Of a stretch of DNA of 64,000 nucleotides, positions 1-64,000 are shown piece by piece. Below the pieces are notes generated by a model. That model made no database searches, was not told the DNA's origin, and worked only from the letters and a program-made list of their open reading frames with translations. A program made the position numbers and the translations under genes. The first letter of the stretch is position 1. Each line of letters starts with the position of its first letter. This DNA comes from Halogeometricum sp. S3BR5-2 (GTDB lineage: Archaea > Halobacteriota > Halobacteria > Halobacteriales > Haloferacaceae): contig NZ_JAMQOQ010000004.1 of the NCBI RefSeq assembly GCF_031624635.1, positions 310,001 to 374,000 on the forward strand, in the 5' to 3' direction.

Positions 1-1518
1 GACGAGGACCCGACGCTCGGCCCGACGGTGCCCGAGTTCGAGTTCGTCGAGGACGTGCCCGCCGCCGGGTGGGACGACACGGAGGTGTTGGACGCCGAGA
101 TAGGCGAGTACACGCTCACGGCCCGGAAGAAGGACGAGGAGTGGTACGTCGGCGCGATGACCGGCGCGGACGGGCGCGCGCTTGACGTGCCCCTCGACTT
201 CCTCGCGCCCGGCGAGAGCGGAAGCCGAGGCGACGGAGACGGGAACCGGAACGGGAACGGAAAGGGCGCCGGGAAGGCGCCGAGCGGACCGAAGTACGTC
301 GCTGAGATGTACTCCGACGCGGCCGACGCCGCCTACGACTCGAACTTGGACGACGTTCGCGTCGACGAGTTCGTCGTCGACCCGAGCACGACGGTGCTGG
401 CGTCGATGGTTGAATCGGGCGGGACCGCGCTCCGCCTCCGACCGCCGGAGGGCGGCGAGGTCGGCGACCTGCCGCGGTACGAGCGACCCGAACAGGACGT
501 GGACGTCGCCGTCGACGCGGAGACGTTCGTCGAGTCGCCGTTCGTCACCGCCACCGGGTCGAACGCGGGCGATTACGTCGGCGGAACGACGGTCGAGGTG
601 GTCGTCGACGGCGAGGTTCGGGCGACGGCGAACGTCCGCTTCCCGCCGAACGCCTCGGACGAGTCGCGCACGCTCTCGTTCGCCATCGACGACCCCGGGA
701 CGTACGACGTAGCGGTCCGGACGCCCGAGGGCGACGTGCTCGCGCGGCGGACGGTGACGGTGAACCCGCCCGTCGAGGTGGCTTCTTTCACCGACCCCGA
801 GGACGACGACGCCGGCCCCGGCGGGTACGTCTACCCCACGAACGAGGCGTTCGAGGACGGCGCGTTCGACCTGCGGTCGTTCGTCGTCTCGCGGACCTCC
901 GAGGTGTACCAGTTCGCCTTCGAGGTCGGGAACCTGTACAACGCCTTCGGGAGTTCGCGCGGGTTCTCCCCGCAGATGTTCGTCGCCTGGATTCGCGACC
1001 CGAGCGCCGACGGCGGGCGGACCGACAGCCTCGACGACCTCGGCGCGAACGTGACGTTCGAGGCGCCGTGGCAGTATCGAGTAGAGATCAGCGGCTTCAC
1101 GAAGAGCGTCGTCGACGCCTCCGGAGCGTCCCTGACGACCGACGACGGGAACGCCGTGACGCTCTCGGAGAGCGTCGACACCGAGGCGGGGACGGTCACG
1201 CTCACGCTTCCGCGCGACGCCTTCGGCGGCGTCGACGCGGCCGAGTTGGAGGTCGTGGCGATGGTCCAATCCGAAGATAGAGGGTCGCTCCGGCCGGTCG
1301 CGGAGACGGCCGGGGGCTACGTCTTCGGCGGCGCGACGGCCGGCGCCGTCGAGCAGGCGCCGCGGGTGATGGACCTCGTCACCGCGACGGGCGTCGACCA
1401 GTCGGCGGCGCTGTCGTACTCCTCGGAGGAGCGAGCGACGCTGCCGTACGTCTCGCTCGGTGGAAGCGAGAGTGGCGACGAACGCGAAACGGAGACCGAA
1501 AGCGGCGGGGGCGACTGA
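1..1518 (+). CDS. GH97-type glycosidase C-terminal part fused to glucodextranase-type C-terminal module (5' partial)
   Basis: The frame is open from base 1, so the start and the catalytic barrel lie upstream of the window. Roughly residues 10-140 resemble the C-terminal beta-sandwich of GH97 alpha-glucosidases (WDDTEVLDAEIGEY, then EWYVGAMT and PLDFL), interrupted by a Gly/Asn-rich insert near residues 72-95. From about residue 257 (PVEVASFTDPEDDD, then GGYVYPT and further on YQFAFEVGNLYN) the protein matches the C-terminal binding module found in glucodextranases and other alpha-glucan enzymes. It ends in an acidic tail. The domain assignments are from remembered family motifs. I infer an exported enzyme acting on alpha-glucans or oligosaccharides. 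Without the N-terminus neither the signal peptide nor the catalytic glutamates can be checked. Confidence 0.75.
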   Translation, partial: DEDPTLGPTVPEFEFVEDVPAAGWDDTEVLDAEIGEYTLTARKKDEEWYVGAMTGADGRALDVPLDFLAPGESGSRGDGDGNRNGNGKGAGKAPSGPKYVAEMYSDAADAAYDSNLDDVRVDEFVVDPSTTVLASMVESGGTALRLRPPEGGEVGDLPRYERPEQDVDVAVDAETFVESPFVTATGSNAGDYVGGTTVEVVVDGEVRATANVRFPPNASDESRTLSFAIDDPGTYDVAVRTPEGDVLARRTVTVNPPVEVASFTDPEDDDAGPGGYVYPTNEAFEDGAFDLRSFVVSRTSEVYQFAFEVGNLYNAFGSSRGFSPQMFVAWIRDPSADGGRTDSLDDLGANVTFEAPWQYRVEISGFTKSVVDASGASLTTDDGNAVTLSESVDTEAGTVTLTLPRDAFGGVDAAELEVVAMVQSEDRGSLRPVAETAGGYVFGGATAGAVEQAPRVMDLVTATGVDQSAALSYSSEERATLPYVSLGGSESGDERETETESGGGD

Positions 1519-1533
1519 GCGCGGGCGACGGCG

Positions 1534-2535
1534 TTACGCGTCGTTGACGAGCACGATTTTCCCGCGGAGGTCGTCCTCCTCGGCCGTCTCGTGCGCGTCG
1601 ATGACGTCGCTGAACGCGAAGCGCGCGGAGATTGCGGGCTTTATCGCTCCCTCGTCGACGAGCGAGGCTATCTGCTCCAGTTCGTCGCCGACGCGTTCTT
1701 GGTACTCTCCCAGGAGGACGGGCAGGATGACGAGGACGACGCCGAGTTCGAGGGACTTCTGGTGCATCGCCGAGAGGTCCTGCGTCGAACTCGACTCCGT
1801 GGAGAGGACGGTGCCGAACGGTCGCACCGCCTCGAAGGACGTCTGGAGGTGGTCGTCGCCGACGGGGTCGAAGACGGTGTCGAAGCCGACGCCGTCCGCG
1901 TACTCCTCGACGTACGTCTCCACGTCCGTCTTCGTGTAGTCGACGGTGGCGTCCGCGCCGAGTTCCTCGGCGAACTCGCGTTTGTCCTCGGTGGAGGCCG
2001 TCGCGGTCACGGTGGCGCCGAGGTGGTCCGCGAGTTGGACGCCGATGTGGCCGACGCCGCCGCTGGCACCGTAGACGAGGAGGTTGTCACCCTCTTCGGT
2101 CTCGGTCTTGTCGGTGAGCATCTCGAACGCCGTGAGGGCGACGACGGGGAGGGCGGCGGCGTCTTCCAGGGGGATGGACTCGGGCGCGTCGGCGAACGTC
2201 CCGGCGTGGCCGACGGTGTAGTCCGCGAGCGACCCCTGCCGACCGGCGCCGCCGGGCATCCCGTACACCTCGTCGCCCTCCTCGAACCGGTCGACGTCCT
2301 CGCCGACGGCGTCGACGACGCCCGACACGTCGCAGTGGAGCGTCGCCGGGAACTCCGGGGTGAAGTCGGGGATGGCTCCCTGTCGAATCTTGTAGTCGAC
2401 GGGGTTGACGCTGGAGGCGGCCACGTCGACGCGAATCTCCTCGGGGCCGGGTTCGGGCACGTCGACGGTGGTTCGCTGGAACACGTCCGGGTCGCCGTAC
2501 TCCTCGATAACGTAGGCGGTCATCTCCGCAGACAT
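1534..2535 (-). CDS. Zinc-independent MDR-family NADPH:quinone oxidoreductase
   Basis: This 333-residue protein of the medium-chain dehydrogenase/reductase superfamily has the N-terminal GroES-like fold (SSVNPVDYKIRQG) and the nucleotide-binding motif GASGGVGHIGVQLA near the middle. The cysteine/histidine zinc ligands of alcohol dehydrogenases are absent, which places it with quinone reductases and zeta-crystallins. It should reduce quinones or enones with NADPH in the cytoplasm. I chose the ATG at 2535 because homologues begin close to MTAYVIEEYG; another ATG at 2523 and one at 2559 are in frame. The gene converges on the glycosidase with 15 bases between stops, and an aldo/keto reductase lies upstream on the same strand. 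The exact substrate is not visible. Confidence 0.88.
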   Translation of the reverse strand: MSAEMTAYVIEEYGDPDVFQRTTVDVPEPGPEEIRVDVAASSVNPVDYKIRQGAIPDFTPEFPATLHCDVSGVVDAVGEDVDRFEEGDEVYGMPGGAGRQGSLADYTVGHAGTFADAPESIPLEDAAALPVVALTAFEMLTDKTETEEGDNLLVYGASGGVGHIGVQLADHLGATVTATASTEDKREFAEELGADATVDYTKTDVETYVEEYADGVGFDTVFDPVGDDHLQTSFEAVRPFGTVLSTESSSTQDLSAMHQKSLELGVVLVILPVLLGEYQERVGDELEQIASLVDEGAIKPAISARFAFSDVIDAHETAEEDDLRGKIVLVNDA

Positions 2536-2629
2536 TGGGATTCGTCGTTCGGCCCGCACGCACGAATATGCGGCGGCCCCGGAAGCCGAGGAAAAAGCGA
2601 GGAACTGATGGTCGGACGCCGAACGCCCG

Positions 2630-3469
2630 CTACTTCGAGATGCCGTAGGTGTCGCCCGTCCACTCGCGCGCGGGCGTGTCGTAGACGACCTTCTCGCGTT
2701 CGATGTCGTCGATTCGTTGTTTATCCTCCTCGTCGAGCGACCAGTCGAACAGGTCGAGGTTCGACCGGACGTGGTCCGGGGAGGAGGACTTCGGCAGGAC
2801 GACCACGTCGTTCTCGACGGCCCACTTCAGGATTATCTGCGGGGCCGACTTCTCGTACTCCTCGGCTATCTCCTGAACCGTCTCGTCCTCGAACACCTCC
2901 GTCCGCCCGAGGGGGGCGGCCGCCTCGACGACGGTGTCCGTCTCGCGGCAGTGTTCCACCACGTCGTCCTGCGTGTTCCACGGGTGGTACTCTATCTGGT
3001 TGACCGCGATGGGGACGTCGGAGATGTGCTGCGCACAGCTCAGTTGGTAGGCGCTGAAGTTCGAGACGCCGACGTTCTTCACCATCCCCTCTTCGTGGAG
3101 CGTCGCCATCGCGTTCAGCGTCTCGCGGAGCGAGACGGCCGGGTTGGGCCAGTGAATCAGGTAGAGGTCGAGGTGGTCGGTTCCCAACCGGTCGAGCGAC
3201 TGCCGACAGGAGTCGATAACCGAATCGTAGTTGAGGTTCTTCGGCAGCACCTTCGAGGTGAGAAACACGTCCTCGCGGTCGTAGTCGGCGAGGACGTCGC
3301 CTATCTCCGATTCGTTGCGGTAGCCTTCGGCGGTGTCGACGTGGCCGTACCCGGCGTCCAGTCCCGCGCGGACGGAGTCGCGTACGGTGTCGCCGTCGAT
3401 GTCCCACGTGCCGATGCCGACCATCGGCAGTTCGTCGCCGCTCGGGAGCGTCGTCGTCGGTGGTGTCAT
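2630..3469 (-). CDS. Aldo/keto reductase
   Basis: A 279-residue aldo/keto reductase that reduces aldehydes or ketones with NAD(P)H in the cytoplasm. The catalytic tetrad is visible: Asp and Tyr in AGYGHVDTAEGYRNE, Lys in LTSKVLPKNL and His in DLYLIHWPNP. The cofactor-binding end of the barrel (VVLPKSSSPDHVRSNLDLF) is intact. Length is typical for the family. The ATG at 3469 gives MTPPTTTLPSGDELPMVGIGTW, the normal family opening. It sits 94 bases upstream of the quinone oxidoreductase on the same strand, so the two may be co-transcribed, but the gap is enough for a separate promoter. The substrate cannot be told from sequence; 2,5-diketogluconate reductase-like enzymes are the nearest general type. 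Confidence 0.92.
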   Translation of the reverse strand: MTPPTTTLPSGDELPMVGIGTWDIDGDTVRDSVRAGLDAGYGHVDTAEGYRNESEIGDVLADYDREDVFLTSKVLPKNLNYDSVIDSCRQSLDRLGTDHLDLYLIHWPNPAVSLRETLNAMATLHEEGMVKNVGVSNFSAYQLSCAQHISDVPIAVNQIEYHPWNTQDDVVEHCRETDTVVEAAAPLGRTEVFEDETVQEIAEEYEKSAPQIILKWAVENDVVVLPKSSSPDHVRSNLDLFDWSLDEEDKQRIDDIEREKVVYDTPAREWTGDTYGISK

Positions 3470-3585
3470 CGACCCGTCGTTCTCGGCGTCCCCCCAAAGC
3501 AGTTCGGTTCACAGCGACCCGCGGGGGGTTCGAGGCGGCCGCGAACGCGGATTCGGGTCGGTCGTGTCGGTTCTATCCCGTCCGC

Positions 3586-3906
3586 TCAGGCGTCGACGTC
3601 GTCGCGTTCCCGAAGCGTGACGGTCTCGTCCCCCTCGACGGGCGAGTCGTCCGTCGAGTAGACGAGCGCCAGGTTCTTCTCCTCGAACTCCTCGCGGAAC
3701 GTCTCCCACTCGACCTCGGTCAGGTCCTCGTCGTCGTCGCGGAAGCCGATGCGGAGGAGACCCTCGTCGCCCTGTCCCTCGGATTTCGCCGCGTGGGCCG
3801 GGTAGCCGCCGCGGTCCTCGACGACGCTCTGGGCCGTCCACGGGTCGTCGGTGTACTCGGTGGTCGACTCGCTCTGACTCGTCTCGGCCTCGTCGTCGGA
3901 TGACAT
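3586..3906 (-). CDS. Small acidic hypothetical protein
   Basis: This 106-residue acidic protein (starting MSSDDEAETSQSES) has a disordered Ser/Glu-rich N-terminus and a compact C-terminal half with a conserved-looking segment, GLLRIGFRDDDEDL followed by TEVEWETFREEFEEKN. I believe similar small proteins are widespread in haloarchaea, often annotated as uncharacterised, but I cannot name a family. The ATG at 3906 is preferred; one two codons upstream (3912) is equally possible. There is no signal peptide or membrane segment, so it should be cytoplasmic. It is transcribed divergently from the lipoprotein gene at 4038. The regular acidic composition and the third-position GC bias support a real gene. 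Confidence 0.75.
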   Translation of the reverse strand: MSSDDEAETSQSESTTEYTDDPWTAQSVVEDRGGYPAHAAKSEGQGDEGLLRIGFRDDDEDLTEVEWETFREEFEEKNLALVYSTDDSPVEGDETVTLRERDDVDA

Positions 3907-4037
3907 CGTCACCGTCCACTCCGCGCGCCGTCGGAAAAGAAGCTACGGCAGACACACCGGAGGGCAGTTCGGCGTCGCCGTCCTCACATCAAACACTAGA
4001 CAATCCATTTACACGACCGCACGAAAGACGTGACTGC

Positions 4038-5021
4038 ATGTCCCTCCGGCGTGACATCCGCGTCCTCGGATTGGTTCTCCTGATCGTGCTCGGCGGCTGT
4101 CTCGGCGGCGGCGCGACGTCGGGTGAGAGCGCTACGAACACCGACGCGGAGACGGGAGCGCCCGCCCCACCCTCGACGCGGACGACCGGCGGGCCGGCCG
4201 CCGGAACCCCGACGATGGGGGAGATTCCGACGCCGACCGACCGGACCGAATCGGTGCTCGAAGAGATTCGGCGGAAGCAGGCCGACGTCGAGGGCTACCG
4301 CGCGACGGTGACCGAGCGGACGGTGACGCAACTATCGAACGGGAGCGAACTCGTCCGCGAACGGACGCAGTACGTCTGGGTGAAGTACACCGACGAGGGC
4401 GTCCTCGCGCGCGTCGAGACGCCGTCGCGGGGGGATTCGTCCGGCGAGCGGCGGGTGTACGTCCGGAACCGTACGGCCAGCGTCACCTACGACCCGGCGC
4501 GGGAGGAGTATCTCGTCGACCGGAACGGCGGCGCGTCCGACGCCGACGAACCCGTCAATCTGCACCCGCACCTCCGCTCCGACGGCGGCGAATACAACCT
4601 CTACGAGGCGTCGGCGTCCGTCGTCAGCGCGGAGAACGCCGTCTCCTACGAGGGTACCAAGACGGTCCACGGGGAGGAGGCGTACGTGCTTCACCTCGAC
4701 GGCAACCCCAACGGCGGCGCCCGCGCCTACTACGCCGCCCAGACCCTCTGGGTCGATACGGACACCGGGTTGGTGCTGCGGCAGACGGCGCAGAAACCGC
4801 ACCTCGACTCGATGCCGAATGTTTCGATGAGCGACGTTCGGAACCCCGAAGAGAACAGCGTCTTCAACGACTCCGACGACGGCCCGAACGCGGTGTACTT
4901 CGGCGACAAGACGATAACGACCGCGTACACGAACGTGAGCCTCGGCGTCTCCGACGACGTCTTCGACGCGGACGTTCCCGCGGGTGCGGACGTCGAGAAC
5001 GTGAGCGACGGGTCGGCGTGA
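4038..5021 (+). CDS. Secreted lipoprotein, LolA-like / outer-membrane-lipoprotein-sorting type
   Basis: A 327-residue lipoprotein. The start at 4038 is fixed by the signal peptide: MSLRRDIRVLG, a hydrophobic core, then the lipobox LGGC with Cys21. A Thr/Pro-rich linker follows (about residues 28-70). The folded domain begins near EEIRRKQADVEGYRATVT and shows the alternating strands of LolA-like beta-sheet proteins (WVKYTDEGVLARVETP, RRVYVRNRTASVTYD, TLWVDTDTGLVLRQT). In haloarchaea such proteins are anchored on the outer face of the membrane by a lipidated cysteine; their job is unknown, since there is no outer membrane to sort lipoproteins to. The family call is from pattern only and moderate. 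The next gene, a PadR regulator, may or may not be functionally linked. Confidence 0.82.
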   Translation: MSLRRDIRVLGLVLLIVLGGCLGGGATSGESATNTDAETGAPAPPSTRTTGGPAAGTPTMGEIPTPTDRTESVLEEIRRKQADVEGYRATVTERTVTQLSNGSELVRERTQYVWVKYTDEGVLARVETPSRGDSSGERRVYVRNRTASVTYDPAREEYLVDRNGGASDADEPVNLHPHLRSDGGEYNLYEASASVVSAENAVSYEGTKTVHGEEAYVLHLDGNPNGGARAYYAAQTLWVDTDTGLVLRQTAQKPHLDSMPNVSMSDVRNPEENSVFNDSDDGPNAVYFGDKTITTAYTNVSLGVSDDVFDADVPAGADVENVSDGSA

Positions 5022-5106
5022 CCAGGTTCGGCGGATTCCGATTACTGTCTGCAAGCCGAGAATTTATTGCATAGAGTTATATCAGATAAGCGTACATACG
5101 TCTATC

Positions 5107-5394
5107 GTGCACGACCTCACCGGATTTCAGCGCGACCTGCTCATCGTCGTCGCCGGTCTCGACGAACCGCACGGACTCGCCATCAAGGACGAACTCGAAG
5201 AGTACTACGAGAAGAAGATCCACCACGGCCGACTCTATCCGAACCTCGACACGTTGGTCGAGAAGGGATTGGTCGAGAAGGGGACGGTCGACCGGCGGAC
5301 CAACTCCTACGCGACGACGCGGCGGGGACGGCGGGAACTCGACGCCCGACAGCAGTGGGAAGGGCGGTACCTGACCGGTACGTCTTCGCCGTAA
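5107..5394 (+). CDS. PadR-family winged-helix transcriptional regulator
   Basis: A 95-residue stand-alone DNA-binding protein. MHDLTGFQRDLLIVVAGLDEP opens the winged helix typical of haloarchaeal PadR regulators; HHGRLYPNLDTLVEKGLVEKG is the recognition helix and wing, and TTRRGRRELDARQQW ends the domain. It lacks the long C-terminal coiled-coil of larger PadR proteins, as do most haloarchaeal members. The start is the GTG at 5107, which sits where family proteins begin. The region 5050-5100 upstream is AT-rich (TTTATTGCATAG, GTTATATCAG) and probably carries its promoter. Targets are unknown; autoregulation is usual for the family. Confidence 0.9.
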   Translation: MHDLTGFQRDLLIVVAGLDEPHGLAIKDELEEYYEKKIHHGRLYPNLDTLVEKGLVEKGTVDRRTNSYATTRRGRRELDARQQWEGRYLTGTSSP

Positions 5395-5437
5395 CTCTCG
5401 GCGGCGCGCCCGCTTCGGTCCCGCCCCGCCGGAACCG

Positions 5438-6439
5438 CTACGCCCCGAGCACCTGCTGAGGGTTCTCGTAGACGACCTGTCGGATGGTGTCGACGTCGAG
5501 TCCCATCCGGTAGAGCTCGAATATCGTCCGCTTGAACGAGAAGACGTCGCTGCGGAGGATGCCGGCGCTGTCCGTCTCCACGAGGACGCGTTCGGGTCCG
5601 TACTCCTGAACGACTTCGGCGACGTCGCGGGGCGTCACGCCGAGCAGCCACGGGTAGCTTACGGTGAAACTCAGATAGCAGTCGGTGTCCTCCAGCACGT
5701 AGGGGGCGATTCCCCGGTCGGCGTGCGACAGCACCACCTGCTCCTCGGCGAGTCCGGCCTCCCCGGCCAGTTCGACGTCGAGTTCCGTCGCCGCGCGCTT
5801 GACGTCCTCGGCTTCGAGGACCGGTTCCTGCTGGTAGCTCATGTCGAGTTCGTAGCCCGGGATGGTCCCGCGCTTTCGGTACGGGATGTCCACGTCTTCG
5901 AGGTCCGGCGGCGTGTGGACGACGGCGGGCAAGTCGTGGTCGGCCGCTATCTCCATCTGGCGGCGCATCACCTCCTTCTGGTCTTCGAGCGGCCACGCCG
6001 AGACGTGCTGGGAGGCGGTGATTCCGATTTCGCCGACGGCGGCGACTTCCTCCAGCGCGCAGTACTCTGGCATGACGTCCAGCAGTTCCTCGTAGTCCTC
6101 GACGCGCGCACCCGTGTGGATGCCGACGCCGAGTTTCGCGTCGAACACGTGCGAGCGCCGTATCTGCGGGAGGCGGTTGAGCGCGTCGTCCCACAGATAC
6201 CGCACGTCTTCGGGGGCCACCGGCTTGTAAGGGGTCCAGTAGTACGCGGCCGCCATCATCACCATCCCCTGACACCCGCTCAGCGCGAACTGCTCGCGTT
6301 CGTTCCACGAGAGCGTGTGCGCGTGGTTGTGGATGTCTATCCACGGGACGTTCGTCAACTCCGGCGGGAACGGCTCGGGGGCCTCCCCGGTCCGGAACGC
6401 TGCGTCGGTCGGTCGCTTCGTCGGGTAGTGGGTGTCCAT
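5438..6439 (-). CDS. TatD-family metal-dependent hydrolase
   Basis: This 333-residue amidohydrolase-fold protein has the TatD metal ligands in order: DIHNHAH near residue 35, the bridging glutamate in AAVGEIGITAS, histidines in LPAVVHTPP and QVVLSHADRG, and the final aspartate in VLVETDSAG. It is longer than bacterial TatD (about 260 residues) because of an N-terminal extension and an insert around residues 165-215. Members hydrolyse phosphodiester or ester bonds; some are DNases, others act on small molecules, and this branch has no assigned substrate that I know. Its 3' end converges on the PadR gene. The upstream dioxygenase gene is 99 bases away on the same strand, so co-transcription is possible. 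Confidence 0.85.
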   Translation of the reverse strand: MDTHYPTKRPTDAAFRTGEAPEPFPPELTNVPWIDIHNHAHTLSWNEREQFALSGCQGMVMMAAAYYWTPYKPVAPEDVRYLWDDALNRLPQIRRSHVFDAKLGVGIHTGARVEDYEELLDVMPEYCALEEVAAVGEIGITASQHVSAWPLEDQKEVMRRQMEIAADHDLPAVVHTPPDLEDVDIPYRKRGTIPGYELDMSYQQEPVLEAEDVKRAATELDVELAGEAGLAEEQVVLSHADRGIAPYVLEDTDCYLSFTVSYPWLLGVTPRDVAEVVQEYGPERVLVETDSAGILRSDVFSFKRTIFELYRMGLDVDTIRQVVYENPQQVLGA

Positions 6440-6538
6440 CGTCTATCTCGTATCGAACATCGGGACGCACGTCGGAAATCTGTGGGCGGTCGGAGCGCTG
6501 CAAAGGGGTCGGCGGGAACGGGGACGGCCGCGCCCCCG

Positions 6539-7486
6539 TCAGTCGAGCGTGATGTCCGGCAGTTGCTCGTCGATGTAGTCGACGTCGACGTCGAGCCAAT
6601 CCGGGACCTTCAGGTTCTCCCCCAGTTCGTCGACGTCCTCGTCGAGCGTCACGCCCGGTCCGGTGGTCGCGAACTCGAACACCGCTCCGCCGGGTTCGGT
6701 GAAGTACATCGACCAGAAGTAGTCGCGGTCCTTCCGGGAGGTGGTTATCAGCCCCTCGTCGCGGAACCGGTTGCTCCACTCCTTCTGCTCCCACTTCTCG
6801 CCGGCGTCGAAGGCGACGTGGAGGAACGTCCCGGTCCCCATGACGCCCTGCGGCGCGTTCGGCCGGACGAGCACGTCGACGAACTCGGCGCCCGTTCCGT
6901 CGCCGGGCGCTTGATACCGGACGCGGTCGCCCGCCTGCGGGTAGTCCTGCCGCCCGACGCGCGTCCAGTCCATCGTCTCCAGCGCACGGAACGTGCCCGC
7001 CGGGTCGTTCGAGTGGACCGTCACGCTGTGCAGACCGCAGATGCCGTGCTCGGCCGGCACGTCGCCGCCGTCCCACGGGTCGATGTCGGACTCCCCGGTG
7101 ACGAGTTCGAACGGGGTGCCGTCGGGGTCGGTGAACTCGATAGCCGTCTCGTCGAACCGCTCCGTGACGACGTGTTCGACGCCGTGGTCCTCGAGGCGGT
7201 CCGTCCAGTAGTCGACCGACCCTTCCGGGATGACCAGCCCGCACCCGCTGAGTCCGCCCTTGCCGATGGAGCCCTGCTCCATGTCCTCGATGGGGAAGAA
7301 CGTGACAATCGACCCCGCCGACCCCGCCTCGTCCCCGTAGTAGAGGTGGTATATCTTCTCCGGGATGTCGAAGCGGACGGTCCGCTTGACGAACCGTAGC
7401 CCGAGCACCTTCCTGAAGAAGTCCAGATTCTCCTGCGCGTCGCTCGCGAACGCGGTCACGTGATGGATACCGCCAATTTCTCCCAT
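6539..7486 (-). CDS. Ring-cleaving dioxygenase of the VOC (glyoxalase) fold, MhqO-like
   Basis: A 315-residue protein with two tandem vicinal-oxygen-chelate halves. The first begins GIHHVTAFASDAQENLDFF with its metal-binding histidine, the second at LHSVTVHSNDPAGTFRALE. FLHVAFDAGEKW and GAVFEFATTGPG carry further expected ligands. Bacterial relatives (MhqA/MhqO type) are induced by quinones and catechols and are thought to open aromatic rings or remove quinones. The ATG at 7486 sits just downstream of a TetR-type operator-like palindrome at 7499-7514. The TetR gene at 7817 lies on the same strand 330 bases upstream, and a quinone reductase gene is nearby, which together suggest electrophile detoxification. 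The substrate is inferred, not shown. Confidence 0.88.
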   Translation of the reverse strand: MGEIGGIHHVTAFASDAQENLDFFRKVLGLRFVKRTVRFDIPEKIYHLYYGDEAGSAGSIVTFFPIEDMEQGSIGKGGLSGCGLVIPEGSVDYWTDRLEDHGVEHVVTERFDETAIEFTDPDGTPFELVTGESDIDPWDGGDVPAEHGICGLHSVTVHSNDPAGTFRALETMDWTRVGRQDYPQAGDRVRYQAPGDGTGAEFVDVLVRPNAPQGVMGTGTFLHVAFDAGEKWEQKEWSNRFRDEGLITTSRKDRDYFWSMYFTEPGGAVFEFATTGPGVTLDEDVDELGENLKVPDWLDVDVDYIDEQLPDITLD

Positions 7487-7498
7487 GATAGTCCGTGT

Positions 7499-7514
7499 TT
7501 GACCAAGCGGTAAA
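7499..7514. promoter_or_regulatory. TetR-type operator-like palindrome in the dioxygenase promoter
   Basis: TTGACCAAGCGGTAAA is an imperfect inverted repeat (TTGACC against GGTAAA). It lies 13-28 bases upstream of the dioxygenase ATG at 7486. Read on the minus strand it begins TTTACC, a plausible TATA-like element at the correct distance for a leaderless transcript. A near-identical palindrome is present at 7736-7751 in opposite orientation. A protein bound here would cover the promoter. Confidence 0.5.
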
Positions 7515-7816
7515 CTATCAAGTCGCTACCGTTACCGGAGATTGTTGACGGTTTTTACTGTGGGATGAAGTGCGTCGTCGCCGATACGCACTGATTCGGG
7601 CGCGTGTAGGCGAAACGGCCGCCGGTATCGGTGGACGGCCCGGTCGACCTCGCGGACGGGGCTCTCGAATGGAGATGCCGTTCGTGCGGCCGGCCGACCG
7701 TTCGACCTGCGCCGAGAGGCGGTGAACCGAACAGATTTACCGACCGGTCAAGTCGGATTCGATGGTGATCGCAGGTGGAACGCGTGTGCCCCGAGGCGAG
7801 AGACGGCAGTCTAGGC
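7515..7816. other. Intergenic region with a second operator-like site
   Basis: No gene can be supported between the dioxygenase promoter and the stop of the TetR gene. The stretch is GC-rich with short unremarkable frames. It holds the second TetR-like palindrome at 7736-7751. A decayed gene is possible but I recognise no protein motif in any frame. Confidence 0.45.
7736..7751. promoter_or_regulatory. Second TetR-type operator-like palindrome
   Basis: TTTACCGACCGGTCAA is the reverse complement of TTGACCGGTCGGTAAA, matching the site at 7499-7514 at 13 of 16 positions with differences only in three central bases. Both have the form TTxACC-N4-GGTxAA, a common TetR-family operator layout. It lies 66 bases beyond the stop of the TetR gene and 222 bases from the first site. 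Confidence 0.5.
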
Positions 7817-8473
7817 CTATTCGGGACCGACGTCCCCCCGTCGCGAGGAGACGACGAACTCGGGTTCGAGCAGCGACGCGAGGACGAACTGGTGGACGCT
7901 TCGGCGCGCCTGCTCGGGGGCGTCCTCGTGGCCGAGCGAGATGCGTCGCGCGCGGGCGGCGTGGATGACGTCCGTGACGAACTGCGCCGTCTCCTCGGCG
8001 TCGACCGGACGGAAGGCGCCCTCGTCGATGCCGCGCTCGATGACCTGAGTGATGCTGTCGCGGATGGCGGCGTAGTGGTCGTTGAATACCTCGCGATGCC
8101 GGTCGTTGTGCTGGGCCTGCGAAAACAGTTCGTGGTACACCTTCATCCGCTCCCAGTGGCCGAAGTCGCTGTCGAACTCGGGGCCGAACAGGCACTGGTC
8201 GATACGGGCGTTCAGTTCGGTCAGCGGGTCGGCGTCCTCCTCGACGCGCACGCTGCCCTCGTACTGCTCGATGACGTACTCCAGGAACGCGGAGATGAGG
8301 TCGTGCTTCCCGTCGTAGTGGTAGTGGATGAGCGTTCGGCTCATCTCGAACTCCTCGCCGATGTCCCGCATCCGGAGGTCGTTGTACCCGTGTTCGCTGA
8401 GCGCTCGGAACGTCGCCTCCATTATCGCCTCCCTCGTCTCCGCAGAAGAACCGGATTCGGCCGACGAGTCCAT
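7817..8473 (-). CDS. TetR/AcrR-family transcriptional regulator
   Basis: A 218-residue one-component regulator. The N-terminal helix-turn-helix is clear: ETREAIMEATFRALSEHGY, then LRMRDIGEEFEMSRTLIHYH followed by YDGKHDLISAFLEY. The C-terminal two thirds form the helical ligand-binding and dimer domain. The ATG at 8473 gives MDSSAESG, a short disordered lead before the helix-turn-helix. The Rieske gene lies 53 bases upstream on the same strand and the two are probably co-transcribed. Two matching palindromes between its stop and the dioxygenase start make the dioxygenase the likely target. The inducing ligand is unknown; quinones or aromatics would fit the neighbours. Confidence 0.92.
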   Translation of the reverse strand: MDSSAESGSSAETREAIMEATFRALSEHGYNDLRMRDIGEEFEMSRTLIHYHYDGKHDLISAFLEYVIEQYEGSVRVEEDADPLTELNARIDQCLFGPEFDSDFGHWERMKVYHELFSQAQHNDRHREVFNDHYAAIRDSITQVIERGIDEGAFRPVDAEETAQFVTDVIHAARARRISLGHEDAPEQARRSVHQFVLASLLEPEFVVSSRRGDVGPE

Positions 8474-8526
8474 GCGTTCCCGTTCGACGGCCGAGGTCTT
8501 ATACTCGCGGACTCGTCCGCCCGCGT

Positions 8527-8943
8527 TCAGAACCCGATGTGCGAGGAGGAACTCGGTCCGCCGTCCCTCTCGATACCGCCCTCGTGTAGATAGCTGTAGC
8601 TGTCGTCGACGAGGTGGACGTTCCCGTCCTCCACCGCGACGTCGACGTCCGGGAGCGTCGTCCCGGCGGCCTCCCCGTTGTCGCAGGCGCCCGAGCAGGC
8701 GTCGAACATCGACCCGTGCCGCGGACAGATGATCTGTCCGTCCCGCATGGCCGCGCCGGACCCCCGGTCCAGCCGCTGGTCCTCGTGCGTGCAGTTGTTC
8801 ACCCACGCCTCGACGCCGGGGTCCTCCTCGCACCGCACGAGGATGACCTCTCGCTCGTTGGTGAAGGCGTCCTCGGCGGTGAACAGGTACGACCCGGTCG
8901 CCGGCACGTCGTCGACGCTCGCAATCCGCGTTCCGTCGTCCAT
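8527..8943 (-). CDS. Rieske [2Fe-2S] domain protein
   Basis: This protein of about 138 residues carries both Rieske cluster-binding boxes: CTHEDQRL (Cys-X-His) and CPRHGSMFD (Cys-X2-His) about 18 residues later. It has no membrane anchor or Tat signal, so it is a soluble ferredoxin-like electron carrier rather than a cytochrome bc subunit. Such small Rieske proteins often serve ring-hydroxylating oxygenases; no oxygenase large subunit is in the window. ATGs at 8943 and 8952 are both possible. The Cys-rich stretch DACSGACDNGEAAG just after the second box is unusual. It precedes the TetR gene in an apparent two-gene operon. Confidence 0.9.
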   Translation of the reverse strand: MDDGTRIASVDDVPATGSYLFTAEDAFTNEREVILVRCEEDPGVEAWVNNCTHEDQRLDRGSGAAMRDGQIICPRHGSMFDACSGACDNGEAAGTTLPDVDVAVEDGNVHLVDDSYSYLHEGGIERDGGPSSSSHIGF

Positions 8944-9056
8944 CGACTCCACCTACTCGACAGACGGGCAAGTAGTCGTCGCTGCGCGACCGTCGCGTCG
9001 AAAGAAGGGTCCGACCGGTGATGCCCACGGTCGGAAAAACCGCCGCTCGGGGGAGT

Positions 9057-9656
9057 TTACTCGAAGAGCTGAACGGCTTCGCCGTAGCGGGAACTGGGTT
9101 CCTCCCAGTCGACGACCTCGAAGAAGTTGTCGATGAAGTCGCCACGGTCGGGACCGTAGTCGTGGTAGTAGGAGTGCTCCCAGACGTCCAGCGCGAGGAT
9201 GGGGTGGGAACCCCAGAGTACGCCCTGGTCGTGTTTGTCGACGACGACGTTCCGCAGCTGGTTCGAGAACGAATCGTAGACGAGGAGCGCCCAACCGCCG
9301 GCGTCCTTCGCGGCGGCCTCGAACTCGCCCTTCCAGGCGTCGTAGGAGCCGAAGTCCTCCTCGATGCGGTCGGCGAGGTCGCCCGAGGGCTCCGATCCTC
9401 CTTCCGGCGACATGTTCTGCCAGAACAGGTCGTGGAGGATGTGGCCCGAGCCGTTGTGGGTGACGTTACGAAGCGCGCCGCCCGACGAGGAGAAGTCGCC
9501 CTCCTCGCGGTTGGACTCCAGCGTCTCTTCGGCGCTGTTCCAGCCGTTCACGTAGCCCTGATGGTGGGTGTCGTGATGCCACGTGAGCACCTGCTCGGAG
9601 AGATGCGGTTCCAGTGCGTCGTAGTCGTACGGGAGGGGATCGAGTTCGTAGCTCAT
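9057..9656 (-). CDS. sod: Superoxide dismutase (Mn/Fe type)
   Basis: This 199-residue enzyme converts superoxide to oxygen and hydrogen peroxide in the cytoplasm. The metal ligands are present: His in SEQVLTWHHDTHHQGYV, His in NGSGHILHDLFWQN, and Asp and His in DVWEHSYYHDYG. Haloarchaeal SODs normally use manganese and begin close to YELDPLPYDYDALEPH, which supports the ATG at 9656 rather than one at 9668. It is transcribed divergently from the pirin gene; both are linked to oxidative stress in other organisms. An AT-rich segment at 9720-9737 (TATAATATC on the minus strand) may be its promoter, leaving a leader of about 45 bases. Confidence 0.96.
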   Translation of the reverse strand: MSYELDPLPYDYDALEPHLSEQVLTWHHDTHHQGYVNGWNSAEETLESNREEGDFSSSGGALRNVTHNGSGHILHDLFWQNMSPEGGSEPSGDLADRIEEDFGSYDAWKGEFEAAAKDAGGWALLVYDSFSNQLRNVVVDKHDQGVLWGSHPILALDVWEHSYYHDYGPDRGDFIDNFFEVVDWEEPSSRYGEAVQLFE

Positions 9657-9668
9657 CTGTATCGACAC

Positions 9669-9862
9669 TCCGTCGTTGGTCGGGAGCTAGTATGAAGGTT
9701 CGCTGAAACGGATTCCTGTATGAGATATTATACAACAGAAACGGAGGAATAAACGGGCAAAAACTGCTCTAAATCGGATATGTAGTATATACATATAGAA
9801 TATGACAACAGCGAGCTTCCGCTTTCGAGACCATTATCAGCGACGGCGACATTCGTCCGAAC
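9669..9862. promoter_or_regulatory. Divergent AT-rich promoter region between sod and pirin
   Basis: This 194-base spacer separates two divergent genes. It is much richer in A and T than its surroundings, with TATTATACAACAG near 9726 and TATATACATATAGAATATG around 9786-9804. At least two TATA-like elements can be placed, one for each direction, but neither is at the leaderless distance from its gene, so both mRNAs probably have leaders of roughly 40-60 bases. Confidence 0.45.
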
Positions 9863-10612
9863 ATGAGAAGGCGCGAAGCCGAGGACGGGTTCGAGGGGCC
9901 CGTCGCCGGACAGACCGTCCGACACGGGACGGGCGTGAACTCGAACCGCGCGTTTCCGACCGACGAGTACCCCTCGAACCTCGACCCGTTCGTCCTGTTC
10001 GAGCGGTTCTACGTCGACCCAGAGACGGGGTTTCCGATGCACCCGCACCGCGGGTTCGAGATCGTCTCCTACATGCTCGACGGCGGAATGGCCCACGAGG
10101 ACTCCCTCGGCGTCTCCCACACGGCCAGAGAGGGGAGCGCGATGCACATCGCCGCCGGGTCGGGCATCGAACACGCCGAACTCCCGGCCGACGACGCGGG
10201 GTGTAGCGGTCTCCAACTCTGGGTGAACCTCCCGCGCGAGAAGAAGGGGATGGACGCGTCGTACGCGGACGCCGAGGCGGCGGAACTCCCGACGGTCGAC
10301 CGGAACGGAGCCACGGTCACGACGGTCGTCGGCGAGGGGTCGCCGCTGTCCCCCGAGACGCCGACGGAGTACCTCGACGTGCGCGTGGACGACGCGTGGA
10401 CGTGGGACGCACCCGACGGCTGGGCGGGGTTCGTCTACGGCGTCTCCGGGACGGGGACGGTCGACGGCGAGGCGTTCGGCGCGGGCGACGTGCTCCCGAT
10501 GGCCGAGGCGCGACCGGTCGAACTCCGGAGCGAGGAGGCCCTCCGCGTCGTCACCGTCGCCGGGCGACCGCACGGCGAACCGATCCGACAGCGCGGCCCG
10601 TTCGTGCTCTGA
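9863..10612 (+). CDS. Pirin-family bicupin protein
   Basis: A 249-residue pirin. The N-terminal cupin has the metal-binding signature: His residues in PMHPHRGFEIVSYMLDG, and later AAGSGIEHAE supplying His and Glu. The second cupin begins near LDVRVDDAWTWDAP. Bacterial pirins include quercetin 2,3-dioxygenases and regulators of pyruvate dehydrogenase; the archaeal role is unknown. Its start at 9863 (MRRREAEDGFEGPVAG) is supported by the family opening a few residues in. Placement opposite superoxide dismutase suggests a shared stress-related context. It is cytoplasmic and ends 15 bases from the convergent regulator gene. Confidence 0.92.
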   Translation: MRRREAEDGFEGPVAGQTVRHGTGVNSNRAFPTDEYPSNLDPFVLFERFYVDPETGFPMHPHRGFEIVSYMLDGGMAHEDSLGVSHTAREGSAMHIAAGSGIEHAELPADDAGCSGLQLWVNLPREKKGMDASYADAEAAELPTVDRNGATVTTVVGEGSPLSPETPTEYLDVRVDDAWTWDAPDGWAGFVYGVSGTGTVDGEAFGAGDVLPMAEARPVELRSEEALRVVTVAGRPHGEPIRQRGPFVL

Positions 10613-10627
10613 CCGCGGTCTCCGCGT

Positions 10628-11284
10628 TCACTCGGCCTCGGCCCGTCCGACCCGTTCTCGGCCCGTCCGTCCGCTGCCGTCGGACAGCGCGGCCGACAGG
10701 AGCGTTCGTTCGGCCTTCCGGAGGTGTTCGTGCAGCGTCGCGCGACTGATGCCCAGTTCCTCGGCGAGGCGCTCGTTCGTTATCTTCCGCGGCCAGTCGT
10801 AGTACCCGCGCGCGAGGGCTTCGGTCGCGACTTCCCGCTGGCGGTCGGTGACGGGCGAGTCCGCCCCGTCGCTGAACTCCGTGAGCCGACCAAGCGTGAC
10901 GGTTCCGAACTCCCCCAAATCGTCGATGACGTCCCGGAGGTGGTCGCGCCGGAAGACGAGCACGTTGTACTCCCGTTGTCTCCCCGAGACGGTGTTCGAC
11001 CGGCGGAGCGTGCCGTGGTTCCGGTAGATGGCGGAGTACGCCCCGCAGGAGGGCTTGGTCACGAGGAGGTTCTCAGCGTCGAGACGCTGGACGTGTTCGA
11101 CGCGGTCGGTCGCTTCGAGTTCGGCCTGGAAGTCGTCGGCGTGCGCCCCCGCCCGGAGGACGAACGTGACGACGCCGTTCTGTAGCTCCTCGATTTCGAT
11201 TTCGATGGGGGCGTCGACGCCCGCCGTGAGTCGCCTGAGCACGCACTCGCGGTGCTGCGTGAAGTGTATGGTCGCGATGAACAT
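10628..11284 (-). CDS. HTH-10 (bacterio-opsin activator-like) transcriptional regulator
   Basis: A 218-residue regulator of the haloarchaeal Bat-like type. The N-terminal 150 residues form a sensor-like domain (MFIATIHFTQHRECVLRRLT, later LLVTKPSCGAYSAIYRNHGT). The C-terminal HTH-10 domain is canonical: TDRQREVATEALARGYYDWP followed by ERLAEELGISRATLHEHLRK and AERTLLSAAL. The ATG at 11284 is the natural start of the sensor domain. It is divergent from the hydantoinase operon with 153 bases between the start codons, so it may control that operon. A basic tail (GRTGRERVGRAEAE) follows the DNA-binding domain. Ligand unknown. Confidence 0.9.
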   Translation of the reverse strand: MFIATIHFTQHRECVLRRLTAGVDAPIEIEIEELQNGVVTFVLRAGAHADDFQAELEATDRVEHVQRLDAENLLVTKPSCGAYSAIYRNHGTLRRSNTVSGRQREYNVLVFRRDHLRDVIDDLGEFGTVTLGRLTEFSDGADSPVTDRQREVATEALARGYYDWPRKITNERLAEELGISRATLHEHLRKAERTLLSAALSDGSGRTGRERVGRAEAE

Positions 11285-11363
11285 CTGTGACGGCGGTGAC
11301 AACGCGTCCCACGACGAAAAGCGTACGTCGCGGACGGGCGTCCGAGGCCTTCGCCGCCGATAG

Positions 11364-11388
11364 CATATAAGCGGCCAACAGCTGTTGG
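11364..11388 (+). promoter_or_regulatory. TATA element abutting a perfect 14-bp palindrome upstream of the hydantoinase operon
   Basis: CATATAAG (11364-11371) is a clear archaeal TATA-like box. Three bases further on, 11375-11388 reads CCAACAGCTGTTGG, a perfect palindrome. The palindrome falls between the TATA box and the expected transcription start, where a bound protein would block initiation. The first coding ATG is at 11438. Candidate binders are the adjacent HTH-10 regulator or an IclR protein of which only fragments remain at 18.8-19.8 kb. Confidence 0.6.
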
Positions 11389-11437
11389 GACAATCCTTAC
11401 TCGGGAATCTTCCCTCTGATACGGCGAACGATACCAT

Positions 11438-13501
11438 ATGACATACAACCTCGGGGTCGACGTCGGCGGGACGTTCACCGACGTCATCGTCTTCGACGAG
11501 ACGACCCGCGAACTCACGATAGACAAGGTGCTCTCGACGCCCGCGAACCCCGACGAGGGGGTGCTCCGCGGCGTCGAGGAGGCGACGGAGAAGGCGGGGA
11601 CGTCGGTGGCGGAACTGGACCTGCTGTTCCATGGCACGACGGTGGTGACGAACATGCTGTTGGAGGAGACGGGGTCGCGCGTCGGCCTCCTCACGACCGA
11701 GGGGCACGAGGACATCCTTCACCTGGCGCGGGCGTGGACGCCGGGACCGCTGTACGGGTGGATGGGCATGGAGAAGCCGAACCCGCTCGCAGACCTCGCG
11801 GACACGCGGGGCGTCGCCGGCCGGATTCGCTCGCCCGGCGGAGAAGAGTCCGAACCGCTGGACGAGGAGGGGGTCAGGGAGGCGGTCACCGACCTCGCCG
11901 ACGCGGGGGTCGAAGCGCTGACCGTGGCGCTCTTGAACTCGTATCTGAACCCCGCCCACGAGGAGCGCATCCGCGACATCGCGGCGGAGGTGGCGCCCGA
12001 CCTGCCGGTGTCCGTCTCCTCCGACATTGTCCCCGAGTACGGCGAGTACGAGCGGACGCTGACGACCGTCATCAACGACTACGCGCGCCCGACGGTCATC
12101 CGCTACCTCGACGACCTGGACGACTCGCTCGCGGCGGCGGGGTCGTCGGCGACGATGAACGTCGTCCGCTCGGACGGCGGGCTGATGAGTTCGGCGGCGG
12201 CCAAGGAGCGACCGGTCGAACTCGCGCTCTCCGGACCGAGCGGCGGGGTGGTCGGCGCGGCGACCATCGCCGCGAAGAAGGGTGTCCCCGACGTGCTGAC
12301 GCTCGATATGGGCGGTACCTCGACGGACGTCTCGCTCGTCGAGGGCGGGACGCCGGAGACGACGCGGCGGACGAAGGTGGGCTACCGGGAGTTCACCTCC
12401 CGGTCGGTCGACGTGAACACCGTCGGCGCCGGCGGCGGCTCTATCGCCCGCGTCCAACTGAACGGCTCGCTACAGGTCGGCCCCGAGAGCGCGGGCGCCG
12501 ACCCCGGCCCGGCCTGTTACGGGCAGGGCGGCGAGGACCCGACGGTGACCGACGCGAACGTCGTCCTCGGGCGCATCCCGCCGTCGGTCCGACTCGGCGG
12601 TCGGATGGAACTCGACCGGGAGGCCGCTCGCGACGCGGTGGCGACCGTCGCCGAGGAACGTGACACGACCGTCGAGGAGGCCGCCCAGGCCGTCCTCGAC
12701 ATCGTCAACGAGAACATGCACGGCGCGCTCCGGGTCGTCAGCGTCGAACGCGGCTACGACCCCCGCGAGTTCGGCCTCGTCGCCTTCGGCGGCGCCGGCC
12801 CGATGCACGCGAACGCCCTCGCGGACGTGATGGGCGCGTACCCCCTCGTCGTCCCCCCCGGCCCCGGCGTGATGTCCGCGTTCGGCTTTCTCACCTCCGA
12901 CGTGCAGAACGAGTTCGCGGAGACGTACCTGGAGACGGAGGACGACGTCGACGGCGACGACGTGGCCGAGAAACTCGACGCCCTCGAAGCGGAAGCGGAC
13001 GAGTGGCTGGCCTCCGAGGGCGTCGACGAAACCGACCGCTCCTTCGAACACTACGCCGAGTGCCGGTACTTCAGACAGGACATCCAGATGTCGATTCCGG
13101 TCGACGTGACGAACCTGCGCGGCGAGACGGGACTCGCGGAGATAAAGGGCGACTTCGAGGCGCGACACGACAGGCGGTTCGGTTTCTCGCTCGACGCGCC
13201 GTTGGAGATAGCGAGTCTCCGCGTCGTCGGGAAGGGAGCCATGCAGGGCGTCACCATCGAGAAACGGGAGACGGCCGGCGCCGACCCGAGCGACGCCGAA
13301 GTCGACGTCGCGGAGGTGTACTTCCGCGGCGAGTACCGGGAGACGCCCGTCTACGACCGCGGCGAACTCCGGTCGGGCAACAGGCTCGACGGACCGGCCG
13401 TCGTCGTCGACGACGACTCGACCCTCGTGGTCCAACCGGACCACGTCGCGCGGGTCGACCGCTACGGAAACGTCGAGATAACCAGAGGAGAGAGCCAATG
13501 A
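11438..13501 (+). CDS. hyuA: Hydantoinase/oxoprolinase subunit A (HyuA)
   Basis: The 687-residue ATP-binding subunit of the hydantoinase A / oxoprolinase family, which couples ATP hydrolysis to opening of cyclic amides (hydantoins, 5-oxoproline) or to carboxylation of ketones. The acetate-kinase-like nucleotide fold is visible at both ends: GVDVGGTFTDVIVFDE at residues 5-20, LFHGTTVVTNMLLEETG at about 65, and LTLDMGGTSTDVSLVEGG near 288. VSVERGYDPREFGLVAFGGA near residue 430 is also a family hallmark. Length is normal. The stop overlaps the start of the B subunit (ATGA at 13498-13501), implying coupled translation. The true substrate is not defined by sequence; the amidase and lyase downstream suggest a nitrogen heterocycle. 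Confidence 0.93.
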   Translation: MTYNLGVDVGGTFTDVIVFDETTRELTIDKVLSTPANPDEGVLRGVEEATEKAGTSVAELDLLFHGTTVVTNMLLEETGSRVGLLTTEGHEDILHLARAWTPGPLYGWMGMEKPNPLADLADTRGVAGRIRSPGGEESEPLDEEGVREAVTDLADAGVEALTVALLNSYLNPAHEERIRDIAAEVAPDLPVSVSSDIVPEYGEYERTLTTVINDYARPTVIRYLDDLDDSLAAAGSSATMNVVRSDGGLMSSAAAKERPVELALSGPSGGVVGAATIAAKKGVPDVLTLDMGGTSTDVSLVEGGTPETTRRTKVGYREFTSRSVDVNTVGAGGGSIARVQLNGSLQVGPESAGADPGPACYGQGGEDPTVTDANVVLGRIPPSVRLGGRMELDREAARDAVATVAEERDTTVEEAAQAVLDIVNENMHGALRVVSVERGYDPREFGLVAFGGAGPMHANALADVMGAYPLVVPPGPGVMSAFGFLTSDVQNEFAETYLETEDDVDGDDVAEKLDALEAEADEWLASEGVDETDRSFEHYAECRYFRQDIQMSIPVDVTNLRGETGLAEIKGDFEARHDRRFGFSLDAPLEIASLRVVGKGAMQGVTIEKRETAGADPSDAEVDVAEVYFRGEYRETPVYDRGELRSGNRLDGPAVVVDDDSTLVVQPDHVARVDRYGNVEITRGESQ

Positions 13502-15366
13502 ACGGAGAGAACACGGACGAGACCCCCGACTTCGTCGGCGACCACGACGTCGACCGAACCACGCTGGACATCATCGAGAGCACGCTGTCGAACACCCGAT
13601 ACGAGATGGACCGGGTGCTGGAGACGACGGCTATCAGCCCCGTCATCCGCGAGCAGTCCGATCAGTTCCCCCTCATCGCCGACGCGGAGGGGCGCATGGT
13701 GATGGGGCAGTTCGGGTCGGCCATCGACACCATCCTCGAACACTCGCCGTTCGAGGTGTCGGACCTCGAAGACGGCGACGTGATAGCGACGAACGACCCG
13801 TACGCCTGCGCCGGCGCGGTGTCGCACACGCCGGACATGCTCCTCCTCAGACCCGTCTTCTACGACGGCGACCTCGTGGGTTACGCCAGCCAGTGGGGGA
13901 ACCTGATGGACGTGGGCGGGAAGACGCCCGGCAGCATGCCCGTGCAGGCGCGGACGATATTCGAGGAGGGGATGCGCCTGCCGCCGGTGAAACTGTACAA
14001 GCGCGGCGAGGTGGACGACGAACTGCTGGAGTCGTTCGCGCACAACACGCGCCTGCCCGACCACGCCGAGGCCGACATCAAGGCCCTCGCGGCGGGGACG
14101 AAGGCCGCCGAGACGCGCATCCGCGAACTCTGCGACCGCTTCGGGAAGGAGACCTACCTCGAAGCGTGCGACGCCATCCTCGACCGCACCCGCGAGGGGA
14201 TGATAGACCTCATCCGCGAGTTCGTTCCGGAGGGGGAGCGCTACACGTTCGAGGACCGCGTCGACGACGACGGGATGGGCAACGGTCCGATCACGCTCCA
14301 CCTCGAAATCTACCGCGAGGGCGATACGGTCCACCTCGATTGGACCGGCACGGACGCGCAGGTGCCGGGGACGGTGAACTTCCTCCTGAACGAGAAGATG
14401 TTCAAGATGTTCACCGGGGTGTTCCTCATCATGGCGTTCGACCCCCTCCTGACGTTCAACGACGGCTACTACGACCTCTTCGAGGTGACGCTCCCCGAGG
14501 GGTCGGTCGTCCAACCGGAATTCCCGGCGGCCCTCGGCAACCGCCTGCCGACGATGGCCCGGCAGTTCGACGTGCTGCAGGCGACGTTCTCGAAACTCAT
14601 CGACGACTTCTCCGTCGCCGGAAGCTACGGCACGTCACCGAACCTCGTCTACGCCGGCACCGACTCGGAGGGCAACGACTTCCAGATGCTCGAAATCCTC
14701 TACGGGGGAATACCGGCCCGCCCCGGCGGCGACGGCCTCGACGGCCACTCGTGGTGGCCGATGTTCCGCACCGTGCCGGCGGAGTACCAGGAGGCGTACT
14801 ACCCGCTCTCCATCGACGAGTACAGCACGCGCGCCGACACCGGCGGCCCGGGCGAGTTCCGCGGCGGCCACGGCATCACGAAGGTGTACACCTTCGAGGA
14901 GGACGGCGCGATAACGTTCCAGGACGACCGCGCGCACACCTACCCGTGGGGCGTCGACGGCGGGTCCCACGCGCGGACGAGCGAGAAGACGCTGATACGC
15001 GCCGACGGCACCGAAGCGGAGTTACCCTCGAAGGTCGAAAACGTCACCGTGGAAGCGGGCGACAAACTCGTCTTCAGCACCGCCGGCGGCGGCGGACTGG
15101 GCGACCCTCTCGACCGCGACTCCGCCGTCGTCGCCGGCGAAGTCGAACGCGGACTCGTCTCCGAGCAGGCCGCCCGAGAGGCCTACGGCGTCGTCCTCGA
15201 CGGCGAGGGCGGCGTCGACGAGGCCGCCACCGCCGACCGACGCGAGGAGGTCCGCGCGACCCGCGAGGACCCCGGACAGTTCGACTACGGACCGCTCCCG
15301 CCCGAGGACGAACTCGGAGAACGCATCGCCGAGGAACGGCGGGCGTTCGAGCGCGGACGGGAGTGA
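13498..15366 (+). CDS. hyuB: Hydantoinase/oxoprolinase subunit B (HyuB)
   Basis: The 622-residue partner subunit of HyuA. Family features are DRTTLDIIESTLSNTRYEMD near the N-terminus, DVIATNDPYACAGAVSHTPD near residue 97, and the C-terminal glycine-rich GGPGEFRGGHGITKVY and VFSTAGGGGLGDPLDRD. The ATG at 13498 overlaps the hyuA stop and gives MNGENTDETPDFVGDHDVD. HyuA and HyuB form a heteromeric ATP-dependent amidohydrolase in the cytoplasm. The isochorismatase-fold gene starts 25 bases after its stop, in the same apparent operon. N-methylhydantoinase, 5-oxoprolinase and acetophenone carboxylase subunits all belong here, so substrate assignment depends on context. Confidence 0.93.
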   Translation: MNGENTDETPDFVGDHDVDRTTLDIIESTLSNTRYEMDRVLETTAISPVIREQSDQFPLIADAEGRMVMGQFGSAIDTILEHSPFEVSDLEDGDVIATNDPYACAGAVSHTPDMLLLRPVFYDGDLVGYASQWGNLMDVGGKTPGSMPVQARTIFEEGMRLPPVKLYKRGEVDDELLESFAHNTRLPDHAEADIKALAAGTKAAETRIRELCDRFGKETYLEACDAILDRTREGMIDLIREFVPEGERYTFEDRVDDDGMGNGPITLHLEIYREGDTVHLDWTGTDAQVPGTVNFLLNEKMFKMFTGVFLIMAFDPLLTFNDGYYDLFEVTLPEGSVVQPEFPAALGNRLPTMARQFDVLQATFSKLIDDFSVAGSYGTSPNLVYAGTDSEGNDFQMLEILYGGIPARPGGDGLDGHSWWPMFRTVPAEYQEAYYPLSIDEYSTRADTGGPGEFRGGHGITKVYTFEEDGAITFQDDRAHTYPWGVDGGSHARTSEKTLIRADGTEAELPSKVENVTVEAGDKLVFSTAGGGGLGDPLDRDSAVVAGEVERGLVSEQAAREAYGVVLDGEGGVDEAATADRREEVRATREDPGQFDYGPLPPEDELGERIAEERRAFERGRE

Positions 15367-15391
15367 CTCCCCGGGGGTCCCGACAGAAACC

Positions 15392-16042
15392 ATGAACTGG
15401 GCACACGAGTTCGGCGCCGCCGACGGCTACGCCGACTACGAGGAGTCCGACTTCGGCGGGAGCGTCGGCCTCGGCGACCGGCCGGCCCTAGTCGTCGTCG
15501 ACCTGATAAACGCCTTCACCGACCCCGAGACGAAACTCGGGTCGGACGTGACGGGCGTGGTCGAACAGACCGCTCGACTGCTCGCCGCCTTCCGCGACCG
15601 CGACCTGCCGCGGTATTTCACCACCGTCGCGTTCGAGGAGTCGTACGGCGACGCGGGACGCTTCGTCGAGAAGGTACCCGCCCTGCGCGAGTTGCGACTC
15701 GGCACCGAGGCCGTCGCGGTCGACGACCGGGTCGCCCCCGAGGGTGACGAGCGGGTCGTCCTGAAGAAGTACGCCAGCGCGTTCTTCGGGACGGACCTCG
15801 CCACGGAACTGACGACCCACGGCGCGGACACGCTCGTCGTCGCCGGCGTCACGACGAGCGGATGCGTCCGCGCGACGGCCGTCGACAGCCTCCAGCACGG
15901 CTACCGGACGGTCGTCCCCGCCGACGCGGTGGGCGACCGGGCGGAGGGACCGCACCGCGCCAACCTCTACGACATCGACGCGAAGTACGGCGACGTGGTG
16001 ACCACCGACGCCGTGCTCGAACACCTCTCTACCGATGGATAA
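15392..16042 (+). CDS. Isochorismatase-fold cysteine amidohydrolase
   Basis: This 216-residue cysteine hydrolase has its catalytic triad visible: Asp in ALVVVDLINAFTDPE, Lys in VVLKKYASAFFGTDL, and Cys in VVAGVTTSGCVRATAVDSLQ preceded by the cis-peptide region. The N-terminal DYEESDFGGSVGLGDRPAL resembles N-carbamoylsarcosine amidohydrolases and maleamate amidases more than true isochorismatases. In creatinine degradation an N-methylhydantoinase (HyuA/HyuB type) makes N-carbamoylsarcosine, which an enzyme of this fold hydrolyses to sarcosine, CO2 and ammonia, so the operon order fits such a step. That is inference from context. Its stop overlaps the start of a 47-codon ORF (ATGGATAA at 16035-16042). 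Confidence 0.88.
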   Translation: MNWAHEFGAADGYADYEESDFGGSVGLGDRPALVVVDLINAFTDPETKLGSDVTGVVEQTARLLAAFRDRDLPRYFTTVAFEESYGDAGRFVEKVPALRELRLGTEAVAVDDRVAPEGDERVVLKKYASAFFGTDLATELTTHGADTLVVAGVTTSGCVRATAVDSLQHGYRTVVPADAVGDRAEGPHRANLYDIDAKYGDVVTTDAVLEHLSTDG

Positions 16043-16178
16043 CGACACTCACCCTACCCACGACGCGAACCAGACCCGACGCACCGATTCGACTCCGACC
16101 TCGGCGGACGCCGACTCGACGCCGGCGCCCACGCCGACGACTCCGCCCCGCGCCGACCGACCGGGGGTGCGACGGTGA
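16035..16178 (+). CDS. Possible coupled small ORF, 47 residues, Thr/Pro/Asp-rich
   Basis: A frame of 47 codons starts at an ATG inside the end of the amidohydrolase gene (overlap 16035-16042) and stops at a TGA overlapping the GTG start of the next gene (GTGA at 16175-16178). Its product (beginning MDNDTHPTHDANQTRR) is low-complexity, rich in Thr, Pro, Asp and Arg, with no domain, signal or membrane segment. The precise overlap at both ends suggests translational coupling through the spacer. It may be a genuine small protein or only a relay that carries ribosomes to the downstream GTG. Chance is possible, because GC-rich spacers often stay open. Confidence 0.4.
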   Translation: MDNDTHPTHDANQTRRTDSTPTSADADSTPAPTPTTPPRADRPGVRR

Positions 16179-17116
16179 CGGACACCGGCGCGAGGCTCAG
16201 GGAGTTGCTCGCCCGCGACGAACCGCTCGTCTGCCCGGGCGTCCACGACCCGCTGACGGCCGCCGTGGCCGACGCCGTCGGCTTCGACGCCGTCTACATG
16301 ACCGGCTACGGCACCTCGCTGTCGAAGATCGGCTACCCCGACGCGGGCTTCATCACGATGCCGGAGATGATAGACAACGCCGCGAACATCCAAGAGCGGG
16401 TGGACGTGCCGCTCATCGCCGACGCGGACAACGGCTACGGCAACGCGACCAACGTCGTCCGAACCGTGCGCGAGTACGTCAAGGCGGGCGTCGGCGCCAT
16501 CCACATCGAGGACCAGACGTTCCCCAAGCGCTGCGGGCACACGAAGGGTCGGCAGGTGATTCCGCGCGAGGAGGCGGTCGGGAAGATACGGGCCGCGGCG
16601 GACGTCCGCGACGAGCGAAGCGAGGAGTTCGTCCTCATCGCCCGGACCGACGCGCGCGGCACCGGCGACGGCTCCCTCGACGAAGCCATCGGCCGGGTGA
16701 ACGACTTCCTCGACGCCGGGGCCGACGTGGCCTTCGTCGAGGGGCCGACGGACGGGGACGAACTCCGGCGCATCGGCGAGGCGGTGGACGGTCCCCTCGT
16801 GTACAACTTCGTCGGCGACCTCGGCTCCTCGCCGTACGTCGACCTCGACTCGCTGGACGAGTGGGGGTTCGACCTCGTCATCTTCCCCGTCGCGTCGACG
16901 CTGTCGACCATCGCGAACGTTTACGCCGACCTCGACGCGTTCGCCGAGGACCCCGTCGCGGCGATGCGCGGCATCGACGACGCGTTCGGGGAGACACCGG
17001 TCGGGAGCCTCCACGAGTTCTCCGGCTTCCCCGAGGTGGTCGAGTGGGAGCGCGAGTACCTCCCCGAGGAAGACCAGGACAAGTACAGCGGGTCGCTCGG
17101 CGACGACGTCGAGTGA
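16175..17116 (+). CDS. Isocitrate lyase / PEP mutase family C-C lyase
   Basis: This 313-residue TIM-barrel enzyme has the family core AVYMTGYGTSLSKIGYPDAG, the Mg-binding ADADNGYGNA, IHIEDQTFPKRCGHTKGR with the catalytic loop KRCGH, and LIARTDARGTG. The intact KRCGH loop points to a lyase of the methylisocitrate / dimethylmalate / oxaloacetate-decarboxylase type rather than phosphonate chemistry. It would cleave a hydroxy-dicarboxylic acid in the cytoplasm. The GTG start at 16175 fits the family opening RLRELLARDEPLVCPGVHDP. It is the last gene of the hydantoinase operon and converges on the beta-helix gene with 40 bases between stops. Substrate unknown; a ring-opened carbon skeleton from the upstream steps is the contextual guess. 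Confidence 0.9.
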   Translation: MTDTGARLRELLARDEPLVCPGVHDPLTAAVADAVGFDAVYMTGYGTSLSKIGYPDAGFITMPEMIDNAANIQERVDVPLIADADNGYGNATNVVRTVREYVKAGVGAIHIEDQTFPKRCGHTKGRQVIPREEAVGKIRAAADVRDERSEEFVLIARTDARGTGDGSLDEAIGRVNDFLDAGADVAFVEGPTDGDELRRIGEAVDGPLVYNFVGDLGSSPYVDLDSLDEWGFDLVIFPVASTLSTIANVYADLDAFAEDPVAAMRGIDDAFGETPVGSLHEFSGFPEVVEWEREYLPEEDQDKYSGSLGDDVE

Positions 17117-17156
17117 CGGGCGAGCAACTCGAACGTTCGGCGCCGCCGGCCGCCCC

Positions 17157-18467
17157 TCAGTGGTCGTCGACGTTTGGTCGAGGGCAGGACTCGGCGGCGG
17201 TCACGCCCGTCGCGTCGGCGCCGACGACGGCCTCGCCCGAACAGGTGATTCGCGTGTCCTCGAACCGCCCGGTGCCGTCCTCGAACACGACGCCGTGCTG
17301 TCCGTCGGCGTCCAACCGGAGACAGCAGCCGTCGAACACCGTTCCGTCGCGCCCGCGGACGCGGACCGCGGCGCCTCCGGCCCCGCCGTAGCCCGTGACC
17401 GAGAGATTCGAGAACGTGACGCGGGTGTCGTCCCACTGGACGTTCGGCGACCCGGCGCTTATGACCTGTCCCACGTCGTCCGAGGTGACGCGGACCCGCG
17501 TGTCCCTCACGACGGCGGCGCCGACGCTGTTGCCCACCACGACGGCGCCGGAGGCGCGCCCCGTCTCCATGCGGATGTCGCAGTCCTCGACGAGCAGGTT
17601 CGTTCGGTTGGCCAGCCAGACACCGCGGGCGTTGACGACGGGGTCGGGTTCGCTGCCCGACCGCGGCATGATGTCGTATCCGCGTGAGTCCCACGTGTCG
17701 CCCGAGGGGTTGCGCTCGTTGACGACGGTGACGCCCTTCACCGAGGAGTCGGTCGTTCCGATCCGGACGTTGGCGATGTTGTTGTTCTTGTAGACGCCGC
17801 CGAGGACGTGTACCTCGCCGTCCCCGCGCTCGGTCGTCTCCGTCCCCCTGTAGGAACCGACGTAGCCGGGGGAGGACGCGTAGAGGCCGTTGTCCGACCA
17901 GTTCCACACCTCGCAGTCGACCACGTCCAGGCGACCGGCGTGCGAGTCGGCGACGAAGATGCCGTGCGACGGCGAGTCGTACCCGCTCCCGTCGCGGGCG
18001 TAGAACCGTTCGACCGTCCCGACGCCGTCGGGGTCGTCGACGGCGACGGCCAACCCGTCCACCGAGTCGGGGGCGATGCCCCGCACGCGGACGTCCTCGA
18101 CGTGGAAGTCGCCCTCGCGGGCCATGAGTCGAAGCGACCCGCCGTACCCCTCTCGGGTGAAGTCGAACTCGATTCCCGAGACGACGTAGTCGCCGCCGGT
18201 CTTCAACAGCAGCGTCCAGTCCTCCGAGTCGGAGACGGGTTCGGCCGGAACGAACACGGGGTCGGCGCCGTCGGCGGCGACGAGGCCGACGTTGTCGGAC
18301 CGAATCCAACAGGAGTCGACGAGGTACCGACCCGTCGGGAACTCGACGCGGGTGCCGGATTCGACCGTCGCCAGCGTCTCGTCGACGACGGCCCCCTCGT
18401 CGGGGTCCAATCCGAGGTCGTCGACGGCGTCGACGGTGCGGTCGAACGTGATGTCGTGGCGCGTCAT
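17157..18467 (-). CDS. Right-handed parallel beta-helix (pectate-lyase-like) protein without signal peptide
   Basis: This 436-residue protein consists largely of short beta-rungs typical of pectate-lyase/polygalacturonase-like helices: GGDYVVSGIEFDFT, DFHVEDVRVRGIAP, GRLDVVDCEVWNWSDNGLYA, VHVLGGVYKNNNIANVRIG, NLLVEDCDIRMETG. The start (MTRHDITFDRTVDAVDDLGL) carries no hydrophobic or twin-arginine signal, so it appears cytoplasmic, odd for a fold usually found in secreted polysaccharide enzymes. The opening DRTVDAVDDLGLDPDEGAVVDETLATVESG resembles haloarchaeal proteins of the same fold, some of which occur near sugar-acid or polysaccharide loci. I cannot place catalytic residues. It sits between the hydantoinase operon and the galactonate cluster and is transcribed toward the former. 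Confidence 0.8.
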   Translation of the reverse strand: MTRHDITFDRTVDAVDDLGLDPDEGAVVDETLATVESGTRVEFPTGRYLVDSCWIRSDNVGLVAADGADPVFVPAEPVSDSEDWTLLLKTGGDYVVSGIEFDFTREGYGGSLRLMAREGDFHVEDVRVRGIAPDSVDGLAVAVDDPDGVGTVERFYARDGSGYDSPSHGIFVADSHAGRLDVVDCEVWNWSDNGLYASSPGYVGSYRGTETTERGDGEVHVLGGVYKNNNIANVRIGTTDSSVKGVTVVNERNPSGDTWDSRGYDIMPRSGSEPDPVVNARGVWLANRTNLLVEDCDIRMETGRASGAVVVGNSVGAAVVRDTRVRVTSDDVGQVISAGSPNVQWDDTRVTFSNLSVTGYGGAGGAAVRVRGRDGTVFDGCCLRLDADGQHGVVFEDGTGRFEDTRITCSGEAVVGADATGVTAAESCPRPNVDDH

Positions 18468-18779
18468 GTCCCCTCCGGGTCCGTCGTTCTGCGGTTCACG
18501 TCTCCGAGAGGTCCGCTTCCTTGGTAGTCGTTCGGGCCGCCCGAACGAGGTCTTTTACCGTGCGACCGGAACTCATGGATTCGAATCAGAATCTACTTCT
18601 ACCGGTTTTAGATCTATACGCGGGATAAAAAAGATTAAAAGCGATTTTTCTGATAACACTTCCTAAAACTAGAGAACAGTACTGGATCAAAGGGAAATAA
18701 TATCCGGAAAAGAACTTGTATATCCATCTACTGAGTCTTGAATCCTCGATTTGAGTCTTCTACTACGAAAGTATCGACG
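18468..18779. other. AT-rich intergenic stretch upstream of the beta-helix gene
   Basis: The first 100 bases are GC-rich and should carry the promoter of the beta-helix gene (GGTAAAAGA on the minus strand near 18551-18559). From about 18590 the sequence turns AT-rich with no coding character. It ends at the stop codon of the decayed IclR gene. Confidence 0.5.
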
Positions 18780-18950
18780 TCACAGGAGGTCGTTCTCGAT
18801 AGATTTCGCGGTGCTGACGACGAGGCCGGTGATGTCCTCTTCGAGCGTCTTACCGGACATCCGGTCGGTCGGACCGGAGACGCCGACGCCGTGCGCCTCC
18901 ATCACCGCCCGTAGCACCCGGACGTTCGTGTGCGTCGCCTTCACCGGTAG
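18780..18950 (-). pseudogene. C-terminal remnant of an IclR-family regulator
   Basis: On the minus strand, ending in TGA at 18780-18782, one frame reads EAHGVGVSGPTDRMSGK, then TLEEDITGLVVSTAKSIEND and two leucines. This is the standard C-terminus of IclR ligand-binding domains (VSGP, LEED, STA, IE). Upstream in the same frame are ERRLPVKAT, resembling the middle-domain motif RLPLHAT, and then an in-frame stop near 18968. The piece is too short and too closely joined to be functional. Together with the fragment at 19454-19760 it represents one decayed gene. Confidence 0.7.
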
Positions 18951-19453
18951 TCGTCGTTCACCGATTCACCTCCTGAGTGCCGCCGTGTTTTATTCTCTCA
19001 CCAACTCCGTCGTCCGATCGCTCCGACCGCCGTTCTCTATGAGTGAACATAGCTCGAATCGCCGCTAATAGTTATTGTAGACATTGGCCAAGCGTTCGCC
19101 TTTCGGATGTGTAGTACCCTTGACGACAGTACCACCCTCAGACCGCCCTCTTTCCTCCACATTAGCACAGATTCGACTTCTCCCCGATGCAGTTGCGTGG
19201 ACGACCACCGGACGAGAGCGGCACAATATTACAACTGTAAGTTTGTAATTCTGTTGCTCTCTTCTCCGCCTATCCCCGTTCGCCGAATCCGACGCGGAGT
19301 CTCGGATACAGTCAAACCGAACCGGCCAACTCAGCTATCCGTTAACCATCGGAGAACGCGATGCGGGCCGCTCCGTGACTGTTCAACGAGTGCGGGCGGC
19401 GCGGAAACACCGAATTATCGTAAGCGTTCGGTATAGACATCGGTTCGCTGAGC
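18951..19453. other. Non-coding stretch separating the two IclR remnants
   Basis: I find no supportable gene here. Part of it (about 19060-19260) is AT-richer than the flanks. It may hold worn IclR sequence or a small insertion, but no inverted ends or protein motif are visible. Confidence 0.4.
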
Positions 19454-19760
19454 GGGGGACAGATCCTCGTCCATCAACCAGGTCGAACGACGCGCACAGG
19501 AGGGTTGATCTCTCCTTCAGTCCGCTTCTCGGGGGCCGGCACGGACGCGTCGGTACGACAGACGTAGGCGACGCAGTCGTTCTCCCGAACGGAGAAGTGA
19601 GCGGCGTGCCCCGTCGTCTCGGCCAACCGAGTGACGACCGGTTCGGCGACGTCCTACGGAAGCCGTTCGCGCGCCACATCCCGATGTGCGGGCCGTTTTC
19701 GAGGAGTTCGCGGCCGCAGTAGGAGAATGAGTCGACGGCGCCGCGCACATCGCCGAAGAC
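19454..19760 (-). pseudogene. Frameshifted middle part of an IclR-family regulator
   Basis: On the minus strand one frame gives GRELLENGPHIGMWRANGFR. After a shift near 19650 the next frame gives DVAEPVVTRLAETTG, then HAAHFSVRENDCVAYVCRTD. This matches the dimer linker and start of the IclR effector domain, where homologues have a leucine-rich helix, then EPV-RLAEETG, then a strand ending in VVYV. The frame closes at a stop near 19454. No helix-turn-helix could be found upstream, so that part is lost or unrecognisable. Its place beside the galactonate cluster suggests it once regulated that cluster or the hydantoinase operon. Confidence 0.65.
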
Positions 19761-20058
19761 GAGTTCGAACCGCCGCGTTCGAGACGACGATTCCGCGCTC
19801 CGTCTCCTCGCACGCCAGCGGCGACGCTGCCTCAGAAACGGGCAGCGACGGGACGGCGTCCCGTCCGTTCACCGTCGCCGCGCCGGCGCGGGCGTGGACG
19901 TCGGCGGTTCGACGGTGGCCCCGTACGACGTGGCGGTCACGGACGCGGCGCCGAACGACCTCTCGGCGGGGGAGCGACCGTGACGCCTCGCGCGCGGTCG
20001 TTCCTCGCCCCCGTCTCGGACCCGAAAGACAGTAGTCGCCCGCCCGAGATTTCGCGGT
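19761..20058. other. GC-rich spacer upstream of the SMP-30 gene
   Basis: This 298-base spacer has coding-like composition but only broken frames. One plus-strand frame ending at 19983 (GVDVGGSTVAPYDVAVTDAA) looks like a gene end that I cannot identify. The promoter for the gene at 20059 must lie at its right edge; no clear TATA box is visible. Confidence 0.4.
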
Positions 20059-20916
20059 ATGGAACCAGAACTCGTGGCCGACTACCCGTGCGAGACCGGC
20101 GAGGGGCCGGTCTGGCACGTCGACGAGGAGGCGTTGTACTGGCTCGACATCCCGAACGGACTGCTCTATCGGTACGACCCCGAGACGGGCGAGCACGGGG
20201 TCGTCCGCGAGGGCAACCCCGTCGGCGGCGCGACCGTTCAGGCCGACGGGTCGCTGCTGCTGTTCGGCGCGGGCGGCGTCGTCGAACACTGGGACGGGGA
20301 GACGACGACGCGCATCGCGACGCTCGGCGAGGCGGCCGACACGCGGTTCAACGACGTCATCGCCGACCCCGAGGGCCGCGTCTTCTGCGGGACGATGCCG
20401 ACCGAGGACCGCCTCGGGGCGCTCTACCGTCTGGACCTCGATACGGGGTTCACCCGCGTCGTCGACGAGGCGGACATCCCGAACGGCATGGGGTTCTCCC
20501 CCGACGGGGAGACGTTCTACTTCACGGTCTCCGAGGAGGAGGCGATATACGCGTTCGACTACGACGTCGAGACCGGCGACCTCTCGAATCGCTCGGTCCT
20601 CGTCGACACGAGCGGCGAGGACGGCGTCCCCGACGGACTGACCGTCGACGCCGACGGCGACCTGTGGTCGGCCCGGTGGGACGGCGGCGTCCTCGTCCGG
20701 TACTCGCCCGCGGGCGAGGAGCGAGAGCGAGTCGAGTTCCCCGCGCGGAAGGTGTCGTGCCCGGTGTTCGGCGGTCGCTCGCTGGAGGACCTCTACGTCA
20801 CCACGGCCGGCGGCGACGACCGCCCCGCGGAGGGAGACCTCGCCGGGTCGCTGTTCCGGTACGACCCCGACGCGTCGGGGACGCCCGCGTTCCGCTCCCG
20901 CCTCGGACTCGACTGA
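20059..20916 (+). CDS. SMP-30/gluconolactonase-family sugar lactonase
   Basis: This 285-residue six-bladed beta-propeller of the SMP-30/gluconolactonase/LRE family has its metal ligands and blade repeats visible: Glu in CETGEGPVWHVDEEALYWLD, Asn in TRFNDVIADPEGRVFCGTMP, Asn in DIPNGMGFSPDGETFYFTVS, and Asp in VPDGLTVDADGDLWSARWDG. It opens sugar lactones to aldonic acids, here most likely galactono- or glucono-lactone, because galactonate dehydratase follows. There is no signal peptide. The ATG at 20059 gives MEPELVADYPCETGEG, a normal family start. A 145-base spacer separates it from the dehydratase gene, so it may have its own promoter. Confidence 0.92.
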   Translation: MEPELVADYPCETGEGPVWHVDEEALYWLDIPNGLLYRYDPETGEHGVVREGNPVGGATVQADGSLLLFGAGGVVEHWDGETTTRIATLGEAADTRFNDVIADPEGRVFCGTMPTEDRLGALYRLDLDTGFTRVVDEADIPNGMGFSPDGETFYFTVSEEEAIYAFDYDVETGDLSNRSVLVDTSGEDGVPDGLTVDADGDLWSARWDGGVLVRYSPAGEERERVEFPARKVSCPVFGGRSLEDLYVTTAGGDDRPAEGDLAGSLFRYDPDASGTPAFRSRLGLD

Positions 20917-21061
20917 ACGGGCAGGGACGGAGCGGCGCGACCGCCCGACGGCCGGTGCGAGGAGATAAGTCATCGTACGCTGTGCACACATACGAGACCG
21001 TCCGCCCGGGAGACGAATCGAACCGAAGACGACAGACGCAGACACCGATTACCGATACACC

Positions 21062-22210
21062 ATGAAGATAGTCGACTACGACCTCTACGCCGTACCGCCC
21101 CGATGGCTGTTCCTCCGCGTCGAGACCGACACCGGTCTCGTCGGGTGGGGGGAACCCGTCGTGGAGGGGCGCGCGCGAACCGTCAGGACCGCCGTCGAAG
21201 AGTTGATGGACACCTACCTCCTCGGCAAGGACCCGCTCAGAATCGAAGACCACTGGCAGACGATGTACCGCGGCGGCTTCTACCGCGGCGGTCCCGTCCT
21301 GATGAGCGCCATCGCGGGCATCGACCAGGCGCTCTGGGACGTCAAGGGCAAACATCACGACGCGCCGGTCCACGAGTTGCTCGGCGGGAAGGCCAGGGAC
21401 AGAATCCGCGTCTATCAGTGGATCGGCGGCGACAGACCCGACGGCGTCGCCGACGCCGCCCGCGAGAAGGTCGAGGCGGGGTTCACCGCGCTGAAGATGA
21501 ACGCCACCTCGGAACTCCGGCGCATCGACTCGCCGAAGGCCGTCTCGCGCGCCGCCGACCGTCTCGGCGCCGTCCGCGAGGCGGTCGGCGACGAGGTGGA
21601 CATCGGCGTCGACTTCCACGGGCGCGTGACGAAGCCGATGGCCAAGCGCCTCGCGGAGGCGCTCTCCGAGTACGACCCCTTCTTCATCGAGGAACCGGTG
21701 CTGCCGGAGCACAACGACGCGCTACCCGAAATCGCCGCTCACACCTCGACGCCCATCGCCACGGGCGAGCGGATGTTCTCCCGGTGGGACTTCAAGGAGG
21801 TGTTCGAGCAGGGCGTCGTCGACGTCATCCAACCCGACGTGAGCCACGCGGGGGGAATCACGGAGGTGAACAAGATAGCCGCGATGGCCGAGGCGTACGA
21901 CGTGGCGCTGGCGCCGCACTGTCCGCTCGGCCCCATCGCCCTGGCGGCCTGTCTGCAGGTGGACGCCTGCGCGCCGAACGCCCTCATCCAAGAGCAGAGC
22001 CTCGACATCCACTACAACGAGACGAGCGACGTGCTGGACTACCTCGCGGACCAGAGCGTCTTCGAGTACGACGAGGGCTTCGTCGACATCCCGGACGGCC
22101 CGGGCCTCGGCGTCGACATCGACGTCGAGGTGGTCGAATCTCGCGCCGGACACGACGACTGGCACAACCCCGTCTGGCGCCACCCCGACGGGAGCGTCGC
22201 GGAATGGTAG
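21062..22210 (+). CDS. dgoD: D-galactonate dehydratase (enolase superfamily)
   Basis: A 382-residue member of the mandelate racemase group whose residues match galactonate dehydratase: Asp184 and His186 in VDFHGR, Glu210 in FFIEEPV, Glu236 in ATGERMF, and His286 in APHCPLGP, each one residue beyond the positions I recall for the E. coli enzyme of the same length. It removes water from D-galactonate to give 2-keto-3-deoxygalactonate. The ATG at 21062 gives MKIVDYDLYAVPPRWLFLRV. The stop overlaps the SDR start (ATGGTAG at 22204-22210), so the two are translationally coupled. Specificity for other aldonates cannot be excluded by reading alone. Confidence 0.92.
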   Translation: MKIVDYDLYAVPPRWLFLRVETDTGLVGWGEPVVEGRARTVRTAVEELMDTYLLGKDPLRIEDHWQTMYRGGFYRGGPVLMSAIAGIDQALWDVKGKHHDAPVHELLGGKARDRIRVYQWIGGDRPDGVADAAREKVEAGFTALKMNATSELRRIDSPKAVSRAADRLGAVREAVGDEVDIGVDFHGRVTKPMAKRLAEALSEYDPFFIEEPVLPEHNDALPEIAAHTSTPIATGERMFSRWDFKEVFEQGVVDVIQPDVSHAGGITEVNKIAAMAEAYDVALAPHCPLGPIALAACLQVDACAPNALIQEQSLDIHYNETSDVLDYLADQSVFEYDEGFVDIPDGPGLGVDIDVEVVESRAGHDDWHNPVWRHPDGSVAEW

Positions 22211-23016
22211 GCGGGGACCCGACGCCCGTCTCCGGCCGCTTCGAGGGCGACACGGCGCTCGTCACCGGGTCGACGCGCGGTATCGGCGCGGGCGTCGCGG
22301 AGCGACTCGCCGCCGAGGGCGCGAACGTCGTCGTCACCGGCCGCACGGCCGAGGCGGGGGAGGCCGTCGCGGAGCGAATCCGCGAGAGCGGCGGCGAGGC
22401 GACGTTCGTCAGAGCGGACATGCGCGACCCGGACGACATCGCCGCCCTCGTCGACGCGGCCGTCGAGACGTTCGGCGGCCTCGACGTCCTCGTGAACAAC
22501 GCGGGCGTCGAGACGGACACCGGCGCCGACGAGGCGTCGATGGACGACTGGGCGTTCGTCCTGGAGACGGATTTCCGCTCCTACTGGCTCTGTGCGAAGC
22601 GGGCGTTCGCCGAGATGGACCGCGGGAGCGTCGTCAACGTCTCCTCGAACCACGCCTTCCTCACGATGCCGGGGAAGTTCCCGTACAACGCCGTGAAGGC
22701 GGGCATCAACGGGATGACGCGCGCGATGGCGCTGGACTTCGGGCCGACAGTCCGCGTCAACACCGTCAACCCGGGGTGGGTCGCAATCGACCGCACGACC
22801 GACGACATGCCCGACGAGCGACGCCGCGAACTGGAGTCGATGCACCCGACCGGTCGCATCGGCACTCCGGATGACATCGCGGGCGTCGTCTCCTTCCTCG
22901 CCAGCGACGACGCCGCGTTCGTCACGGGCGCGCACCTCCTCGCCGACGGCGGGCGGACCGCGGTCATGCAGGACGACACGCTCCCGGACTATCGGACGCG
23001 AAGAGAAGAAACGTAG
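22204..23016 (+). CDS. SDR-family oxidoreductase, probable sugar dehydrogenase
   Basis: A 270-residue classical short-chain dehydrogenase. ALVTGSTRGIGAGVAERLA is the cofactor glycine motif, VLVNNAGVET follows, and the catalytic Tyr/Lys pair lies in FPYNAVKAGINGMTRAMALD. NPGWVAIDRTTDDM and the end GAHLLADGGRTAV are standard. The start at 22204 overlaps the galactonate dehydratase stop. Given its partners it may oxidise galactose (or a related sugar) to the lactone that the SMP-30 protein opens. SDRs are broad, and a role on a sugar acid or an alcohol is also possible. Confidence 0.88.
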   Translation: MVGGDPTPVSGRFEGDTALVTGSTRGIGAGVAERLAAEGANVVVTGRTAEAGEAVAERIRESGGEATFVRADMRDPDDIAALVDAAVETFGGLDVLVNNAGVETDTGADEASMDDWAFVLETDFRSYWLCAKRAFAEMDRGSVVNVSSNHAFLTMPGKFPYNAVKAGINGMTRAMALDFGPTVRVNTVNPGWVAIDRTTDDMPDERRRELESMHPTGRIGTPDDIAGVVSFLASDDAAFVTGAHLLADGGRTAVMQDDTLPDYRTRREET

Positions 23017-23027
23017 CGCAACCCGGT

Positions 23028-23675
23028 CTACTCCGTCCGCGCGTCTTCGACGGCGCCGACGAAGGCCCGGGCGTTCTCCTCTATCGCCTCGAAGTCACCG
23101 CGAGCGACCGCGTCGCCGTCGACGATGGAACTGCCGACGCCGACGGCCGCCGCGCCCGCGTCGAAGAACTCGCGGACGTTGTCGAGGCTCACGCCGCCCG
23201 TCGGCACCGTCGGGATGTGACCGAGGGGACCCCCCAGCGCGGAGACGAACCCGGGGCCGAGCGTCCCCGCCGGAAACACCTTCACCATGTCCGCGCCCGC
23301 CTCGAACGCGCGGACGGCCTCGGTGGGCGTCGCGATGCCGACCAGCGAGGGCTTCCCGTAGCGGTTCGCCGTCCGGACGACCCCCTCGTCGAACGACGGC
23401 GTGACGAGGAACTCCGCGCCCGCGAGCACCGTCGCGCGCGCCGTCTCCCCGTCGAGCACCGTCCCCGCCCCGACGGTCACCTCCTCCGCCGTGAACGACG
23501 CGGAGACTTCCCGTATCATGTCGAGGACGTCCTCCGTGTTCGCCGTGATTTCGACCGTCGAGACGCCGCCGCGTCGAATCGCGTCGACCGTCTCGACGGC
23601 GGCGTCGGCGTCGGTTCCGCGGACGATAGCGACGATACCCGTCTCCCGGATGCGACTCGTCGTCGTGTCGCTCAT
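23028..23675 (-). CDS. 2-keto-3-deoxy-6-phosphogluconate/galactonate aldolase
   Basis: This 215-residue class I aldolase of the KDPG family has the Schiff-base lysine Lys132 in GADMVKVFPAGTLGP, Glu42 in STVEITANTEDVLDMI and Arg19 in IVAIVRGTD. GAGTVLDGETA and TGGVSLDNVREFF are further family motifs. It splits 2-keto-3-deoxy-6-phospho-gluconate or -galactonate into pyruvate and glyceraldehyde 3-phosphate. It is convergent with the SDR gene (11 bases apart), so it is separately transcribed. A kinase for keto-deoxygalactonate is expected in this pathway but absent from the window. The ATG at 23675 is preferred to one at 23684. Confidence 0.93.
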   Translation of the reverse strand: MSDTTTSRIRETGIVAIVRGTDADAAVETVDAIRRGGVSTVEITANTEDVLDMIREVSASFTAEEVTVGAGTVLDGETARATVLAGAEFLVTPSFDEGVVRTANRYGKPSLVGIATPTEAVRAFEAGADMVKVFPAGTLGPGFVSALGGPLGHIPTVPTGGVSLDNVREFFDAGAAAVGVGSSIVDGDAVARGDFEAIEENARAFVGAVEDARTE

Positions 23676-23980
23676 ACTCGTCACTCGCGGAGCGGTCGCT
23701 TAAACGCGGGGGTTGGCGCAGCCGATGACCTCCGGTTCGGTTCGTCGTCCTCGGAGCGCCCCCGTGCCGTTCCCAAACTCCGGAGACCCGATTTTCGATT
23801 ACTTCTGTTCCGTTCAAATTGGAGAATCGTCGATTGCTTCGATTCCGGATGGAATCTCGAATCGTCAGATACACGCCACAAATACCGGTCTAACGTTCCG
23901 TACTCGAAGTATTAGACCTCTCCGTTGCTCGTCAATCCACTCAGCTGCGCCGACCATTGGAAGACATACCAAATTGGACA

Positions 23981-24065
23981 TTTGATAGATTTGCTAGTTT
24001 TGATAGATTTTCTTTGTTTGTTCTATCTTATATATCTGCTAGTTTTGCTCTCTTTTCTAGTTTGT
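23981..24065. repeat. T-rich tract with short direct repeats
   Basis: TTTGATAGATTT occurs at 23981-23992 and again at 23999-24010, an 18-base step. GCTAGTTTTG occurs at 23993-24002 and 24038-24047, and TCTAGTTTG at 24057-24065. The whole stretch is mostly pyrimidine on the plus strand, very unlike the surrounding DNA. It may be slippage-born sequence, a curved regulatory segment or a transcription terminator. Confidence 0.6.
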
Positions 24066-24325
24066 CCGTACTCGGCGAATCCCTGTCTCCGAGCGGAACC
24101 AGGTCCGGCCGGGCCGACAGACCTGTCCCTTGCTCTCCGAATCACCGTCTACTCGGTAGACGTCGACGAACCCCACTCCGCAGTCATCGGACGGTTCCGG
24201 GAGAGACGCCGCGACGCGTCCGTCGCGAACGTCGCTCGGTTACGGTCGTGTCGTCATCTTCCGGGACTCTCACGCCCCCTATTTCGTCTCGGAGCGCTCA
24301 TCTTCCGAGCGCCGAGATTTTTCGT

Positions 24326-24348
24326 CAACTGGCCAATTGTTTTTATAC
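24326..24348 (+). promoter_or_regulatory. Palindrome and TATA box upstream of the HSL-family hydrolase
   Basis: CAACTGGCCAATTG (24326-24339) is a 14-base palindrome with one mismatched pair. TTTTATAC follows at 24341-24348, 28 bases before the ATG at 24376, the distance expected for a leaderless or near-leaderless transcript. The palindrome occupies the BRE side of the promoter and could be an operator. Confidence 0.5.
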
Positions 24349-24375
24349 GTTCTCGAAGGCATTCCTCGTGACGTT

Positions 24376-25362
24376 ATGTCACAGTCAGTTCACGACCGAC
24401 GCGCAGACGCTCTCGACGGAGACGCACGAGCGCTGTTGGACGAACTCGTCGAGGTCGGTGCACCGGACCTGACTCACCTCTCTCCGGAGCAGGCCCGGAC
24501 GCTGCTCGGCGACCTGTTCACGCCGGACGCCGACCCGGAACCGGTCTCTCTGGTCGAGGAGCGGACGATTCCGGCGTACGCGCGCGACATCCGCGTTCGG
24601 CTCTACGACCCGAATCCGGACGAGGCGCTTCCGGCCGTCGTCTACTTCCACGGCGGGGGCTGGGTCGTCGGCGGGTTGGACACGCACGACAAGGTCGCTC
24701 GCGCGCTCGCCGCCGAAGGGGACTGCGTCGTCGTCTCCGTCGACTATCGGAAGGGGCCGGAGCACCCGTTCCCCGCGGCCGTCGAGGACGCCTACCTCGC
24801 GACGAAGTGGACCGCCGACAACGCCGCGGAACTCGGGGCCGGCGGCGGGCTCGCCGTCGCGGGCGAGAGCGCCGGCGGGAACCTCGCCACCGTCGTCGCG
24901 CAGATGGCGGCCGAGAACGCCGTCGGCGCGCCGGAAATCGACCACCAACTGCTGTTCTACCCCGTGACCGACCACTCGTTCGACACGCCGTCCTACGAGG
25001 AGAACGCCGACGGCTACTTCCTCACCGCCCGGGCGATGGTGTGGTTCTGGAACCACTACCTCGAGTCCGATATCGACGGCGCGAACCCCCGGGCCTCCCC
25101 CCTGCGCGCCCCGGCGGACGTCCTCGAAGCGCTGCCGCCGGCGACGCTGTTCACCTGCGGGTACGACCCCCTCCGCGACGAGCAGTTCGCGTACGGCGAG
25201 CGGCTCGAAGACGCGGGCGTCGCCGTCGAACACGCGCACTACGACGACATGATTCACGACTTCGCCAACATGAGTCAACTCGCCGACCCCTTCCCGAGCA
25301 TCGGCGCCGCCGCCGACGCCCACGCCCGCGCCGGCGCGGCGCTTCGAGGGGCCTTCGAGTAG
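24376..25362 (+). CDS. Alpha/beta hydrolase of the hormone-sensitive-lipase family
   Basis: A 328-residue carboxylesterase/lipase-type enzyme. The oxyanion-hole motif HGGG is at residues 92-95 (VVYFHGGGWVVGG), the nucleophile Ser165 is in VAGESAGGNLA, and the acid and histidine are in FTCGYDPLRDEQ and DDMIHDF. It hydrolyses short-chain esters in the cytoplasm. The start at 24376 (MSQSVHDRRAD) is supported by the TATA box 28 bases upstream. The second hydrolase starts 10 bases after its stop, so the two form an operon. A broken relative of this family lies at 36386-36490. Confidence 0.93.
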   Translation: MSQSVHDRRADALDGDARALLDELVEVGAPDLTHLSPEQARTLLGDLFTPDADPEPVSLVEERTIPAYARDIRVRLYDPNPDEALPAVVYFHGGGWVVGGLDTHDKVARALAAEGDCVVVSVDYRKGPEHPFPAAVEDAYLATKWTADNAAELGAGGGLAVAGESAGGNLATVVAQMAAENAVGAPEIDHQLLFYPVTDHSFDTPSYEENADGYFLTARAMVWFWNHYLESDIDGANPRASPLRAPADVLEALPPATLFTCGYDPLRDEQFAYGERLEDAGVAVEHAHYDDMIHDFANMSQLADPFPSIGAAADAHARAGAALRGAFE

Positions 25363-25371
25363 GCGGTCGGA

Positions 25372-26340
25372 ATGTCCGCAAACGACACCACCGCCTACGA
25401 GTCGACGGGGTTCTACAGCCGCGGGACCCGCTGTGCGGCATCGCTGTACCGTCCCCCGGACTCCGAGACGGACGCGGACCCGCCCGTCGTGGTGATGGCG
25501 AACGGGTTCGGACTGCCACGGCGGGCCGGACTCCCCGCTTTCGCCGAGCGGTTCGCCGCCCGCGGACTGGCCGTCCTCCTGTTCGACTACCGCTCGCTCG
25601 GCGAGAGCGAGGGCGACCCGCGAAACCTCGCGCTCCCGTTCGCGCAGGTCGCGGACTGGCGGGCCGCGATTTCGCACGCTCGGACCATCGACGGCGTCGA
25701 CGGCGACCGAATCGGCGTCTGGGGCTTCTCGCTCGGCGGCGGCGGGGCGCTCGTCGCCGCCGCCCGGGAGGACGTCGACGCCTACGTCGGCCAAACGCCG
25801 ATATTCGACGGCGCGCGCACGCTCTCCTACATCGTCGGACAGATGGGCCCGACCTACGGGCTCCGTACGACGGCCGCGGGTCTCCGCGACCTCGGGCGGA
25901 AGTACACCGGCCGGGAGCCGTACTACATCCCCATCTGGGGGACGTACCCCGACGAACTGCCGGCGCTCCCCACGCCCGGTTCGAAGGAGGGACACGAGGC
26001 CGTCGCCGGCGAGGACGCGACCGACCCGTCGGTGAACCGCTGTGCGGCCCGCGCGTTCGTCACGTTCGGTCTCTACCGACCGATAACGAATGCGCGCTCG
26101 CTCGACTGTCCGGCGCTCGTCGTCGAGGGGACGCGGGACCAAATCGCGCCGAAGGGAGCCATCTCCGCGACGGTCGACCGACTCCGAGACGTGCGGTGGG
26201 TCGCCGTCGACGCCGACCACTTCGGGGCGTTCTTCGGCGAGACGTTCGAGGAAGTCGTCGAGGTGGAGGGCGCGTTCCTCGAACGGCACCTGCTCGGCGA
26301 GGGTGAGGCGGCCGTCGTCGAAGACGACGCACTCGCCTGA
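25372..26340 (+). CDS. Alpha/beta hydrolase (dienelactone-hydrolase-like)
   Basis: This 322-residue alpha/beta hydrolase has nucleophile serine in IGVWGFSLGGGGALVAAA, a likely acid in VVEGTRDQIAPKG and a histidine in AVDADHFGAFFGETF. VVVMANGFGLPRRAGLPAFA and VLLFDYRSLGESEGDPRNL are typical of the xaa-Pro-peptidase/dienelactone-hydrolase-like branch whose members act on esters, lactones or acylated compounds. There is no signal peptide. It follows the HSL-family esterase by 10 bases and should share its mRNA. The pair may work on the same esterified substrate in sequence. It converges on the nuclease gene with 50 bases between. Confidence 0.88.
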   Translation: MSANDTTAYESTGFYSRGTRCAASLYRPPDSETDADPPVVVMANGFGLPRRAGLPAFAERFAARGLAVLLFDYRSLGESEGDPRNLALPFAQVADWRAAISHARTIDGVDGDRIGVWGFSLGGGGALVAAAREDVDAYVGQTPIFDGARTLSYIVGQMGPTYGLRTTAAGLRDLGRKYTGREPYYIPIWGTYPDELPALPTPGSKEGHEAVAGEDATDPSVNRCAARAFVTFGLYRPITNARSLDCPALVVEGTRDQIAPKGAISATVDRLRDVRWVAVDADHFGAFFGETFEEVVEVEGAFLERHLLGEGEAAVVEDDALA

Positions 26341-26390
26341 GCCGTTCGGACGCTCGGCCGTGGCGGTTCCCGCCCGACGCGGAACGGCGT

Positions 26391-27425
26391 TCAGAAGTCG
26401 CCGAGCGCGGTCTGGTTCCGCTTCAGCGCCGTCGCCTCGTAACCGCGCCGCGTCAGGGTCTCCGCGAAGGCGTCCGTCGACCCGTGCTGGGTGTACACTC
26501 GGTCGGGGTCGACGGCGTCGACGAGGTCGCAGAGTTCCGCGAAGTCGCAGTGATCGGAGAGGGGAAACGTCTCGTCGAAGTCGCCGCGGAACTTGAACGC
26601 GTCGTCGACGGCCCATCCCGAGAATCCCGCCTTGAGGGCGCCCGCCTCTTCGGCGAGGTTCCCGATCCAGTCGATTCGCGCCGTCGTCATCGGGAGGACG
26701 AGGGCGTCCCCCGGTCCGAGTTCCGTCTCGGACTCGTACTTCTCGGCGCCGAACGACACGTCGAGGTGCGACTCCACCACGTCGTTCACCCGGAAGACGG
26801 CGTCGGTGGTGAACAGGCGCTCGCGGCCTGCCTCTCGGGCGAGCAACTGGAGTTTCTGCGCCCGACCGAGAGCGTAGCCGAACAGCAGCACGGGTTCGTC
26901 CGTCTCCCGCAACCAGGAGACGATATCCGAGGCGACCGTCTCGTGGTCGGGGAAGACGTACTCGGGTTCGCCGTACGTCGTTTCGACGACGAGAACGTCG
27001 GCGTCCGGCGGTTCGAAGCCGTCGAGGTAGAATCGAGGTCGAGTGCAGACGTCGCCCGTGTAGAGGTAGCGGGTCCCGTCCGGGTCGGTCACGAGGGCGG
27101 CCGTCGACCCGGCGACGTGGCCCGCCGGGAACAGTTCGATTCGCTCGTCCGTCGTCGCGTGCAGGGGGATATCGCGGCGCGCCGACGCCAAGTCGGCGGT
27201 CAGCGGCGAGCACACCGCCGTCGCCTCGCCCTCGGGGAAGTGGTCGCCGTGCGCGTGGGAGACGACGGTGACGTCGCCGTCCGGATCGTCGGCGTCGCAG
27301 ACGACGCGCGTGCCGTCGGAGAGCGTTATCTCGATGCCGTCGCGGTACTGGACCGTCACGTTCGGTCGTAGCACCGCGGACGCAAGGCGGTTCCGGGCGG
27401 AGCGGGACGAACCGAGGACGTTCAC
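26391..27425 (-). CDS. Metallo-beta-lactamase-fold nuclease (mRNA 3'-end processing factor/exonuclease-like)
   Basis: This 344-residue metallo-beta-lactamase protein has metal-binding HAHGDH in VTVVSHAHGDHFPEG, the next ligand in YLYTGDVCTRPRFYLDGF, and the beta-CASP-like segment EPVLLFGYALGRAQKLQLLA followed by YTQHGSTDAFAETLTRRGY. Relatives include SNM1/exonuclease-type DNA-repair and RNA-processing enzymes. The GTG at 27425 is the likely start because it overlaps the ligase stop (GTGA at 27422-27425) and leaves an N-terminus free of the Arg-rich out-of-frame extension. Coupling to DNA ligase strongly suggests a DNA repair or end-processing role, an association I recall from other haloarchaea. 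Confidence 0.88.
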   Translation of the reverse strand: MNVLGSSRSARNRLASAVLRPNVTVQYRDGIEITLSDGTRVVCDADDPDGDVTVVSHAHGDHFPEGEATAVCSPLTADLASARRDIPLHATTDERIELFPAGHVAGSTAALVTDPDGTRYLYTGDVCTRPRFYLDGFEPPDADVLVVETTYGEPEYVFPDHETVASDIVSWLRETDEPVLLFGYALGRAQKLQLLAREAGRERLFTTDAVFRVNDVVESHLDVSFGAEKYESETELGPGDALVLPMTTARIDWIGNLAEEAGALKAGFSGWAVDDAFKFRGDFDETFPLSDHCDFAELCDLVDAVDPDRVYTQHGSTDAFAETLTRRGYEATALKRNQTALGDF

Positions 27426-29155
27426 TGTGAGTCGAACAGCGACTCGACCCGGTCCAGCGTGTCCGCATCGCCGCGGCCGAGGTCCGGACGGACGCCGAGG
27501 AAGCGCGGGAAGCGGAGCGCGTACCCCGAGTCGTACTCCGTCGAGGACTGTATCTCCTCGTACGCGACTTCGAGCACCACCTCGGGCTTCAGTTCGACGA
27601 GGCGCCCCTCCCGGTTCACGACGCGCGCTTCGAGTTCCTCGGTGAGGTCGGCCAGTTCCTCGTCGGTGTAGCCGGTCGAGAGCCGACCGACTTCGCGGTG
27701 TTCGTCGGTCTCCGAGTCGTAACAGGCGAGGTAGAGCCGACCCAGCCACTCGCTCCGCCGGCCCTCGCTGTACTTCGCGCGGGTCACCACGAGGTCGAGC
27801 GGTTCCATCGTCGGCTTGAGTTTCAGCATGCGCCCGACGCGCCGCCCGGGTTGGTACGCCGCGGCCGCGTTCTTCATCATCAGCCCCTCGTGGCCGCGTT
27901 CCAGCGCCTCCTCGTAGAGCGTCGCCGCCGAATCGGGGTCCTCGGGCGACGCCGACGCGGACGCCGCCCGTTCGAGTCCGGCGACGCCCCCTTCGGGGTC
28001 CGGGTCGACCGGCGAGAACGCGGCTTCGAGGCGTTCCAGCCGTTCGGCCGCCGGGCGGTCGAGCGTCGTCTCGCCGTCGTAGAGGCAGTCGAACAGGTGG
28101 ACGACGACGGGAATCTCCCCGACCATCGCCTCGATGTCGGACTCGCGTTTGACCCGCCGGGAGAGCGTCTGGAAGACGACCGGCGAGCGGGATTCCTCCC
28201 GAATCGTCTCGGGCGCGTACCCGACGAGTTCGCCGTCGAAGACGGCCCGTTCGGTCGCGGTCCCCGCCGTCCCCTCGCGGACCGCGCGGACGACGTCCGG
28301 GAACTGAGTCGTCACCTCTTCGAGACGCCTCGTGAACAGTCGCACGTCGTCGCCGTCGACGTGCACCTGTATCCGGATGCCGTCGTACTTGTACTCACAT
28401 CTGACCGCCTCCCCGCCGTCCGCCGCGGCGTCGGACAGGCCGTCACCCAGCGTTTCGGCCTTCTCGGCGAGCATCAGCTGAATCGGTCTGAACAGTTCCA
28501 CGTCGAGTTCTCCGAGGGCGTCGACGCCGCCGTCGCGCGCCGTCTCCGCGACGACGGCGAAGTCGTTCGTCACCTGATAGGCGCGTTCGACCGCGTCGAC
28601 CGACCCCTCCTCGCCGTCGAGGAAGGCGACGGCGATGGCGTCCCGAATCGTCCCCTCGCCGACGCCGACCCGCAGGTGTCCGAGGGCGGTCCGGACGACG
28701 TAGCGGGCCTCGTCGGCCGTCGCGTCGGAGACGAGTCCGGCGAGGGCGTCGACGCGCCGCCCCTGACTCCCCTCCCCCTCGTAGTCGGCCAGTCCGCGCA
28801 GGTCGTCGTGGACGCGTTCGACGGTCAACTCGCGGGAGAACAGCGTCTGCTGGCCACCGTTGTCGACGGCCCACGCCGCCGCGTCGCCGAGGTCGCCCGT
28901 CTCGCGCCACCGCTCGCGCACCTCCGCTTCGGCGGCGCCGGTCGCCGCGAGGACGGCCTCCAAGGTGAGACTGGAAGAGACGCCGAGTTCCCCGCGGTCG
29001 TACGCGGGGAACAGTCGCCCGCGCGCGAGGACGACCAGTCGCGGCAGGAGGTCGCCGGCGCCGGCGAACGCCTCGGCCAGGATATCGCGCTTCTCGTTGT
29101 TCGAGGCCGTCGCCGCGAGGCGGTCGTACACGTCGACGAGAGCGGCGTACTCCAT
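27422..29155 (-). CDS. lig: ATP-dependent DNA ligase
   Basis: This 577-residue archaeal ligase seals nicks in DNA using ATP. Residues 1-200 form the all-helical DNA-binding domain (EYAALVDVYDRLAATASNNE, YVVRTALGHLRVGVGEGTIR). The adenylation lysine is in RCEYKYDGIRIQVHVDG, with FDGELVGY, EGLMMKN and LKLKP giving the other nucleotidyltransferase motifs. The OB-fold domain follows (LYLACYDSETDEHREVGRL). The ATG at 29155 gives MEYAALVDVYDRL, the family start; the upstream ATG at 29182 adds only a weak extension. Its stop overlaps the nuclease start, so the two are co-translated. It is the replicative/repair ligase type of Archaea. Confidence 0.96.
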   Translation of the reverse strand: MEYAALVDVYDRLAATASNNEKRDILAEAFAGAGDLLPRLVVLARGRLFPAYDRGELGVSSSLTLEAVLAATGAAEAEVRERWRETGDLGDAAAWAVDNGGQQTLFSRELTVERVHDDLRGLADYEGEGSQGRRVDALAGLVSDATADEARYVVRTALGHLRVGVGEGTIRDAIAVAFLDGEEGSVDAVERAYQVTNDFAVVAETARDGGVDALGELDVELFRPIQLMLAEKAETLGDGLSDAAADGGEAVRCEYKYDGIRIQVHVDGDDVRLFTRRLEEVTTQFPDVVRAVREGTAGTATERAVFDGELVGYAPETIREESRSPVVFQTLSRRVKRESDIEAMVGEIPVVVHLFDCLYDGETTLDRPAAERLERLEAAFSPVDPDPEGGVAGLERAASASASPEDPDSAATLYEEALERGHEGLMMKNAAAAYQPGRRVGRMLKLKPTMEPLDLVVTRAKYSEGRRSEWLGRLYLACYDSETDEHREVGRLSTGYTDEELADLTEELEARVVNREGRLVELKPEVVLEVAYEEIQSSTEYDSGYALRFPRFLGVRPDLGRGDADTLDRVESLFDSQ

Positions 29156-29397
29156 CGACGTCGCTAGGGGCGGGAGCGGCAAAAGGCTCTCGCGGCCGGC
29201 GGTTCAGAACACCGCCGCGACCGCCGCCCGCACCACCGGAACCCACAGACGCTGGCGACACTGCCCACGCTGGAATCAGACGATACGGAACGTCGGAAAC
29301 GAGGGGTGAGGGGAGGGCGGTCACCGGCGTCGTCCGCCTCGAACCCGGAGGTTCGCCGACCCGACGTTTCTTACCCGTCGTCCGTGATAGAGTGTAC

Positions 29398-30513
29398 ATG
29401 GTATCGAGTGACGACGTGCTGTCGCGCGACCCGGACGACACGGTGCGAGTGCTGGACGCCGACGGGGCCGTCGTCGCGCCGGACCTCCTGCCGGACCTGG
29501 GCGGGGAGACGCTCGCCTCGATGTACCGCGATATGCTGTTCTGTCGGCGGTTCGACGAGCGGATGATAAGCCTCCAGCGGCAGGGGCGCATCGGGACGTA
29601 CTCGTCGCTCGCCGGGCAGGAGGGCTCGCAGATGGGGTCGACGTACGCGCTCGCCCCCGAGGACATCGTCTCCTACCAGTACCGCGAGCACGGCGCCGTC
29701 GTCGGCCGCGGGTTCCCGTGGGAGTACCTCCTCTACTGGGCGGGCCACGAGGCGGGGAACGCGGCGCTGGCCGACGAGGAGATTCTCCCGCTGAACATCG
29801 CCATCGCGGACCACCTCCCGCACGTCGTCGGCGCGGCGATGGCGTTCAAACTCCGGGAGGAGTCGCGGGTGGCCGTGGCGCACTTCGGCGACGGCGCGAC
29901 GAGCGAGGGGGACTTCCACGAGGCGATGAACTTCGCCGGCGTGTACGACGTGCCCGCGGTGTTCGTCTGCAACAACAACCAGTGGGCCATCTCGACGCCG
30001 CGGGCGCGACAGACCGCGAGCGAGACGTTCGCCGGGAAGGCCGTCGCCTACGGATTCGACGGGGTGCGGGTCGACGGGATGGACCCGCTGGCCACCTACG
30101 TCGTGACGCGGGCGGCCCGCGAGCGAGCGCTGGACGCCGAGAGCGACGACCCGCGTCCGACGCTCGTCGAGGCGGTGCAGTACCGCTTCGGCGCGCACAC
30201 GACGGCCGACGACCCCTCCGTCTATCGGGACGACGCGGAGGTCGAAGAATGGAAGAAGAAGGACCCGTTGGACCGCTTCGAGGCGTTCCTCCGCGACCGG
30301 GGGCACCTCGACGACGAGCGGAAAGCGGAGATGGAGGCCGAGGTGAAGGAGACGCTGGCGGACGCCGTCGACCGGATGGAGTCGTTCGAGGCCGACCCCG
30401 AGTCGATGTTCGACTACACCTACGCGGAGGCGACGCCCGAGATTCGGGAACAGCGCGAACGGTTCCGAGACCTGCGCGAGCGACGGGGCGACGAATCGTT
30501 CCTGCGGGAGTAG
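29398..30513 (+). CDS. 2-oxoacid dehydrogenase E1 component, alpha subunit
   Basis: A 371-residue thiamine-diphosphate enzyme subunit of pyruvate or branched-chain 2-oxoacid dehydrogenase complexes. The TPP motif starts at GDGATSEGDFHEAMNFAG and ends in FVCNNNQWAIS. LFCRRFDERMISLQRQGRIG and YRFGAHTTADDPSVYR are conserved, the latter the segment that holds phosphorylation sites in other lineages. The beta subunit, E2 and E3 normally follow in one operon but none is present; the next gene is convergent and unrelated. It must pair with a beta subunit encoded elsewhere or have a separate job. ATG at 29398 is preferred over GTG at 29392. Confidence 0.9.
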   Translation: MVSSDDVLSRDPDDTVRVLDADGAVVAPDLLPDLGGETLASMYRDMLFCRRFDERMISLQRQGRIGTYSSLAGQEGSQMGSTYALAPEDIVSYQYREHGAVVGRGFPWEYLLYWAGHEAGNAALADEEILPLNIAIADHLPHVVGAAMAFKLREESRVAVAHFGDGATSEGDFHEAMNFAGVYDVPAVFVCNNNQWAISTPRARQTASETFAGKAVAYGFDGVRVDGMDPLATYVVTRAARERALDAESDDPRPTLVEAVQYRFGAHTTADDPSVYRDDAEVEEWKKKDPLDRFEAFLRDRGHLDDERKAEMEAEVKETLADAVDRMESFEADPESMFDYTYAEATPEIREQRERFRDLRERRGDESFLRE

Positions 30514-30565
30514 CGCCGCCGTCGCCCGAGAACGACGGCGGGGAGTCGAGGCGACCGATTCGGCG

Positions 30566-31432
30566 CTACTCGTACCGGTCGTCGGCGCCGTTGAGCGCCA
30601 TCCAGTACCGAATCAGCGCCGAGGCGTCCTTCTCCTCGTCGTCGGCGAGGCGGCGGGTCGCGCGGAAGGCCTCGTGGACGACGGCGTTCATCGGGAGGGC
30701 CGTCCCCTCCTCGTGGGCGACGGACCGCGCGTAGCCGATGTCCTTGTCCCAGATGGCCCGCGCGCCCAGTCCCTCGACGTCCCGCGTGAAGTCGCCGGTG
30801 AGGAAGTTCTCCGCGACGTCCATGCCGAAGAACTCGGCGAACAGCGTCGGGTCGACCCCGTTGTCGCGGGCGAACTCGACTATCTCGGCGTCGAGCGCCC
30901 GCCGCCCGGCGTAGCGCATCTGGAGGCCGAGTTTGAGTATCGTCCCGTCGGGGACGGGGCCGACTCTGACGTGCGCGTCCGAGAGCACGTCGAGCAACGG
31001 CGTCGCCGCCGCGTAGTGCTCCTCGCTCCCGCCGACCATCATCTGATAGCCCTCCCTCGGCGCCGCGCCGGTGATCGGCGCTTCGACGAACCTCGCTCCG
31101 ACCTCGGCGCACAGGTCCTCGCAGACCCGCGAGGTGTCCGGGTGCGTGGTCGTGGCGTCGACGAGGAGTTGCCCCTTCGAGAGCGACCCCGCGAGTCCGT
31201 CCGCGCCCTCCATCGTCGCCTCCACCTCCGGACTCCCGGGCACCGCCATCACCACCGCGTCGGTGGCCTCCGCGACCGCCGCCGGGGAGTCGGCCGCCGT
31301 CGCGCCGCGGTCGACCGCCTCTTCGACTCGTTCGTCGTCGACGTCGTACACCGTCACCTCGCGGTCGGGGAGCAGTCGGTCGAGGAACTCCGTCCCGATG
31401 TAGCCGGCGCCGACGAGTCCGATTCGGTCCAT
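30566..31432 (-). CDS. Beta-hydroxyacid dehydrogenase (3-hydroxyisobutyrate / tartronate semialdehyde reductase family)
   Basis: This 288-residue NAD(P)-dependent enzyme has the Rossmann motif IGLVGAGYIGTEFLDRLL at the N-terminus, the substrate-binding FVEAPITGAAPREGYQMM, and the catalytic lysine in TILKLGLQMRYAGRRALD. Members interconvert hydroxyacids and semialdehydes such as 3-hydroxyisobutyrate or tartronate semialdehyde. The gene is divergent from an isocitrate/tartrate-type dehydrogenase with 137 bases between starts, suggesting joint control. TDAVVMAVPGSPEVEATM is the expected loop. The start at 31432 gives MDRIGLVGAGY, leaving no room for an earlier start. The substrate is not assignable. 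Confidence 0.9.
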   Translation of the reverse strand: MDRIGLVGAGYIGTEFLDRLLPDREVTVYDVDDERVEEAVDRGATAADSPAAVAEATDAVVMAVPGSPEVEATMEGADGLAGSLSKGQLLVDATTTHPDTSRVCEDLCAEVGARFVEAPITGAAPREGYQMMVGGSEEHYAAATPLLDVLSDAHVRVGPVPDGTILKLGLQMRYAGRRALDAEIVEFARDNGVDPTLFAEFFGMDVAENFLTGDFTRDVEGLGARAIWDKDIGYARSVAHEEGTALPMNAVVHEAFRATRRLADDEEKDASALIRYWMALNGADDRYE

Positions 31433-31569
31433 GCGTCGTGCCGTCGACGGCGTTCCTCAATAAACCTCGGACGCTCGCCCCTGACCGGCTCCCGACCGAT
31501 ACCCGACCGAGCCACTCCGGTATCCGCTCGGTCGGTGCGCTTTTGGGAGCGACGGGAGACGTTCGGCCG

Positions 31570-32631
31570 ATGGCGCACGACATCGCGGTGATACCCGGCG
31601 ACGGCATCGGCAGAGAGGTGGTCTCGGAGGCGTTTCCGCTCGTCAGAGACGTAGCCGAGGCGCGCGGTACGACGCTCGCACCGACGGAGTTCGACTGGGG
31701 GAGCGAGCGGTATCTGGAGGAAGGAGAGATGATGCCCGAGGACGGACTGGACCGCCTCGAAGCCTACGACTCGATTCTCCTCGGCGCGGTCGGACATCCG
31801 GACGTTCCCGACCACGTCACCCTGCACGGACTGCGCCTCCCGATAACGAAGGGGTTCGACCAGCACGTCTGCCGGCGGCCCTCGTACCTCTTCGAGGGGG
31901 TGGACAGCCCCCTCCGCGGGTACGACGCCGGCGAGATAGATTTCGTCGTCTACCGGCAGAACACCGAGGGGGAGTACGCCCACGTCGGCGGGCGGGAGCA
32001 CGAGGGCTCCGACAACGAAGTCGCGGTGCAGAGCGCGGTGTTCACACGGGAGGCGACGGAGCGACTCGTCCGGCCCGCGTTCGAGGCGGCGGCCGCCCGC
32101 GAGGGGAAACTGACCAACGTCACGAAGTCGAACGCGCAGGCGTACGGTATGGTGTTCTGGGACGACGTGGTCGAGGAGGTGAGCGCCGACTACCCCGGCG
32201 TGGAGGTGGAGCGACTGCTGGTCGACGCCGCGAGCATGGACTTCGTGCGCCGCCCCGAGGAGTTCGACGTGATAGCGGCGTCGAACCTCTTCGGCGACGT
32301 CCTGACCGACCTCGGCGCCATTATCTCCGGAAGTATCGGGCTGGCACCCTCCGCGAACGTCGACCCGACGGGGACGTATCCCTCGATGTTCGAACCGGTC
32401 CACGGGAGCGCCTTCGACATCACGGGCGACGGCGTGGCGAACCCTCTCGCGACCGTGCTCTCGTGTTCGATGATGCTCCGGAACCTCGGCGAGGAGGATG
32501 TCGCGGACGCCCTCCGCGAGGGGGTCGCGGCACAACTCGCCGACGAATCGGCGCCCCGAACGCCGGATATCGGCGGCGAGGGGACGACCGAAGAGGTCGT
32601 CTCCGACCTCCGAACCCGACTGCTCGGGTGA
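31570..32631 (+). CDS. Isocitrate/isopropylmalate dehydrogenase family, tartrate/D-malate dehydrogenase-like
   Basis: This 353-residue decarboxylating dehydrogenase starts MAHDIAVIPGDGIGREVVSE, the family signature. It has VYRQNTEGEYAHVGG for substrate and metal binding, the lysine in LTNVTKSNAQAYGMVFWDDV, metal-binding DAASMDFVRRPEEFDVI and SNLFGDVLTDLGA, and nucleotide-binding FEPVHGSAFDITGDGVANPL. The pattern LTNVTKSNA with HGLRLPITKGFDQ is closest to tartrate/D-malate dehydrogenases rather than isocitrate or leucine-pathway enzymes. It would oxidise a 2-hydroxy dicarboxylate, releasing CO2. The ATG at 31570 is the only good start. It is divergent from the hydroxyacid dehydrogenase gene. 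Confidence 0.9.
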   Translation: MAHDIAVIPGDGIGREVVSEAFPLVRDVAEARGTTLAPTEFDWGSERYLEEGEMMPEDGLDRLEAYDSILLGAVGHPDVPDHVTLHGLRLPITKGFDQHVCRRPSYLFEGVDSPLRGYDAGEIDFVVYRQNTEGEYAHVGGREHEGSDNEVAVQSAVFTREATERLVRPAFEAAAAREGKLTNVTKSNAQAYGMVFWDDVVEEVSADYPGVEVERLLVDAASMDFVRRPEEFDVIAASNLFGDVLTDLGAIISGSIGLAPSANVDPTGTYPSMFEPVHGSAFDITGDGVANPLATVLSCSMMLRNLGEEDVADALREGVAAQLADESAPRTPDIGGEGTTEEVVSDLRTRLLG

Positions 32632-32699
32632 GTACAACCGGGACCGCGAGGTGTGTCGCCTCCGCCGACTCGGAACTCCTCGCTCTCGGCAGACTGCGG

Positions 32700-33956
32700 C
32701 TACTTTCCTTTCTTCCCGGGGTTCGTCGCGATGTCGGCCCAGACGAGTCGGTGGTCCGACGCTTCGTCGACGTCCTCCAGCAGACCGTCCTCCGTCGTGG
32801 CCTCGCTCGGCCAGACGACCGACGAGTCCCGCAGCGAGAGGTCCGGAGAGGGGAGGACGTAGTCGATGAGTTCGACGACGCCCTCCACGTCGCCGCCGGA
32901 ACGCGTCCCGGTGGGAAGGCCGTACTGGAACCCGCCCGGACTCGTCGGGAGGCGGTCGGTGTTGAAGTCGTCGTTGTCGACGAAGAACTTCTGTGCGGGT
33001 TGGAGCGGGCGGGCGTCTCGACCCCGGCCCGGGCCGGCGTTCATGTCGCCCATTAGCACGTACGACGCGTCGTCGTCGAGACCTCCGTGCTCGCCGCTGT
33101 CGTCGTAGATGTACTCCTCGCCGGCGACGTAGTCCGCGAAGAACCGGACCTCGTCGTGGTTCCACTTCCCGTTGAAGTTGTTCGCGCCGTCGAAGCCCGG
33201 CGGCGTCGGGTGCGCGAACAGGCCGTGGACCGTTCCCCCCTTGACTCGGAACGGAACGTCGACGTGCGTCTTCGAGGAGAGCCGGTAGACGTCGAGTTCC
33301 TCCTCGGTGAGGTAGAGCGCCGTCCCGTCGCCTTCGGGGTCCGTGACGACTCCTTCCTCGCCCTTCACCGGGATGAGGTTGTCTGGCATATCGGCCCACT
33401 TGAACGTCTGGAAGGTCCGTATCTCCGATTCTACGATCGGGTACTTGCTCGCGACCGCGAACGCGTAGTGGCCGGGGAACTCACCGAACCCGAACGCGTC
33501 GCCGGGCCGCGCACCGGCCTCTCCGTCCTTGTTGAAGTCGTAGTCCTCGTCGGGGAGGACGCCCGTGTTGCTGGTCGGCTGGTACGTGTGTTCGTAGTCG
33601 ATACCGTCGAGGTCGTCCCGTTGCGGAACGCTGAGGTAGTTCTCGACGAACGCGTCGATATTCGTAGTATCGGTGTGTTCGCCCTCCTGCAGGTTGTTCG
33701 TGAGTTCGTTGACGACGAGGACGTCCGGTTGAGCCTCCTGAACGACTCGGGCGGCCGCCTCCGCCTGCTCGTCGCCTTGCTCTTGAACCTGCCCCGTCTC
33801 CAGTTCGATCACGTTGAAGGCCGCGTAGCGCACCCCGCGCCGCCGGTTTCGATTCCGTCGCCCCTGTCGACCGCTAGCGACACCGGTCAATCCGGCAGCT
33901 GCTGCCGTACCGCCTATCGTCTTGAGTAGCGTTCGTCTCGTTTGAAATAGCGACAT
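32700..33956 (-). CDS. Exported endonuclease/exonuclease/phosphatase-family protein
   Basis: This 418-residue protein has a twin-arginine signal: RRTLLKTIGGTAAAAGLTGV with cleavage probably at ASG near residue 28. After a basic stretch, the EEP fold begins at VRYAAFNVIELETG; metal and catalytic elements are DVLVVNELTNN (Glu), YVLMGDMNAGPGRG (Asp, Asn) and EASDHRLVWADI (Asp-His) near the end. Such exported proteins act as extracellular nucleases or phosphatases that recover phosphate and nucleotides. Both the fold and the export signal are clear; DNA versus other phosphoesters is not. The start at 33956 is fixed by the signal. It stands alone. Confidence 0.92.
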   Translation of the reverse strand: MSLFQTRRTLLKTIGGTAAAAGLTGVASGRQGRRNRNRRRGVRYAAFNVIELETGQVQEQGDEQAEAAARVVQEAQPDVLVVNELTNNLQEGEHTDTTNIDAFVENYLSVPQRDDLDGIDYEHTYQPTSNTGVLPDEDYDFNKDGEAGARPGDAFGFGEFPGHYAFAVASKYPIVESEIRTFQTFKWADMPDNLIPVKGEEGVVTDPEGDGTALYLTEEELDVYRLSSKTHVDVPFRVKGGTVHGLFAHPTPPGFDGANNFNGKWNHDEVRFFADYVAGEEYIYDDSGEHGGLDDDASYVLMGDMNAGPGRGRDARPLQPAQKFFVDNDDFNTDRLPTSPGGFQYGLPTGTRSGGDVEGVVELIDYVLPSPDLSLRDSSVVWPSEATTEDGLLEDVDEASDHRLVWADIATNPGKKGK

Positions 33957-34498
33957 CGAGTACGTTGATACAACGGGTTGTTATTAAATTCATAATATGT
34001 GTATCGGAGAAATTTTCTAATCCGAACTAATATCTCGCCGGTCGACGATTCGCAGTAGCGGTTCCGACGACAGTTCCCTGCTTCCGTGATTGATACTCAC
34101 TGACATCTCGTAGCCCGGCCGAAACTCGCCGAGGAGGGATCCGCCGTCGCCGCCCACGCGAGAAACCTCCGTCCTCGGACGTTGGCGAGAATGCGGACGA
34201 ACGCACGGTCTCGACTCAACAGACGTGTGATCTTCCGAACCGCCGGAATAGCGGTTCGCAGGTCGTCTCTCCCGGATTCTACGGCTTGAATGGGGTGGGA
34301 TGAGGGGACAGCGCTGACCCCCTTAAATCTACTTTGCTTTATTGGACTAAAACAAAGTAGACTGTAAACTCGCCTGAAGCACGGAATTTGCCATCTATAC
34401 GCCACCACTGTACAGATTTCAAATATATAAACTACCAGTCGCTATACCAATTCTGTTCGTACGAAGACTTTTTGTTTGAAGGCAGAGAGAGTCAATTG
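33957..34498. other. Intergenic region at the left edge of an accessory patch
   Basis: The left part (to about 34020) is AT-rich and should hold the promoter of the exported EEP gene. 34080-34300 is GC-rich but has no gene I can support. From 34300 the sequence turns AT-rich and contains the inverted repeat at 34328-34361. Weak TATA-like sequence (AAATATATAAAC near 34420) may serve the gene at 34499. Confidence 0.5.
34328..34361. repeat. Perfect 9-bp inverted repeat with 16-base loop
   Basis: TCTACTTTG (34328-34336) is repeated inverted as CAAAGTAGA (34353-34361). It could form a stem-loop in RNA or bind a dimeric protein. It lies about 140 bases upstream of the unrecognised membrane-protein gene. 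Confidence 0.55.
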
Positions 34499-35365
34499 AT
34501 GTCCGAGGAAAATAACAAGACATCTACGAGCACCGACGATACGGCATCTACTTCCGATACCGACTCCCCTATTGGCTCCTCTTCTCTCCAAGAACTATGG
34601 GAGACGCTCGCTTCTCTTCCGGCACTTGAGCACCCAGTTATTGAACCGGGTTTCGTTCATGCCGGGGTTGAGAATGTAGTCCGGAATCAACGGAGTGTCG
34701 AAGAGATTGTTCAAGAGTACGTGAGGTCAAGCGGAGTAGAAAGGATGTCAGACGCATTCTCGCCCCCTGAGTACCGGCAGGGGATTGTGCAGAGTACGGC
34801 TGAACAGGCCGCCAAGAGAATTCACAAGGCGGGCGTAAGTGCGGCTCTGCAACAGTTCCACGAACCCGAAGCCATAGTTTCTGCTCTTCAGCCTGCTATC
34901 CAGAATCAAAAGCTACTCGCCGAGGTCGTCGAAGAGATCGCTCGGCCAGCAGGAGCATCTCTTAGTCCCTCCCTGTTCGGAGTACCATCAACTTCGACCT
35001 CATCTACTGCCTACGCCCAGACCGAATCGGTTAGCTTCACCAGCGGTGTCGCAGTAGGCGAAAGTCGAACATCGACGAGTAACAGTTCGGCTTCGCAAGC
35101 AGTCTCACCGTCACATCGCGTCGACGATTACTCGTTTGCACTCCGGCAACTGCAGATCTTCTCCCTTCATTGTCGATACCGTGCTACGGAAGTTATAGAC
35201 AACCCGGACGAAATCGCGGTCGTCACCCTTGTTGCTATTGTGTTCCTGCTCCAATTCGTGGAAATAGAGACCCTGACTGAGTTTGGCGCGCTAGCCGGTC
35301 TCTCCGGACTGGCCGTCCGTCTTGCCCTCTTCACTCTCAAAAAAGACAGACCAGGAATCAAGTAG
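34499..35365 (+). CDS. Hypothetical protein with Ser/Thr-rich linker and C-terminal membrane segments
   Basis: I do not recognise this 288-residue protein. From MSEENNKTSTSTDD the first 35 residues are Ser/Thr/Asp-rich and probably disordered. Residues about 35-165 look helical (LQELWETLASLPALEHPVIE, VEEIVQEYVRSSGVERMSDA). A second Ser/Thr-rich linker covers about 165-220. The C-terminus has two hydrophobic segments, IAVVTLVAIVFLLQFV and FGALAGLSGLAVRLALFTL, so it is anchored in the membrane by its end with the bulk probably in the cytoplasm. Codon and base use is less GC-rich than the neighbours, suggesting transfer. A KTSC-domain gene follows 102 bases later on the same strand. Confidence 0.7.
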   Translation: MSEENNKTSTSTDDTASTSDTDSPIGSSSLQELWETLASLPALEHPVIEPGFVHAGVENVVRNQRSVEEIVQEYVRSSGVERMSDAFSPPEYRQGIVQSTAEQAAKRIHKAGVSAALQQFHEPEAIVSALQPAIQNQKLLAEVVEEIARPAGASLSPSLFGVPSTSTSSTAYAQTESVSFTSGVAVGESRTSTSNSSASQAVSPSHRVDDYSFALRQLQIFSLHCRYRATEVIDNPDEIAVVTLVAIVFLLQFVEIETLTEFGALAGLSGLAVRLALFTLKKDRPGIK

Positions 35366-35467
35366 GAGCCTTAGTCCCCTGCGAGGGCCGTTGCTTGTCG
35401 CTTCCGACTTCGGTTTTTCACGTAGATGTTCTTAACTGATAGTGGGGCCAACAGAGAGTCAGCGAGA

Positions 35468-35677
35468 ATGAACAGAAAACCCGTCTCTTCCAGTAACCTC
35501 CGGAGTGTCGGATACGATTCATCGGCAAATACGTTAGAAATCGAGTTCCATAGCGGTCAAGTGTATCAATATTTCAACGTTCCAGAGTCAATCTACCAAG
35601 GGCTGATGAACGCCGCTTCGCACGGCAAGTACCACCACCGACACATCAAAAACAACTATCGATATAAGCGCATCTAG
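35468..35677 (+). CDS. KTSC-domain protein
   Basis: This 69-residue protein is one whole KTSC domain (named after its resemblance to the C-terminus of lysyl-tRNA synthetase): MNRKPVSSSNLRSVGYD, LEIEFHSGQVYQYFNVPESI and a final IKNNYRYKRI are the hallmarks. The domain is thought to bind nucleic acid and is common on phages, plasmids and islands, often alone. The ATG at 35468 fits the domain boundary; an ATG 14 codons upstream is possible. It shares strand and AT-richer composition with the membrane-protein gene before it. No precise role is known. Confidence 0.85.
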   Translation: MNRKPVSSSNLRSVGYDSSANTLEIEFHSGQVYQYFNVPESIYQGLMNAASHGKYHHRHIKNNYRYKRI

Positions 35678-35771
35678 AACCAGTTAGAACCGACTCAGAT
35701 TTTGATGGGGTGTAGAAGAGAGCAGCGCTGTATGCACTGAGAAAATGATACTCGGCTATTGACGGATCTCT
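35678..35771. other. Short spacer before the MITE-like element
   Basis: AT-rich sequence without coding character between the KTSC gene and the inverted-repeat element. It presumably contains the terminator of the KTSC transcript. Confidence 0.4.
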
Positions 35772-35986
35772 TCCGAGAGGCACTGTCTAGTTAAACTGGA
35801 TCGGCCGATTTCTCTCGCTTGAGGCGGATAGTGAGAATCATACTGAGTTTGAGAAACGACTCGACGGCTACTCGACCGGAGAGATGAGTAGTAGGGCGAA
35901 CTGAATTCAGAGTTTGCACCGCTCTGTTTTCGTCAAGGAGCGAGCCTCACTCGTCCAAAATCGCTTATCTAGACAGTGCCCTCGGA
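35772..35986. mobile_element. MITE-like element with near-perfect terminal inverted repeats
   Basis: The left end TCCGAGAGGCACTGTCTAG (35772-35790) is matched by the inverse of the right end CTAGACAGTGCCCTCGGA (35969-35986), differing by one extra base. The core GGCACTGTCTAG is perfect at both ends. The 215-base element has no full gene; a minus-strand frame near 35820-35870 (FLKLSMILTIRLKREKSA) faintly recalls the N-terminus of haloarchaeal IS6-type transposases. It is best read as a miniature or internally deleted insertion sequence. Worn versions of both ends occur near 53452 and 53816. Confidence 0.65.
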
Positions 35987-36385
35987 TATTCTTTCCTACT
36001 TTGAGCCCATCAGATTTTAGATAGGACGGAGTAGCTATCGGAAACGCAATTAAGTAACGCAATATAAATATAGGGAATTAAATATGGTTATTGTATAATT
36101 TCGACCTAGAAATATTCGGCCATACGTCGCATATCCGTACCTAAGTACCAAAAATCATGTAGGAGAGCACAACAGTCATACGAATTCTTTATTTGTTGCT
36201 TTTCCTCCGGCGGGGAGAGATGTAACGACGGAAATGGGTCTGTCTGACGTCTGAATAGAGGAGTTACAGGAGGGTCGCAATATACTGGACTTGAATCCGC
36301 CACGGTCGCCCACGCTTCTAGTTGGTGTCAGTCGTGCTGATCGCCCTCAGAGTCACTGACTGGGTCAAACTGAACGTGTGACCTA
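35987..36385. other. AT-rich non-coding stretch
   Basis: No supportable gene. Composition is far from the GC-rich norm up to about 36100. The right end leads into the hydrolase remnant and may contain worn C-terminal sequence of it. Confidence 0.45.
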
Positions 36386-36490
36386 TTACTCTACTTTTTG
36401 GAGCTGCCCCGCGTAGGTGGGTCCATCACCACTGAGTGGGTCGAATCCTGCGGTAATTACGGTTGCAGGCGGCAGGCCGGACGTCAAATA
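36386..36490 (-). pseudogene. Fragment of an HSL-family alpha/beta hydrolase
   Basis: A minus-strand frame reads LPPATVITAGFDPL, then SGDGPTYAGQLQKVE, and stops at 36386-36388. This is the segment carrying the catalytic aspartate in hormone-sensitive-lipase-type esterases; the intact gene at 24376 has LPPATLFTCGYDPL, then RDEQFAYGERLEDAGV at the same place. The nucleophile region upstream and histidine region downstream are missing. It lies just beyond the stop of the acyl-CoA synthetase beta gene, on the same strand, as a leftover of a lost gene. Confidence 0.65.
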
Positions 36491-36566
36491 CATTACTGAG
36501 CATCACGCGAACTCGGAATGCATCGGCAACCGGGGGCAACTATTTTCGGCCGCCGTTTTTTGCTCA

Positions 36567-37268
36567 TCACTCGTCGCGCAACGTGATGACGGCGTCCAGC
36601 GCTAGTGCACCGTCGACGGACGCTAACACCGGATTGACGTCTATCTCGGCGATTTCCGTCCGTTCCGCCAGTAAGTCGCCGACGGTCCGCAGGACCGTTG
36701 CAAGCCCGTCGATATCCGCCGGGGCGCTCCCCCGGTACCCTTCGAGTAAGGGTGCGGAGCGAAGTTCTCGAAGTGCGGCGCGCGCCTCGGCGTCGGTGAT
36801 GGGGGCGAGACGATGAGCGGTGTCCTCGAAGAGTTCGGTGAACACACCGCCGAGGCCCGCGAGCACGACCGGTCCGAAGGATGGGTCGCGGATTCCACCG
36901 ACGATGACTTCCGTTCCGGAGGCCGTCTCCGCAGCGGCTTCGACGAGCACCTGAGCTTCGATACCGGCGTCGTCCGCGCGGCCCAGTATGTCTGCCGCGA
37001 CATCAGCCGCTTCGTCCGCGTCAGTCACACCGACCGTCACGCCGAGACCGTCCATCCATTCGCTCTTGTGGACGACCGCCGGCGACGACACCTTCAGTAC
37101 GGCGGGAAATCCGATCTCTTCGGCGGCATCTGCGGCTGCTCCGGGCGTCGAGACGACCTCGAATGCGGGCGTATCGACCCCCCACTCGGTGAGCACCGTC
37201 TTCGCTTCGGCCTCGGTGAGCGTCGTCCGACCGTCGGTGCGGGCGCGGGCGATGGGGTCCTCGCTCAT
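36567..37268 (-). CDS. ADP-forming acyl-CoA synthetase, beta subunit (ATP-grasp)
   Basis: This 233-residue ATP-grasp subunit of the split acetate-CoA ligase (ADP-forming) starts its domain at TLTEAEAKTVLTEWGVDTPA. It contains FPAVLKVSSPAVVHKSEWMDG for nucleotide binding, TEVIVGGIRDPSFGPVVLAGLGG, and the C-terminal EIDVNPVLASVDGALALDAV. With the alpha subunit it interconverts acyl-CoA, ADP and phosphate with acid, CoA and ATP; Archaea use it for acetate, branched or aromatic acids. The ATG at 37268 overlaps the alpha stop (ATGA at 37265-37268), so it is translated after alpha from the same mRNA. Acid specificity is unknown. Confidence 0.92.
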   Translation of the reverse strand: MSEDPIARARTDGRTTLTEAEAKTVLTEWGVDTPAFEVVSTPGAAADAAEEIGFPAVLKVSSPAVVHKSEWMDGLGVTVGVTDADEAADVAADILGRADDAGIEAQVLVEAAAETASGTEVIVGGIRDPSFGPVVLAGLGGVFTELFEDTAHRLAPITDAEARAALRELRSAPLLEGYRGSAPADIDGLATVLRTVGDLLAERTEIAEIDVNPVLASVDGALALDAVITLRDE

Positions 37269-38677
37269 CGGGTGCTCACCCCCGCGGGCGCGGCCGACGC
37301 AGAGACTCTCGCGTACTCCGCAAGCGCGACCATCGCATCCGCGACGTCTTCGGGTGACTCGAAAACGGAAACACCGATCTCTTCGAGAGCGGTGCGGTCG
37401 GCTTCCATCTGCGAGTGCGGAGCGGCGGTGGCGAACAGAACCGGTTTGCCGGTTTCCTCGGCCAATCCGTCGAGGGCGTCGACCGGGAACCCTAACGCGG
37501 CTTCGTGCAGTTCGTAGACGACTACCGCGTCGACGTTCGTATCTTCCGCCACCGCCCGAACGACGTCGCCGAAGGCTGGCATCGGTCGACCGGTATCGAC
37601 TGGATTAGCGGCGTACGTAATTCCGGGGAGGATTTCGGTCACCCGCTCGGTCGTCTCCTCGGAGAGCGACGGGAGTGAAACCCCCGCCTGCTTGAGACGG
37701 TCCGCGATGACGATTCCGGGTCCAGCCTGCGCGGTGACGATACCGACGTTCGTTCCACGGGGAAGCGGTGCCGTCGCGGCGAGATGACCGGCGTCAAGCA
37801 GTTGGCTAGTAGATTCGACTGTCGGTACTCCGTACTGCGCGAATCCGGCCTCGTACAGCGCATGGTCGCCCGTGAGTGCTCCCGTGTGCGATTCCGCGAA
37901 ATCGCTCACGTCGGCGGTGCCGACTTTGTATGCAAACACTGGTGTCTCCGCGTCGTAGCAGGTTTCGAGCAGCGAGCGCGCGTCGTCGGTTCCCTCAAGG
38001 TGAAGGGCGATCGCGCTCGTACTCGGGTCGGAATCGAAGTAGTCAATCGCCTCCTCGAAGCCGACGTTTGCCCGGTTCCCGAGACCGACCATCGCGGAGA
38101 GGCCGCGGCGCTCGTTCACCGCCCGAAACGCGACCGAATGAGCGATGCCGCCGCTCTGAGCGATCACGGCGAGGCCGCCCGCCGGGACGTCCTCCACCCC
38201 GGTCGCGAACGAAGCGTAGAGACCCTCGTCCGGGACGACGAAACCGCTCGTATTCGGGCCGAGGAGAGCGATACCGTGCTCCGTTGCACTCGCGGTGATC
38301 CGTCGTTGAAGCTCCCTTCCGTCCTCGCCTGCCTCCGCGAAACCGCCCGCGTAGATCACCGCTGCGCCGACCCCCGCTTCCCCGCACTCCTCGATAGTGT
38401 CAGGGACGACCGAGGCTGGCACACAGAGGAGCGCCAGATCGACGTCATCATCGATGGCTCCGATCGAACCGACGAACGATTCGCCGAATATCTCGCCCTC
38501 TCGGGAGGGATTCACCGGATAGACGGGCCCCTCGAAGTCGCGGACGTTCTCCATCGCTTCGTATCCGATTTTCCCCTCCGTCGTCGACGCTCCGACGACG
38601 GCGATCGAGGAAGGATCGAACAGCCTGCTAATCTCGATAGTGCGTGTCACGTGCACCCGTATTCGGAACGTTCTCAT
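37265..38677 (-). CDS. ADP-forming acyl-CoA synthetase, alpha subunit
   Basis: The 470-residue CoA-binding and ligase subunit. It has the CoA-binding Rossmann opening ISRLFDPSSIAVVGASTTEG, GPNTSGFVVPDEGLYASF, the serine motif VIAQSGGIAHSVAF, and the active-site histidine region in SDFAESHTGALTGDHALYEA. The order alpha then beta and the ATGA overlap are typical of a two-gene version; many haloarchaea have a fused single chain instead. The start is uncertain: ATG at 38677 or in-frame GTGs at 38656 and 38650 all leave the domain intact. The operon runs divergently from the IclR regulator at 39251, the likely controller. Confidence 0.9.
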   Translation of the reverse strand: MRTFRIRVHVTRTIEISRLFDPSSIAVVGASTTEGKIGYEAMENVRDFEGPVYPVNPSREGEIFGESFVGSIGAIDDDVDLALLCVPASVVPDTIEECGEAGVGAAVIYAGGFAEAGEDGRELQRRITASATEHGIALLGPNTSGFVVPDEGLYASFATGVEDVPAGGLAVIAQSGGIAHSVAFRAVNERRGLSAMVGLGNRANVGFEEAIDYFDSDPSTSAIALHLEGTDDARSLLETCYDAETPVFAYKVGTADVSDFAESHTGALTGDHALYEAGFAQYGVPTVESTSQLLDAGHLAATAPLPRGTNVGIVTAQAGPGIVIADRLKQAGVSLPSLSEETTERVTEILPGITYAANPVDTGRPMPAFGDVVRAVAEDTNVDAVVVYELHEAALGFPVDALDGLAEETGKPVLFATAAPHSQMEADRTALEEIGVSVFESPEDVADAMVALAEYARVSASAAPAGVSTR

Positions 38678-39250
38678 AGTGCTTTCGGGAGCACGTCGTC
38701 TCGATCGCGGTCGGGTTTCGTCAGGCGCCGTCTGAGGCGCCTGCGCTTCCACTCTGCGCCTCTCGAACGGCTGCGTACGGTGGTCAGTGCTACTGCGGAT
38801 ATCTCGAATGGTGTAGATTACCGCTTCCCGTTCCGGTCGACGATCAGAGGCGCACAGCAGCGAAGGCCGCTACTGAGTCCGCGACTACTGCTGTGCGATG
38901 ACTCCGGCTCTGAGCGATCGATTCGTCTATTCTCCGAGATCCCCGTGAACGGTTAAAAACTAGCCATACAAGACTAAGTCTGTAATGGGTCAGGAGTCCC
39001 CTCTCAGCGCTTTGCATGAGGTTCGGTGTCGTTTACCAACGTACACTCCCGGCGGTCTCGTATTTCGGAACGGGGCGACAGGGGGGCGTTCGAGAAATTC
39101 GGACGACCGAACGCGGCCCCTGCGTCGGGGATCCGTGATTCGTGAGTTTGTATGGACGTAGCCTTGGTAGCTAACCACACGGTTGTGCGAAGCGGCAAAC
39201 GTCCGAGATAATCGGATGATTTATACCCGCCGCGTACAGAACGATAAACC
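38678..39250. promoter_or_regulatory. Divergent control region between the acyl-CoA synthetase operon and iclR
   Basis: These 573 bases separate divergent genes and hold no supportable gene. At the right edge TTATAC (39221-39226) is a TATA box about 25 bases before the IclR ATG, so that mRNA is probably leaderless. A short inverted repeat CACACGGTTGTG (39176-39187) lies upstream of it and could be an operator. The synthetase promoter is not clear. Confidence 0.5.
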
Positions 39251-40012
39251 ATGAGTAATAGTGTGTCGGGGCTGAAAACCGTCGAACGGGCGTTCGAGAT
39301 ACTCGAATTACTCAAAGAGAAGAAGGAAATCGGCGTCGCGGAACTCGCCCGCGAGATGGATATTCCGAAGAGCACGGTCCACGACTATCTCCGTACGCTG
39401 ACGTCGATGGGCTACGCCGTCAACGAAAACGGGAAGTATCGACTGGGATTCAGACTGCTGGAGTTCGGGGGACAGCTGAAGTACCGGAACCGATTGTTCC
39501 ACATCGCGAAGCCGGAACTCGAGCGCATCGCCGAGCAGACGGACGAGATAGTCAGCGTCAACGTCGAGGACCGGGGCCGTTTTGTCATTCTTCACGCGGA
39601 ACACACCTCGAAGTCGCTCCAACTCGGAATCTATCCCGGAATCACGATTCCGATTCACACTCACGCGGCCGGCAAAGTGATGCTAGCCGGATACGACGAC
39701 GGCAGGGTAGACGAAATCATCGACCAACACGGGCTGACCGCGGTGACAGAGCACACGATTACCGACCGCGACGAGTTGGAGGCCGAACTGGAAACGATAC
39801 GCGAACAGGGATACGCGGTCGATTGGGACCAACAGGTCGTCGGGATGGGCGTCGTGGCGGCCCCGGTGAAGGTCGAAGATCAGGTCGTCGGATCAATCGG
39901 CATCGTCACCCCTACAGACCACCTTCGGGACGAGGAGTACTGCGCCGAACTCGCGAGCGAGGTACAGAAATCGGCCAACATCGTCTCGGTAAACTACCAG
40001 TACTCTCCCTAA
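39251..40012 (+). CDS. IclR-family transcriptional regulator
   Basis: A 253-residue regulator. The N-terminal winged helix has SGLKTVERAFEILELLKEKK, then GVAELAREMDIPKSTVHDYL and the wing GYAVNENGKYRLGFRLLEFG. The effector domain follows with ELERIAEQTDEIVSVNVEDR, PIHTHAAGKVMLAGYDDG and VVAAPVKVEDQVVGSIGIVT. It should sense a small organic acid or an acyl-CoA and control the flanking operons: the ADP-forming synthetase on one side and the ABC transporter and beta-oxidation genes on the other. Its TATA box at 39221 suggests a leaderless transcript. An IclR gene of the same type lies decayed at 18.8-19.8 kb. Confidence 0.95.
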   Translation: MSNSVSGLKTVERAFEILELLKEKKEIGVAELAREMDIPKSTVHDYLRTLTSMGYAVNENGKYRLGFRLLEFGGQLKYRNRLFHIAKPELERIAEQTDEIVSVNVEDRGRFVILHAEHTSKSLQLGIYPGITIPIHTHAAGKVMLAGYDDGRVDEIIDQHGLTAVTEHTITDRDELEAELETIREQGYAVDWDQQVVGMGVVAAPVKVEDQVVGSIGIVTPTDHLRDEEYCAELASEVQKSANIVSVNYQYSP

Positions 40013-40067
40013 GGACCTAGAGACGCCCTCTACTCCTCGATATCGGTAGAATGGAAAACCTGCGACT

Positions 40068-40088
40068 ATTGTCCACAATCTATAAGTA
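40068..40088 (+). promoter_or_regulatory. Operator-like inverted repeat and TATA box before the ABC transporter operon
   Basis: ATTGTCCACAAT (40068-40079) has 5-base inverted arms (ATTGT/ACAAT). It directly abuts the TATA-like TCTATAAGTA at 40079-40088, occupying the BRE position. The ATG of the binding-protein gene is at 40110, about 22 bases after the TATA box, so the transcript is close to leaderless. The adjacent IclR protein is the obvious candidate to bind. Confidence 0.5.
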
Positions 40089-40109
40089 CCATCTCACGCT
40101 GATAGAGGT

Positions 40110-41417
40110 ATGCCTAATCGTAGCAGGCGAGAGCTACTCAAACAGGTTGGCGGAGTTTCGACAATCGGCGTCGCGGGTCTCGCCGGGTGTGCGGGGAGCC
40201 CGGGAGAGAACGGCGGCGGCGGTGGAACAGGCTCAGGGGGTGGCGGGTCCGGGTCAGAGGAAGGCGGGTCCGCTGGCGGCGGGAACATCGATGAGTTGAC
40301 AGTCGGCGTCTTCGCACCGTACACGGGTGCGTTCGCACCCTGGGGAGAGTCCGTGACGGCGGGCTCCGTTCTCGCGAAGGAGGACCTCGAATCCGAGTTC
40401 GACATCTCGATCGAACTTCGGGAGTACGACACGGAAACCGACCCGAGCACGGCGCTCGAACGGATGAAACGGGCCGTCACGTCCGACGGTATCGACTTCG
40501 CTCACGGCGGAATCTCCTCCGCCGTCTGCACGAGTATCGGGTCGTGGGCGTCTAACAACGGCGTCTCCTACATCGCACAAGGGGCGTCCGACTCCATCAC
40601 CGGGAGTGCGTGCGCCGAGCACATGTTCAGTGTGTATCAGTCGAACACGATGATGGCGCGGGCGGCCGGACCGCGAATGGCGAACGAGGCCGACTCGTGG
40701 TACATCCTCTACTCCGATTACGTATGGGGACAGACTGCAAACGAGGTGATCAGCTCCACCCTCGAGGAGAACGGTGCGACGGTCGTCGGGGCGGACGCGA
40801 CGCCGTTCCCGGGCGACGACTACACACAGTACATCAACAACGTCCAGAACTCCGACGCCGACGCCGCGGCGTTGCTCATCCCCGGTCTCGACGCCCGGTT
40901 AGCGATGGAGCAGATGATGAACACCGGTCTCCACGAGGAACTGACCCTGATGTTCCACCAGTTCGAGGATCTCGTGATGTGGGGGCTCGGAAAGGAAGCC
41001 GCGGCGGCGGTCGATATCGGACCGACGGGATGGGTGAACGCCGTCGACACCGGCGAGGAGTTCAAACAGCGGGTGGTCGAGGAGAGCGAAACAGACCCGT
41101 TCGCCCGTCACTACATGGCCTACGCATCGCTCGACCAACAAGTTCGTGCGGCGATGCGAGCGGGGTCAACCACCGCTGCGGATATCACGAGCGAACTGGA
41201 GGGCCACGAGATAGGGAGCGCCGTCGCCGACATTCAGCCCGGGACGCTGCGCTGGCGCGCGTGCGACCACCAACTCATACAGCCGACCCACGTCGTCTCC
41301 GGACTGGAGACGAGTGCCATGCAGGACGACCCGTGGAAGCAGTGGTTCGGCGTCGACGAGACGCTGGCCGGCAGTGACCTCGCACGAACGTGCGAAGAGA
41401 CGGGCTGCCAACTGTAA
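40110..41417 (+). CDS. ABC transporter substrate-binding lipoprotein (branched-chain amino acid/amide type)
   Basis: This 435-residue exported binding protein has a Tat-type signal (RRELLKQVGG) followed by the lipobox LAGC, Cys27, and a Gly/Ser-rich spacer. The LivJ-like fold begins at DELTVGVFAPYTGAFAPWGE and has SDYVWGQTANEVISSTLEEN as the second-lobe hallmark. The family (HAAT) carries branched-chain amino acids, amides, urea and aromatic or aliphatic carboxylates. Because the downstream genes degrade acyl-CoA compounds, an organic acid is a likelier ligand than an amino acid. It is the first gene of an operon of five transporter genes. The start at 40110 is fixed by the signal and the promoter. 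Confidence 0.92.
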   Translation: MPNRSRRELLKQVGGVSTIGVAGLAGCAGSPGENGGGGGTGSGGGGSGSEEGGSAGGGNIDELTVGVFAPYTGAFAPWGESVTAGSVLAKEDLESEFDISIELREYDTETDPSTALERMKRAVTSDGIDFAHGGISSAVCTSIGSWASNNGVSYIAQGASDSITGSACAEHMFSVYQSNTMMARAAGPRMANEADSWYILYSDYVWGQTANEVISSTLEENGATVVGADATPFPGDDYTQYINNVQNSDADAAALLIPGLDARLAMEQMMNTGLHEELTLMFHQFEDLVMWGLGKEAAAAVDIGPTGWVNAVDTGEEFKQRVVEESETDPFARHYMAYASLDQQVRAAMRAGSTTAADITSELEGHEIGSAVADIQPGTLRWRACDHQLIQPTHVVSGLETSAMQDDPWKQWFGVDETLAGSDLARTCEETGCQL

Positions 41418-41427
41418 GAATCGTCAC

Positions 41428-42456
41428 ATGGCGTACACGCTTCCACCGTCACTCAACCCGGCAAGCGAGGAGTCGTCTCCGGGAGCGATGGCACTCATCG
41501 TCGTTCTCGCGCTGCTCCTCGCGAACGCCTTCGCGATGCGACCCGGACTGTTCGTCGACCAGGTGGTCGGCGGTCTCGTCTACGGGTTCATACTCGTCCT
41601 GTTGGCGCTCGGTCTCTCGATCATCCTCGGGTTGCTCGGCGTCGTGAACTTCGCGCACGGGGCGCTATTCATGCTCGGGGCCTATCTCACGTTCCAAGTC
41701 GTCGTCGAGTGGGGCCTCTCGTTTTGGGTCGCGCTTTTCGTCGTTCCGCTGCTCGTGGGCGCGTTGGGCATCGTTATCGAACGAACCGTCCTGTATCGAC
41801 TGTACGACGAGACGCCGCTCATCGGTCTGCTGGCGACGTTCGGACTCGCGCTGATGCTGGACGAGGCCACGCGCGCGGTCTGGGGGGCGTCGCCGCTCAG
41901 CGTGCCGACGCCGGAGGTCCTCTCGTCGAGCTTCGATCTCGTTATCACCAACGTCGCCAACTTCCGGCTGTTCACCGTCCTCGTGAGCGTCTGTGCCATT
42001 ACGGCGGTGTACCTGCTCATCGAACGAACGGACTTCGGTCTGTCCGTCCGAGCGGGGGTCTTGGACCGAGAGATGGCCGAACTCGTCGGCGTCAATATCC
42101 CGCTTCGATTCGTCCTCATGTTCTTCCTCGGTGCGGCGACCGCCGGCCTCGGCGGTGTCCTCCGAGGTACGGAGGTCGGAATGGACATCGGGATGGGCGA
42201 TCAGTTCATCATTCTCGCATTCGTCGTCGTGGTCGTCGGCGGGGTCGGAAGCCTGTTCGGGAGCGTGATATCCGGACTGCTCATCGGCGAGGCCGTCTTC
42301 GTGACGCCGCTCGTTCTGAGCACGCTTGCCAGCAGGACCAACGTCGCGGCGTTCGACATCTCGGGAATCGGCGGACTGATGCCGTACCTCGTGATGATCA
42401 TCGTGCTGCTCGTGAGGCCGCGCGGCCTGTTCGGACAGGAGGGCTTCCTCGAATGA
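41428..42456 (+). CDS. livH: Branched-chain amino acid-type ABC transporter permease (LivH-like)
   Basis: A 342-residue inner permease with about eight hydrophobic helices, beginning with ALIVVLALLLANAFAMRPGL and including LVYGFILVLLALGLSIILGL, then LGVVNFAHGALFMLGAYLTF, the LivH hallmark (NFAHG). ERTDFGLSVRAGVLDREMAE is the cytoplasmic loop contacting the ATPase. The ATG at 41428, ten bases after the binding-protein stop, gives MAYTLPPSLNPASEES. The stop overlaps the start of the second permease (ATGA at 42453-42456). With LivM it forms the membrane channel. Confidence 0.94.
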   Translation: MAYTLPPSLNPASEESSPGAMALIVVLALLLANAFAMRPGLFVDQVVGGLVYGFILVLLALGLSIILGLLGVVNFAHGALFMLGAYLTFQVVVEWGLSFWVALFVVPLLVGALGIVIERTVLYRLYDETPLIGLLATFGLALMLDEATRAVWGASPLSVPTPEVLSSSFDLVITNVANFRLFTVLVSVCAITAVYLLIERTDFGLSVRAGVLDREMAELVGVNIPLRFVLMFFLGAATAGLGGVLRGTEVGMDIGMGDQFIILAFVVVVVGGVGSLFGSVISGLLIGEAVFVTPLVLSTLASRTNVAAFDISGIGGLMPYLVMIIVLLVRPRGLFGQEGFLE

Positions 42457-43577
42457 GCGGACAGCGCTCGCCGACCTCCATCGTCAACCGAATAAGCGAC
42501 GCGGTGCCGGTCGACTCCGTGTCGACACTGCAGGTTCCGCTCGGATTGCTCGCCATCGTAATCTTCATCCGTCCGGTCGTCTCCCACCCCCTACTGCTCG
42601 GCTACGAGCAGATAGCCAACACCATCCTCATCTGGATGCTGTTCGCAGTGGCGTTCAACCTGCTCATCGGCTACTCCGGTCTCCTCTCGTTCGGTCACGC
42701 GATGTTCCTCGGTATCGGAGCGTACGGGGCCGCTATCGGGACGCTCACGTGGAACCTCCCGTTTCTGCTCTCCGCGGCCATCGGCATCACAGTCGCGACG
42801 CTTCTCGGATACCTCCTCGGTCGGCTCACGGTCGCCCGCGGGGAGATTTACTTCGCCATGCTGACGCTGGCGTTCGCCCAGTCCATCTACTTCATCGCCA
42901 ACCAGAACTACGGCGGTCTGACCGGCGGGAGCACCGGTATCAGCGGAGCGCTGCCGGCCTGGATAGAGAGCTACCGCGGCGTGATGTACGTCTCTCTCGG
43001 CTGGGTCAGCTTCGACTGGTACTACCTCCTCGCGACCGTGTTCGTGGTCGCGGGGCTACTCCTCTGGCAACTGGTCCGCTCACCGTTCGGCCGGACGCTC
43101 GCCGCGCTCAGAGAGAACGAACAGTTAGCCCGCGCCGTCGGCATCGACGTCAAGCGGTACAAAGTGTGGGCGTTCACGCTCAGTGCGGCGTTCACCGCAC
43201 TCGCAGGCGTGTTGCTGGAGATAAACAACCAGGGAGCGACCCTCCACAACCTCTCGATAAACACGAGCGGTGACATCATTCTGATGACCATCCTCGGGGG
43301 GACGAACTACTTCCTCGGCCCGGCCGCGGGCGCGTTCGTGTGGCTGTTCGCCGAGGACTTCCTCACCGAGTTCGAGATGCTGGTACTGCCGCTCTCGGAG
43401 TTTCCGATCGTGACGATCGAACTCTCCGGAGTGCTCGCGTACTGGCAGTTCTTCCTCGGACTGTTGTTCGTCGCCGCCGTACTCGTCGCCCCGAGAGAGG
43501 GACTCTGGGGTCTGTGTAGAGGGACCCTCGAACGACTCTACGACCGAATCAACGGAGACCAGACCAAACATGAGTGA
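42453..43577 (+). CDS. livM: Branched-chain amino acid-type ABC transporter permease (LivM-like)
   Basis: The 374-residue second permease. Hydrophobic helices include LQVPLGLLAIVIFIRPVV and ILIWMLFAVAFNLLIGYSGL, then LSFGHAMFLGIGAYGAA, which is the LivM signature. RSPFGRTLAALRENEQLARA and GIDVKRYKVWAFTLSAAFTA form the conserved coupling loop. The start at 42453 overlaps the LivH stop, and the end overlaps the LivG start by 8 bases (43570-43577). It pairs with LivH in the membrane. Confidence 0.94.
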   Translation: MSGQRSPTSIVNRISDAVPVDSVSTLQVPLGLLAIVIFIRPVVSHPLLLGYEQIANTILIWMLFAVAFNLLIGYSGLLSFGHAMFLGIGAYGAAIGTLTWNLPFLLSAAIGITVATLLGYLLGRLTVARGEIYFAMLTLAFAQSIYFIANQNYGGLTGGSTGISGALPAWIESYRGVMYVSLGWVSFDWYYLLATVFVVAGLLLWQLVRSPFGRTLAALRENEQLARAVGIDVKRYKVWAFTLSAAFTALAGVLLEINNQGATLHNLSINTSGDIILMTILGGTNYFLGPAAGAFVWLFAEDFLTEFEMLVLPLSEFPIVTIELSGVLAYWQFFLGLLFVAAVLVAPREGLWGLCRGTLERLYDRINGDQTKHE

Positions 43578-44385
43578 ATCGAAGCACGGCGAGAGGCGTC
43601 GGGCGGAGGAGAGTTCGACCGCGGGGACGGAGATACTACGGACGGAAGAGTTGACGAAGACGTTCGGGGGAATCGTCGCCCTCAGGAACGTCGACCTCTC
43701 GGTCGAGCGAGGCGAACTACACGCCGTCATCGGCCCGAACGGAGCCGGTAAGACGACGCTGTTCAACACGATTACTGGCACGCTGCCGCCCTCAAGCGGA
43801 AGGGTGTGGTTCGACGGCGAGGACGTGACCGACCTTTCCCAAGAGGAACGCCCCCACCGTGGGCTCGCGCGGTCGTTCCAGTCGAATCAGCTGTTCAACG
43901 ATCTCACGGTACTGGAGAACGTCCGTATCGTCGTTCAGACGATGCGCTCCGGGACGTTCGCGCTGAACGTGCTCGGGGACGGCCGCTCGAAATATCGCGA
44001 GGAGGCGTCCGACTACTTGGAGCGAATCGGACTCGACGGACAACACAACACGAAGACGAAGAACCTCTCGCACGGTGACCAGCGTCGACTCGGTATCGCC
44101 GTCGCACTCGCGACGGAACCGTCGGTACTGCTGCTCGACGAACCGACCAGCGGTATGGGGTCGACGGAGACCCGAGAGACGGCCGATATGATCGACGAGT
44201 TGCGACAGGAACTCGGACTCACGATCCTCCTCATCGAACACGATATGGACATCGTCCTCGCCATGAGCGACCGAATCACCGTCCTCAATCAGGGCGAGAT
44301 TCTCGCGACGGGCGCCCCCGACGTGATTCGAGAGAACGAAGAGGTGCAGAACGCCTACCTCGGCGGGATGCGGGAGGAGCTATGA
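43570..44385 (+). CDS. livG: ABC transporter ATP-binding protein (LivG-like)
   Basis: A 271-residue ATPase. Walker A is GPNGAGKTTLFNTITG, the signature is NLSHGDQRRLGIAVAL, and Walker B is LLLDEPTSGMGSTE, followed by IEHDMDIVLAMSDRITVL with the switch histidine. The signature has HGDQ instead of the common GGxQ; LivG proteins tolerate this. A hydrophilic Ser/Glu-rich lead of about 25 residues precedes the domain (EELTKTFGGIVALRNVDLSV). It overlaps both neighbours in the operon and energises uptake together with LivF. Confidence 0.95.
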   Translation: MSESKHGERRRAEESSTAGTEILRTEELTKTFGGIVALRNVDLSVERGELHAVIGPNGAGKTTLFNTITGTLPPSSGRVWFDGEDVTDLSQEERPHRGLARSFQSNQLFNDLTVLENVRIVVQTMRSGTFALNVLGDGRSKYREEASDYLERIGLDGQHNTKTKNLSHGDQRRLGIAVALATEPSVLLLDEPTSGMGSTETRETADMIDELRQELGLTILLIEHDMDIVLAMSDRITVLNQGEILATGAPDVIRENEEVQNAYLGGMREEL

Positions 44386-45089
44386 CGCTCTTAGACGTCG
44401 ACGGGCTGGAGGCGGGATACGACACCGGACAGGTGCTCTTCGGCGTCGATCTCTCCATTGACAGCGACGAGGTCGTCTCGCTGCTCGGTCGGAACGGCGC
44501 GGGGAAGACGACGACGATGCGGGCCATCGTCGGCGCGGACGTGCCCCACGTCCGCGGCGGCACCATCACCTTCGACGGGCACGACCTGCGGGCGGCTCGA
44601 AGCTACGAGATACCGAAACTGGGCCTGTCGCTCGTTCCCGAGGGACGTCGGTGCTTCGACGAACTCACCGTCGAGGAGAACGTGAGGCTCGCCGCCAATC
44701 ACGCCTCCGACCCGCTCGACCGGGAGTCGGTGTTCGAGCAGTTCCCCGAACTGGACGACATGCGCGACCGACCCGCAAAGAACATGAGCGGCGGGGAAAA
44801 GCAGATGTTAGCGATCGCACGGAGTCTGGTCGCGAACCCGAAGATGATACTCTTCGACGAACCCTGTGAGGGTCTGGCACCGTACATCGTCAGACGGATC
44901 GAATCGATCATCACGGATATAAGCGAGAATCGGGACGTGACCGTCCTCCTCGTCGAGCAGAACGTGGCCGTCGCCATGGCGGTGGCCGACCGCCACTACA
45001 TCCTCGACGAAGGGGTTATCGTCGACGAAGTATCAACAGAGAAACTAAAAGAGGACGAAAGCCTCAGACAGAAATATCTCGGCGTGTGA
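44382..45089 (+). CDS. livF: ABC transporter ATP-binding protein (LivF-like)
   Basis: The 235-residue second ATPase of the transporter. Walker A is GRNGAGKTTTMRAIVG, the signature NMSGGEKQMLAIARSL, Walker B MILFDEPCEGLAPYIVRRIE with the family-typical EGLAP, and the switch region LLVEQNVAVAMAVADRHYIL. VPEGRRCFDELTVEENVRLA is characteristic of LivF. The start overlaps the LivG stop (ATGA at 44382-44385). It is the last gene of the transporter operon; 109 bases with a strong TATA box separate it from the next gene. Confidence 0.95.
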   Translation: MTLLDVDGLEAGYDTGQVLFGVDLSIDSDEVVSLLGRNGAGKTTTMRAIVGADVPHVRGGTITFDGHDLRAARSYEIPKLGLSLVPEGRRCFDELTVEENVRLAANHASDPLDRESVFEQFPELDDMRDRPAKNMSGGEKQMLAIARSLVANPKMILFDEPCEGLAPYIVRRIESIITDISENRDVTVLLVEQNVAVAMAVADRHYILDEGVIVDEVSTEKLKEDESLRQKYLGV

Positions 45090-45150
45090 CGCCGCTGGAC
45101 CCGCTCGCCTCCGACTCGGGTTCCGAGCGGCCGTGCCGTCCTGATGGAAA

Positions 45151-45160
45151 TTTTATATAT
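45151..45160 (+). promoter_or_regulatory. Strong TATA box for the beta-oxidation operon
   Basis: TTTTATATAT stands in an AT-rich island (about 45146-45172) inside GC-rich DNA, 39 bases before the ATG at 45199. Transcription should begin near 45183, giving a short leader that includes GGGGTG next to the start codon. The downstream genes therefore have their own promoter beside any read-through from the transporter operon. Confidence 0.6.
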
Positions 45161-45198
45161 CGAAAAATTAAAACCGTCGGGGGCGAAGCTTTGGGGTG

Positions 45199-47142
45199 AT
45201 GGCTATCGAGATAGAGACCGTTGCAGTCCTCGGAGCCGGTAGTATGGGCCACGGAATCGCCGAGGTGGCCGCACTCGCCGGCTACGACGTGGCGATGCGA
45301 GACATCGAGCAAGATATCGTCGAAGAGGGGTACGGACAGATCGAGTGGAGCCTGAACAAGTTAGCTGAGAAAGGGCAACTCGACGAGGAGGCCGACAGCG
45401 TCCTCGCCCGAATCGAAACGACCACCGAACTGGACGCCGCGGTCGAGGACGCCGATTTGGTCGTCGAAGCGGCTCCCGAGGACTTGGAGATAAAACGAGA
45501 CGTCTTCGCCGACGTCGACGCCGCGGCCGGGCCGGAGACGATCCTCGCCACGAATACGTCTAGCCTGCGCGTGAGCGATATCGCGATGGCGACCGACCGG
45601 CCGGAACGATGCTGCGGCCTTCACTTCTTCAACCCGCCCGTGAAGATGGATCTCGTCGAGGTCGCCTCGGGCGAACAGACTCGGGACGACGTAGTCGAGG
45701 CCGCGATCGAATTCGTCGAATCGCTCGACAAAACCCCGATCTACGTCCGCAAGGACGTTCCGCAGTTCGTCGTCAACAACGTGCTCACCCCCTACATGGG
45801 CGAGGCGGCGTGGATGCTCGACGACGACGCGTCCGAAATCAGCGAGATCGACGCCGCGATGACGTTCAAGCGCGGGTATCCGATGGGGCCGTTCGAGCTC
45901 AACGACTTCGGCGGATTGGACATCTTCGCACACACCCGCGAGCAGTGGGGTGACCCCGTCCCCGAATCGGTCAGTCGTCGCATCGACGCCGGGGAGTTGG
46001 GCCGAAAGAGCGGTCAAGGGTTCTACGACTACGAGGCCGGGTCGGGGGCCGACTACGAACCCACCGAAGGCGACTCGGTCGATACGCTCCGCATCGAAGC
46101 CCGGATGGTGAACGAGGCGGCGAAACTCGTGGGAGACGACGTGGCGGACCCGGAGGACATCGATATCGGAATGCGACTCGGCGGCGGTCTCCCGGAGGGG
46201 ACGTGCCGGACTGGAGACAAGATTGGTCTCGATATCGTCGTCGAAAAACTCCGCGAGCTACACGGGGAGACGGGCGCGGAACGGTACGAGCCGGCAGAGT
46301 ACCTCGTCGAACTCGTGGAGGCCGGCCATACCGGCGAAGACGCCGGTCGCGGGTTCTACGACTACCGCGACGGCGGTCCGTATCACTTCATCAGCCACGA
46401 ACTGACCGACGACGGGCGCTTGAACGTCGTGTTCGATCGGAAAGAGCGGCTCAACGCCTTCTCGGAGGATATGTTCGCCGAACTGCGGCGAGTCCTCGAA
46501 TCCGTCGACGACGAGGACGTCTCGGTCGTCGTTTTCGAGGGCGCAGGCGACCGCGCGTTCTCGGCGGGTGCCGACATCACGGGGTTCACCGCATCCGAAC
46601 CGACGGAACTTATGCACGTCGACGAGGCGATTCAGGCGGTCTACGAGTTCCCACGGCCGACCATCGCGAAGATAGACGGGTTCTGCCTGGGTGCGGGACT
46701 CGAAATCACGCTCGCGTGCGACCTCCGCATCGCCTCCGAGGGCTCCTCGCTCGGAAGTCCCGAGATCGACCTCGGTCTCATTCCCGGCGGCGGCGGTACC
46801 CAGCGTCTCGTACGCCTCATCGGTGAACCCCGGACGAAAGAGCTCGTATTCACGGGAGATCCGATATCGGCGGAGAAAGCGGCCGAGTGGGGTATTCTCA
46901 ATCGCGTCGTTCCGAAAGACGACTTCGAAGCGGACGTCGACGAACTCGCGACGAACATCGAGAACGGTCCGCAGACGGCACTCGAAGTCGCGAAGAACGT
47001 CATCAACGAGGGACAGAACGCCAGCCTCGACACGGGTCTCGCGCTGGAGAGTCAAGGATTCGGACTACTGACGACGACCGATGATATGCTGGAGGGCGTC
47101 GCGGCGTTCAAGAAAGACCGAGAGCCGGACTTCTCGAACTGA
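45199..47142 (+). CDS. 3-hydroxyacyl-CoA dehydrogenase / enoyl-CoA hydratase fusion
   Basis: This bifunctional enzyme of about 647 residues has, in order, the NAD-binding domain (ETVAVLGAGSMGHGIAEVAA, residues 5-25) to about 180, and two C-terminal dehydrogenase domains (VRKDVPQFVVNNVLTPYMGE; GRKSGQGFYDYEAG and DAGRGFYDYRDG mark their ends). From about 395 a crotonase domain follows with the oxyanion motifs RAFSAGADITGF and IDGFCLGAGLEITLACDLRI, then LGSPEIDLGLIPGGGGTQRL. It performs the hydration and oxidation steps of beta-oxidation on acyl-CoA. Dehydrogenase-first order is common in archaeal fusions. ATG at 45199 is used; a GTG one codon earlier is possible. Confidence 0.95.
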   Translation: MAIEIETVAVLGAGSMGHGIAEVAALAGYDVAMRDIEQDIVEEGYGQIEWSLNKLAEKGQLDEEADSVLARIETTTELDAAVEDADLVVEAAPEDLEIKRDVFADVDAAAGPETILATNTSSLRVSDIAMATDRPERCCGLHFFNPPVKMDLVEVASGEQTRDDVVEAAIEFVESLDKTPIYVRKDVPQFVVNNVLTPYMGEAAWMLDDDASEISEIDAAMTFKRGYPMGPFELNDFGGLDIFAHTREQWGDPVPESVSRRIDAGELGRKSGQGFYDYEAGSGADYEPTEGDSVDTLRIEARMVNEAAKLVGDDVADPEDIDIGMRLGGGLPEGTCRTGDKIGLDIVVEKLRELHGETGAERYEPAEYLVELVEAGHTGEDAGRGFYDYRDGGPYHFISHELTDDGRLNVVFDRKERLNAFSEDMFAELRRVLESVDDEDVSVVVFEGAGDRAFSAGADITGFTASEPTELMHVDEAIQAVYEFPRPTIAKIDGFCLGAGLEITLACDLRIASEGSSLGSPEIDLGLIPGGGGTQRLVRLIGEPRTKELVFTGDPISAEKAAEWGILNRVVPKDDFEADVDELATNIENGPQTALEVAKNVINEGQNASLDTGLALESQGFGLLTTTDDMLEGVAAFKKDREPDFSN

Positions 47143-47189
47143 TCGACGGAACAACCAAGTACACGGAAGATGATTTCAAAACACGAGAC

Positions 47190-48380
47190 ATGACTCGAAA
47201 CGTCGGAATCGTCGGCGGCGGTCACACTCGTTGGGGTGACCGCGACGCCACGTACAAGGACTTGATACAGGAGGCGGGTAAGGCGACGTTCGAGGACGTA
47301 CCCGACGTAGGCCCCGAGGACGTCGAAGGACTGTTCGTCGGATCCGTCCAGCCGGAGCGGTTCGCCTTCCAAACGCACGTCGCGCCGATGGTCGCCGAGC
47401 TGATCGGCGTCGACGTGGACACGATGATCGCGAGAACAGAACTGGCTTGTGCGAGCGGACAGGCCGCGCTTCGGTACGCGTGGCTTGCCATCGCCGCCGG
47501 GCAACTCGACGTTGCGCTCGTTCTCGGCGCCGAGAAGATGAATCTCCCGGAGGCACACGGGGGGGAGGCGCAGGCGAGCATGACGAACGTGATGGACCGC
47601 GAGTTCGACGGGGTCAACGGGCTGAACGCGCCGCCGTACTTCGCGATGGTCGCACAGCGCCACATGCACGAGTACGGGACCACCCGCGAGCAACTGGCGA
47701 CGGTGAGCGCGAAGAACAAGAGCCACGCCGCGCACAACGAGTTCGCGCAGTTTCAGCGCGAAGTCACTGTCGACGACGTGCTCGATTCCTACCCGCTGTC
47801 GCCGCCGCTGTGTCTGTTCGACTGCAGCGGTATCACCGACGGCGCGGCCGGCCTCCTCCTGATGAGCGAAGAGAAAGCGCGAGAAGTGACCGACGAGGCG
47901 ACGTACATCACCGGAAGCGGACAGGCCTGTTTCGCGAGCAACTCCGTCAACAACCTCCCGTCGATGTCCGGTTGGCCGCAAGCGACGACGGCCGCCGAGA
48001 ACGCCTACGAGCAGGCGGGTATCGACGACCCGGTGAAGGACCTCGACGTCGCGGAGATTCACGACTGCTTCTCGATCAGCGAAATCGTCGAGTACGAGGA
48101 CCTCGGCTGGGTCGAGAAGGGCGAGGGCGGACAGTTCGTCGAGGACGGACGGAGCGAACTCGACGGCGATATCGGCGTCAACCCGCGCGGCGGCCTCCTC
48201 GGATGCGGCCACCCGCTGGGAGCGACGGGCGTCTCGCAGGCGCTCGAACTCCACCGGCAGTTCCGTGGCGAGGTGCCCGACGAACGGAGCGTCCCCGACC
48301 CGGAGACCGGATTGATACACAACCTGAGCGGCAGCGCGTCCGTTCACAGCGTCATGGTGTTGGAGCGTGGTCGGCCATGA
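47190..48380 (+). CDS. Thiolase-family acetyl-CoA acyltransferase (archaeal type)
   Basis: This 396-residue thiolase has the nucleophilic cysteine in RTELACASGQAALRYAWLAI and the second catalytic site in LGCGHPLGATGVSQALEL. The N-terminus NVGIVGGGHTRWGDRDATYK and the histidine region VAEIHDCFSISEIVEYEDLG are typical of archaeal SCP2-like thiolases, which need a DUF35 partner. It releases acetyl-CoA from a 3-ketoacyl-CoA, or makes acetoacetyl-CoA in reverse. The stop overlaps the DUF35 start (ATGA at 48377-48380), the usual arrangement for the two-subunit complex. Confidence 0.94.
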   Translation: MTRNVGIVGGGHTRWGDRDATYKDLIQEAGKATFEDVPDVGPEDVEGLFVGSVQPERFAFQTHVAPMVAELIGVDVDTMIARTELACASGQAALRYAWLAIAAGQLDVALVLGAEKMNLPEAHGGEAQASMTNVMDREFDGVNGLNAPPYFAMVAQRHMHEYGTTREQLATVSAKNKSHAAHNEFAQFQREVTVDDVLDSYPLSPPLCLFDCSGITDGAAGLLLMSEEKAREVTDEATYITGSGQACFASNSVNNLPSMSGWPQATTAAENAYEQAGIDDPVKDLDVAEIHDCFSISEIVEYEDLGWVEKGEGGQFVEDGRSELDGDIGVNPRGGLLGCGHPLGATGVSQALELHRQFRGEVPDERSVPDPETGLIHNLSGSASVHSVMVLERGRP

Positions 48381-48862
48381 GCGAGGACCGCCGGACCGTC
48401 GAGATACCGGATACCATCGAGCTGCCCAGACTGCTCGACTTCTACGAACTCCAGACGGCCGAACACACGGGCATCGCGGAGTTCTACGAGAACCTCCGAG
48501 CGGGGGACCTCACGACGACGCGGTGTACGGACTGTGAGGAGATACACTTCCCGCCACGAATCGTTTGTCCGGAGTGTCACAGCGATGCGCTGGAGTACGT
48601 TGGTCTTCCAGAGACCGGCGAACTGTTCGCGTTCTCGACCGTCCGAGCGGGTGCACCGCTCGGCATGGAGGACGAGGTTCCGTTCGTGACGGGCATCGTC
48701 GACCTCGGCGAGGTCAGACTCAGCGCTCGAATCGACGGCGCCGACTACGACGAGTTGTCCATCGGCGACCCCGTCGAACTGTCCATCGTCGACATCGACG
48801 GGCCCGCCGACCACGAACGCGCGTTTTTCCGATTCGAGCCGACCGGCGATGGAGGCGAGTGA
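48377..48862 (+). CDS. DUF35 OB-fold/zinc-ribbon partner of thiolase
   Basis: A 161-residue protein with a zinc ribbon (CTDC and CPEC, LTTTRCTDCEEIHFPPRIVC) followed by an OB fold (GELFAFSTVRAGAPLGMEDE, ELSIGDPVELSIVD). In archaeal mevalonate and beta-oxidation complexes such proteins bridge thiolase with HMG-CoA synthase or stabilise the acyl-CoA channel. A short helical lead (LPRLLDFYELQTAEHTGIAE) precedes the ribbon. The start overlaps the thiolase stop, and its end overlaps the ligase gene if that begins at 48849, so all three are translationally linked. Confidence 0.93.
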   Translation: MSEDRRTVEIPDTIELPRLLDFYELQTAEHTGIAEFYENLRAGDLTTTRCTDCEEIHFPPRIVCPECHSDALEYVGLPETGELFAFSTVRAGAPLGMEDEVPFVTGIVDLGEVRLSARIDGADYDELSIGDPVELSIVDIDGPADHERAFFRFEPTGDGGE

Positions 48863-48863
48863 G

Positions 48864-50486
48864 ATGTTCGACTACGAACTCACCATCACGACGTTCCTCG
48901 AACGAGCGACCGAGCGCTTCGGTCACAAAGAGATCGTAACGAAGACTGGGAAGGACACTCTCCACCGTTACACGTACGCGGACGCCTACGAACGAATCGC
49001 ACAGTTGGCGCACGCGCTCGACGACTGCGGGTTGGACGCGGGGGACCGAATCGCGACGATGGCGGCGAATCACTACCGGCATTACGAACTGTACTTCGGG
49101 CCGGCGTGCAGCGAACGGAGCGTGCACACGGTGAATCACCGCCTCCCCGACGAACACCTCGTGCACATGATAAACGAGGCCGAGGACCGACTCGTGTTCG
49201 TCGACCCCGCCTTCCTCGAAACGGTGGAGGGCGTCGCGGACGAACTGGAGACGGTCGAGCGATACGTCGTTCTCGACGACGACGTGCCCGAGACGACGCT
49301 GGACCCCGTCGTCGATTACGAGTCGTTCATCGCCGACTACCCGACCGAGTACGACTGGCCGGACATCGACGAGGAGACGGAGTTCGGTCTCTGTTACACC
49401 TCGGGGACGACCGGGATGCCGAAGGGGGTTCCGTACTACCATCGCAAGATGTTCCTCCACACGTTGATGCACAGCCACACGGACGTGTTCGGGATAAGCG
49501 AGAACGATACCGTGATGCCCGTCGTCCCGATGTTCCACGTCAACGGGTGGGGGCTTCCGTACACGGCGACGTTCTGCGGGTCCAAGCTCGTCCTGCCGGG
49601 CGGGCACACGTCCGTCGACCACATCGCCGATCTCATCGACGGCGAGTCGGTGAGCGTCGCGGCCGCGGTTCCGACCGTCTGGATAGACATGGAGAAGCGC
49701 CTCGGCGATGACGAAGAGGGGGTGCTCGACAGCCTCAAGAAGACCCTCATCGGCGGGAGTTCGCCGCCCGAGTCGCTCATACGGAAGTACGACAACGTGT
49801 ACGAAGCGCCGATTTACCAGGGGTACGGGATGACCGAGGCCTCTCCCCATCTCGCGAACACGCTCATGACGACGGAAGCACAGAGCCTCCCGGAGGACGA
49901 GCGCTATCAACTGCGCATGAAACCCGGTATCCCCGCACCCGGCGTGAGACTCGAACTCCGCGACGACGACGGCGAACCGGTCGAACAGGACGGCGAGTCG
50001 AAAGGGGAGATACACGCCCGAGCGCCGTGGCTCATCGACGAGTACTACGAGCGCCCGGAAGCGACCGAGGCGGCGTTCTCCGAGGACGGCTGGTTCAAGA
50101 CCGGCGACATCGGCACCATCGACGAATACGGCTATCTCAGCGTCGTCGACCGGGTGGACGACGTCATCAAATCCGGCGGCGAGTGGATCTCCTCTATCGA
50201 ACTGGAGAACGAACTCATGGGTCACGACGCCGTCGAAGAGGCGGTCGTCATCAGTGCCGACCACGCGAAGTGGCAGGAACGGCCCGTCGCCTACGTCGTT
50301 ATCGACGGCGACGCGACCGAGGACGACCTGCGCGACCACCTGCTACAGCGGTTCCCGAAGTGGTGGCTGCCAGATCAGTTCATCTTCGTCGAGGACGTGC
50401 CGCGGACGACCACCGGCAAATTCGACAAGGTTCGTCTCCGCGAGTCGTTCGCCGAAGAGTTCGGAACCCTTCCGACCGAGGAGTGA
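48864..50486 (+). CDS. AMP-forming acyl-CoA ligase
   Basis: This enzyme of about 540 residues of the acyl-adenylate family has the P-loop-like motif YTSGTTGMPKGVPYYHRKMF, then APIYQGYGMTEASPHLANTL, GWFKTGDIGTIDEYGYLSVV and the C-terminal catalytic lysine motif RTTTGKFDKVRLRE. The lead DYELTITTFLERATERFGHK is typical of medium/long-chain fatty acid and related aromatic acid CoA ligases. It activates an acid to its CoA ester at the cost of ATP to AMP. The ATG at 48864 and one at 48849 (overlapping DUF35) are both plausible. It is the last gene of the block and gives a second activation route besides the ADP-forming synthetase. Confidence 0.94.
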   Translation: MFDYELTITTFLERATERFGHKEIVTKTGKDTLHRYTYADAYERIAQLAHALDDCGLDAGDRIATMAANHYRHYELYFGPACSERSVHTVNHRLPDEHLVHMINEAEDRLVFVDPAFLETVEGVADELETVERYVVLDDDVPETTLDPVVDYESFIADYPTEYDWPDIDEETEFGLCYTSGTTGMPKGVPYYHRKMFLHTLMHSHTDVFGISENDTVMPVVPMFHVNGWGLPYTATFCGSKLVLPGGHTSVDHIADLIDGESVSVAAAVPTVWIDMEKRLGDDEEGVLDSLKKTLIGGSSPPESLIRKYDNVYEAPIYQGYGMTEASPHLANTLMTTEAQSLPEDERYQLRMKPGIPAPGVRLELRDDDGEPVEQDGESKGEIHARAPWLIDEYYERPEATEAAFSEDGWFKTGDIGTIDEYGYLSVVDRVDDVIKSGGEWISSIELENELMGHDAVEEAVVISADHAKWQERPVAYVVIDGDATEDDLRDHLLQRFPKWWLPDQFIFVEDVPRTTTGKFDKVRLRESFAEEFGTLPTEE

Positions 50487-50637
50487 CGCCGACGCCGGAT
50501 GGGACCGCGCTCGCGGATCGGTCGACGGCGGTATCCCGGACGCGGGGTGACGTCCGAACCCCCTCTCGAAATCGGACATCACATCTTTTACGGCTCGGGT
50601 CGTTCCCCCGGTAATCGATTCGACGTCCGACGGCGCT

Positions 50638-51126
50638 TCACTTCACGCGGTAGACTGCGAGTTTTACGCCTCTCGGTTGGCGGGTTCCCGAGGCGACGAA
50701 GACGTTCCGCGTGAGCCACTCGAGGTCCGCGTCGGACGTCTCGAACCGCGGCGTCGACTGGAAGTAGACCTCGTCCGGGGAGACGGAGTCCCCGTCCCGG
50801 AGTCGCTCTTTCACCTCCGATGATGCAGAGCGAATCCCACGGTTTTCGACGTACACGCGGGAACCGTCGTTGGTCTCGAAGGCGTACTTCGCGACCAGTT
50901 CCGTCGGCCGGTCGGTACGGAACAGTTGGTAGTCCGCCCCGGCGGAGATGACGTGGCCCTGAATGCGACCCGACACCGTTCCGCCCGTGATGGGGATGAT
51001 ACGGCGTTGCCCGTCTCCGGTGTCGCCAATCTCGATTGGTTCGTCGACCTCGACGTCGATATCGAAGACGTGTTCGAGGGTCGGTCCGCGAGCGTCCGCG
51101 CTATCTGTCTCCGTTTCGTCTACCAT
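50638..51126 (-). CDS. DUF3237-family protein
   Basis: A 162-residue small beta-barrel of the DUF3237 family. LEHVFDIDVEVDEPIEIGDT opens the domain, GGTVSGRIQGHVISAGADYQ and VYVENRGIRSASSEVKERL are hallmarks, and the end TPRFETSDADLEWLTRNVFV, then ASGTRQPRGVKLAVYRV, is the typical closing strand. No biochemical function is established; bacterial members often lie among aromatic or terpenoid catabolism genes. The ATG at 51126 gives MVDETETDSADARG; upstream ATGs are less likely. It is cytoplasmic. It converges on the acyl-CoA ligase gene, and the YjiH gene lies 152 bases upstream on the same strand. Confidence 0.85.
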   Translation of the reverse strand: MVDETETDSADARGPTLEHVFDIDVEVDEPIEIGDTGDGQRRIIPITGGTVSGRIQGHVISAGADYQLFRTDRPTELVAKYAFETNDGSRVYVENRGIRSASSEVKERLRDGDSVSPDEVYFQSTPRFETSDADLEWLTRNVFVASGTRQPRGVKLAVYRVK

Positions 51127-51278
51127 GTCGTTGGTCTCTTCGCAGATCATCATAAACACTGCTGCTCTCTTCGCGTCGGTCACATACTGGCGAGCAACGA
51201 CGGGCGACAGCGAGTTCGCGACCGAGATCGGACCCGCCCACGACAATCCTGGTACCGGAAGACAGTAGCTGCAGTCAC

Positions 51279-52739
51279 TTACAGCAGCCCGATAGCCGCG
51301 GCGGCGTGAGTCAGAGCGGCGGCGACGGGAACGAGGAGCACGGTTCGAAGCACGAGTAAGAGAAACAGGTCGCGGAACCGGATGGGGATGTCGTCGAACA
51401 TGTCGACCATCATGGGTGCGGTCGCCGAGAAGAAAATCGCCTGAGAGCTCGTCACGACGAGAACGAACACTTTGGTGACGATGTCGGTCTCGACGACGAG
51501 CGTCGCGGCGACGAAGTACTCGGCCCCGCCGATGATGATCGCCGTCGTCGCGATTTGTGGATTGGGGATCGCGAGAAGGTCCAGAATCGGAACGAACGGC
51601 GTCGCGAAGAACGTGAAGAAACCGGTGTTCTGCTCGATGAGGAGCACGGCCATCGCGATCGCCAGCACCGTTCCGACGAAGGAGGCGGCCAACTTCGCGC
51701 CGTCGACGAAACCGACTATCGATGCGCGCGTAATCGATTGACCGTTCTTCGCCGTCCGCACGCCCTCGTTGAACGCGAATCGGAGGTAGTCACTGACCGT
51801 ACCGGTAAACCTCGGTTCCGGGTCCGGTTCCGCGATGTAGTCGTCGGGGACCCTCGAGAGGGGCGGCACGCGCACGAGAACGCCCGCGACGACGAGACTC
51901 GCGAGGAGGTAGAGCAACACGACGACCGGGAAGATATCCAAAACGCCGAGAACTGCTGCAACGGCTCCCACGGTTCCCAAGTTCGCGGTCGCAAAGCAGG
52001 TGCAGATGACGAACACCTCGCGCTTGTTGTAGCCACCGCGGTCGAAGACGTTTCGGGTGAGGTAGTAGCCGATGCTGAACGACCCGAGCCACGACGCCGC
52101 ACTGTCGAGCGCCGACCGCCCCGGAAGGTTGAACAGCGGGCGCATGATCGGCTGTGCGAGCGTTCCGACGAACTGGAGTCCGCCGAGTTCCGCGAGCAGA
52201 TTCACGAATACCGCGCCGATCGGAATGACGAGTGCGATAGTGAGTACGAGCGCGTTCCATGCGGTCCCGACGACGGAATCGGAGAACAACCACCCCGGAC
52301 CCATCCCCAGCAGTATCCCGGCCGCGAGAAAGACCCCCGCGACTCGAAACACCCAGAAGAGCGACGACGTCTGCCAGTAACTCAGTTGAAGCCGCGACGC
52401 CGTCCGTTCGCTCACGGTGTACACGCCGCCGTAGTGCGACTTCGCGAGAGTCGTCAACGCGGCGCCCGCCAGGATCAGCAAGAACGAAGACAGCTCGACT
52501 GCGGTCATCGACGCGCTCTGAACGAGACCGATCATCACGTCGAGCGGAATCGTGGTGCGCCCCTCCCATTCGATCGGAAAGAGGAACACGAACACACTCG
52601 TCAGGAATGCGACAGCGAACTTCAACTTCGAGCGCCATCCCGTCTCGACGAAATCAACGTCGTCTATCGATCTCTGCTCCGTCGAAGCCGATGCGCTGGA
52701 GATGTGCTCCTCGCTCTCCCAGCTCTCGCTGCCGAACAT
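51279..52739 (-). CDS. YjiH-family membrane protein (nucleoside-recognition/Gate domain)
   Basis: A 486-residue polytopic membrane protein with about ten hydrophobic helices (LKFAVAFLTSVFVFLFPI, TAVELSSFLLILAGAALTTL, WNALVLTIALVIPIGAVFVN, FPVVVLLYLLASLVVAGVLV). SIGYYLTRNVFDRGGYNKRE and TSSQAIFFSATAPMMVDMFD are typical of YjiH/Gate-domain proteins, thought to transport or sense small organic molecules. The first 35 residues are Ser/Glu-rich and cytoplasmic. With DUF3237 downstream on the same strand it may form a small operon of unknown purpose. It may belong to the catabolic block as an exporter or second importer. Confidence 0.88.
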   Translation of the reverse strand: MFGSESWESEEHISSASASTEQRSIDDVDFVETGWRSKLKFAVAFLTSVFVFLFPIEWEGRTTIPLDVMIGLVQSASMTAVELSSFLLILAGAALTTLAKSHYGGVYTVSERTASRLQLSYWQTSSLFWVFRVAGVFLAAGILLGMGPGWLFSDSVVGTAWNALVLTIALVIPIGAVFVNLLAELGGLQFVGTLAQPIMRPLFNLPGRSALDSAASWLGSFSIGYYLTRNVFDRGGYNKREVFVICTCFATANLGTVGAVAAVLGVLDIFPVVVLLYLLASLVVAGVLVRVPPLSRVPDDYIAEPDPEPRFTGTVSDYLRFAFNEGVRTAKNGQSITRASIVGFVDGAKLAASFVGTVLAIAMAVLLIEQNTGFFTFFATPFVPILDLLAIPNPQIATTAIIIGGAEYFVAATLVVETDIVTKVFVLVVTSSQAIFFSATAPMMVDMFDDIPIRFRDLFLLLVLRTVLLVPVAAALTHAAAAIGLL

Positions 52740-54322
52740 ACGAGAGACTCCATATTGTTCATAATAAAACTACTGGACATATCCCGTCTGCGAATTTCGC
52801 GGCCATTACGGCTGAGATATCTTGTAGAGGAACCGATACAGAAGACAGAAGCAGCGAGAGCGTTCCGATCCGGTACCGTCCTCGAACGATTCTAACATGA
52901 ATTTCTCAGACGATCTCTTCTTCCCCCTCTGAGTACTTACGGTGACACTCCGTGCCCGTTTCCCTTCCCTACCCTTCGTCCGAAATATTCGAACGACTGG
53001 CATCTCATCTTGTGTAGAATTGTGTATCGTTCAGGTTAGATTCGGTCTCCTTCAAACGAGAAGACGACCGCGGATCAGTACACGGAACTGACGGAGCGGA
53101 CGGAAACGTGACTGTCTCTTCGTCCTGCTAGGTAACTGCTCGCTCTTTCCTATACAGGAACAAGTTACAGATGTAGGTATGTAATGCAAATCTGGGCTGT
53201 TCGACAAAATCGGACCACGAGCGGAGAAGATATCTCTTGAGAGCGTTGATGTTCGAGATATCCGCAGGAGAGGACGACGCAACTGGGCTAGAATCCTCGC
53301 TACTGGGATACTCGGAGGGAGGGTTGTCGCGCCGGCGTAGGTGGAGACACGCCATTCTCCGTTCGGAAGGGTTAGTTCTACGACTAGACGAAGTAATTCT
53401 ATACTTATATTCCCATCTATAATCTTACTTTGGCGCGGAATATACTTACATGACATTATCTAGTTACTAGCTAGGCCAAATCGAAGGAATCTATCCTATA
53501 CTGTCTTCAAATTCGACGGGTATCTGAGCATCATGGCCGAATCCGGTGTCTGAGACGGTGCGAACATCGACTCCAGTCCGGTCCGCGAGTGTCGGTCGTA
53601 CAGTAGTGTCGACTTGTACATCGGCCACTCAACGTACGATCGGTGGGCGATCCGTCGAAAGACAGTTCTGCGAGATTGAGGAGTTGCAGCCACTACGAGA
53701 CGATGAACACGACACGCTCAAGAACTCGTCTCTCTCCACAGGAAGGACACTTCGATCTTGAGTTCAACGAGATCTTATTCCGGTATCCCAACTACTCGCG
53801 ATCAAAAGCCATCGACTAGACAGCGCCGTCGCTGCTCACCGAGCGGTCACTTATCCTGGACAAACGGTTATCCGATTCCCATCTGCCTCTTCAACAGCGT
53901 GAGAACGGTGTTTGCTGTTCGCAATGGTGGGTGTTCGTACTCCCTGGTCAACTTGACCTGCAGGAGACTGGCGGCTCCCAAATTGAGTACAGCAGCCACG
54001 CGAACGCTCTGATGGGCGTCTCTTAGAGATAGTGTGCGAACGAGACACGAAGCGTCTCGCCACTGTTTGAAGGACGTGCGAGGTCAACAGCTTCGAGTGC
54101 TGCCTATCAAGATGCTGTCAGGTATGCACCGACTCGTAACTGCGCTGGGAATCGGTGGACGTGGGGATGCAGTGAATGCTATCCAGTACGAGCGGACGGA
54201 GCCAATCCATCTCTCGGGTAAGTCTCCCAAGTAGTGTTCGCAGGACGAGATATAGTGATACTCTACTCTGTGGTGCGTACAACCGGACCTACCTCGATCT
54301 GAAGTTTTACTCGCGATGCCAG
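52740..54322. other. Long decayed non-coding region
   Basis: These 1.58 kb carry no gene I can support on either strand. GC content is lower than in the flanks and frames are short. A possible worn insertion element lies at 53452-53827 (separate entry). A minus-strand frame around 53890-53970 (EYEHPPLRTANTVLTLLKRQ) looks like a genuine gene end but I cannot identify it, and another plus-strand piece near 53600 (SVDLYIGHSTYDRWAIRRKT) is similarly orphaned. The region reads as the graveyard of one or more insertions. Confidence 0.55.
53452..53827. mobile_element. Worn element with ends resembling the MITE at 35.8 kb
   Basis: The right end CTAGACAGCGCC (53816-53827) matches the MITE end CTAGACAGTGCC at 11 of 12 bases. 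The left end GACATTATCTAGTTAC (53452-53467) matches the MITE start GGCACTGTCTAGTTAA at 12 of 16. The 376-base interior shows no intact transposase. This is a tentative call based on the ends only. Confidence 0.3.
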
Positions 54323-56164
54323 TTAGGACTGTTGACGGGCGCTAACAGCGCCGACACGGGGCAACCAGTAGTAATGCGACTGTACGTAGAGCACGTCGGA
54401 TTCCTTGTCCGGAACGTCCCACTCACTAGTGTCCCAGAACGCTTGCGACTGGTCCTCGACGATGGGATAGATCGGTAGCGATTGATTTACTGCCCACCCT
54501 AGCTCTTTGATCAGCTGTTCTCGTCGACTCTGTTCGGTCACCGTGGCGAGTTCCTGGAGCTTCCCGGTGGTGTCAAACGGAGATGTCTCCCCGCTGCGGT
54601 CGCCGAGCGGTGGAACTGATGGCTCTTCGGGGAAGCCCAAATTCGTCACGGTATCGCTGTTGAGTAACCACGACTGGATGAAGAAGGGAGCGGTCTGCCC
54701 GGAGTTGTTCCAGAACCACGGACACATCTTGAAGTTCGTCGGTCCCCAGTACTGTCCGAAGAACGTCGTGTTCTCAACGTTGGTGTTGGTCGCCTCGATC
54801 CCGAAGTCGGACAATTGCTGTGCGACAACGTTGGTGAGCGTTACATGGTCGCTCCACCCACCGGGGACCGGAATCTCAAACTCGAACGGGTCCCCGTTCG
54901 GCTTCATCCACGTTCCCCCTTCCTTACTGTACCCCTCCTGTCGAAGTAGTTCGGCTGCCCGGTCCGTGTTCGTATACGAGGAGAACGAGTCTGCCTCGTC
55001 ACCGAGATACTGACTCCACGTATCGTTGTGAAAACTTCCGACGCCGGCTGGGACTTCAACAGCCGTCTTCGTGATATCGGAGAGTTCCCCAATCGCCCCT
55101 TGGTCGATGACATTTGCGACCGCCCGACGGACGTTCCGCCGACCGAAGTCCTCGTCGTTGTGGTTGAACGCCATCGAATAGCCGTTGTATGCCGGGATGA
55201 GGAACTGGCGGACCGCATCAGGAAGTGTCTCGCGGATCCGACTCGGGAAGATCGTAGTTGTGGTCGCGTCGAGACTAGTGAGGTTCTTCATCGCCGCCCA
55301 CTGCTGTTGATTCTCTGCCATGAACTGCACCTCGTAGTAGGGGAAGTTGATCTGGTCCGCCGAGGGGTGATCTTCGTACTTCGAGAGAGTGAGCACCTGC
55401 TGATTCGCCGACTCGAACTGGAACGGACCAGAACCGACCGGCTCCTCGATCTGATGGTCTTGGATGTCGCCCTGCAGCGTGGTCAACTCTTCTTCAGAGA
55501 TATCATCACTGTACCGTTCGACGAACTGTCCGTACTCGCTCGTCGGTGTGTTGAGCCAACTCTGAGAGAGGGTCGTCATGATGACCCGCTCTTGGTAGCT
55601 ATCGGCCATCTCGTACTCGACGGTGGTATCATCAACCGCTGTTACGCCGTTGAGGTAGTCCGCGACTGGATAACCGAAGATGCTGTCGATCGTGAACTTG
55701 GTGACAATGTCTTCGGCGGTTACGGGTTCACCGTCGTGCCACGTGTCTCCCTCACGGAGGTTGACGGTCAAGGTAGTTCCATCGATACTCCACTCTTGGA
55801 ATAGGTACGGGATGAGCTCCCCCGTGCTTCGATTGTTCCGGAGGAACGGGTCGAACACCATGTATCCTCCCTGTTCGGCGTAGTTACTCGGCGCGTAGGG
55901 ATTCCATCGGAGTTCCGTGGGGACGTATCGGCCCGGAATCGTGAGTGACTGATCCATTAGGCCGTTCCCCGCTCCCTCACTGTCACGAGTAGCGTTGCCG
56001 GTACTAGTTTCGTTGTTGAGCATACCACCGACTCCAGTGTTGGTCCCCTGAGTGGGGGTGTCACTGGAGCAACCGGCCAGCGCGCTCACACCAGTCAGTC
56101 CAGTTGCGGCGAGGACTGCTCTTCGACTTACGGGAGACTCTCCGCTCTCGTCGTTGTCGCTCAT
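54323..56164 (-). CDS. Oligopeptide-type ABC transporter substrate-binding lipoprotein (SBP family 5)
   Basis: A 613-residue exported binding protein. The signal has SRRAVLAATGLTGVSALAGC with a Tat-like double arginine and the lipobox cysteine at 32, then a Thr/Asn/Gly-rich spacer. The family-5 fold is seen in LFQEWSIDGTTLTVNLREGD, then TWHDGEPVTAEDIVTKFTID, and YSMAFNHNDEDFGRRNVRRA. Members bind peptides, nickel or oligosaccharides. Unusually for this family in one operon, the gene is divergent from the permease genes with 359 bases between. The ATG at 56164 is fixed by the signal. It has fewer GC-rich codons than the left half of the window. Confidence 0.94.
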   Translation of the reverse strand: MSDNDESGESPVSRRAVLAATGLTGVSALAGCSSDTPTQGTNTGVGGMLNNETSTGNATRDSEGAGNGLMDQSLTIPGRYVPTELRWNPYAPSNYAEQGGYMVFDPFLRNNRSTGELIPYLFQEWSIDGTTLTVNLREGDTWHDGEPVTAEDIVTKFTIDSIFGYPVADYLNGVTAVDDTTVEYEMADSYQERVIMTTLSQSWLNTPTSEYGQFVERYSDDISEEELTTLQGDIQDHQIEEPVGSGPFQFESANQQVLTLSKYEDHPSADQINFPYYEVQFMAENQQQWAAMKNLTSLDATTTTIFPSRIRETLPDAVRQFLIPAYNGYSMAFNHNDEDFGRRNVRRAVANVIDQGAIGELSDITKTAVEVPAGVGSFHNDTWSQYLGDEADSFSSYTNTDRAAELLRQEGYSKEGGTWMKPNGDPFEFEIPVPGGWSDHVTLTNVVAQQLSDFGIEATNTNVENTTFFGQYWGPTNFKMCPWFWNNSGQTAPFFIQSWLLNSDTVTNLGFPEEPSVPPLGDRSGETSPFDTTGKLQELATVTEQSRREQLIKELGWAVNQSLPIYPIVEDQSQAFWDTSEWDVPDKESDVLYVQSHYYWLPRVGAVSARQQS

Positions 56165-56523
56165 ATTACATATTAAAGACAATGATATAGATAAATCTTC
56201 CGGGAAAGTATCGACATGCTACTCTCCGTGTACTTCCACGATTCATCGCCGTGGATCGTACTGTCGGCACAGTCAGTGATGTCCTCAGAACACGCGGCTC
56301 CAGTATGACCGGAGTGCTGCACAGATCGGATCAAGGTGAGCGCGAGGGCCTCTATTTGACCCTCGGAGAACCTATCGTGAGTGAAAAGAATTGAAGCAGG
56401 GTCTGCCAATCTCTTGGATCGGGTGTTTGAGAGAGGCTTGAATGTTAGTGTTTATGATGATTTTCAAGATCTATTTTCTTAAATCAGGAAGGTTCATATG
56501 GGCGGGTCAGGAACTACCGCTGC
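56165..56523. promoter_or_regulatory. Divergent promoter region of the peptide transporter
   Basis: These 359 bases separate the binding-protein gene from the permease operon. Both edges are AT-rich (TATTAAAGACAATGATATAG near 56168-56187; TTTTCTTAAATCAGG near 56473), suitable for two divergent promoters. I found no convincing palindrome or gene in it. Confidence 0.45.
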
Positions 56524-57534
56524 ATGGTAAGCCGTATCATTAGGAGGCTGGCGCAAGCCATACTCACAGTATACGTCGTGGTTACTCTCACGTTCGGGAT
56601 GATCCGGCTGATGCCCGGCGGCCCGATGGACTACTTGCGAGGACAACTCATCCAGTCGACTGGCGGTCAAGTGAGTACCCAACAGATCAACCAACTCGTG
56701 GAGGCGTACACTAACGTCAATCCCGACCAACCGCTCTGGTCACAGTACATCGACTACGTAATCGAAATCGCGAGCGGGGACTTTGGCCGGTCGGTCGTGT
56801 ACAACGACCCGGTTTCGCAGATTCTCGCCCAAGCGTTGCCGTGGACGCTCCTACTGATGGTGACGTCGCTATTCCTGATGTTCGTCGTCGGCGTCGGATT
56901 GGGTGCCGTGATGGCGTACCACGAGGGGGAGCGGGTCGACCTCGGTGGGACTCTCGCGGGTATCCTGCTCAACTCGATCCCCTACTACGTGGCCGGGATC
57001 CTTCTCGTGTACGTACTCGGCTACCAGCTGGAGTGGTTCCCGACCGGCGGACGGATGACTCAGTCGACGGTAGTCGGGTTCAACTACCCCTTCATCGCCG
57101 GCGTGTTCCACCATGCGGCGCTACCGATCGTTTCGCTAGTTATCACCGGCTTCGGCGGGTGGGCGCTCAGTATGCGTGGCAACAGTATCCGTATCCTCGG
57201 AGAGGACTATCTCCGTGTTGCCGAGTTGCGGGGACTGCCCTCACGGCGGATCTCCCTGTGGTACGTCGGTCGGAACGCGATTCTCCCGATGTACACGGGA
57301 CTACTGATCAATATCGGATTCATCTTCGGTGGATCAGTTATTCTCGAACAGATCTTCCGATACCCCGGCGTCGGGTACTACCTCTACACTTCAATCGGGG
57401 CACGCGACTATCCGCTGATGATGGGCGGATTCCTCGTCATCACCATCACCGTCGCGATCGGTGTGTTCATCGCCGACGTGACGTACGGCTACATCGACCC
57501 GCGAGCCGGAGGGGAAGGCAATGAGTCATACTGA
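56524..57534 (+). CDS. dppB: ABC transporter permease (DppB/OppB-like)
   Basis: A 336-residue permease with about six helices. The N-terminus IIRRLAQAILTVYVVVTLTF and the motif RLMPGGPMDYLRGQL are typical of DppB/OppB/NikB. The coupling loop with the EAA motif reads DYLRVAELRGLPSRRISLWY, followed by NIGFIFGGSVILEQIFRYPG and VGYYLYTSIGARDYPLMMGG. The ATG at 56524 is the family start (MVSRIIRRLAQ). It overlaps the next gene by 14 bases and forms the membrane channel with DppC. Confidence 0.94.
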   Translation: MVSRIIRRLAQAILTVYVVVTLTFGMIRLMPGGPMDYLRGQLIQSTGGQVSTQQINQLVEAYTNVNPDQPLWSQYIDYVIEIASGDFGRSVVYNDPVSQILAQALPWTLLLMVTSLFLMFVVGVGLGAVMAYHEGERVDLGGTLAGILLNSIPYYVAGILLVYVLGYQLEWFPTGGRMTQSTVVGFNYPFIAGVFHHAALPIVSLVITGFGGWALSMRGNSIRILGEDYLRVAELRGLPSRRISLWYVGRNAILPMYTGLLINIGFIFGGSVILEQIFRYPGVGYYLYTSIGARDYPLMMGGFLVITITVAIGVFIADVTYGYIDPRAGGEGNESY

Positions 57535-58564
57535 AACGACCGACGACGACAATCAGCCGGAAGAGGGTGAAAATTCGCTGTTTCAGGTCGAATCGGAGAT
57601 CGAGCGGACACGGTCGGAACGGTACCGTCAGTGGTTCGAGACGTGGGTACTCGCGTCATGCCGGATTGCGTGGGGGGACTGGCGTATCCGAGTCGGATCT
57701 GCCATCCTGATCGCGTATATCCTGATGGGGACAGTCGGGGTACTGCTCACTGATCCGCCAACGATCGGCGAGGGGACACGTTTCATCGGGCCGTTCGAGA
57801 GCTGGCAGTTCCCGCTCGGGACCGACAACGTTGGACGGGGGATCATGGCCCAGATCGTCCACGCGACGCCGTGGATGCTCCAGATGGTGCTCGCGGGCGC
57901 AGTGTTCTCGACAATACTCGCAGTGGCCGTTGGTACTGTTTCGGGATACAAGCGCGGTACCGTCGACAGCGTGCTGATGACGATCACGGACATCGCGATG
58001 ACGATTCCGGGCCTGCCACTCGTCATCGTTCTCTCGGTACTGCTCCAACCGCGGAATCCGCTCGTGATCGGGATCGTTCTCGCGATCAACGCTTGGGCTG
58101 GGCTGGCACGTTCGATCCGGTCGCAGGTACTCACCCTTCGAGAGGAGTCGTACATCGAAGCCTCACGGACCATCGGCGTTCCGACGTTCATCATCATCAG
58201 AGAAGACATCCTTCCAAATCTGATGCCCTACGTCGTGGTCAACTTCATTCAGGCGGGACGGAACGTGATCTTTGCATCGGTCGCGCTCTACTTCCTCGGC
58301 CTGCTCCCCACGTCGGGTCCGAACTGGGGTGTCATGATGAACCGAGCGTACACGACTGCAGGTGCGCTCTACACCGCGGAGACGGCGTACTGGTTGATCT
58401 TCCCGATGGTCACGGTTATCCTGCTCGTGCTCGGACTAATCTTGTTCGCACAGGGTACCGACCGACTGTTCAATCCCCGCGTCCGCGCCCGTCACGCGGG
58501 CGAGGGCAAGGGGATGAAAGCGACGACGGGCGACGACGAAGATACCACACAGGGGATGTTCTAG
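57521..58564 (+). CDS. dppC: ABC transporter permease (DppC/OppC-like)
   Basis: The 347-residue second permease. A hydrophilic lead of about 60 residues precedes the first helix (IRVGSAILIAYILMGTVGVL). GPFESWQFPLGTDNVGRGIM is the DppC hallmark, and the EAA loop reads RSQVLTLREESYIEASRTIG. LNDTVE-type loops are absent but helices and length are normal. The C-terminal FNPRVRARHAGEGKGMKATT tail is cytoplasmic. It overlaps DppB by 14 bases and is followed after 3 bases by the first ATPase gene. Confidence 0.94.
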   Translation: MSHTETTDDDNQPEEGENSLFQVESEIERTRSERYRQWFETWVLASCRIAWGDWRIRVGSAILIAYILMGTVGVLLTDPPTIGEGTRFIGPFESWQFPLGTDNVGRGIMAQIVHATPWMLQMVLAGAVFSTILAVAVGTVSGYKRGTVDSVLMTITDIAMTIPGLPLVIVLSVLLQPRNPLVIGIVLAINAWAGLARSIRSQVLTLREESYIEASRTIGVPTFIIIREDILPNLMPYVVVNFIQAGRNVIFASVALYFLGLLPTSGPNWGVMMNRAYTTAGALYTAETAYWLIFPMVTVILLVLGLILFAQGTDRLFNPRVRARHAGEGKGMKATTGDDEDTTQGMF

Positions 58565-58567
58565 TTC

Positions 58568-59647
58568 ATGAGAACACACCACTCACAGCAGACGACAGCA
58601 TCGGAAGAGGATACGATCGTCACGGCACGCGACCTCTCGGTGTCGTACGACCTCGACCGGGGAGAGTCGCGCGTACTCGACGGCGTCGACGTCGACATCA
58701 GGCGCGGCGAGATCCTCGGTGTCGTCGGCGAGTCGGGGTCGGGCAAGTCGATGTTCGCCTCCGCGTTGCTCGATGCGGTCCCGGAACCGGGGTTCACGAT
58801 GGGTGACATCCAGTACTATCCCGAGCGCAGTGAGACCATCGACGTACTCGACCAGACCGAGGAGGAACTCCGCCAGATGCGTTGGGAAGACATCGCGATG
58901 GTGTTCCAGGGCGCGATGGACTCGTGGAACCCGACGATCAGTATCGGGGACCACTTCGAAGAGACGCTGAAGGCACATCGCGTGCCGAAGGGAGAGGGGA
59001 TGGAACGCGCGCGCCAACTCATCTCCGATGTCTATCTTGACCCCGATCGCGTGCTCAGTTCGTATCCACACGAGCTATCGGGCGGGATGAAACAGCGCGC
59101 GTTGATAGCACTCTCCCTGATCCTCGAACCGGAGGTGTTGGTGATGGACGAGCCGACGGCCGCACTCGACCTGCTGATGCAGCGGTCGATTATCGCGCTG
59201 CTATCCGATCTGCAGAAGGAGTACAATCTGACGATGGTATTCATCACACACGACCTCGAACTCGCGTCCGGACTCGCCGACCGTATCGCGGTGATGTATG
59301 CGTTCGGATTTTGTGAGATCGGACCCGCGAACAAGGTGATCAACAGTGGTGGTCACCCGTACACACGCGCGCTGATCAACTCGACGCCCAATCTCAACAC
59401 ACCGGTCGAGGAGATGGAACCGATCGAGGGTGAGAGCCCGGATCCGGTGAACGTCCCCGACGGCTGTTCGTATCACCCTCGCTGTCCGCTCTCGGACGAG
59501 CACTGCATCGAATCCGACCCCGCAATGAGACCAACACCGTCTGACGAACCTGACGCACCGCACGAGGCGACCTGTCACTACACCGATAAGGTCCCAGAGG
59601 AGATCCCGCTTCACATTGAGGGGGTGCACTACGATGAGCGGGAGTGA
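58568..59647 (+). CDS. dppD: ABC transporter ATP-binding protein (DppD/OppD-like)
   Basis: A 359-residue ATPase. Walker A is VVGESGSGKSMFASALL, the signature HELSGGMKQRALIALSLIL, Walker B VLVMDEPTAALDLLMQRSI, and the switch FITHDLELASGLADRIAVMY. The C-terminal oligopeptide-transporter extension carries the cysteine motif CSYHPRCPLSDEHCIESDPA, then a final cysteine in HEATCHYTDK, as in OppD/DppD proteins that bind a metal or FeS centre there. It works with DppF to drive uptake. Overlaps DppF by 14 bases. Confidence 0.95.
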   Translation: MRTHHSQQTTASEEDTIVTARDLSVSYDLDRGESRVLDGVDVDIRRGEILGVVGESGSGKSMFASALLDAVPEPGFTMGDIQYYPERSETIDVLDQTEEELRQMRWEDIAMVFQGAMDSWNPTISIGDHFEETLKAHRVPKGEGMERARQLISDVYLDPDRVLSSYPHELSGGMKQRALIALSLILEPEVLVMDEPTAALDLLMQRSIIALLSDLQKEYNLTMVFITHDLELASGLADRIAVMYAFGFCEIGPANKVINSGGHPYTRALINSTPNLNTPVEEMEPIEGESPDPVNVPDGCSYHPRCPLSDEHCIESDPAMRPTPSDEPDAPHEATCHYTDKVPEEIPLHIEGVHYDERE

Positions 59648-60800
59648 CCGCACTCCCGACGACCGTGACGTGGTCGTCTCACTGGAGGACGTTAAGGTTC
59701 ACTTCGAAACAGAGAGCGGGTTCTTCTCCGAGACCGAGACTGTCCAAGCTGTCAACGGCGTGAACCTCGACATCTACGAGAACGACGTGGTCGCGCTCAT
59801 CGGCGAGTCTGGATGTGGGAAAACCACACTCGGCAAGACCGCTATTGGACTTCAGCGACCAACCGAGGGGAGCGTCAAGTACCGAGGGCAGGACATCTGG
59901 GAAGCACGCGACGACGGGAAGGGTGCAGAGATCCCGTTTGGGAACATCCGCCGGGCGCTCCAGATCATCCACCAAGACCCCGGGAGTTCGCTCAACCCCA
60001 ATCGACGGGTACTGAACACACTCGAACGTCCGCTGAAAACGTGGTACTCAGACATGTCGACCGACGACCGCGAGGCGCGTATCTACGGGATGCTCGAACG
60101 CGTCGGCATGAAGCCCGCTGCCGATTACGCGGGACGTTACCCACATCAACTGAGTGGTGGCGAAAAACAGCGAGTCGCGTTGATCCGCGCACTGCTGATG
60201 AATCCCGACCTCATTCTAGCCGACGAGGCGGTCAGTGCACTCGACGTGAGTCTCCGAGTCGACATGATGGACCTGCTGCTCGAACTCCAAGAGCAGTTCA
60301 ACACCTCGTTCCTGTTCATCAGCCACAACCTCTCCAACGCCCGGTACTTGACGAAGAAGACGGGGGGTCGAATCGGGATCATGTACTTAGGTCAGATGGT
60401 CGAGATCGGGCGAACTGAGCGCGTACTCAGCGCTCCACAACACCCGTATTCGAAGGTACTCCGGTGGGCCACGCCGGACCTCACCGACGGCGCGACGGAC
60501 GTCTCGGAACCTCCGATTCGTGATATCGACATCCCCGATCCCGTCAACCCGCCATCCGGCTGTCGATTCCACACGAGATGCCCACAGGCGCACGAGGCGT
60601 GCGTTGAACAGGAACCGACGTTGGAAGAGGCAGCCGAACAGTCGAACAACGACTACGCCGCGGCGTGTTTCCGTGTCTACGACGAGAGCCACGACTACTG
60701 GCACACTCCACCGCTTGAGGGAGTCGAAGAGGCTCCTGATCCCGAGGAATTCCTGAAAGACGAGGGAGACAGTCGCGATCGGAGACAGAGAGATAACTGA
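59634..60800 (+). CDS. dppF: ABC transporter ATP-binding protein (DppF/OppF-like)
   Basis: The 388-residue second ATPase. Walker A is LIGESGCGKTTLGKTAIG, the signature HQLSGGEKQRVALIRALLM, Walker B LILADEAVSALDVSLRVDM, with switch FISHNLSNARYLTKKTGGRI. The C-terminal extension again has CRFHTRCPQAHEACVEQEPT and a final cysteine in AAACFRVYD. Walker B reads DEAVSALD rather than DEPTSALD, common in DppF. The ATG at 59634 overlaps the DppD end. It closes the operon. Confidence 0.95.
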   Translation: MSGSDRTPDDRDVVVSLEDVKVHFETESGFFSETETVQAVNGVNLDIYENDVVALIGESGCGKTTLGKTAIGLQRPTEGSVKYRGQDIWEARDDGKGAEIPFGNIRRALQIIHQDPGSSLNPNRRVLNTLERPLKTWYSDMSTDDREARIYGMLERVGMKPAADYAGRYPHQLSGGEKQRVALIRALLMNPDLILADEAVSALDVSLRVDMMDLLLELQEQFNTSFLFISHNLSNARYLTKKTGGRIGIMYLGQMVEIGRTERVLSAPQHPYSKVLRWATPDLTDGATDVSEPPIRDIDIPDPVNPPSGCRFHTRCPQAHEACVEQEPTLEEAAEQSNNDYAAACFRVYDESHDYWHTPPLEGVEEAPDPEEFLKDEGDSRDRRQRDN

Positions 60801-60910
60801 CTGCCTCTAATTCAATCTCTCTTCCTGTGATAGCGGGAAGGGGAAGGACAGTCCGTATCTTGGAGCGAGTTCGAGTCTTTCATTGAGCGGCCTGAACACC
60901 GCCGACCAGG

Positions 60911-61189
60911 TCACCTTTTATCCCACGATTGACGCTCTGCGCGTTCGATTTCCCGTTGTCTGAGCCGATAGAGCACAAACGAGACCGGGATCAACGTCAC
61001 GACGACTAGTACAAGGTCAAGAACTACGACGACGTATCCGGGGTCAGAGGGATCGAGAGAGGCCACAGCTAACGCGACGATGGCAAGTAGACCAAACAGT
61101 AGGTCAGCAACTGCGATGCCGAACCAGAGAAAGCTGAAGCTCTCCATAACGTCCCAGAACTCCTCCCATGACCAACTTGACCCTGACAT
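60911..61189 (-). CDS. Small membrane protein, two predicted helices
   Basis: This 92-residue protein is not recognised by family. MSGSSWSWEEFWDVMESFSF opens it, followed by two hydrophobic segments, FGIAVADLLFGLLAIVALAV and YVVVVLDLVLVVVTLIPVSF, then a basic/acidic tail YRLRQREIERAERQSWDKR. The tail should lie in the cytoplasm by the positive-inside rule. Composition and codon use look genuine although the surrounding DNA is poor in genes. It converges on the peptide transporter operon. Confidence 0.65.
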   Translation of the reverse strand: MSGSSWSWEEFWDVMESFSFLWFGIAVADLLFGLLAIVALAVASLDPSDPGYVVVVLDLVLVVVTLIPVSFVLYRLRQREIERAERQSWDKR

Positions 61190-62282
61190 TAGTATTCATC
61201 CGTATCTGTGCGTCAACCCTCTTAATTCACATGTCTCCGCCGATCTCAGCTCTCAAACTCCCACCAAGCCTGTAGAGTCGACAGCTTTCGACATCCCATC
61301 AGCACGGATACCGAGCGTGTTCTGAATGTGAGAACGAACTCTCCGTTTCTGCATCCAAAATCCGTCTCCATTCACGGAAATTACAATACTAGTTGTGTAA
61401 TTCTAAGCCAGATAGGATTCTACGCACGAGAACAATAGTCAATGGGCAGACTAGTTCAGTCTGAGGTCAACAGCTTCCAACCGGTGCTACATCTTTAGTT
61501 TCTCTAGCAGTATTTCAGTTACCCGATGGTTAGTTGCTTGTTCCTCACTCGTTTATCTCAATTATCTCCCGGAATAGTACAATCAAAAGCCTCGTTCAAT
61601 CGGATTCTACAGCAGAGTGGCAACGCACCTTCATTTACCGCCTCACGACTAATCTTAGGGTTGTGGCTGGGGTGACTATCCCATGATCTGTTCACCATCT
61701 GAGTGATAGCTACCGATTTGATGGGAATCTCGTCCTCATCCTGCACTAAGGCTTATACGATTCAACAGCCACGTTGAACGGTTCAGTGAAGGACCTTCTC
61801 GGCGTCGCTGTAACAGTCCGTCGCGTTTCGCATCTTCCTCTTTCATACAAGATGGACAACTAGTATGGTCGCCATAGGTTTCGGATAGAGACGCCCCAAA
61901 TTCATTTCTATAGCCCCGATATATAGAAACATACTAGAAAATATGGTTTTGTTTTCTGCACCCACCTATAAAGTCAGAGAGTATTCAAGCGAAACAGAGA
62001 TTCTAATGCAAGTTCGGTATAAGAATACATTTGACCCTAGTTAGGTCTGTATGATTCTATAAGCGAGTCAGTAAAATCTCGCAATTGTCTTAACCGACAG
62101 TAGAGAACGGCGTCTCAAAATATTAGTTAACAATTTACACCGGGTGCCGTTTATATCTATATTCCCATATGAAGTAATGACCTACATCCTCCGAATAAAG
62201 AATCCACTTATTCAAATTCTGTATATGTAACTGGTACATGCTGTGACTCTGACGGCGCATTCCTCTTCCCAAGAATGAGGTC
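61190..62282. other. AT-rich gene-poor region
   Basis: These 1.1 kb hold no supportable gene. The sequence is strongly AT-rich between about 61900 and 62230, unlike the rest of the window, and short frames have no recognisable motif. It may be worn mobile DNA. I see no clear inverted ends. Confidence 0.5.
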
Positions 62283-62690
62283 TTGATCAGCAACCACCGA
62301 AGACGTCAGTATTCCCTGCTGCGACTGGACCGACCCTGTCACTGCGCCCGCCTTGACCGTCGTTTACTCGGTGAGCTCTATCGAGTGATCGAGGCGTCTG
62401 AGGCCGAGGACGACTGGGAATTATCTGTGACGGATTGGATATCGAGTCCGAGCAGTCTCGCGAAGACGCTGGCCGACCACGAGTCCCATTTGGCGGTCAC
62501 GATTGACCGCGACGGGCGTGTCAGTACGTATCGGACCGAGCCAGCTGGAACCGGCGCTGAACAAATCGGAGTTCGAGAGATCGAGGATCTCTTCGAACTC
62601 CCCTGTATGGCGAATATGGAGGAGCGGCTACACGAGAAGAAGCCTCCCTCCGCCATTTGTTGGTTCGTGTTCTCACTAAGTTGGAGATAG
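62283..62690 (+). pseudogene. Truncated acidic protein gene, unidentified
   Basis: The frame opens at a TTG and shows haloarchaeal coding character from about residue 28: LLGELYRVIEASEAEDDWEL, SSPSSLAKTLADHESHLAVT, then IDRDGRVSTYRTEPAGTGAE and DLFELPCMANMEERLHEKK. The last dozen residues (PPSAICWFVFSLSWR) lose the acidic style, as after a frameshift. The start is also poor. I read it as the front portion of a longer gene, now broken, but I cannot name the family. An in-frame GTG near 62385 could start a short product. Confidence 0.45.
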
Positions 62691-62784
62691 AGGGATCTAT
62701 CGGGTATATGAGAATCGTTCACTGGAAATACTGGCCCCTCGACCAATCCTATCCGCCAAACGGCTGAGACTGTTCTAAGAGCTA

Positions 62785-62952
62785 CTACTTGTCGTACGTG
62801 TCAGGAATCAGCACCACTCCGTGGAGGTCGAGTACGTCGCCGACGACGTCGCCGATGCACTCGAAATCGGGCGAAACCGCTGCCGCAGGTAGATAGAACT
62901 TCGTATTCTCCTTCTCACTCACGTCTGCGCCGGGCTTGGTCAGTTCGCTCAT
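62785..62952 (-). CDS. Small hypothetical protein, 55 residues
   Basis: This minus-strand frame from ATG at 62952 to TAG at 62785 encodes 55 residues: MSELTKPGADVSEKENTKFY, then LPAAAVSPDFECIGDVVGDV and LDLHGVVLIPDTYDK. The acidic, evenly mixed composition and clean boundaries look like a genuine small haloarchaeal protein. One cysteine, no membrane segment. No family recognised. The stretch between it and the truncated gene at 62283-62690 shows nothing else. Confidence 0.55.
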   Translation of the reverse strand: MSELTKPGADVSEKENTKFYLPAAAVSPDFECIGDVVGDVLDLHGVVLIPDTYDK

Positions 62953-63299
62953 CGCAACTACCACTTACGGTTGTCCCTCCTTAGCCGCTAGCACGTACAA
63001 CTTCGGGCTATTTAGTATGAAAGAATCTGTGTAATTGTTCCTGATGGACTAATGGACAAACGACGGCTTCGGACAGTCGACAGGCACGGGATGCTCCGGT
63101 GTGACTGCGAGTTGGGCCTTTCCGTTCATTCCACAGTTCCGCGTCAACACTTGCGTCGTTGCAAGAGGTAACATACCCCGATTCCGTACCTCGATCGATG
63201 TATTCTACGGCAGATTCTCCTCCTCGTCCACCGGCAATTGTTGCCCTAAAAACAACATTTAGGATATAAGTATATATTCACCCTAGTACTCACAGAACT
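62953..63299. other. AT-rich promoter region of the terminal regulator
   Basis: No gene of confidence. A 39-codon frame at 63052-63171 with several cysteines is noted but not supported. The right edge has a clear TATA-like sequence, GATATAAGTATATATT (63263-63278), about 22-30 bases before the ATG at 63300. Confidence 0.5.
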
Positions 63300-63413
63300 A
63301 TGTACGGAAAAGCATCCATATCCGAAAAAACTGGAGGTATCGAGGCTGTAACCGGGGTTCAGGTGGTCGAGCGATCCCACCCACCCGAGAGAGAATCGTG
63401 CCAATGTCAATAA
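63300..63413 (+). CDS. Possible leaderless upstream ORF, 37 residues
   Basis: An ATG at 63300, exactly where a transcript from the TATA box at 63263-63278 should begin, opens a 37-codon frame (MYGKASISEKTGGIEAVTGV onward) that stops at 63411-63413, overlapping the start of the HTH-10 regulator at 63404 by 10 bases. The product ends in RESCQCQ. It has no known domain. It could be a regulatory upstream ORF that links translation of the regulator to its own reading, or chance. Confidence 0.35.
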   Translation: MYGKASISEKTGGIEAVTGVQVVERSHPPERESCQCQ

Positions 63414-64000
63414 CTGCTAAAATCCACATCAGACACGACCGACTCGCGCTCGTTCCGACGCTACGTGCCCTCGACGACATAAAGATCAGAGTTATTTCTC
63501 AAGGAACGACCAATCCCGGGACGACCGTCTTTCCCTTCCTCGTCGAATGCGACGACCGGGCGTCACTAGAGAGAGCGCTGGACGACGATCCGACGGTCGC
63601 GAGCTACAAACTCGTCGACTGGGAGGACGGGAGCGGCATCTACTACATCGAGCACGCCGACGGAACGAAACTGATCAGCGCCGTCGTAACGGACGTCAAC
63701 GGCTTCTTAGCCCACACGGAGACCAAGGGAAACGGTTGGCTCGTTCGGCTCCTTCTCCCCGACAAGGAGGCGCTCAACTCGGTGTGGCAGTACGCCCGCG
63801 AGAACGACATTTCGCTCGAGATAATCGAAATTTACGGAAACGAGAGCGCGGGAGGCGAAAGTTCGTACGGGCTCACCCTCGAACAGCGGGTCGCTCTCCG
63901 AACTGCCTACCAGAAAGGGCACTTTCAGGAACCGCGAGACATGTCGCTGACCGAAGTCGCCGAGGAGATGGGACTGTCGTCGACGGCGATGAGTGGTCGA
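63404..64000 (+). CDS. HTH-10 (bacterio-opsin activator-like) regulator (3' partial)
   Basis: The frame from ATG at 63404 runs open through the window's end, giving 199 residues so far. The N-terminal sensor region has MSITAKIHIRHDRLALVPTL, FPFLVECDDRASLERALDDD, and YKLVDWEDGSGIYYIEHADG, typical of haloarchaeal Bat-like proteins. The HTH-10 domain begins at LTLEQRVALRTAYQKGHFQE, followed by MSLTEVAEEMGLSSTAMSG, where homologues continue with a recognition helix and a few dozen residues. Its target is unknown; the second such regulator of the window lies at 10628-11284. Confidence 0.9.
   Translation, partial: MSITAKIHIRHDRLALVPTLRALDDIKIRVISQGTTNPGTTVFPFLVECDDRASLERALDDDPTVASYKLVDWEDGSGIYYIEHADGTKLISAVVTDVNGFLAHTETKGNGWLVRLLLPDKEALNSVWQYARENDISLEIIEIYGNESAGGESSYGLTLEQRVALRTAYQKGHFQEPRDMSLTEVAEEMGLSSTAMSGR

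Follow-up and report, generated by a model that had tools for sequence, protein, structure and literature searches.

A cassette of four genes in Halogeometricum sp. S3BR5-2, namely hyuA, hyuB, an isochorismatase-fold amidase gene and a C-C lyase gene, would, as judged from its sequence and its conservation, encode the enzymes of a short route by which a five-membered cyclic imide is broken down, a reading to which we give a probability of about 0.52. The imide would most likely be an alkyl-substituted maleimide or hydroxysuccinimide, any single named substrate being less probable than the route itself. The cassette lies in the window, by which we mean the whole stretch of 64,000 nucleotides that was analysed, and its features are listed in Table 1.

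Table 1. The cassette and the genes on either side of it, with positions given within the window
Feature	Coordinates	Strand	Description	Families or matches
HTH_10 regulator	10628..11284	-	Bacterio-opsin-activator type, divergent from hyuA	PF04967 (E 9.7e-22)
hyuA	11438..13501	+	ATP-binding subunit of ATP-dependent cyclic amide hydrolase	PF05378, PF01968, PF19278
hyuB	13498..15366	+	Hydrolytic subunit	PF02538, full length
Amidase	15392..16042	+	Isochorismatase-fold cysteine amidase, predicted dicarboxylate half-amidase	PF00857
Amidase motifs			VVVDL, KKYASAF, TTSGCVRATAVD, DRAEGPH	Common to the maleamate amidases 4l07 and 3ot4
Lyase	16175..17116	+	ICL/PEP-mutase-superfamily C-C lyase, predicted 2-alkylmalate lyase	PF13714 (E 4.8e-50), PF00463
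436-aa protein	17157..18467	-	Convergent with lyase	

The sequence-only reading had described a row of HyuA, HyuB, amidase and lyase genes, overlapping or nearly so, with an intact KRCGH loop in the lyase. The row was confirmed, as all four ORFs are intact, run in the same direction over positions 11438-17116 and belong to clear families, and the loop was found at residues 118-122 of the lyase. Close packing holds for the first three genes, with a 4-nt overlap between hyuA and hyuB and a gap of 25 nt between hyuB and the amidase gene, but the lyase gene, which starts with GTG at 16175, is joined only loosely after a gap of 132 nt (52-116 nt in nine related loci). An orthologue of the HTH_10 regulator (66-79% identical) occupies the same divergent position in most lyase-type loci, and most of the CoA-transferase-type loci described below have a relative of it (39-53% identical) close to the cassette. 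The host genome (4.66 Mb, 22 contigs) has one other lyase, 38% identical. PADLOC returned no match for a defence function. The 436-aa protein beyond the lyase had no Pfam match at E 1e-6 and, judged by eye, has the look of a parallel beta-helix.

Conservation was surveyed in 293 genomes of the order. hyuAB and the amidase gene (69-100% identical) were found together in 28 of them; HyuA with at least 69% identity occurred in 28 genomes, and exactly those 28 had an amidase with at least 71% identity. The full order hyuA-hyuB-amidase-lyase was identical in 11 of the 293 genomes with different flanking genes, which indicates that the order is not due to chance. Since the genes outside the cassette vary between genomes and plasmids carry several of the copies, the cassette appears to travel as one piece. 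In this survey of the gene order, which the sequence-only reading had suggested, hyuAB was accompanied by the amidase in all 28 genomes, whereas the lyase joins them in 11 only and is a non-obligate partner. A close lyase (at least 60% identity) was present in 20 genomes, in 6 of which no cassette adjoined it, showing that the lyase also works outside the cassette context, and one genome with a close lyase has only an amidase remnant. In Natrinema (L036, L038, L039 and L008) the lyase is kept and hyuAB is missing, with a broken amidase remnant upstream in some loci, an apparent decay of the cassette in which the lyase was retained.

Two forms of the cassette were distinguished by their last step. 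Form A, that of the window, ends in the lyase (11 genomes), and in form B (17 genomes) genes for a class III CoA-transferase (PF02515) and an IPMS/HMGL-like enzyme (PF00682 with PF22617) are no more than about 6 kb away from hyuAB-amidase. Mostly this pair comes immediately downstream, with the related HTH_10 regulator after it. At E 1e-60 the lyase was absent from 17 of the 28 cassette genomes, and none of the 28 had the core cassette with neither the lyase nor the CoA-transferase/IPMS-like pair; in a single genome (G040) both are present, on separate contigs. Fisher's test on this exchange gave p 8e-7, a value uncorrected for kinship among genomes that are not independent, and in the HyuB tree the two forms are separated by only one or two evolutionary changes. 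To the letter, the 17 cassettes without a lyase and the six genomes with a close lyase but no cassette go against the earlier expectation that related genomes would keep the lyase with hyuAB, yet what replaces it supports the chemistry that had been proposed. ICL-fold lyases, IPMS-like enzymes and HMG-CoA-lyase-like enzymes all make or break a C-C bond of a hydroxy-dicarboxylate, and the occurrence of three such different enzymes at one place points to a common type of substrate, a 2-hydroxy-dicarboxylate. Because the lyase is replaced by a CoA-transferase together with IPMS/HMGL or HMG-CoA-lyase-type genes, the terminal substrate is probably a 2-alkylmalate-type acid, split directly in the window form or as its CoA ester. 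The IPMS-like enzyme has HxHDD in 13/13 copies examined, compared with HxHND in the homocitrate and isopropylmalate synthases 6ktq and 3rmj; this would fit the lyase direction, although it is no proof of it. Haloarchaeal class III CoA-transferases with dicarboxylates as substrates have been described (PMC5592240).

Related loci were also found in bacteria, where the sampling consisted mostly of plasmid records. HyuAB relatives 48-61% identical occur in Rubrobacter (CoAT-HyuA-HyuB-amidase), Geobacillus (amidase-HyuA-HyuB-CoAT-HMGL, then an IS element and leuCD) and Acidiphilium (CoAT-HyuA-HyuB-amidase, with HMGL on the opposite strand), and the CoA-transferases of these loci are 39-43% identical to the haloarchaeal one. 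Since these outgroup loci carry the CoA-transferase, the lyase form looks derived. The leuC of Geobacillus has the profile score of an ordinary leucine LeuC, and the IS element lies between it and the cassette. Tistrella has an amidase 46.5% identical with a CoA-transferase and an HMG-CoA-lyase-type gene, and no HyuAB. A known counterpart of these tails is found in Chloroflexus, which uses an (R)-citramalate CoA-transferase and an (R)-citramalyl-CoA lyase. This pair consists of a class III CoA-transferase and an HMGL-fold lyase, as in form B, Geobacillus and Acidiphilium, but the haloarchaeal enzyme resembles IPMS and homocitrate synthase, not HMG-CoA lyase. One genome (G189) has a second, separate amidase/CoAT/HMGL arrangement (L155:12568-18124), in which genes for a FAD_binding_2 protein, an amidase (36%), an amidohydrolase, a CoA-transferase (49%) and an HMGL-like enzyme stand in a row. 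A larger cluster surrounds an orthologous lyase (67-74%) in Haladaptatus, Halegenticoccus and Natribaculum (L047:3667-19100, L048:5093-20900 and L049:8830-15960), with isochorismatase-type amidases, a luciferase-like monooxygenase and, in L047 and L048, PrpD, MaoC, acyl-CoA dehydrogenase and CoA-transferase III. This cluster, possibly a longer N-heterocycle pathway, was excluded as a third form of the cassette because its HyuAB belongs to a different clade (27-37% identity).

HyuA has intact ATP-site motifs, DVGGTFTD (8-15), DMGGTSTD (290-297) and GADPGP (353-358), which agree with the set DxGGTxTD, DxGGT and GxxPGP of ATP-dependent lactamases and hydantoinases as defined from the ATP site of CapA (PMC8453981). 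In HyuB, Asp55, His110 and Asp113 align with the CapB metal ligands Asp41, His99 and Asp102, and the fourth ligand, His124 of CapB, corresponds to Asn135 in the window and to Gln in N-methylhydantoinase 7hk5, the best solved structure by name for both subunits. Rubrobacter also has Asn at this position, as does each of the 26 further haloarchaeal copies that were read; as the related 7hk5 has Gln there, a loss of HyuB activity does not follow. CapAB caprolactamase and 5-oxoprolinases have the same two-subunit architecture and ATP motifs as the window pair. It differs from CapAB, however, in the Asn of HyuB, in the amidase that follows and in scores far below the caprolactamase NCBIfam equivalog cut-offs (523 and 220 bits for CapA and CapB vs 1000).

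The window amidase contains VVVDL, KKYASAF, TTSGCVRA and DRAEGPH as in 4l07 and 3ot4, motifs whose function is predicted by likeness, and in these it is nearer to those two structures than to the classic N-carbamoylsarcosine amidase 1nba. In the amidase tree, 1nba groups with an Ancylobacter amidase (100/99), which adjoins HyuAB and a deaminase, and the window clade is separate; deeper clade order and nearest relatives had no resolution in this tree. The best solved structure by name is 'N-carbamoylsarcosine amidohydrolase' 26st, but it was rejected as proof of that activity, since in the tree it lies at zero branch length from the amidase in the phthalate operon of Rhodococcus RHA1, and the name that it bears may be a transferred annotation. 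Genes annotated 'N-carbamoylsarcosine amidohydrolase' are also present in phthalate operons of Arthrobacter, Rhodococcus and Citricoccus beside an ABC transporter (L170, L171 and L188), where a role as phthalamate half-amidase is more likely than one in creatinine breakdown. Other relatives, 42-47% identical, take the place of nicF in nicotinate (maleamate) operons. Maleamate amidohydrolases of nicotinate and nicotine breakdown (NicF, Ami) have the catalytic D-K-C set, TTSGCVRA and DRAxGPH in common with the window enzyme, although the identity of the nicF-place relatives goes no higher than that range and no pyridine ring-cleavage genes stand beside the window cassette. Its place outside the 1nba clade, its maleamate-amidase motifs and its relatives in nicotinate and phthalate operons together suggest that the window amidase probably hydrolyses a dicarboxylate half-amide, not a carbamoyl group.

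This bears on the best-surviving alternative, in which the ring opened by HyuAB is that of a 5-substituted hydantoin or of N-methylhydantoin, the amidase takes off the carbamoyl group, as happens in creatinine breakdown, and the lyase is an addition that processes the freed carbon skeleton. The names of 7hk5 and 26st agree with it, as does the lack of the fourth metal-site His in both the window HyuB and 7hk5. We consider it unlikely, since 26st falls with the RHA1 phthalate-operon amidase and 1nba with Ancylobacter, away from the window clade, and since an amino acid product would leave the malate-type lyases and the CoA-transferase plus IPMS/HMGL enzymes unexplained. The route from creatinine through N-methylhydantoin, which resembles the cassette in that HyuAB adjoins an isochorismatase-fold amidase, was rejected because the window amidase is outside the CSHase (1nba) clade; the cassette also differs in ending in a C-C lyase or a CoA-transferase/IPMS-like pair.

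The lyase contains TGYG, ADADNG, IHIEDQ, KRCGH and IARTDA, and has the features of ICL/PEP-mutase C-C lyases, which are the KRCGH/KKCGH loop, the Mg-site Asp pair, ED and ARTD. Its nearest solved structures are methylisocitrate lyase, CPEP mutase, dimethylmalate lyase, oxaloacetate acetylhydrolase and petal death protein. Oxaloacetate acetylhydrolases are marked by a Ser following a conserved Asn, and the window lyase lacks this Ser (YNF vs LNS in 3lye). A propionate/methylcitrate lyase was rejected, as the score was below the 2-methylisocitrate lyase (PrpB) cut-off of TIGR02317 (228.5 vs 354.4 bits) and no methylcitrate genes were recognised adjoining it. Relatives 36-63% identical adjoin LeuC/LeuD-like genes in many phyla, mostly in the order leuC-leuD-lyase; such operons (L050-L056 and L067-L078) are present in Acetomicrobium, Chloroflexota, Thermodesulfobacteriota and Burkholderiaceae. 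KRCGH is kept in L050 and L140, two of the nearest LeuCD-linked relatives, and is incomplete in some others (KRCGF in L178; KQCAQ in L067 of Burkholderiaceae).

The tail of the Eubacterium barkeri nicotinate pathway consists of methylitaconate isomerase, dimethylmaleate hydratase and 2,3-dimethylmalate lyase. The same parts (LeuCD-type hydratase, PrpF and a lyase relative) are found together in Halalkalicoccus FCH27 and a Clostridia genome, and 3fa3, named 2,3-dimethylmalate lyase, is among the closest structures to the window lyase. In the window, by contrast, neither PrpF nor LeuCD stands beside the lyase, and HyuAB and the amidase are foreign to the E. barkeri pathway. The leuC-leuD-lyase neighbourhoods, with PrpF as in the E. 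barkeri tail, point to alkylmaleate hydration followed by alkylmalate cleavage as the context of these lyase relatives.

That the lyase is instead an independent propionate/methylcitrate or oxaloacetate enzyme, which came to stand behind hyuAB-amidase, agrees with the six genomes in which it is cassette-free and the 17 in which the cassette lacks it. This seems to us quite improbable, given that the lyase is the last cassette gene in 11 genomes with otherwise unrelated flanks, that all cassettes lacking it have another module for alkylmalate cleavage, and that its score is below that for PrpB (228 vs 354 bits). A role of HyuAB as an ATP-dependent ketone carboxylase (acetone/acetophenone type) or amino-acid lactamase, with the amidase acting on a side chain, agrees with the matches of HyuA and HyuB to acetophenone carboxylase and caprolactamase models, though these are below cut-offs. 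It is very improbable, since the two-gene hydantoinase architecture has no extra carboxylase subunits, and since the constant pairing of the amidase with HyuAB in Halobacteria, Rubrobacter, Geobacillus and Acidiphilium fits two hydrolyses in succession on one ring.

Returning to the imide route, the reactions and the substrate that we infer from the observed gene content, order, motifs, conservation and last-step exchange would be as follows. With ATP, HyuAB would activate one of the carbonyls of the imide ring and open the ring by hydrolysis to a half-amide, which the amidase would convert to the dicarboxylate and ammonia. Only if the ring is unsaturated would a LeuCD/aconitase-type hydratase then have to add water, giving the alkylmalate. 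The KRCGH lyase would then cleave the alkylmalate without the use of CoA, the products being a carboxylic acid and a 2-oxo acid, either pyruvate or glyoxylate, and in form B the class III CoA-transferase and the enzyme of IPMS/HMG-CoA-lyase fold would act on the CoA ester. The five-membered imide is suggested by the passage from a cyclic substrate through a half-amide to a malate/maleate-type acid. No hydratase was found in the 28 haloarchaeal cassettes, so that a maleimide ring would need a housekeeping LeuCD or aconitase; of the aconitase-family genes in the host genome, one LeuC-type and two others, none is near the cassette. A saturated hydroxy-imide would require no hydratase. Points that weigh against the route are this lack of a hydratase in the cassettes, the small number of changes behind the exchange of forms A and B, the cassette-free lyases, the replaced metal ligand of HyuB, the altered loops of some LeuCD-linked lyase relatives and the poor resolution of the amidase tree.

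Measured against the sequence-only reading, the proposed order of ATP-dependent ring opening, amide hydrolysis and C-C cleavage is supported by the cassette content and by the alkylmalate-cleaving replacement tails, and its view that the creatinine route does not fit holds, given the position of the amidase. Of its 'carbamoyl or amide' step, the amide part is favoured and the carbamoyl part disfavoured. It had offered hydantoins, creatinine, 5-oxoproline and pyrimidines as substrates; the tails point instead to a cyclic imide.

In a search of the literature on HyuA with maleamate, isochorismatase, HMG-CoA lyase and maleimide breakdown, no account of such a pathway was met. Tentatively, and with less confidence than we give the route itself, the cassette may represent an undescribed complete pathway for alkyl-substituted cyclic imides, in which HyuAB would serve as an ATP-dependent imidase. 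Haloarchaea and distant bacteria would carry this pathway on a mobile cassette, and different enzyme families would perform the alkylmalate cleavage at its end. If this is true, the maleimides left by tetrapyrrole breakdown are candidate substrates. Genes of the HyuA type abound in these archaea, with at least one strong match in 265/293 genomes, and few of them have a known substrate. For the HyuA studied here, the neighbouring genes, and above all the exchange of the last step, narrow the substrate to a cyclic imide that would yield an alkylmalate-type acid, which makes a direct assay possible.
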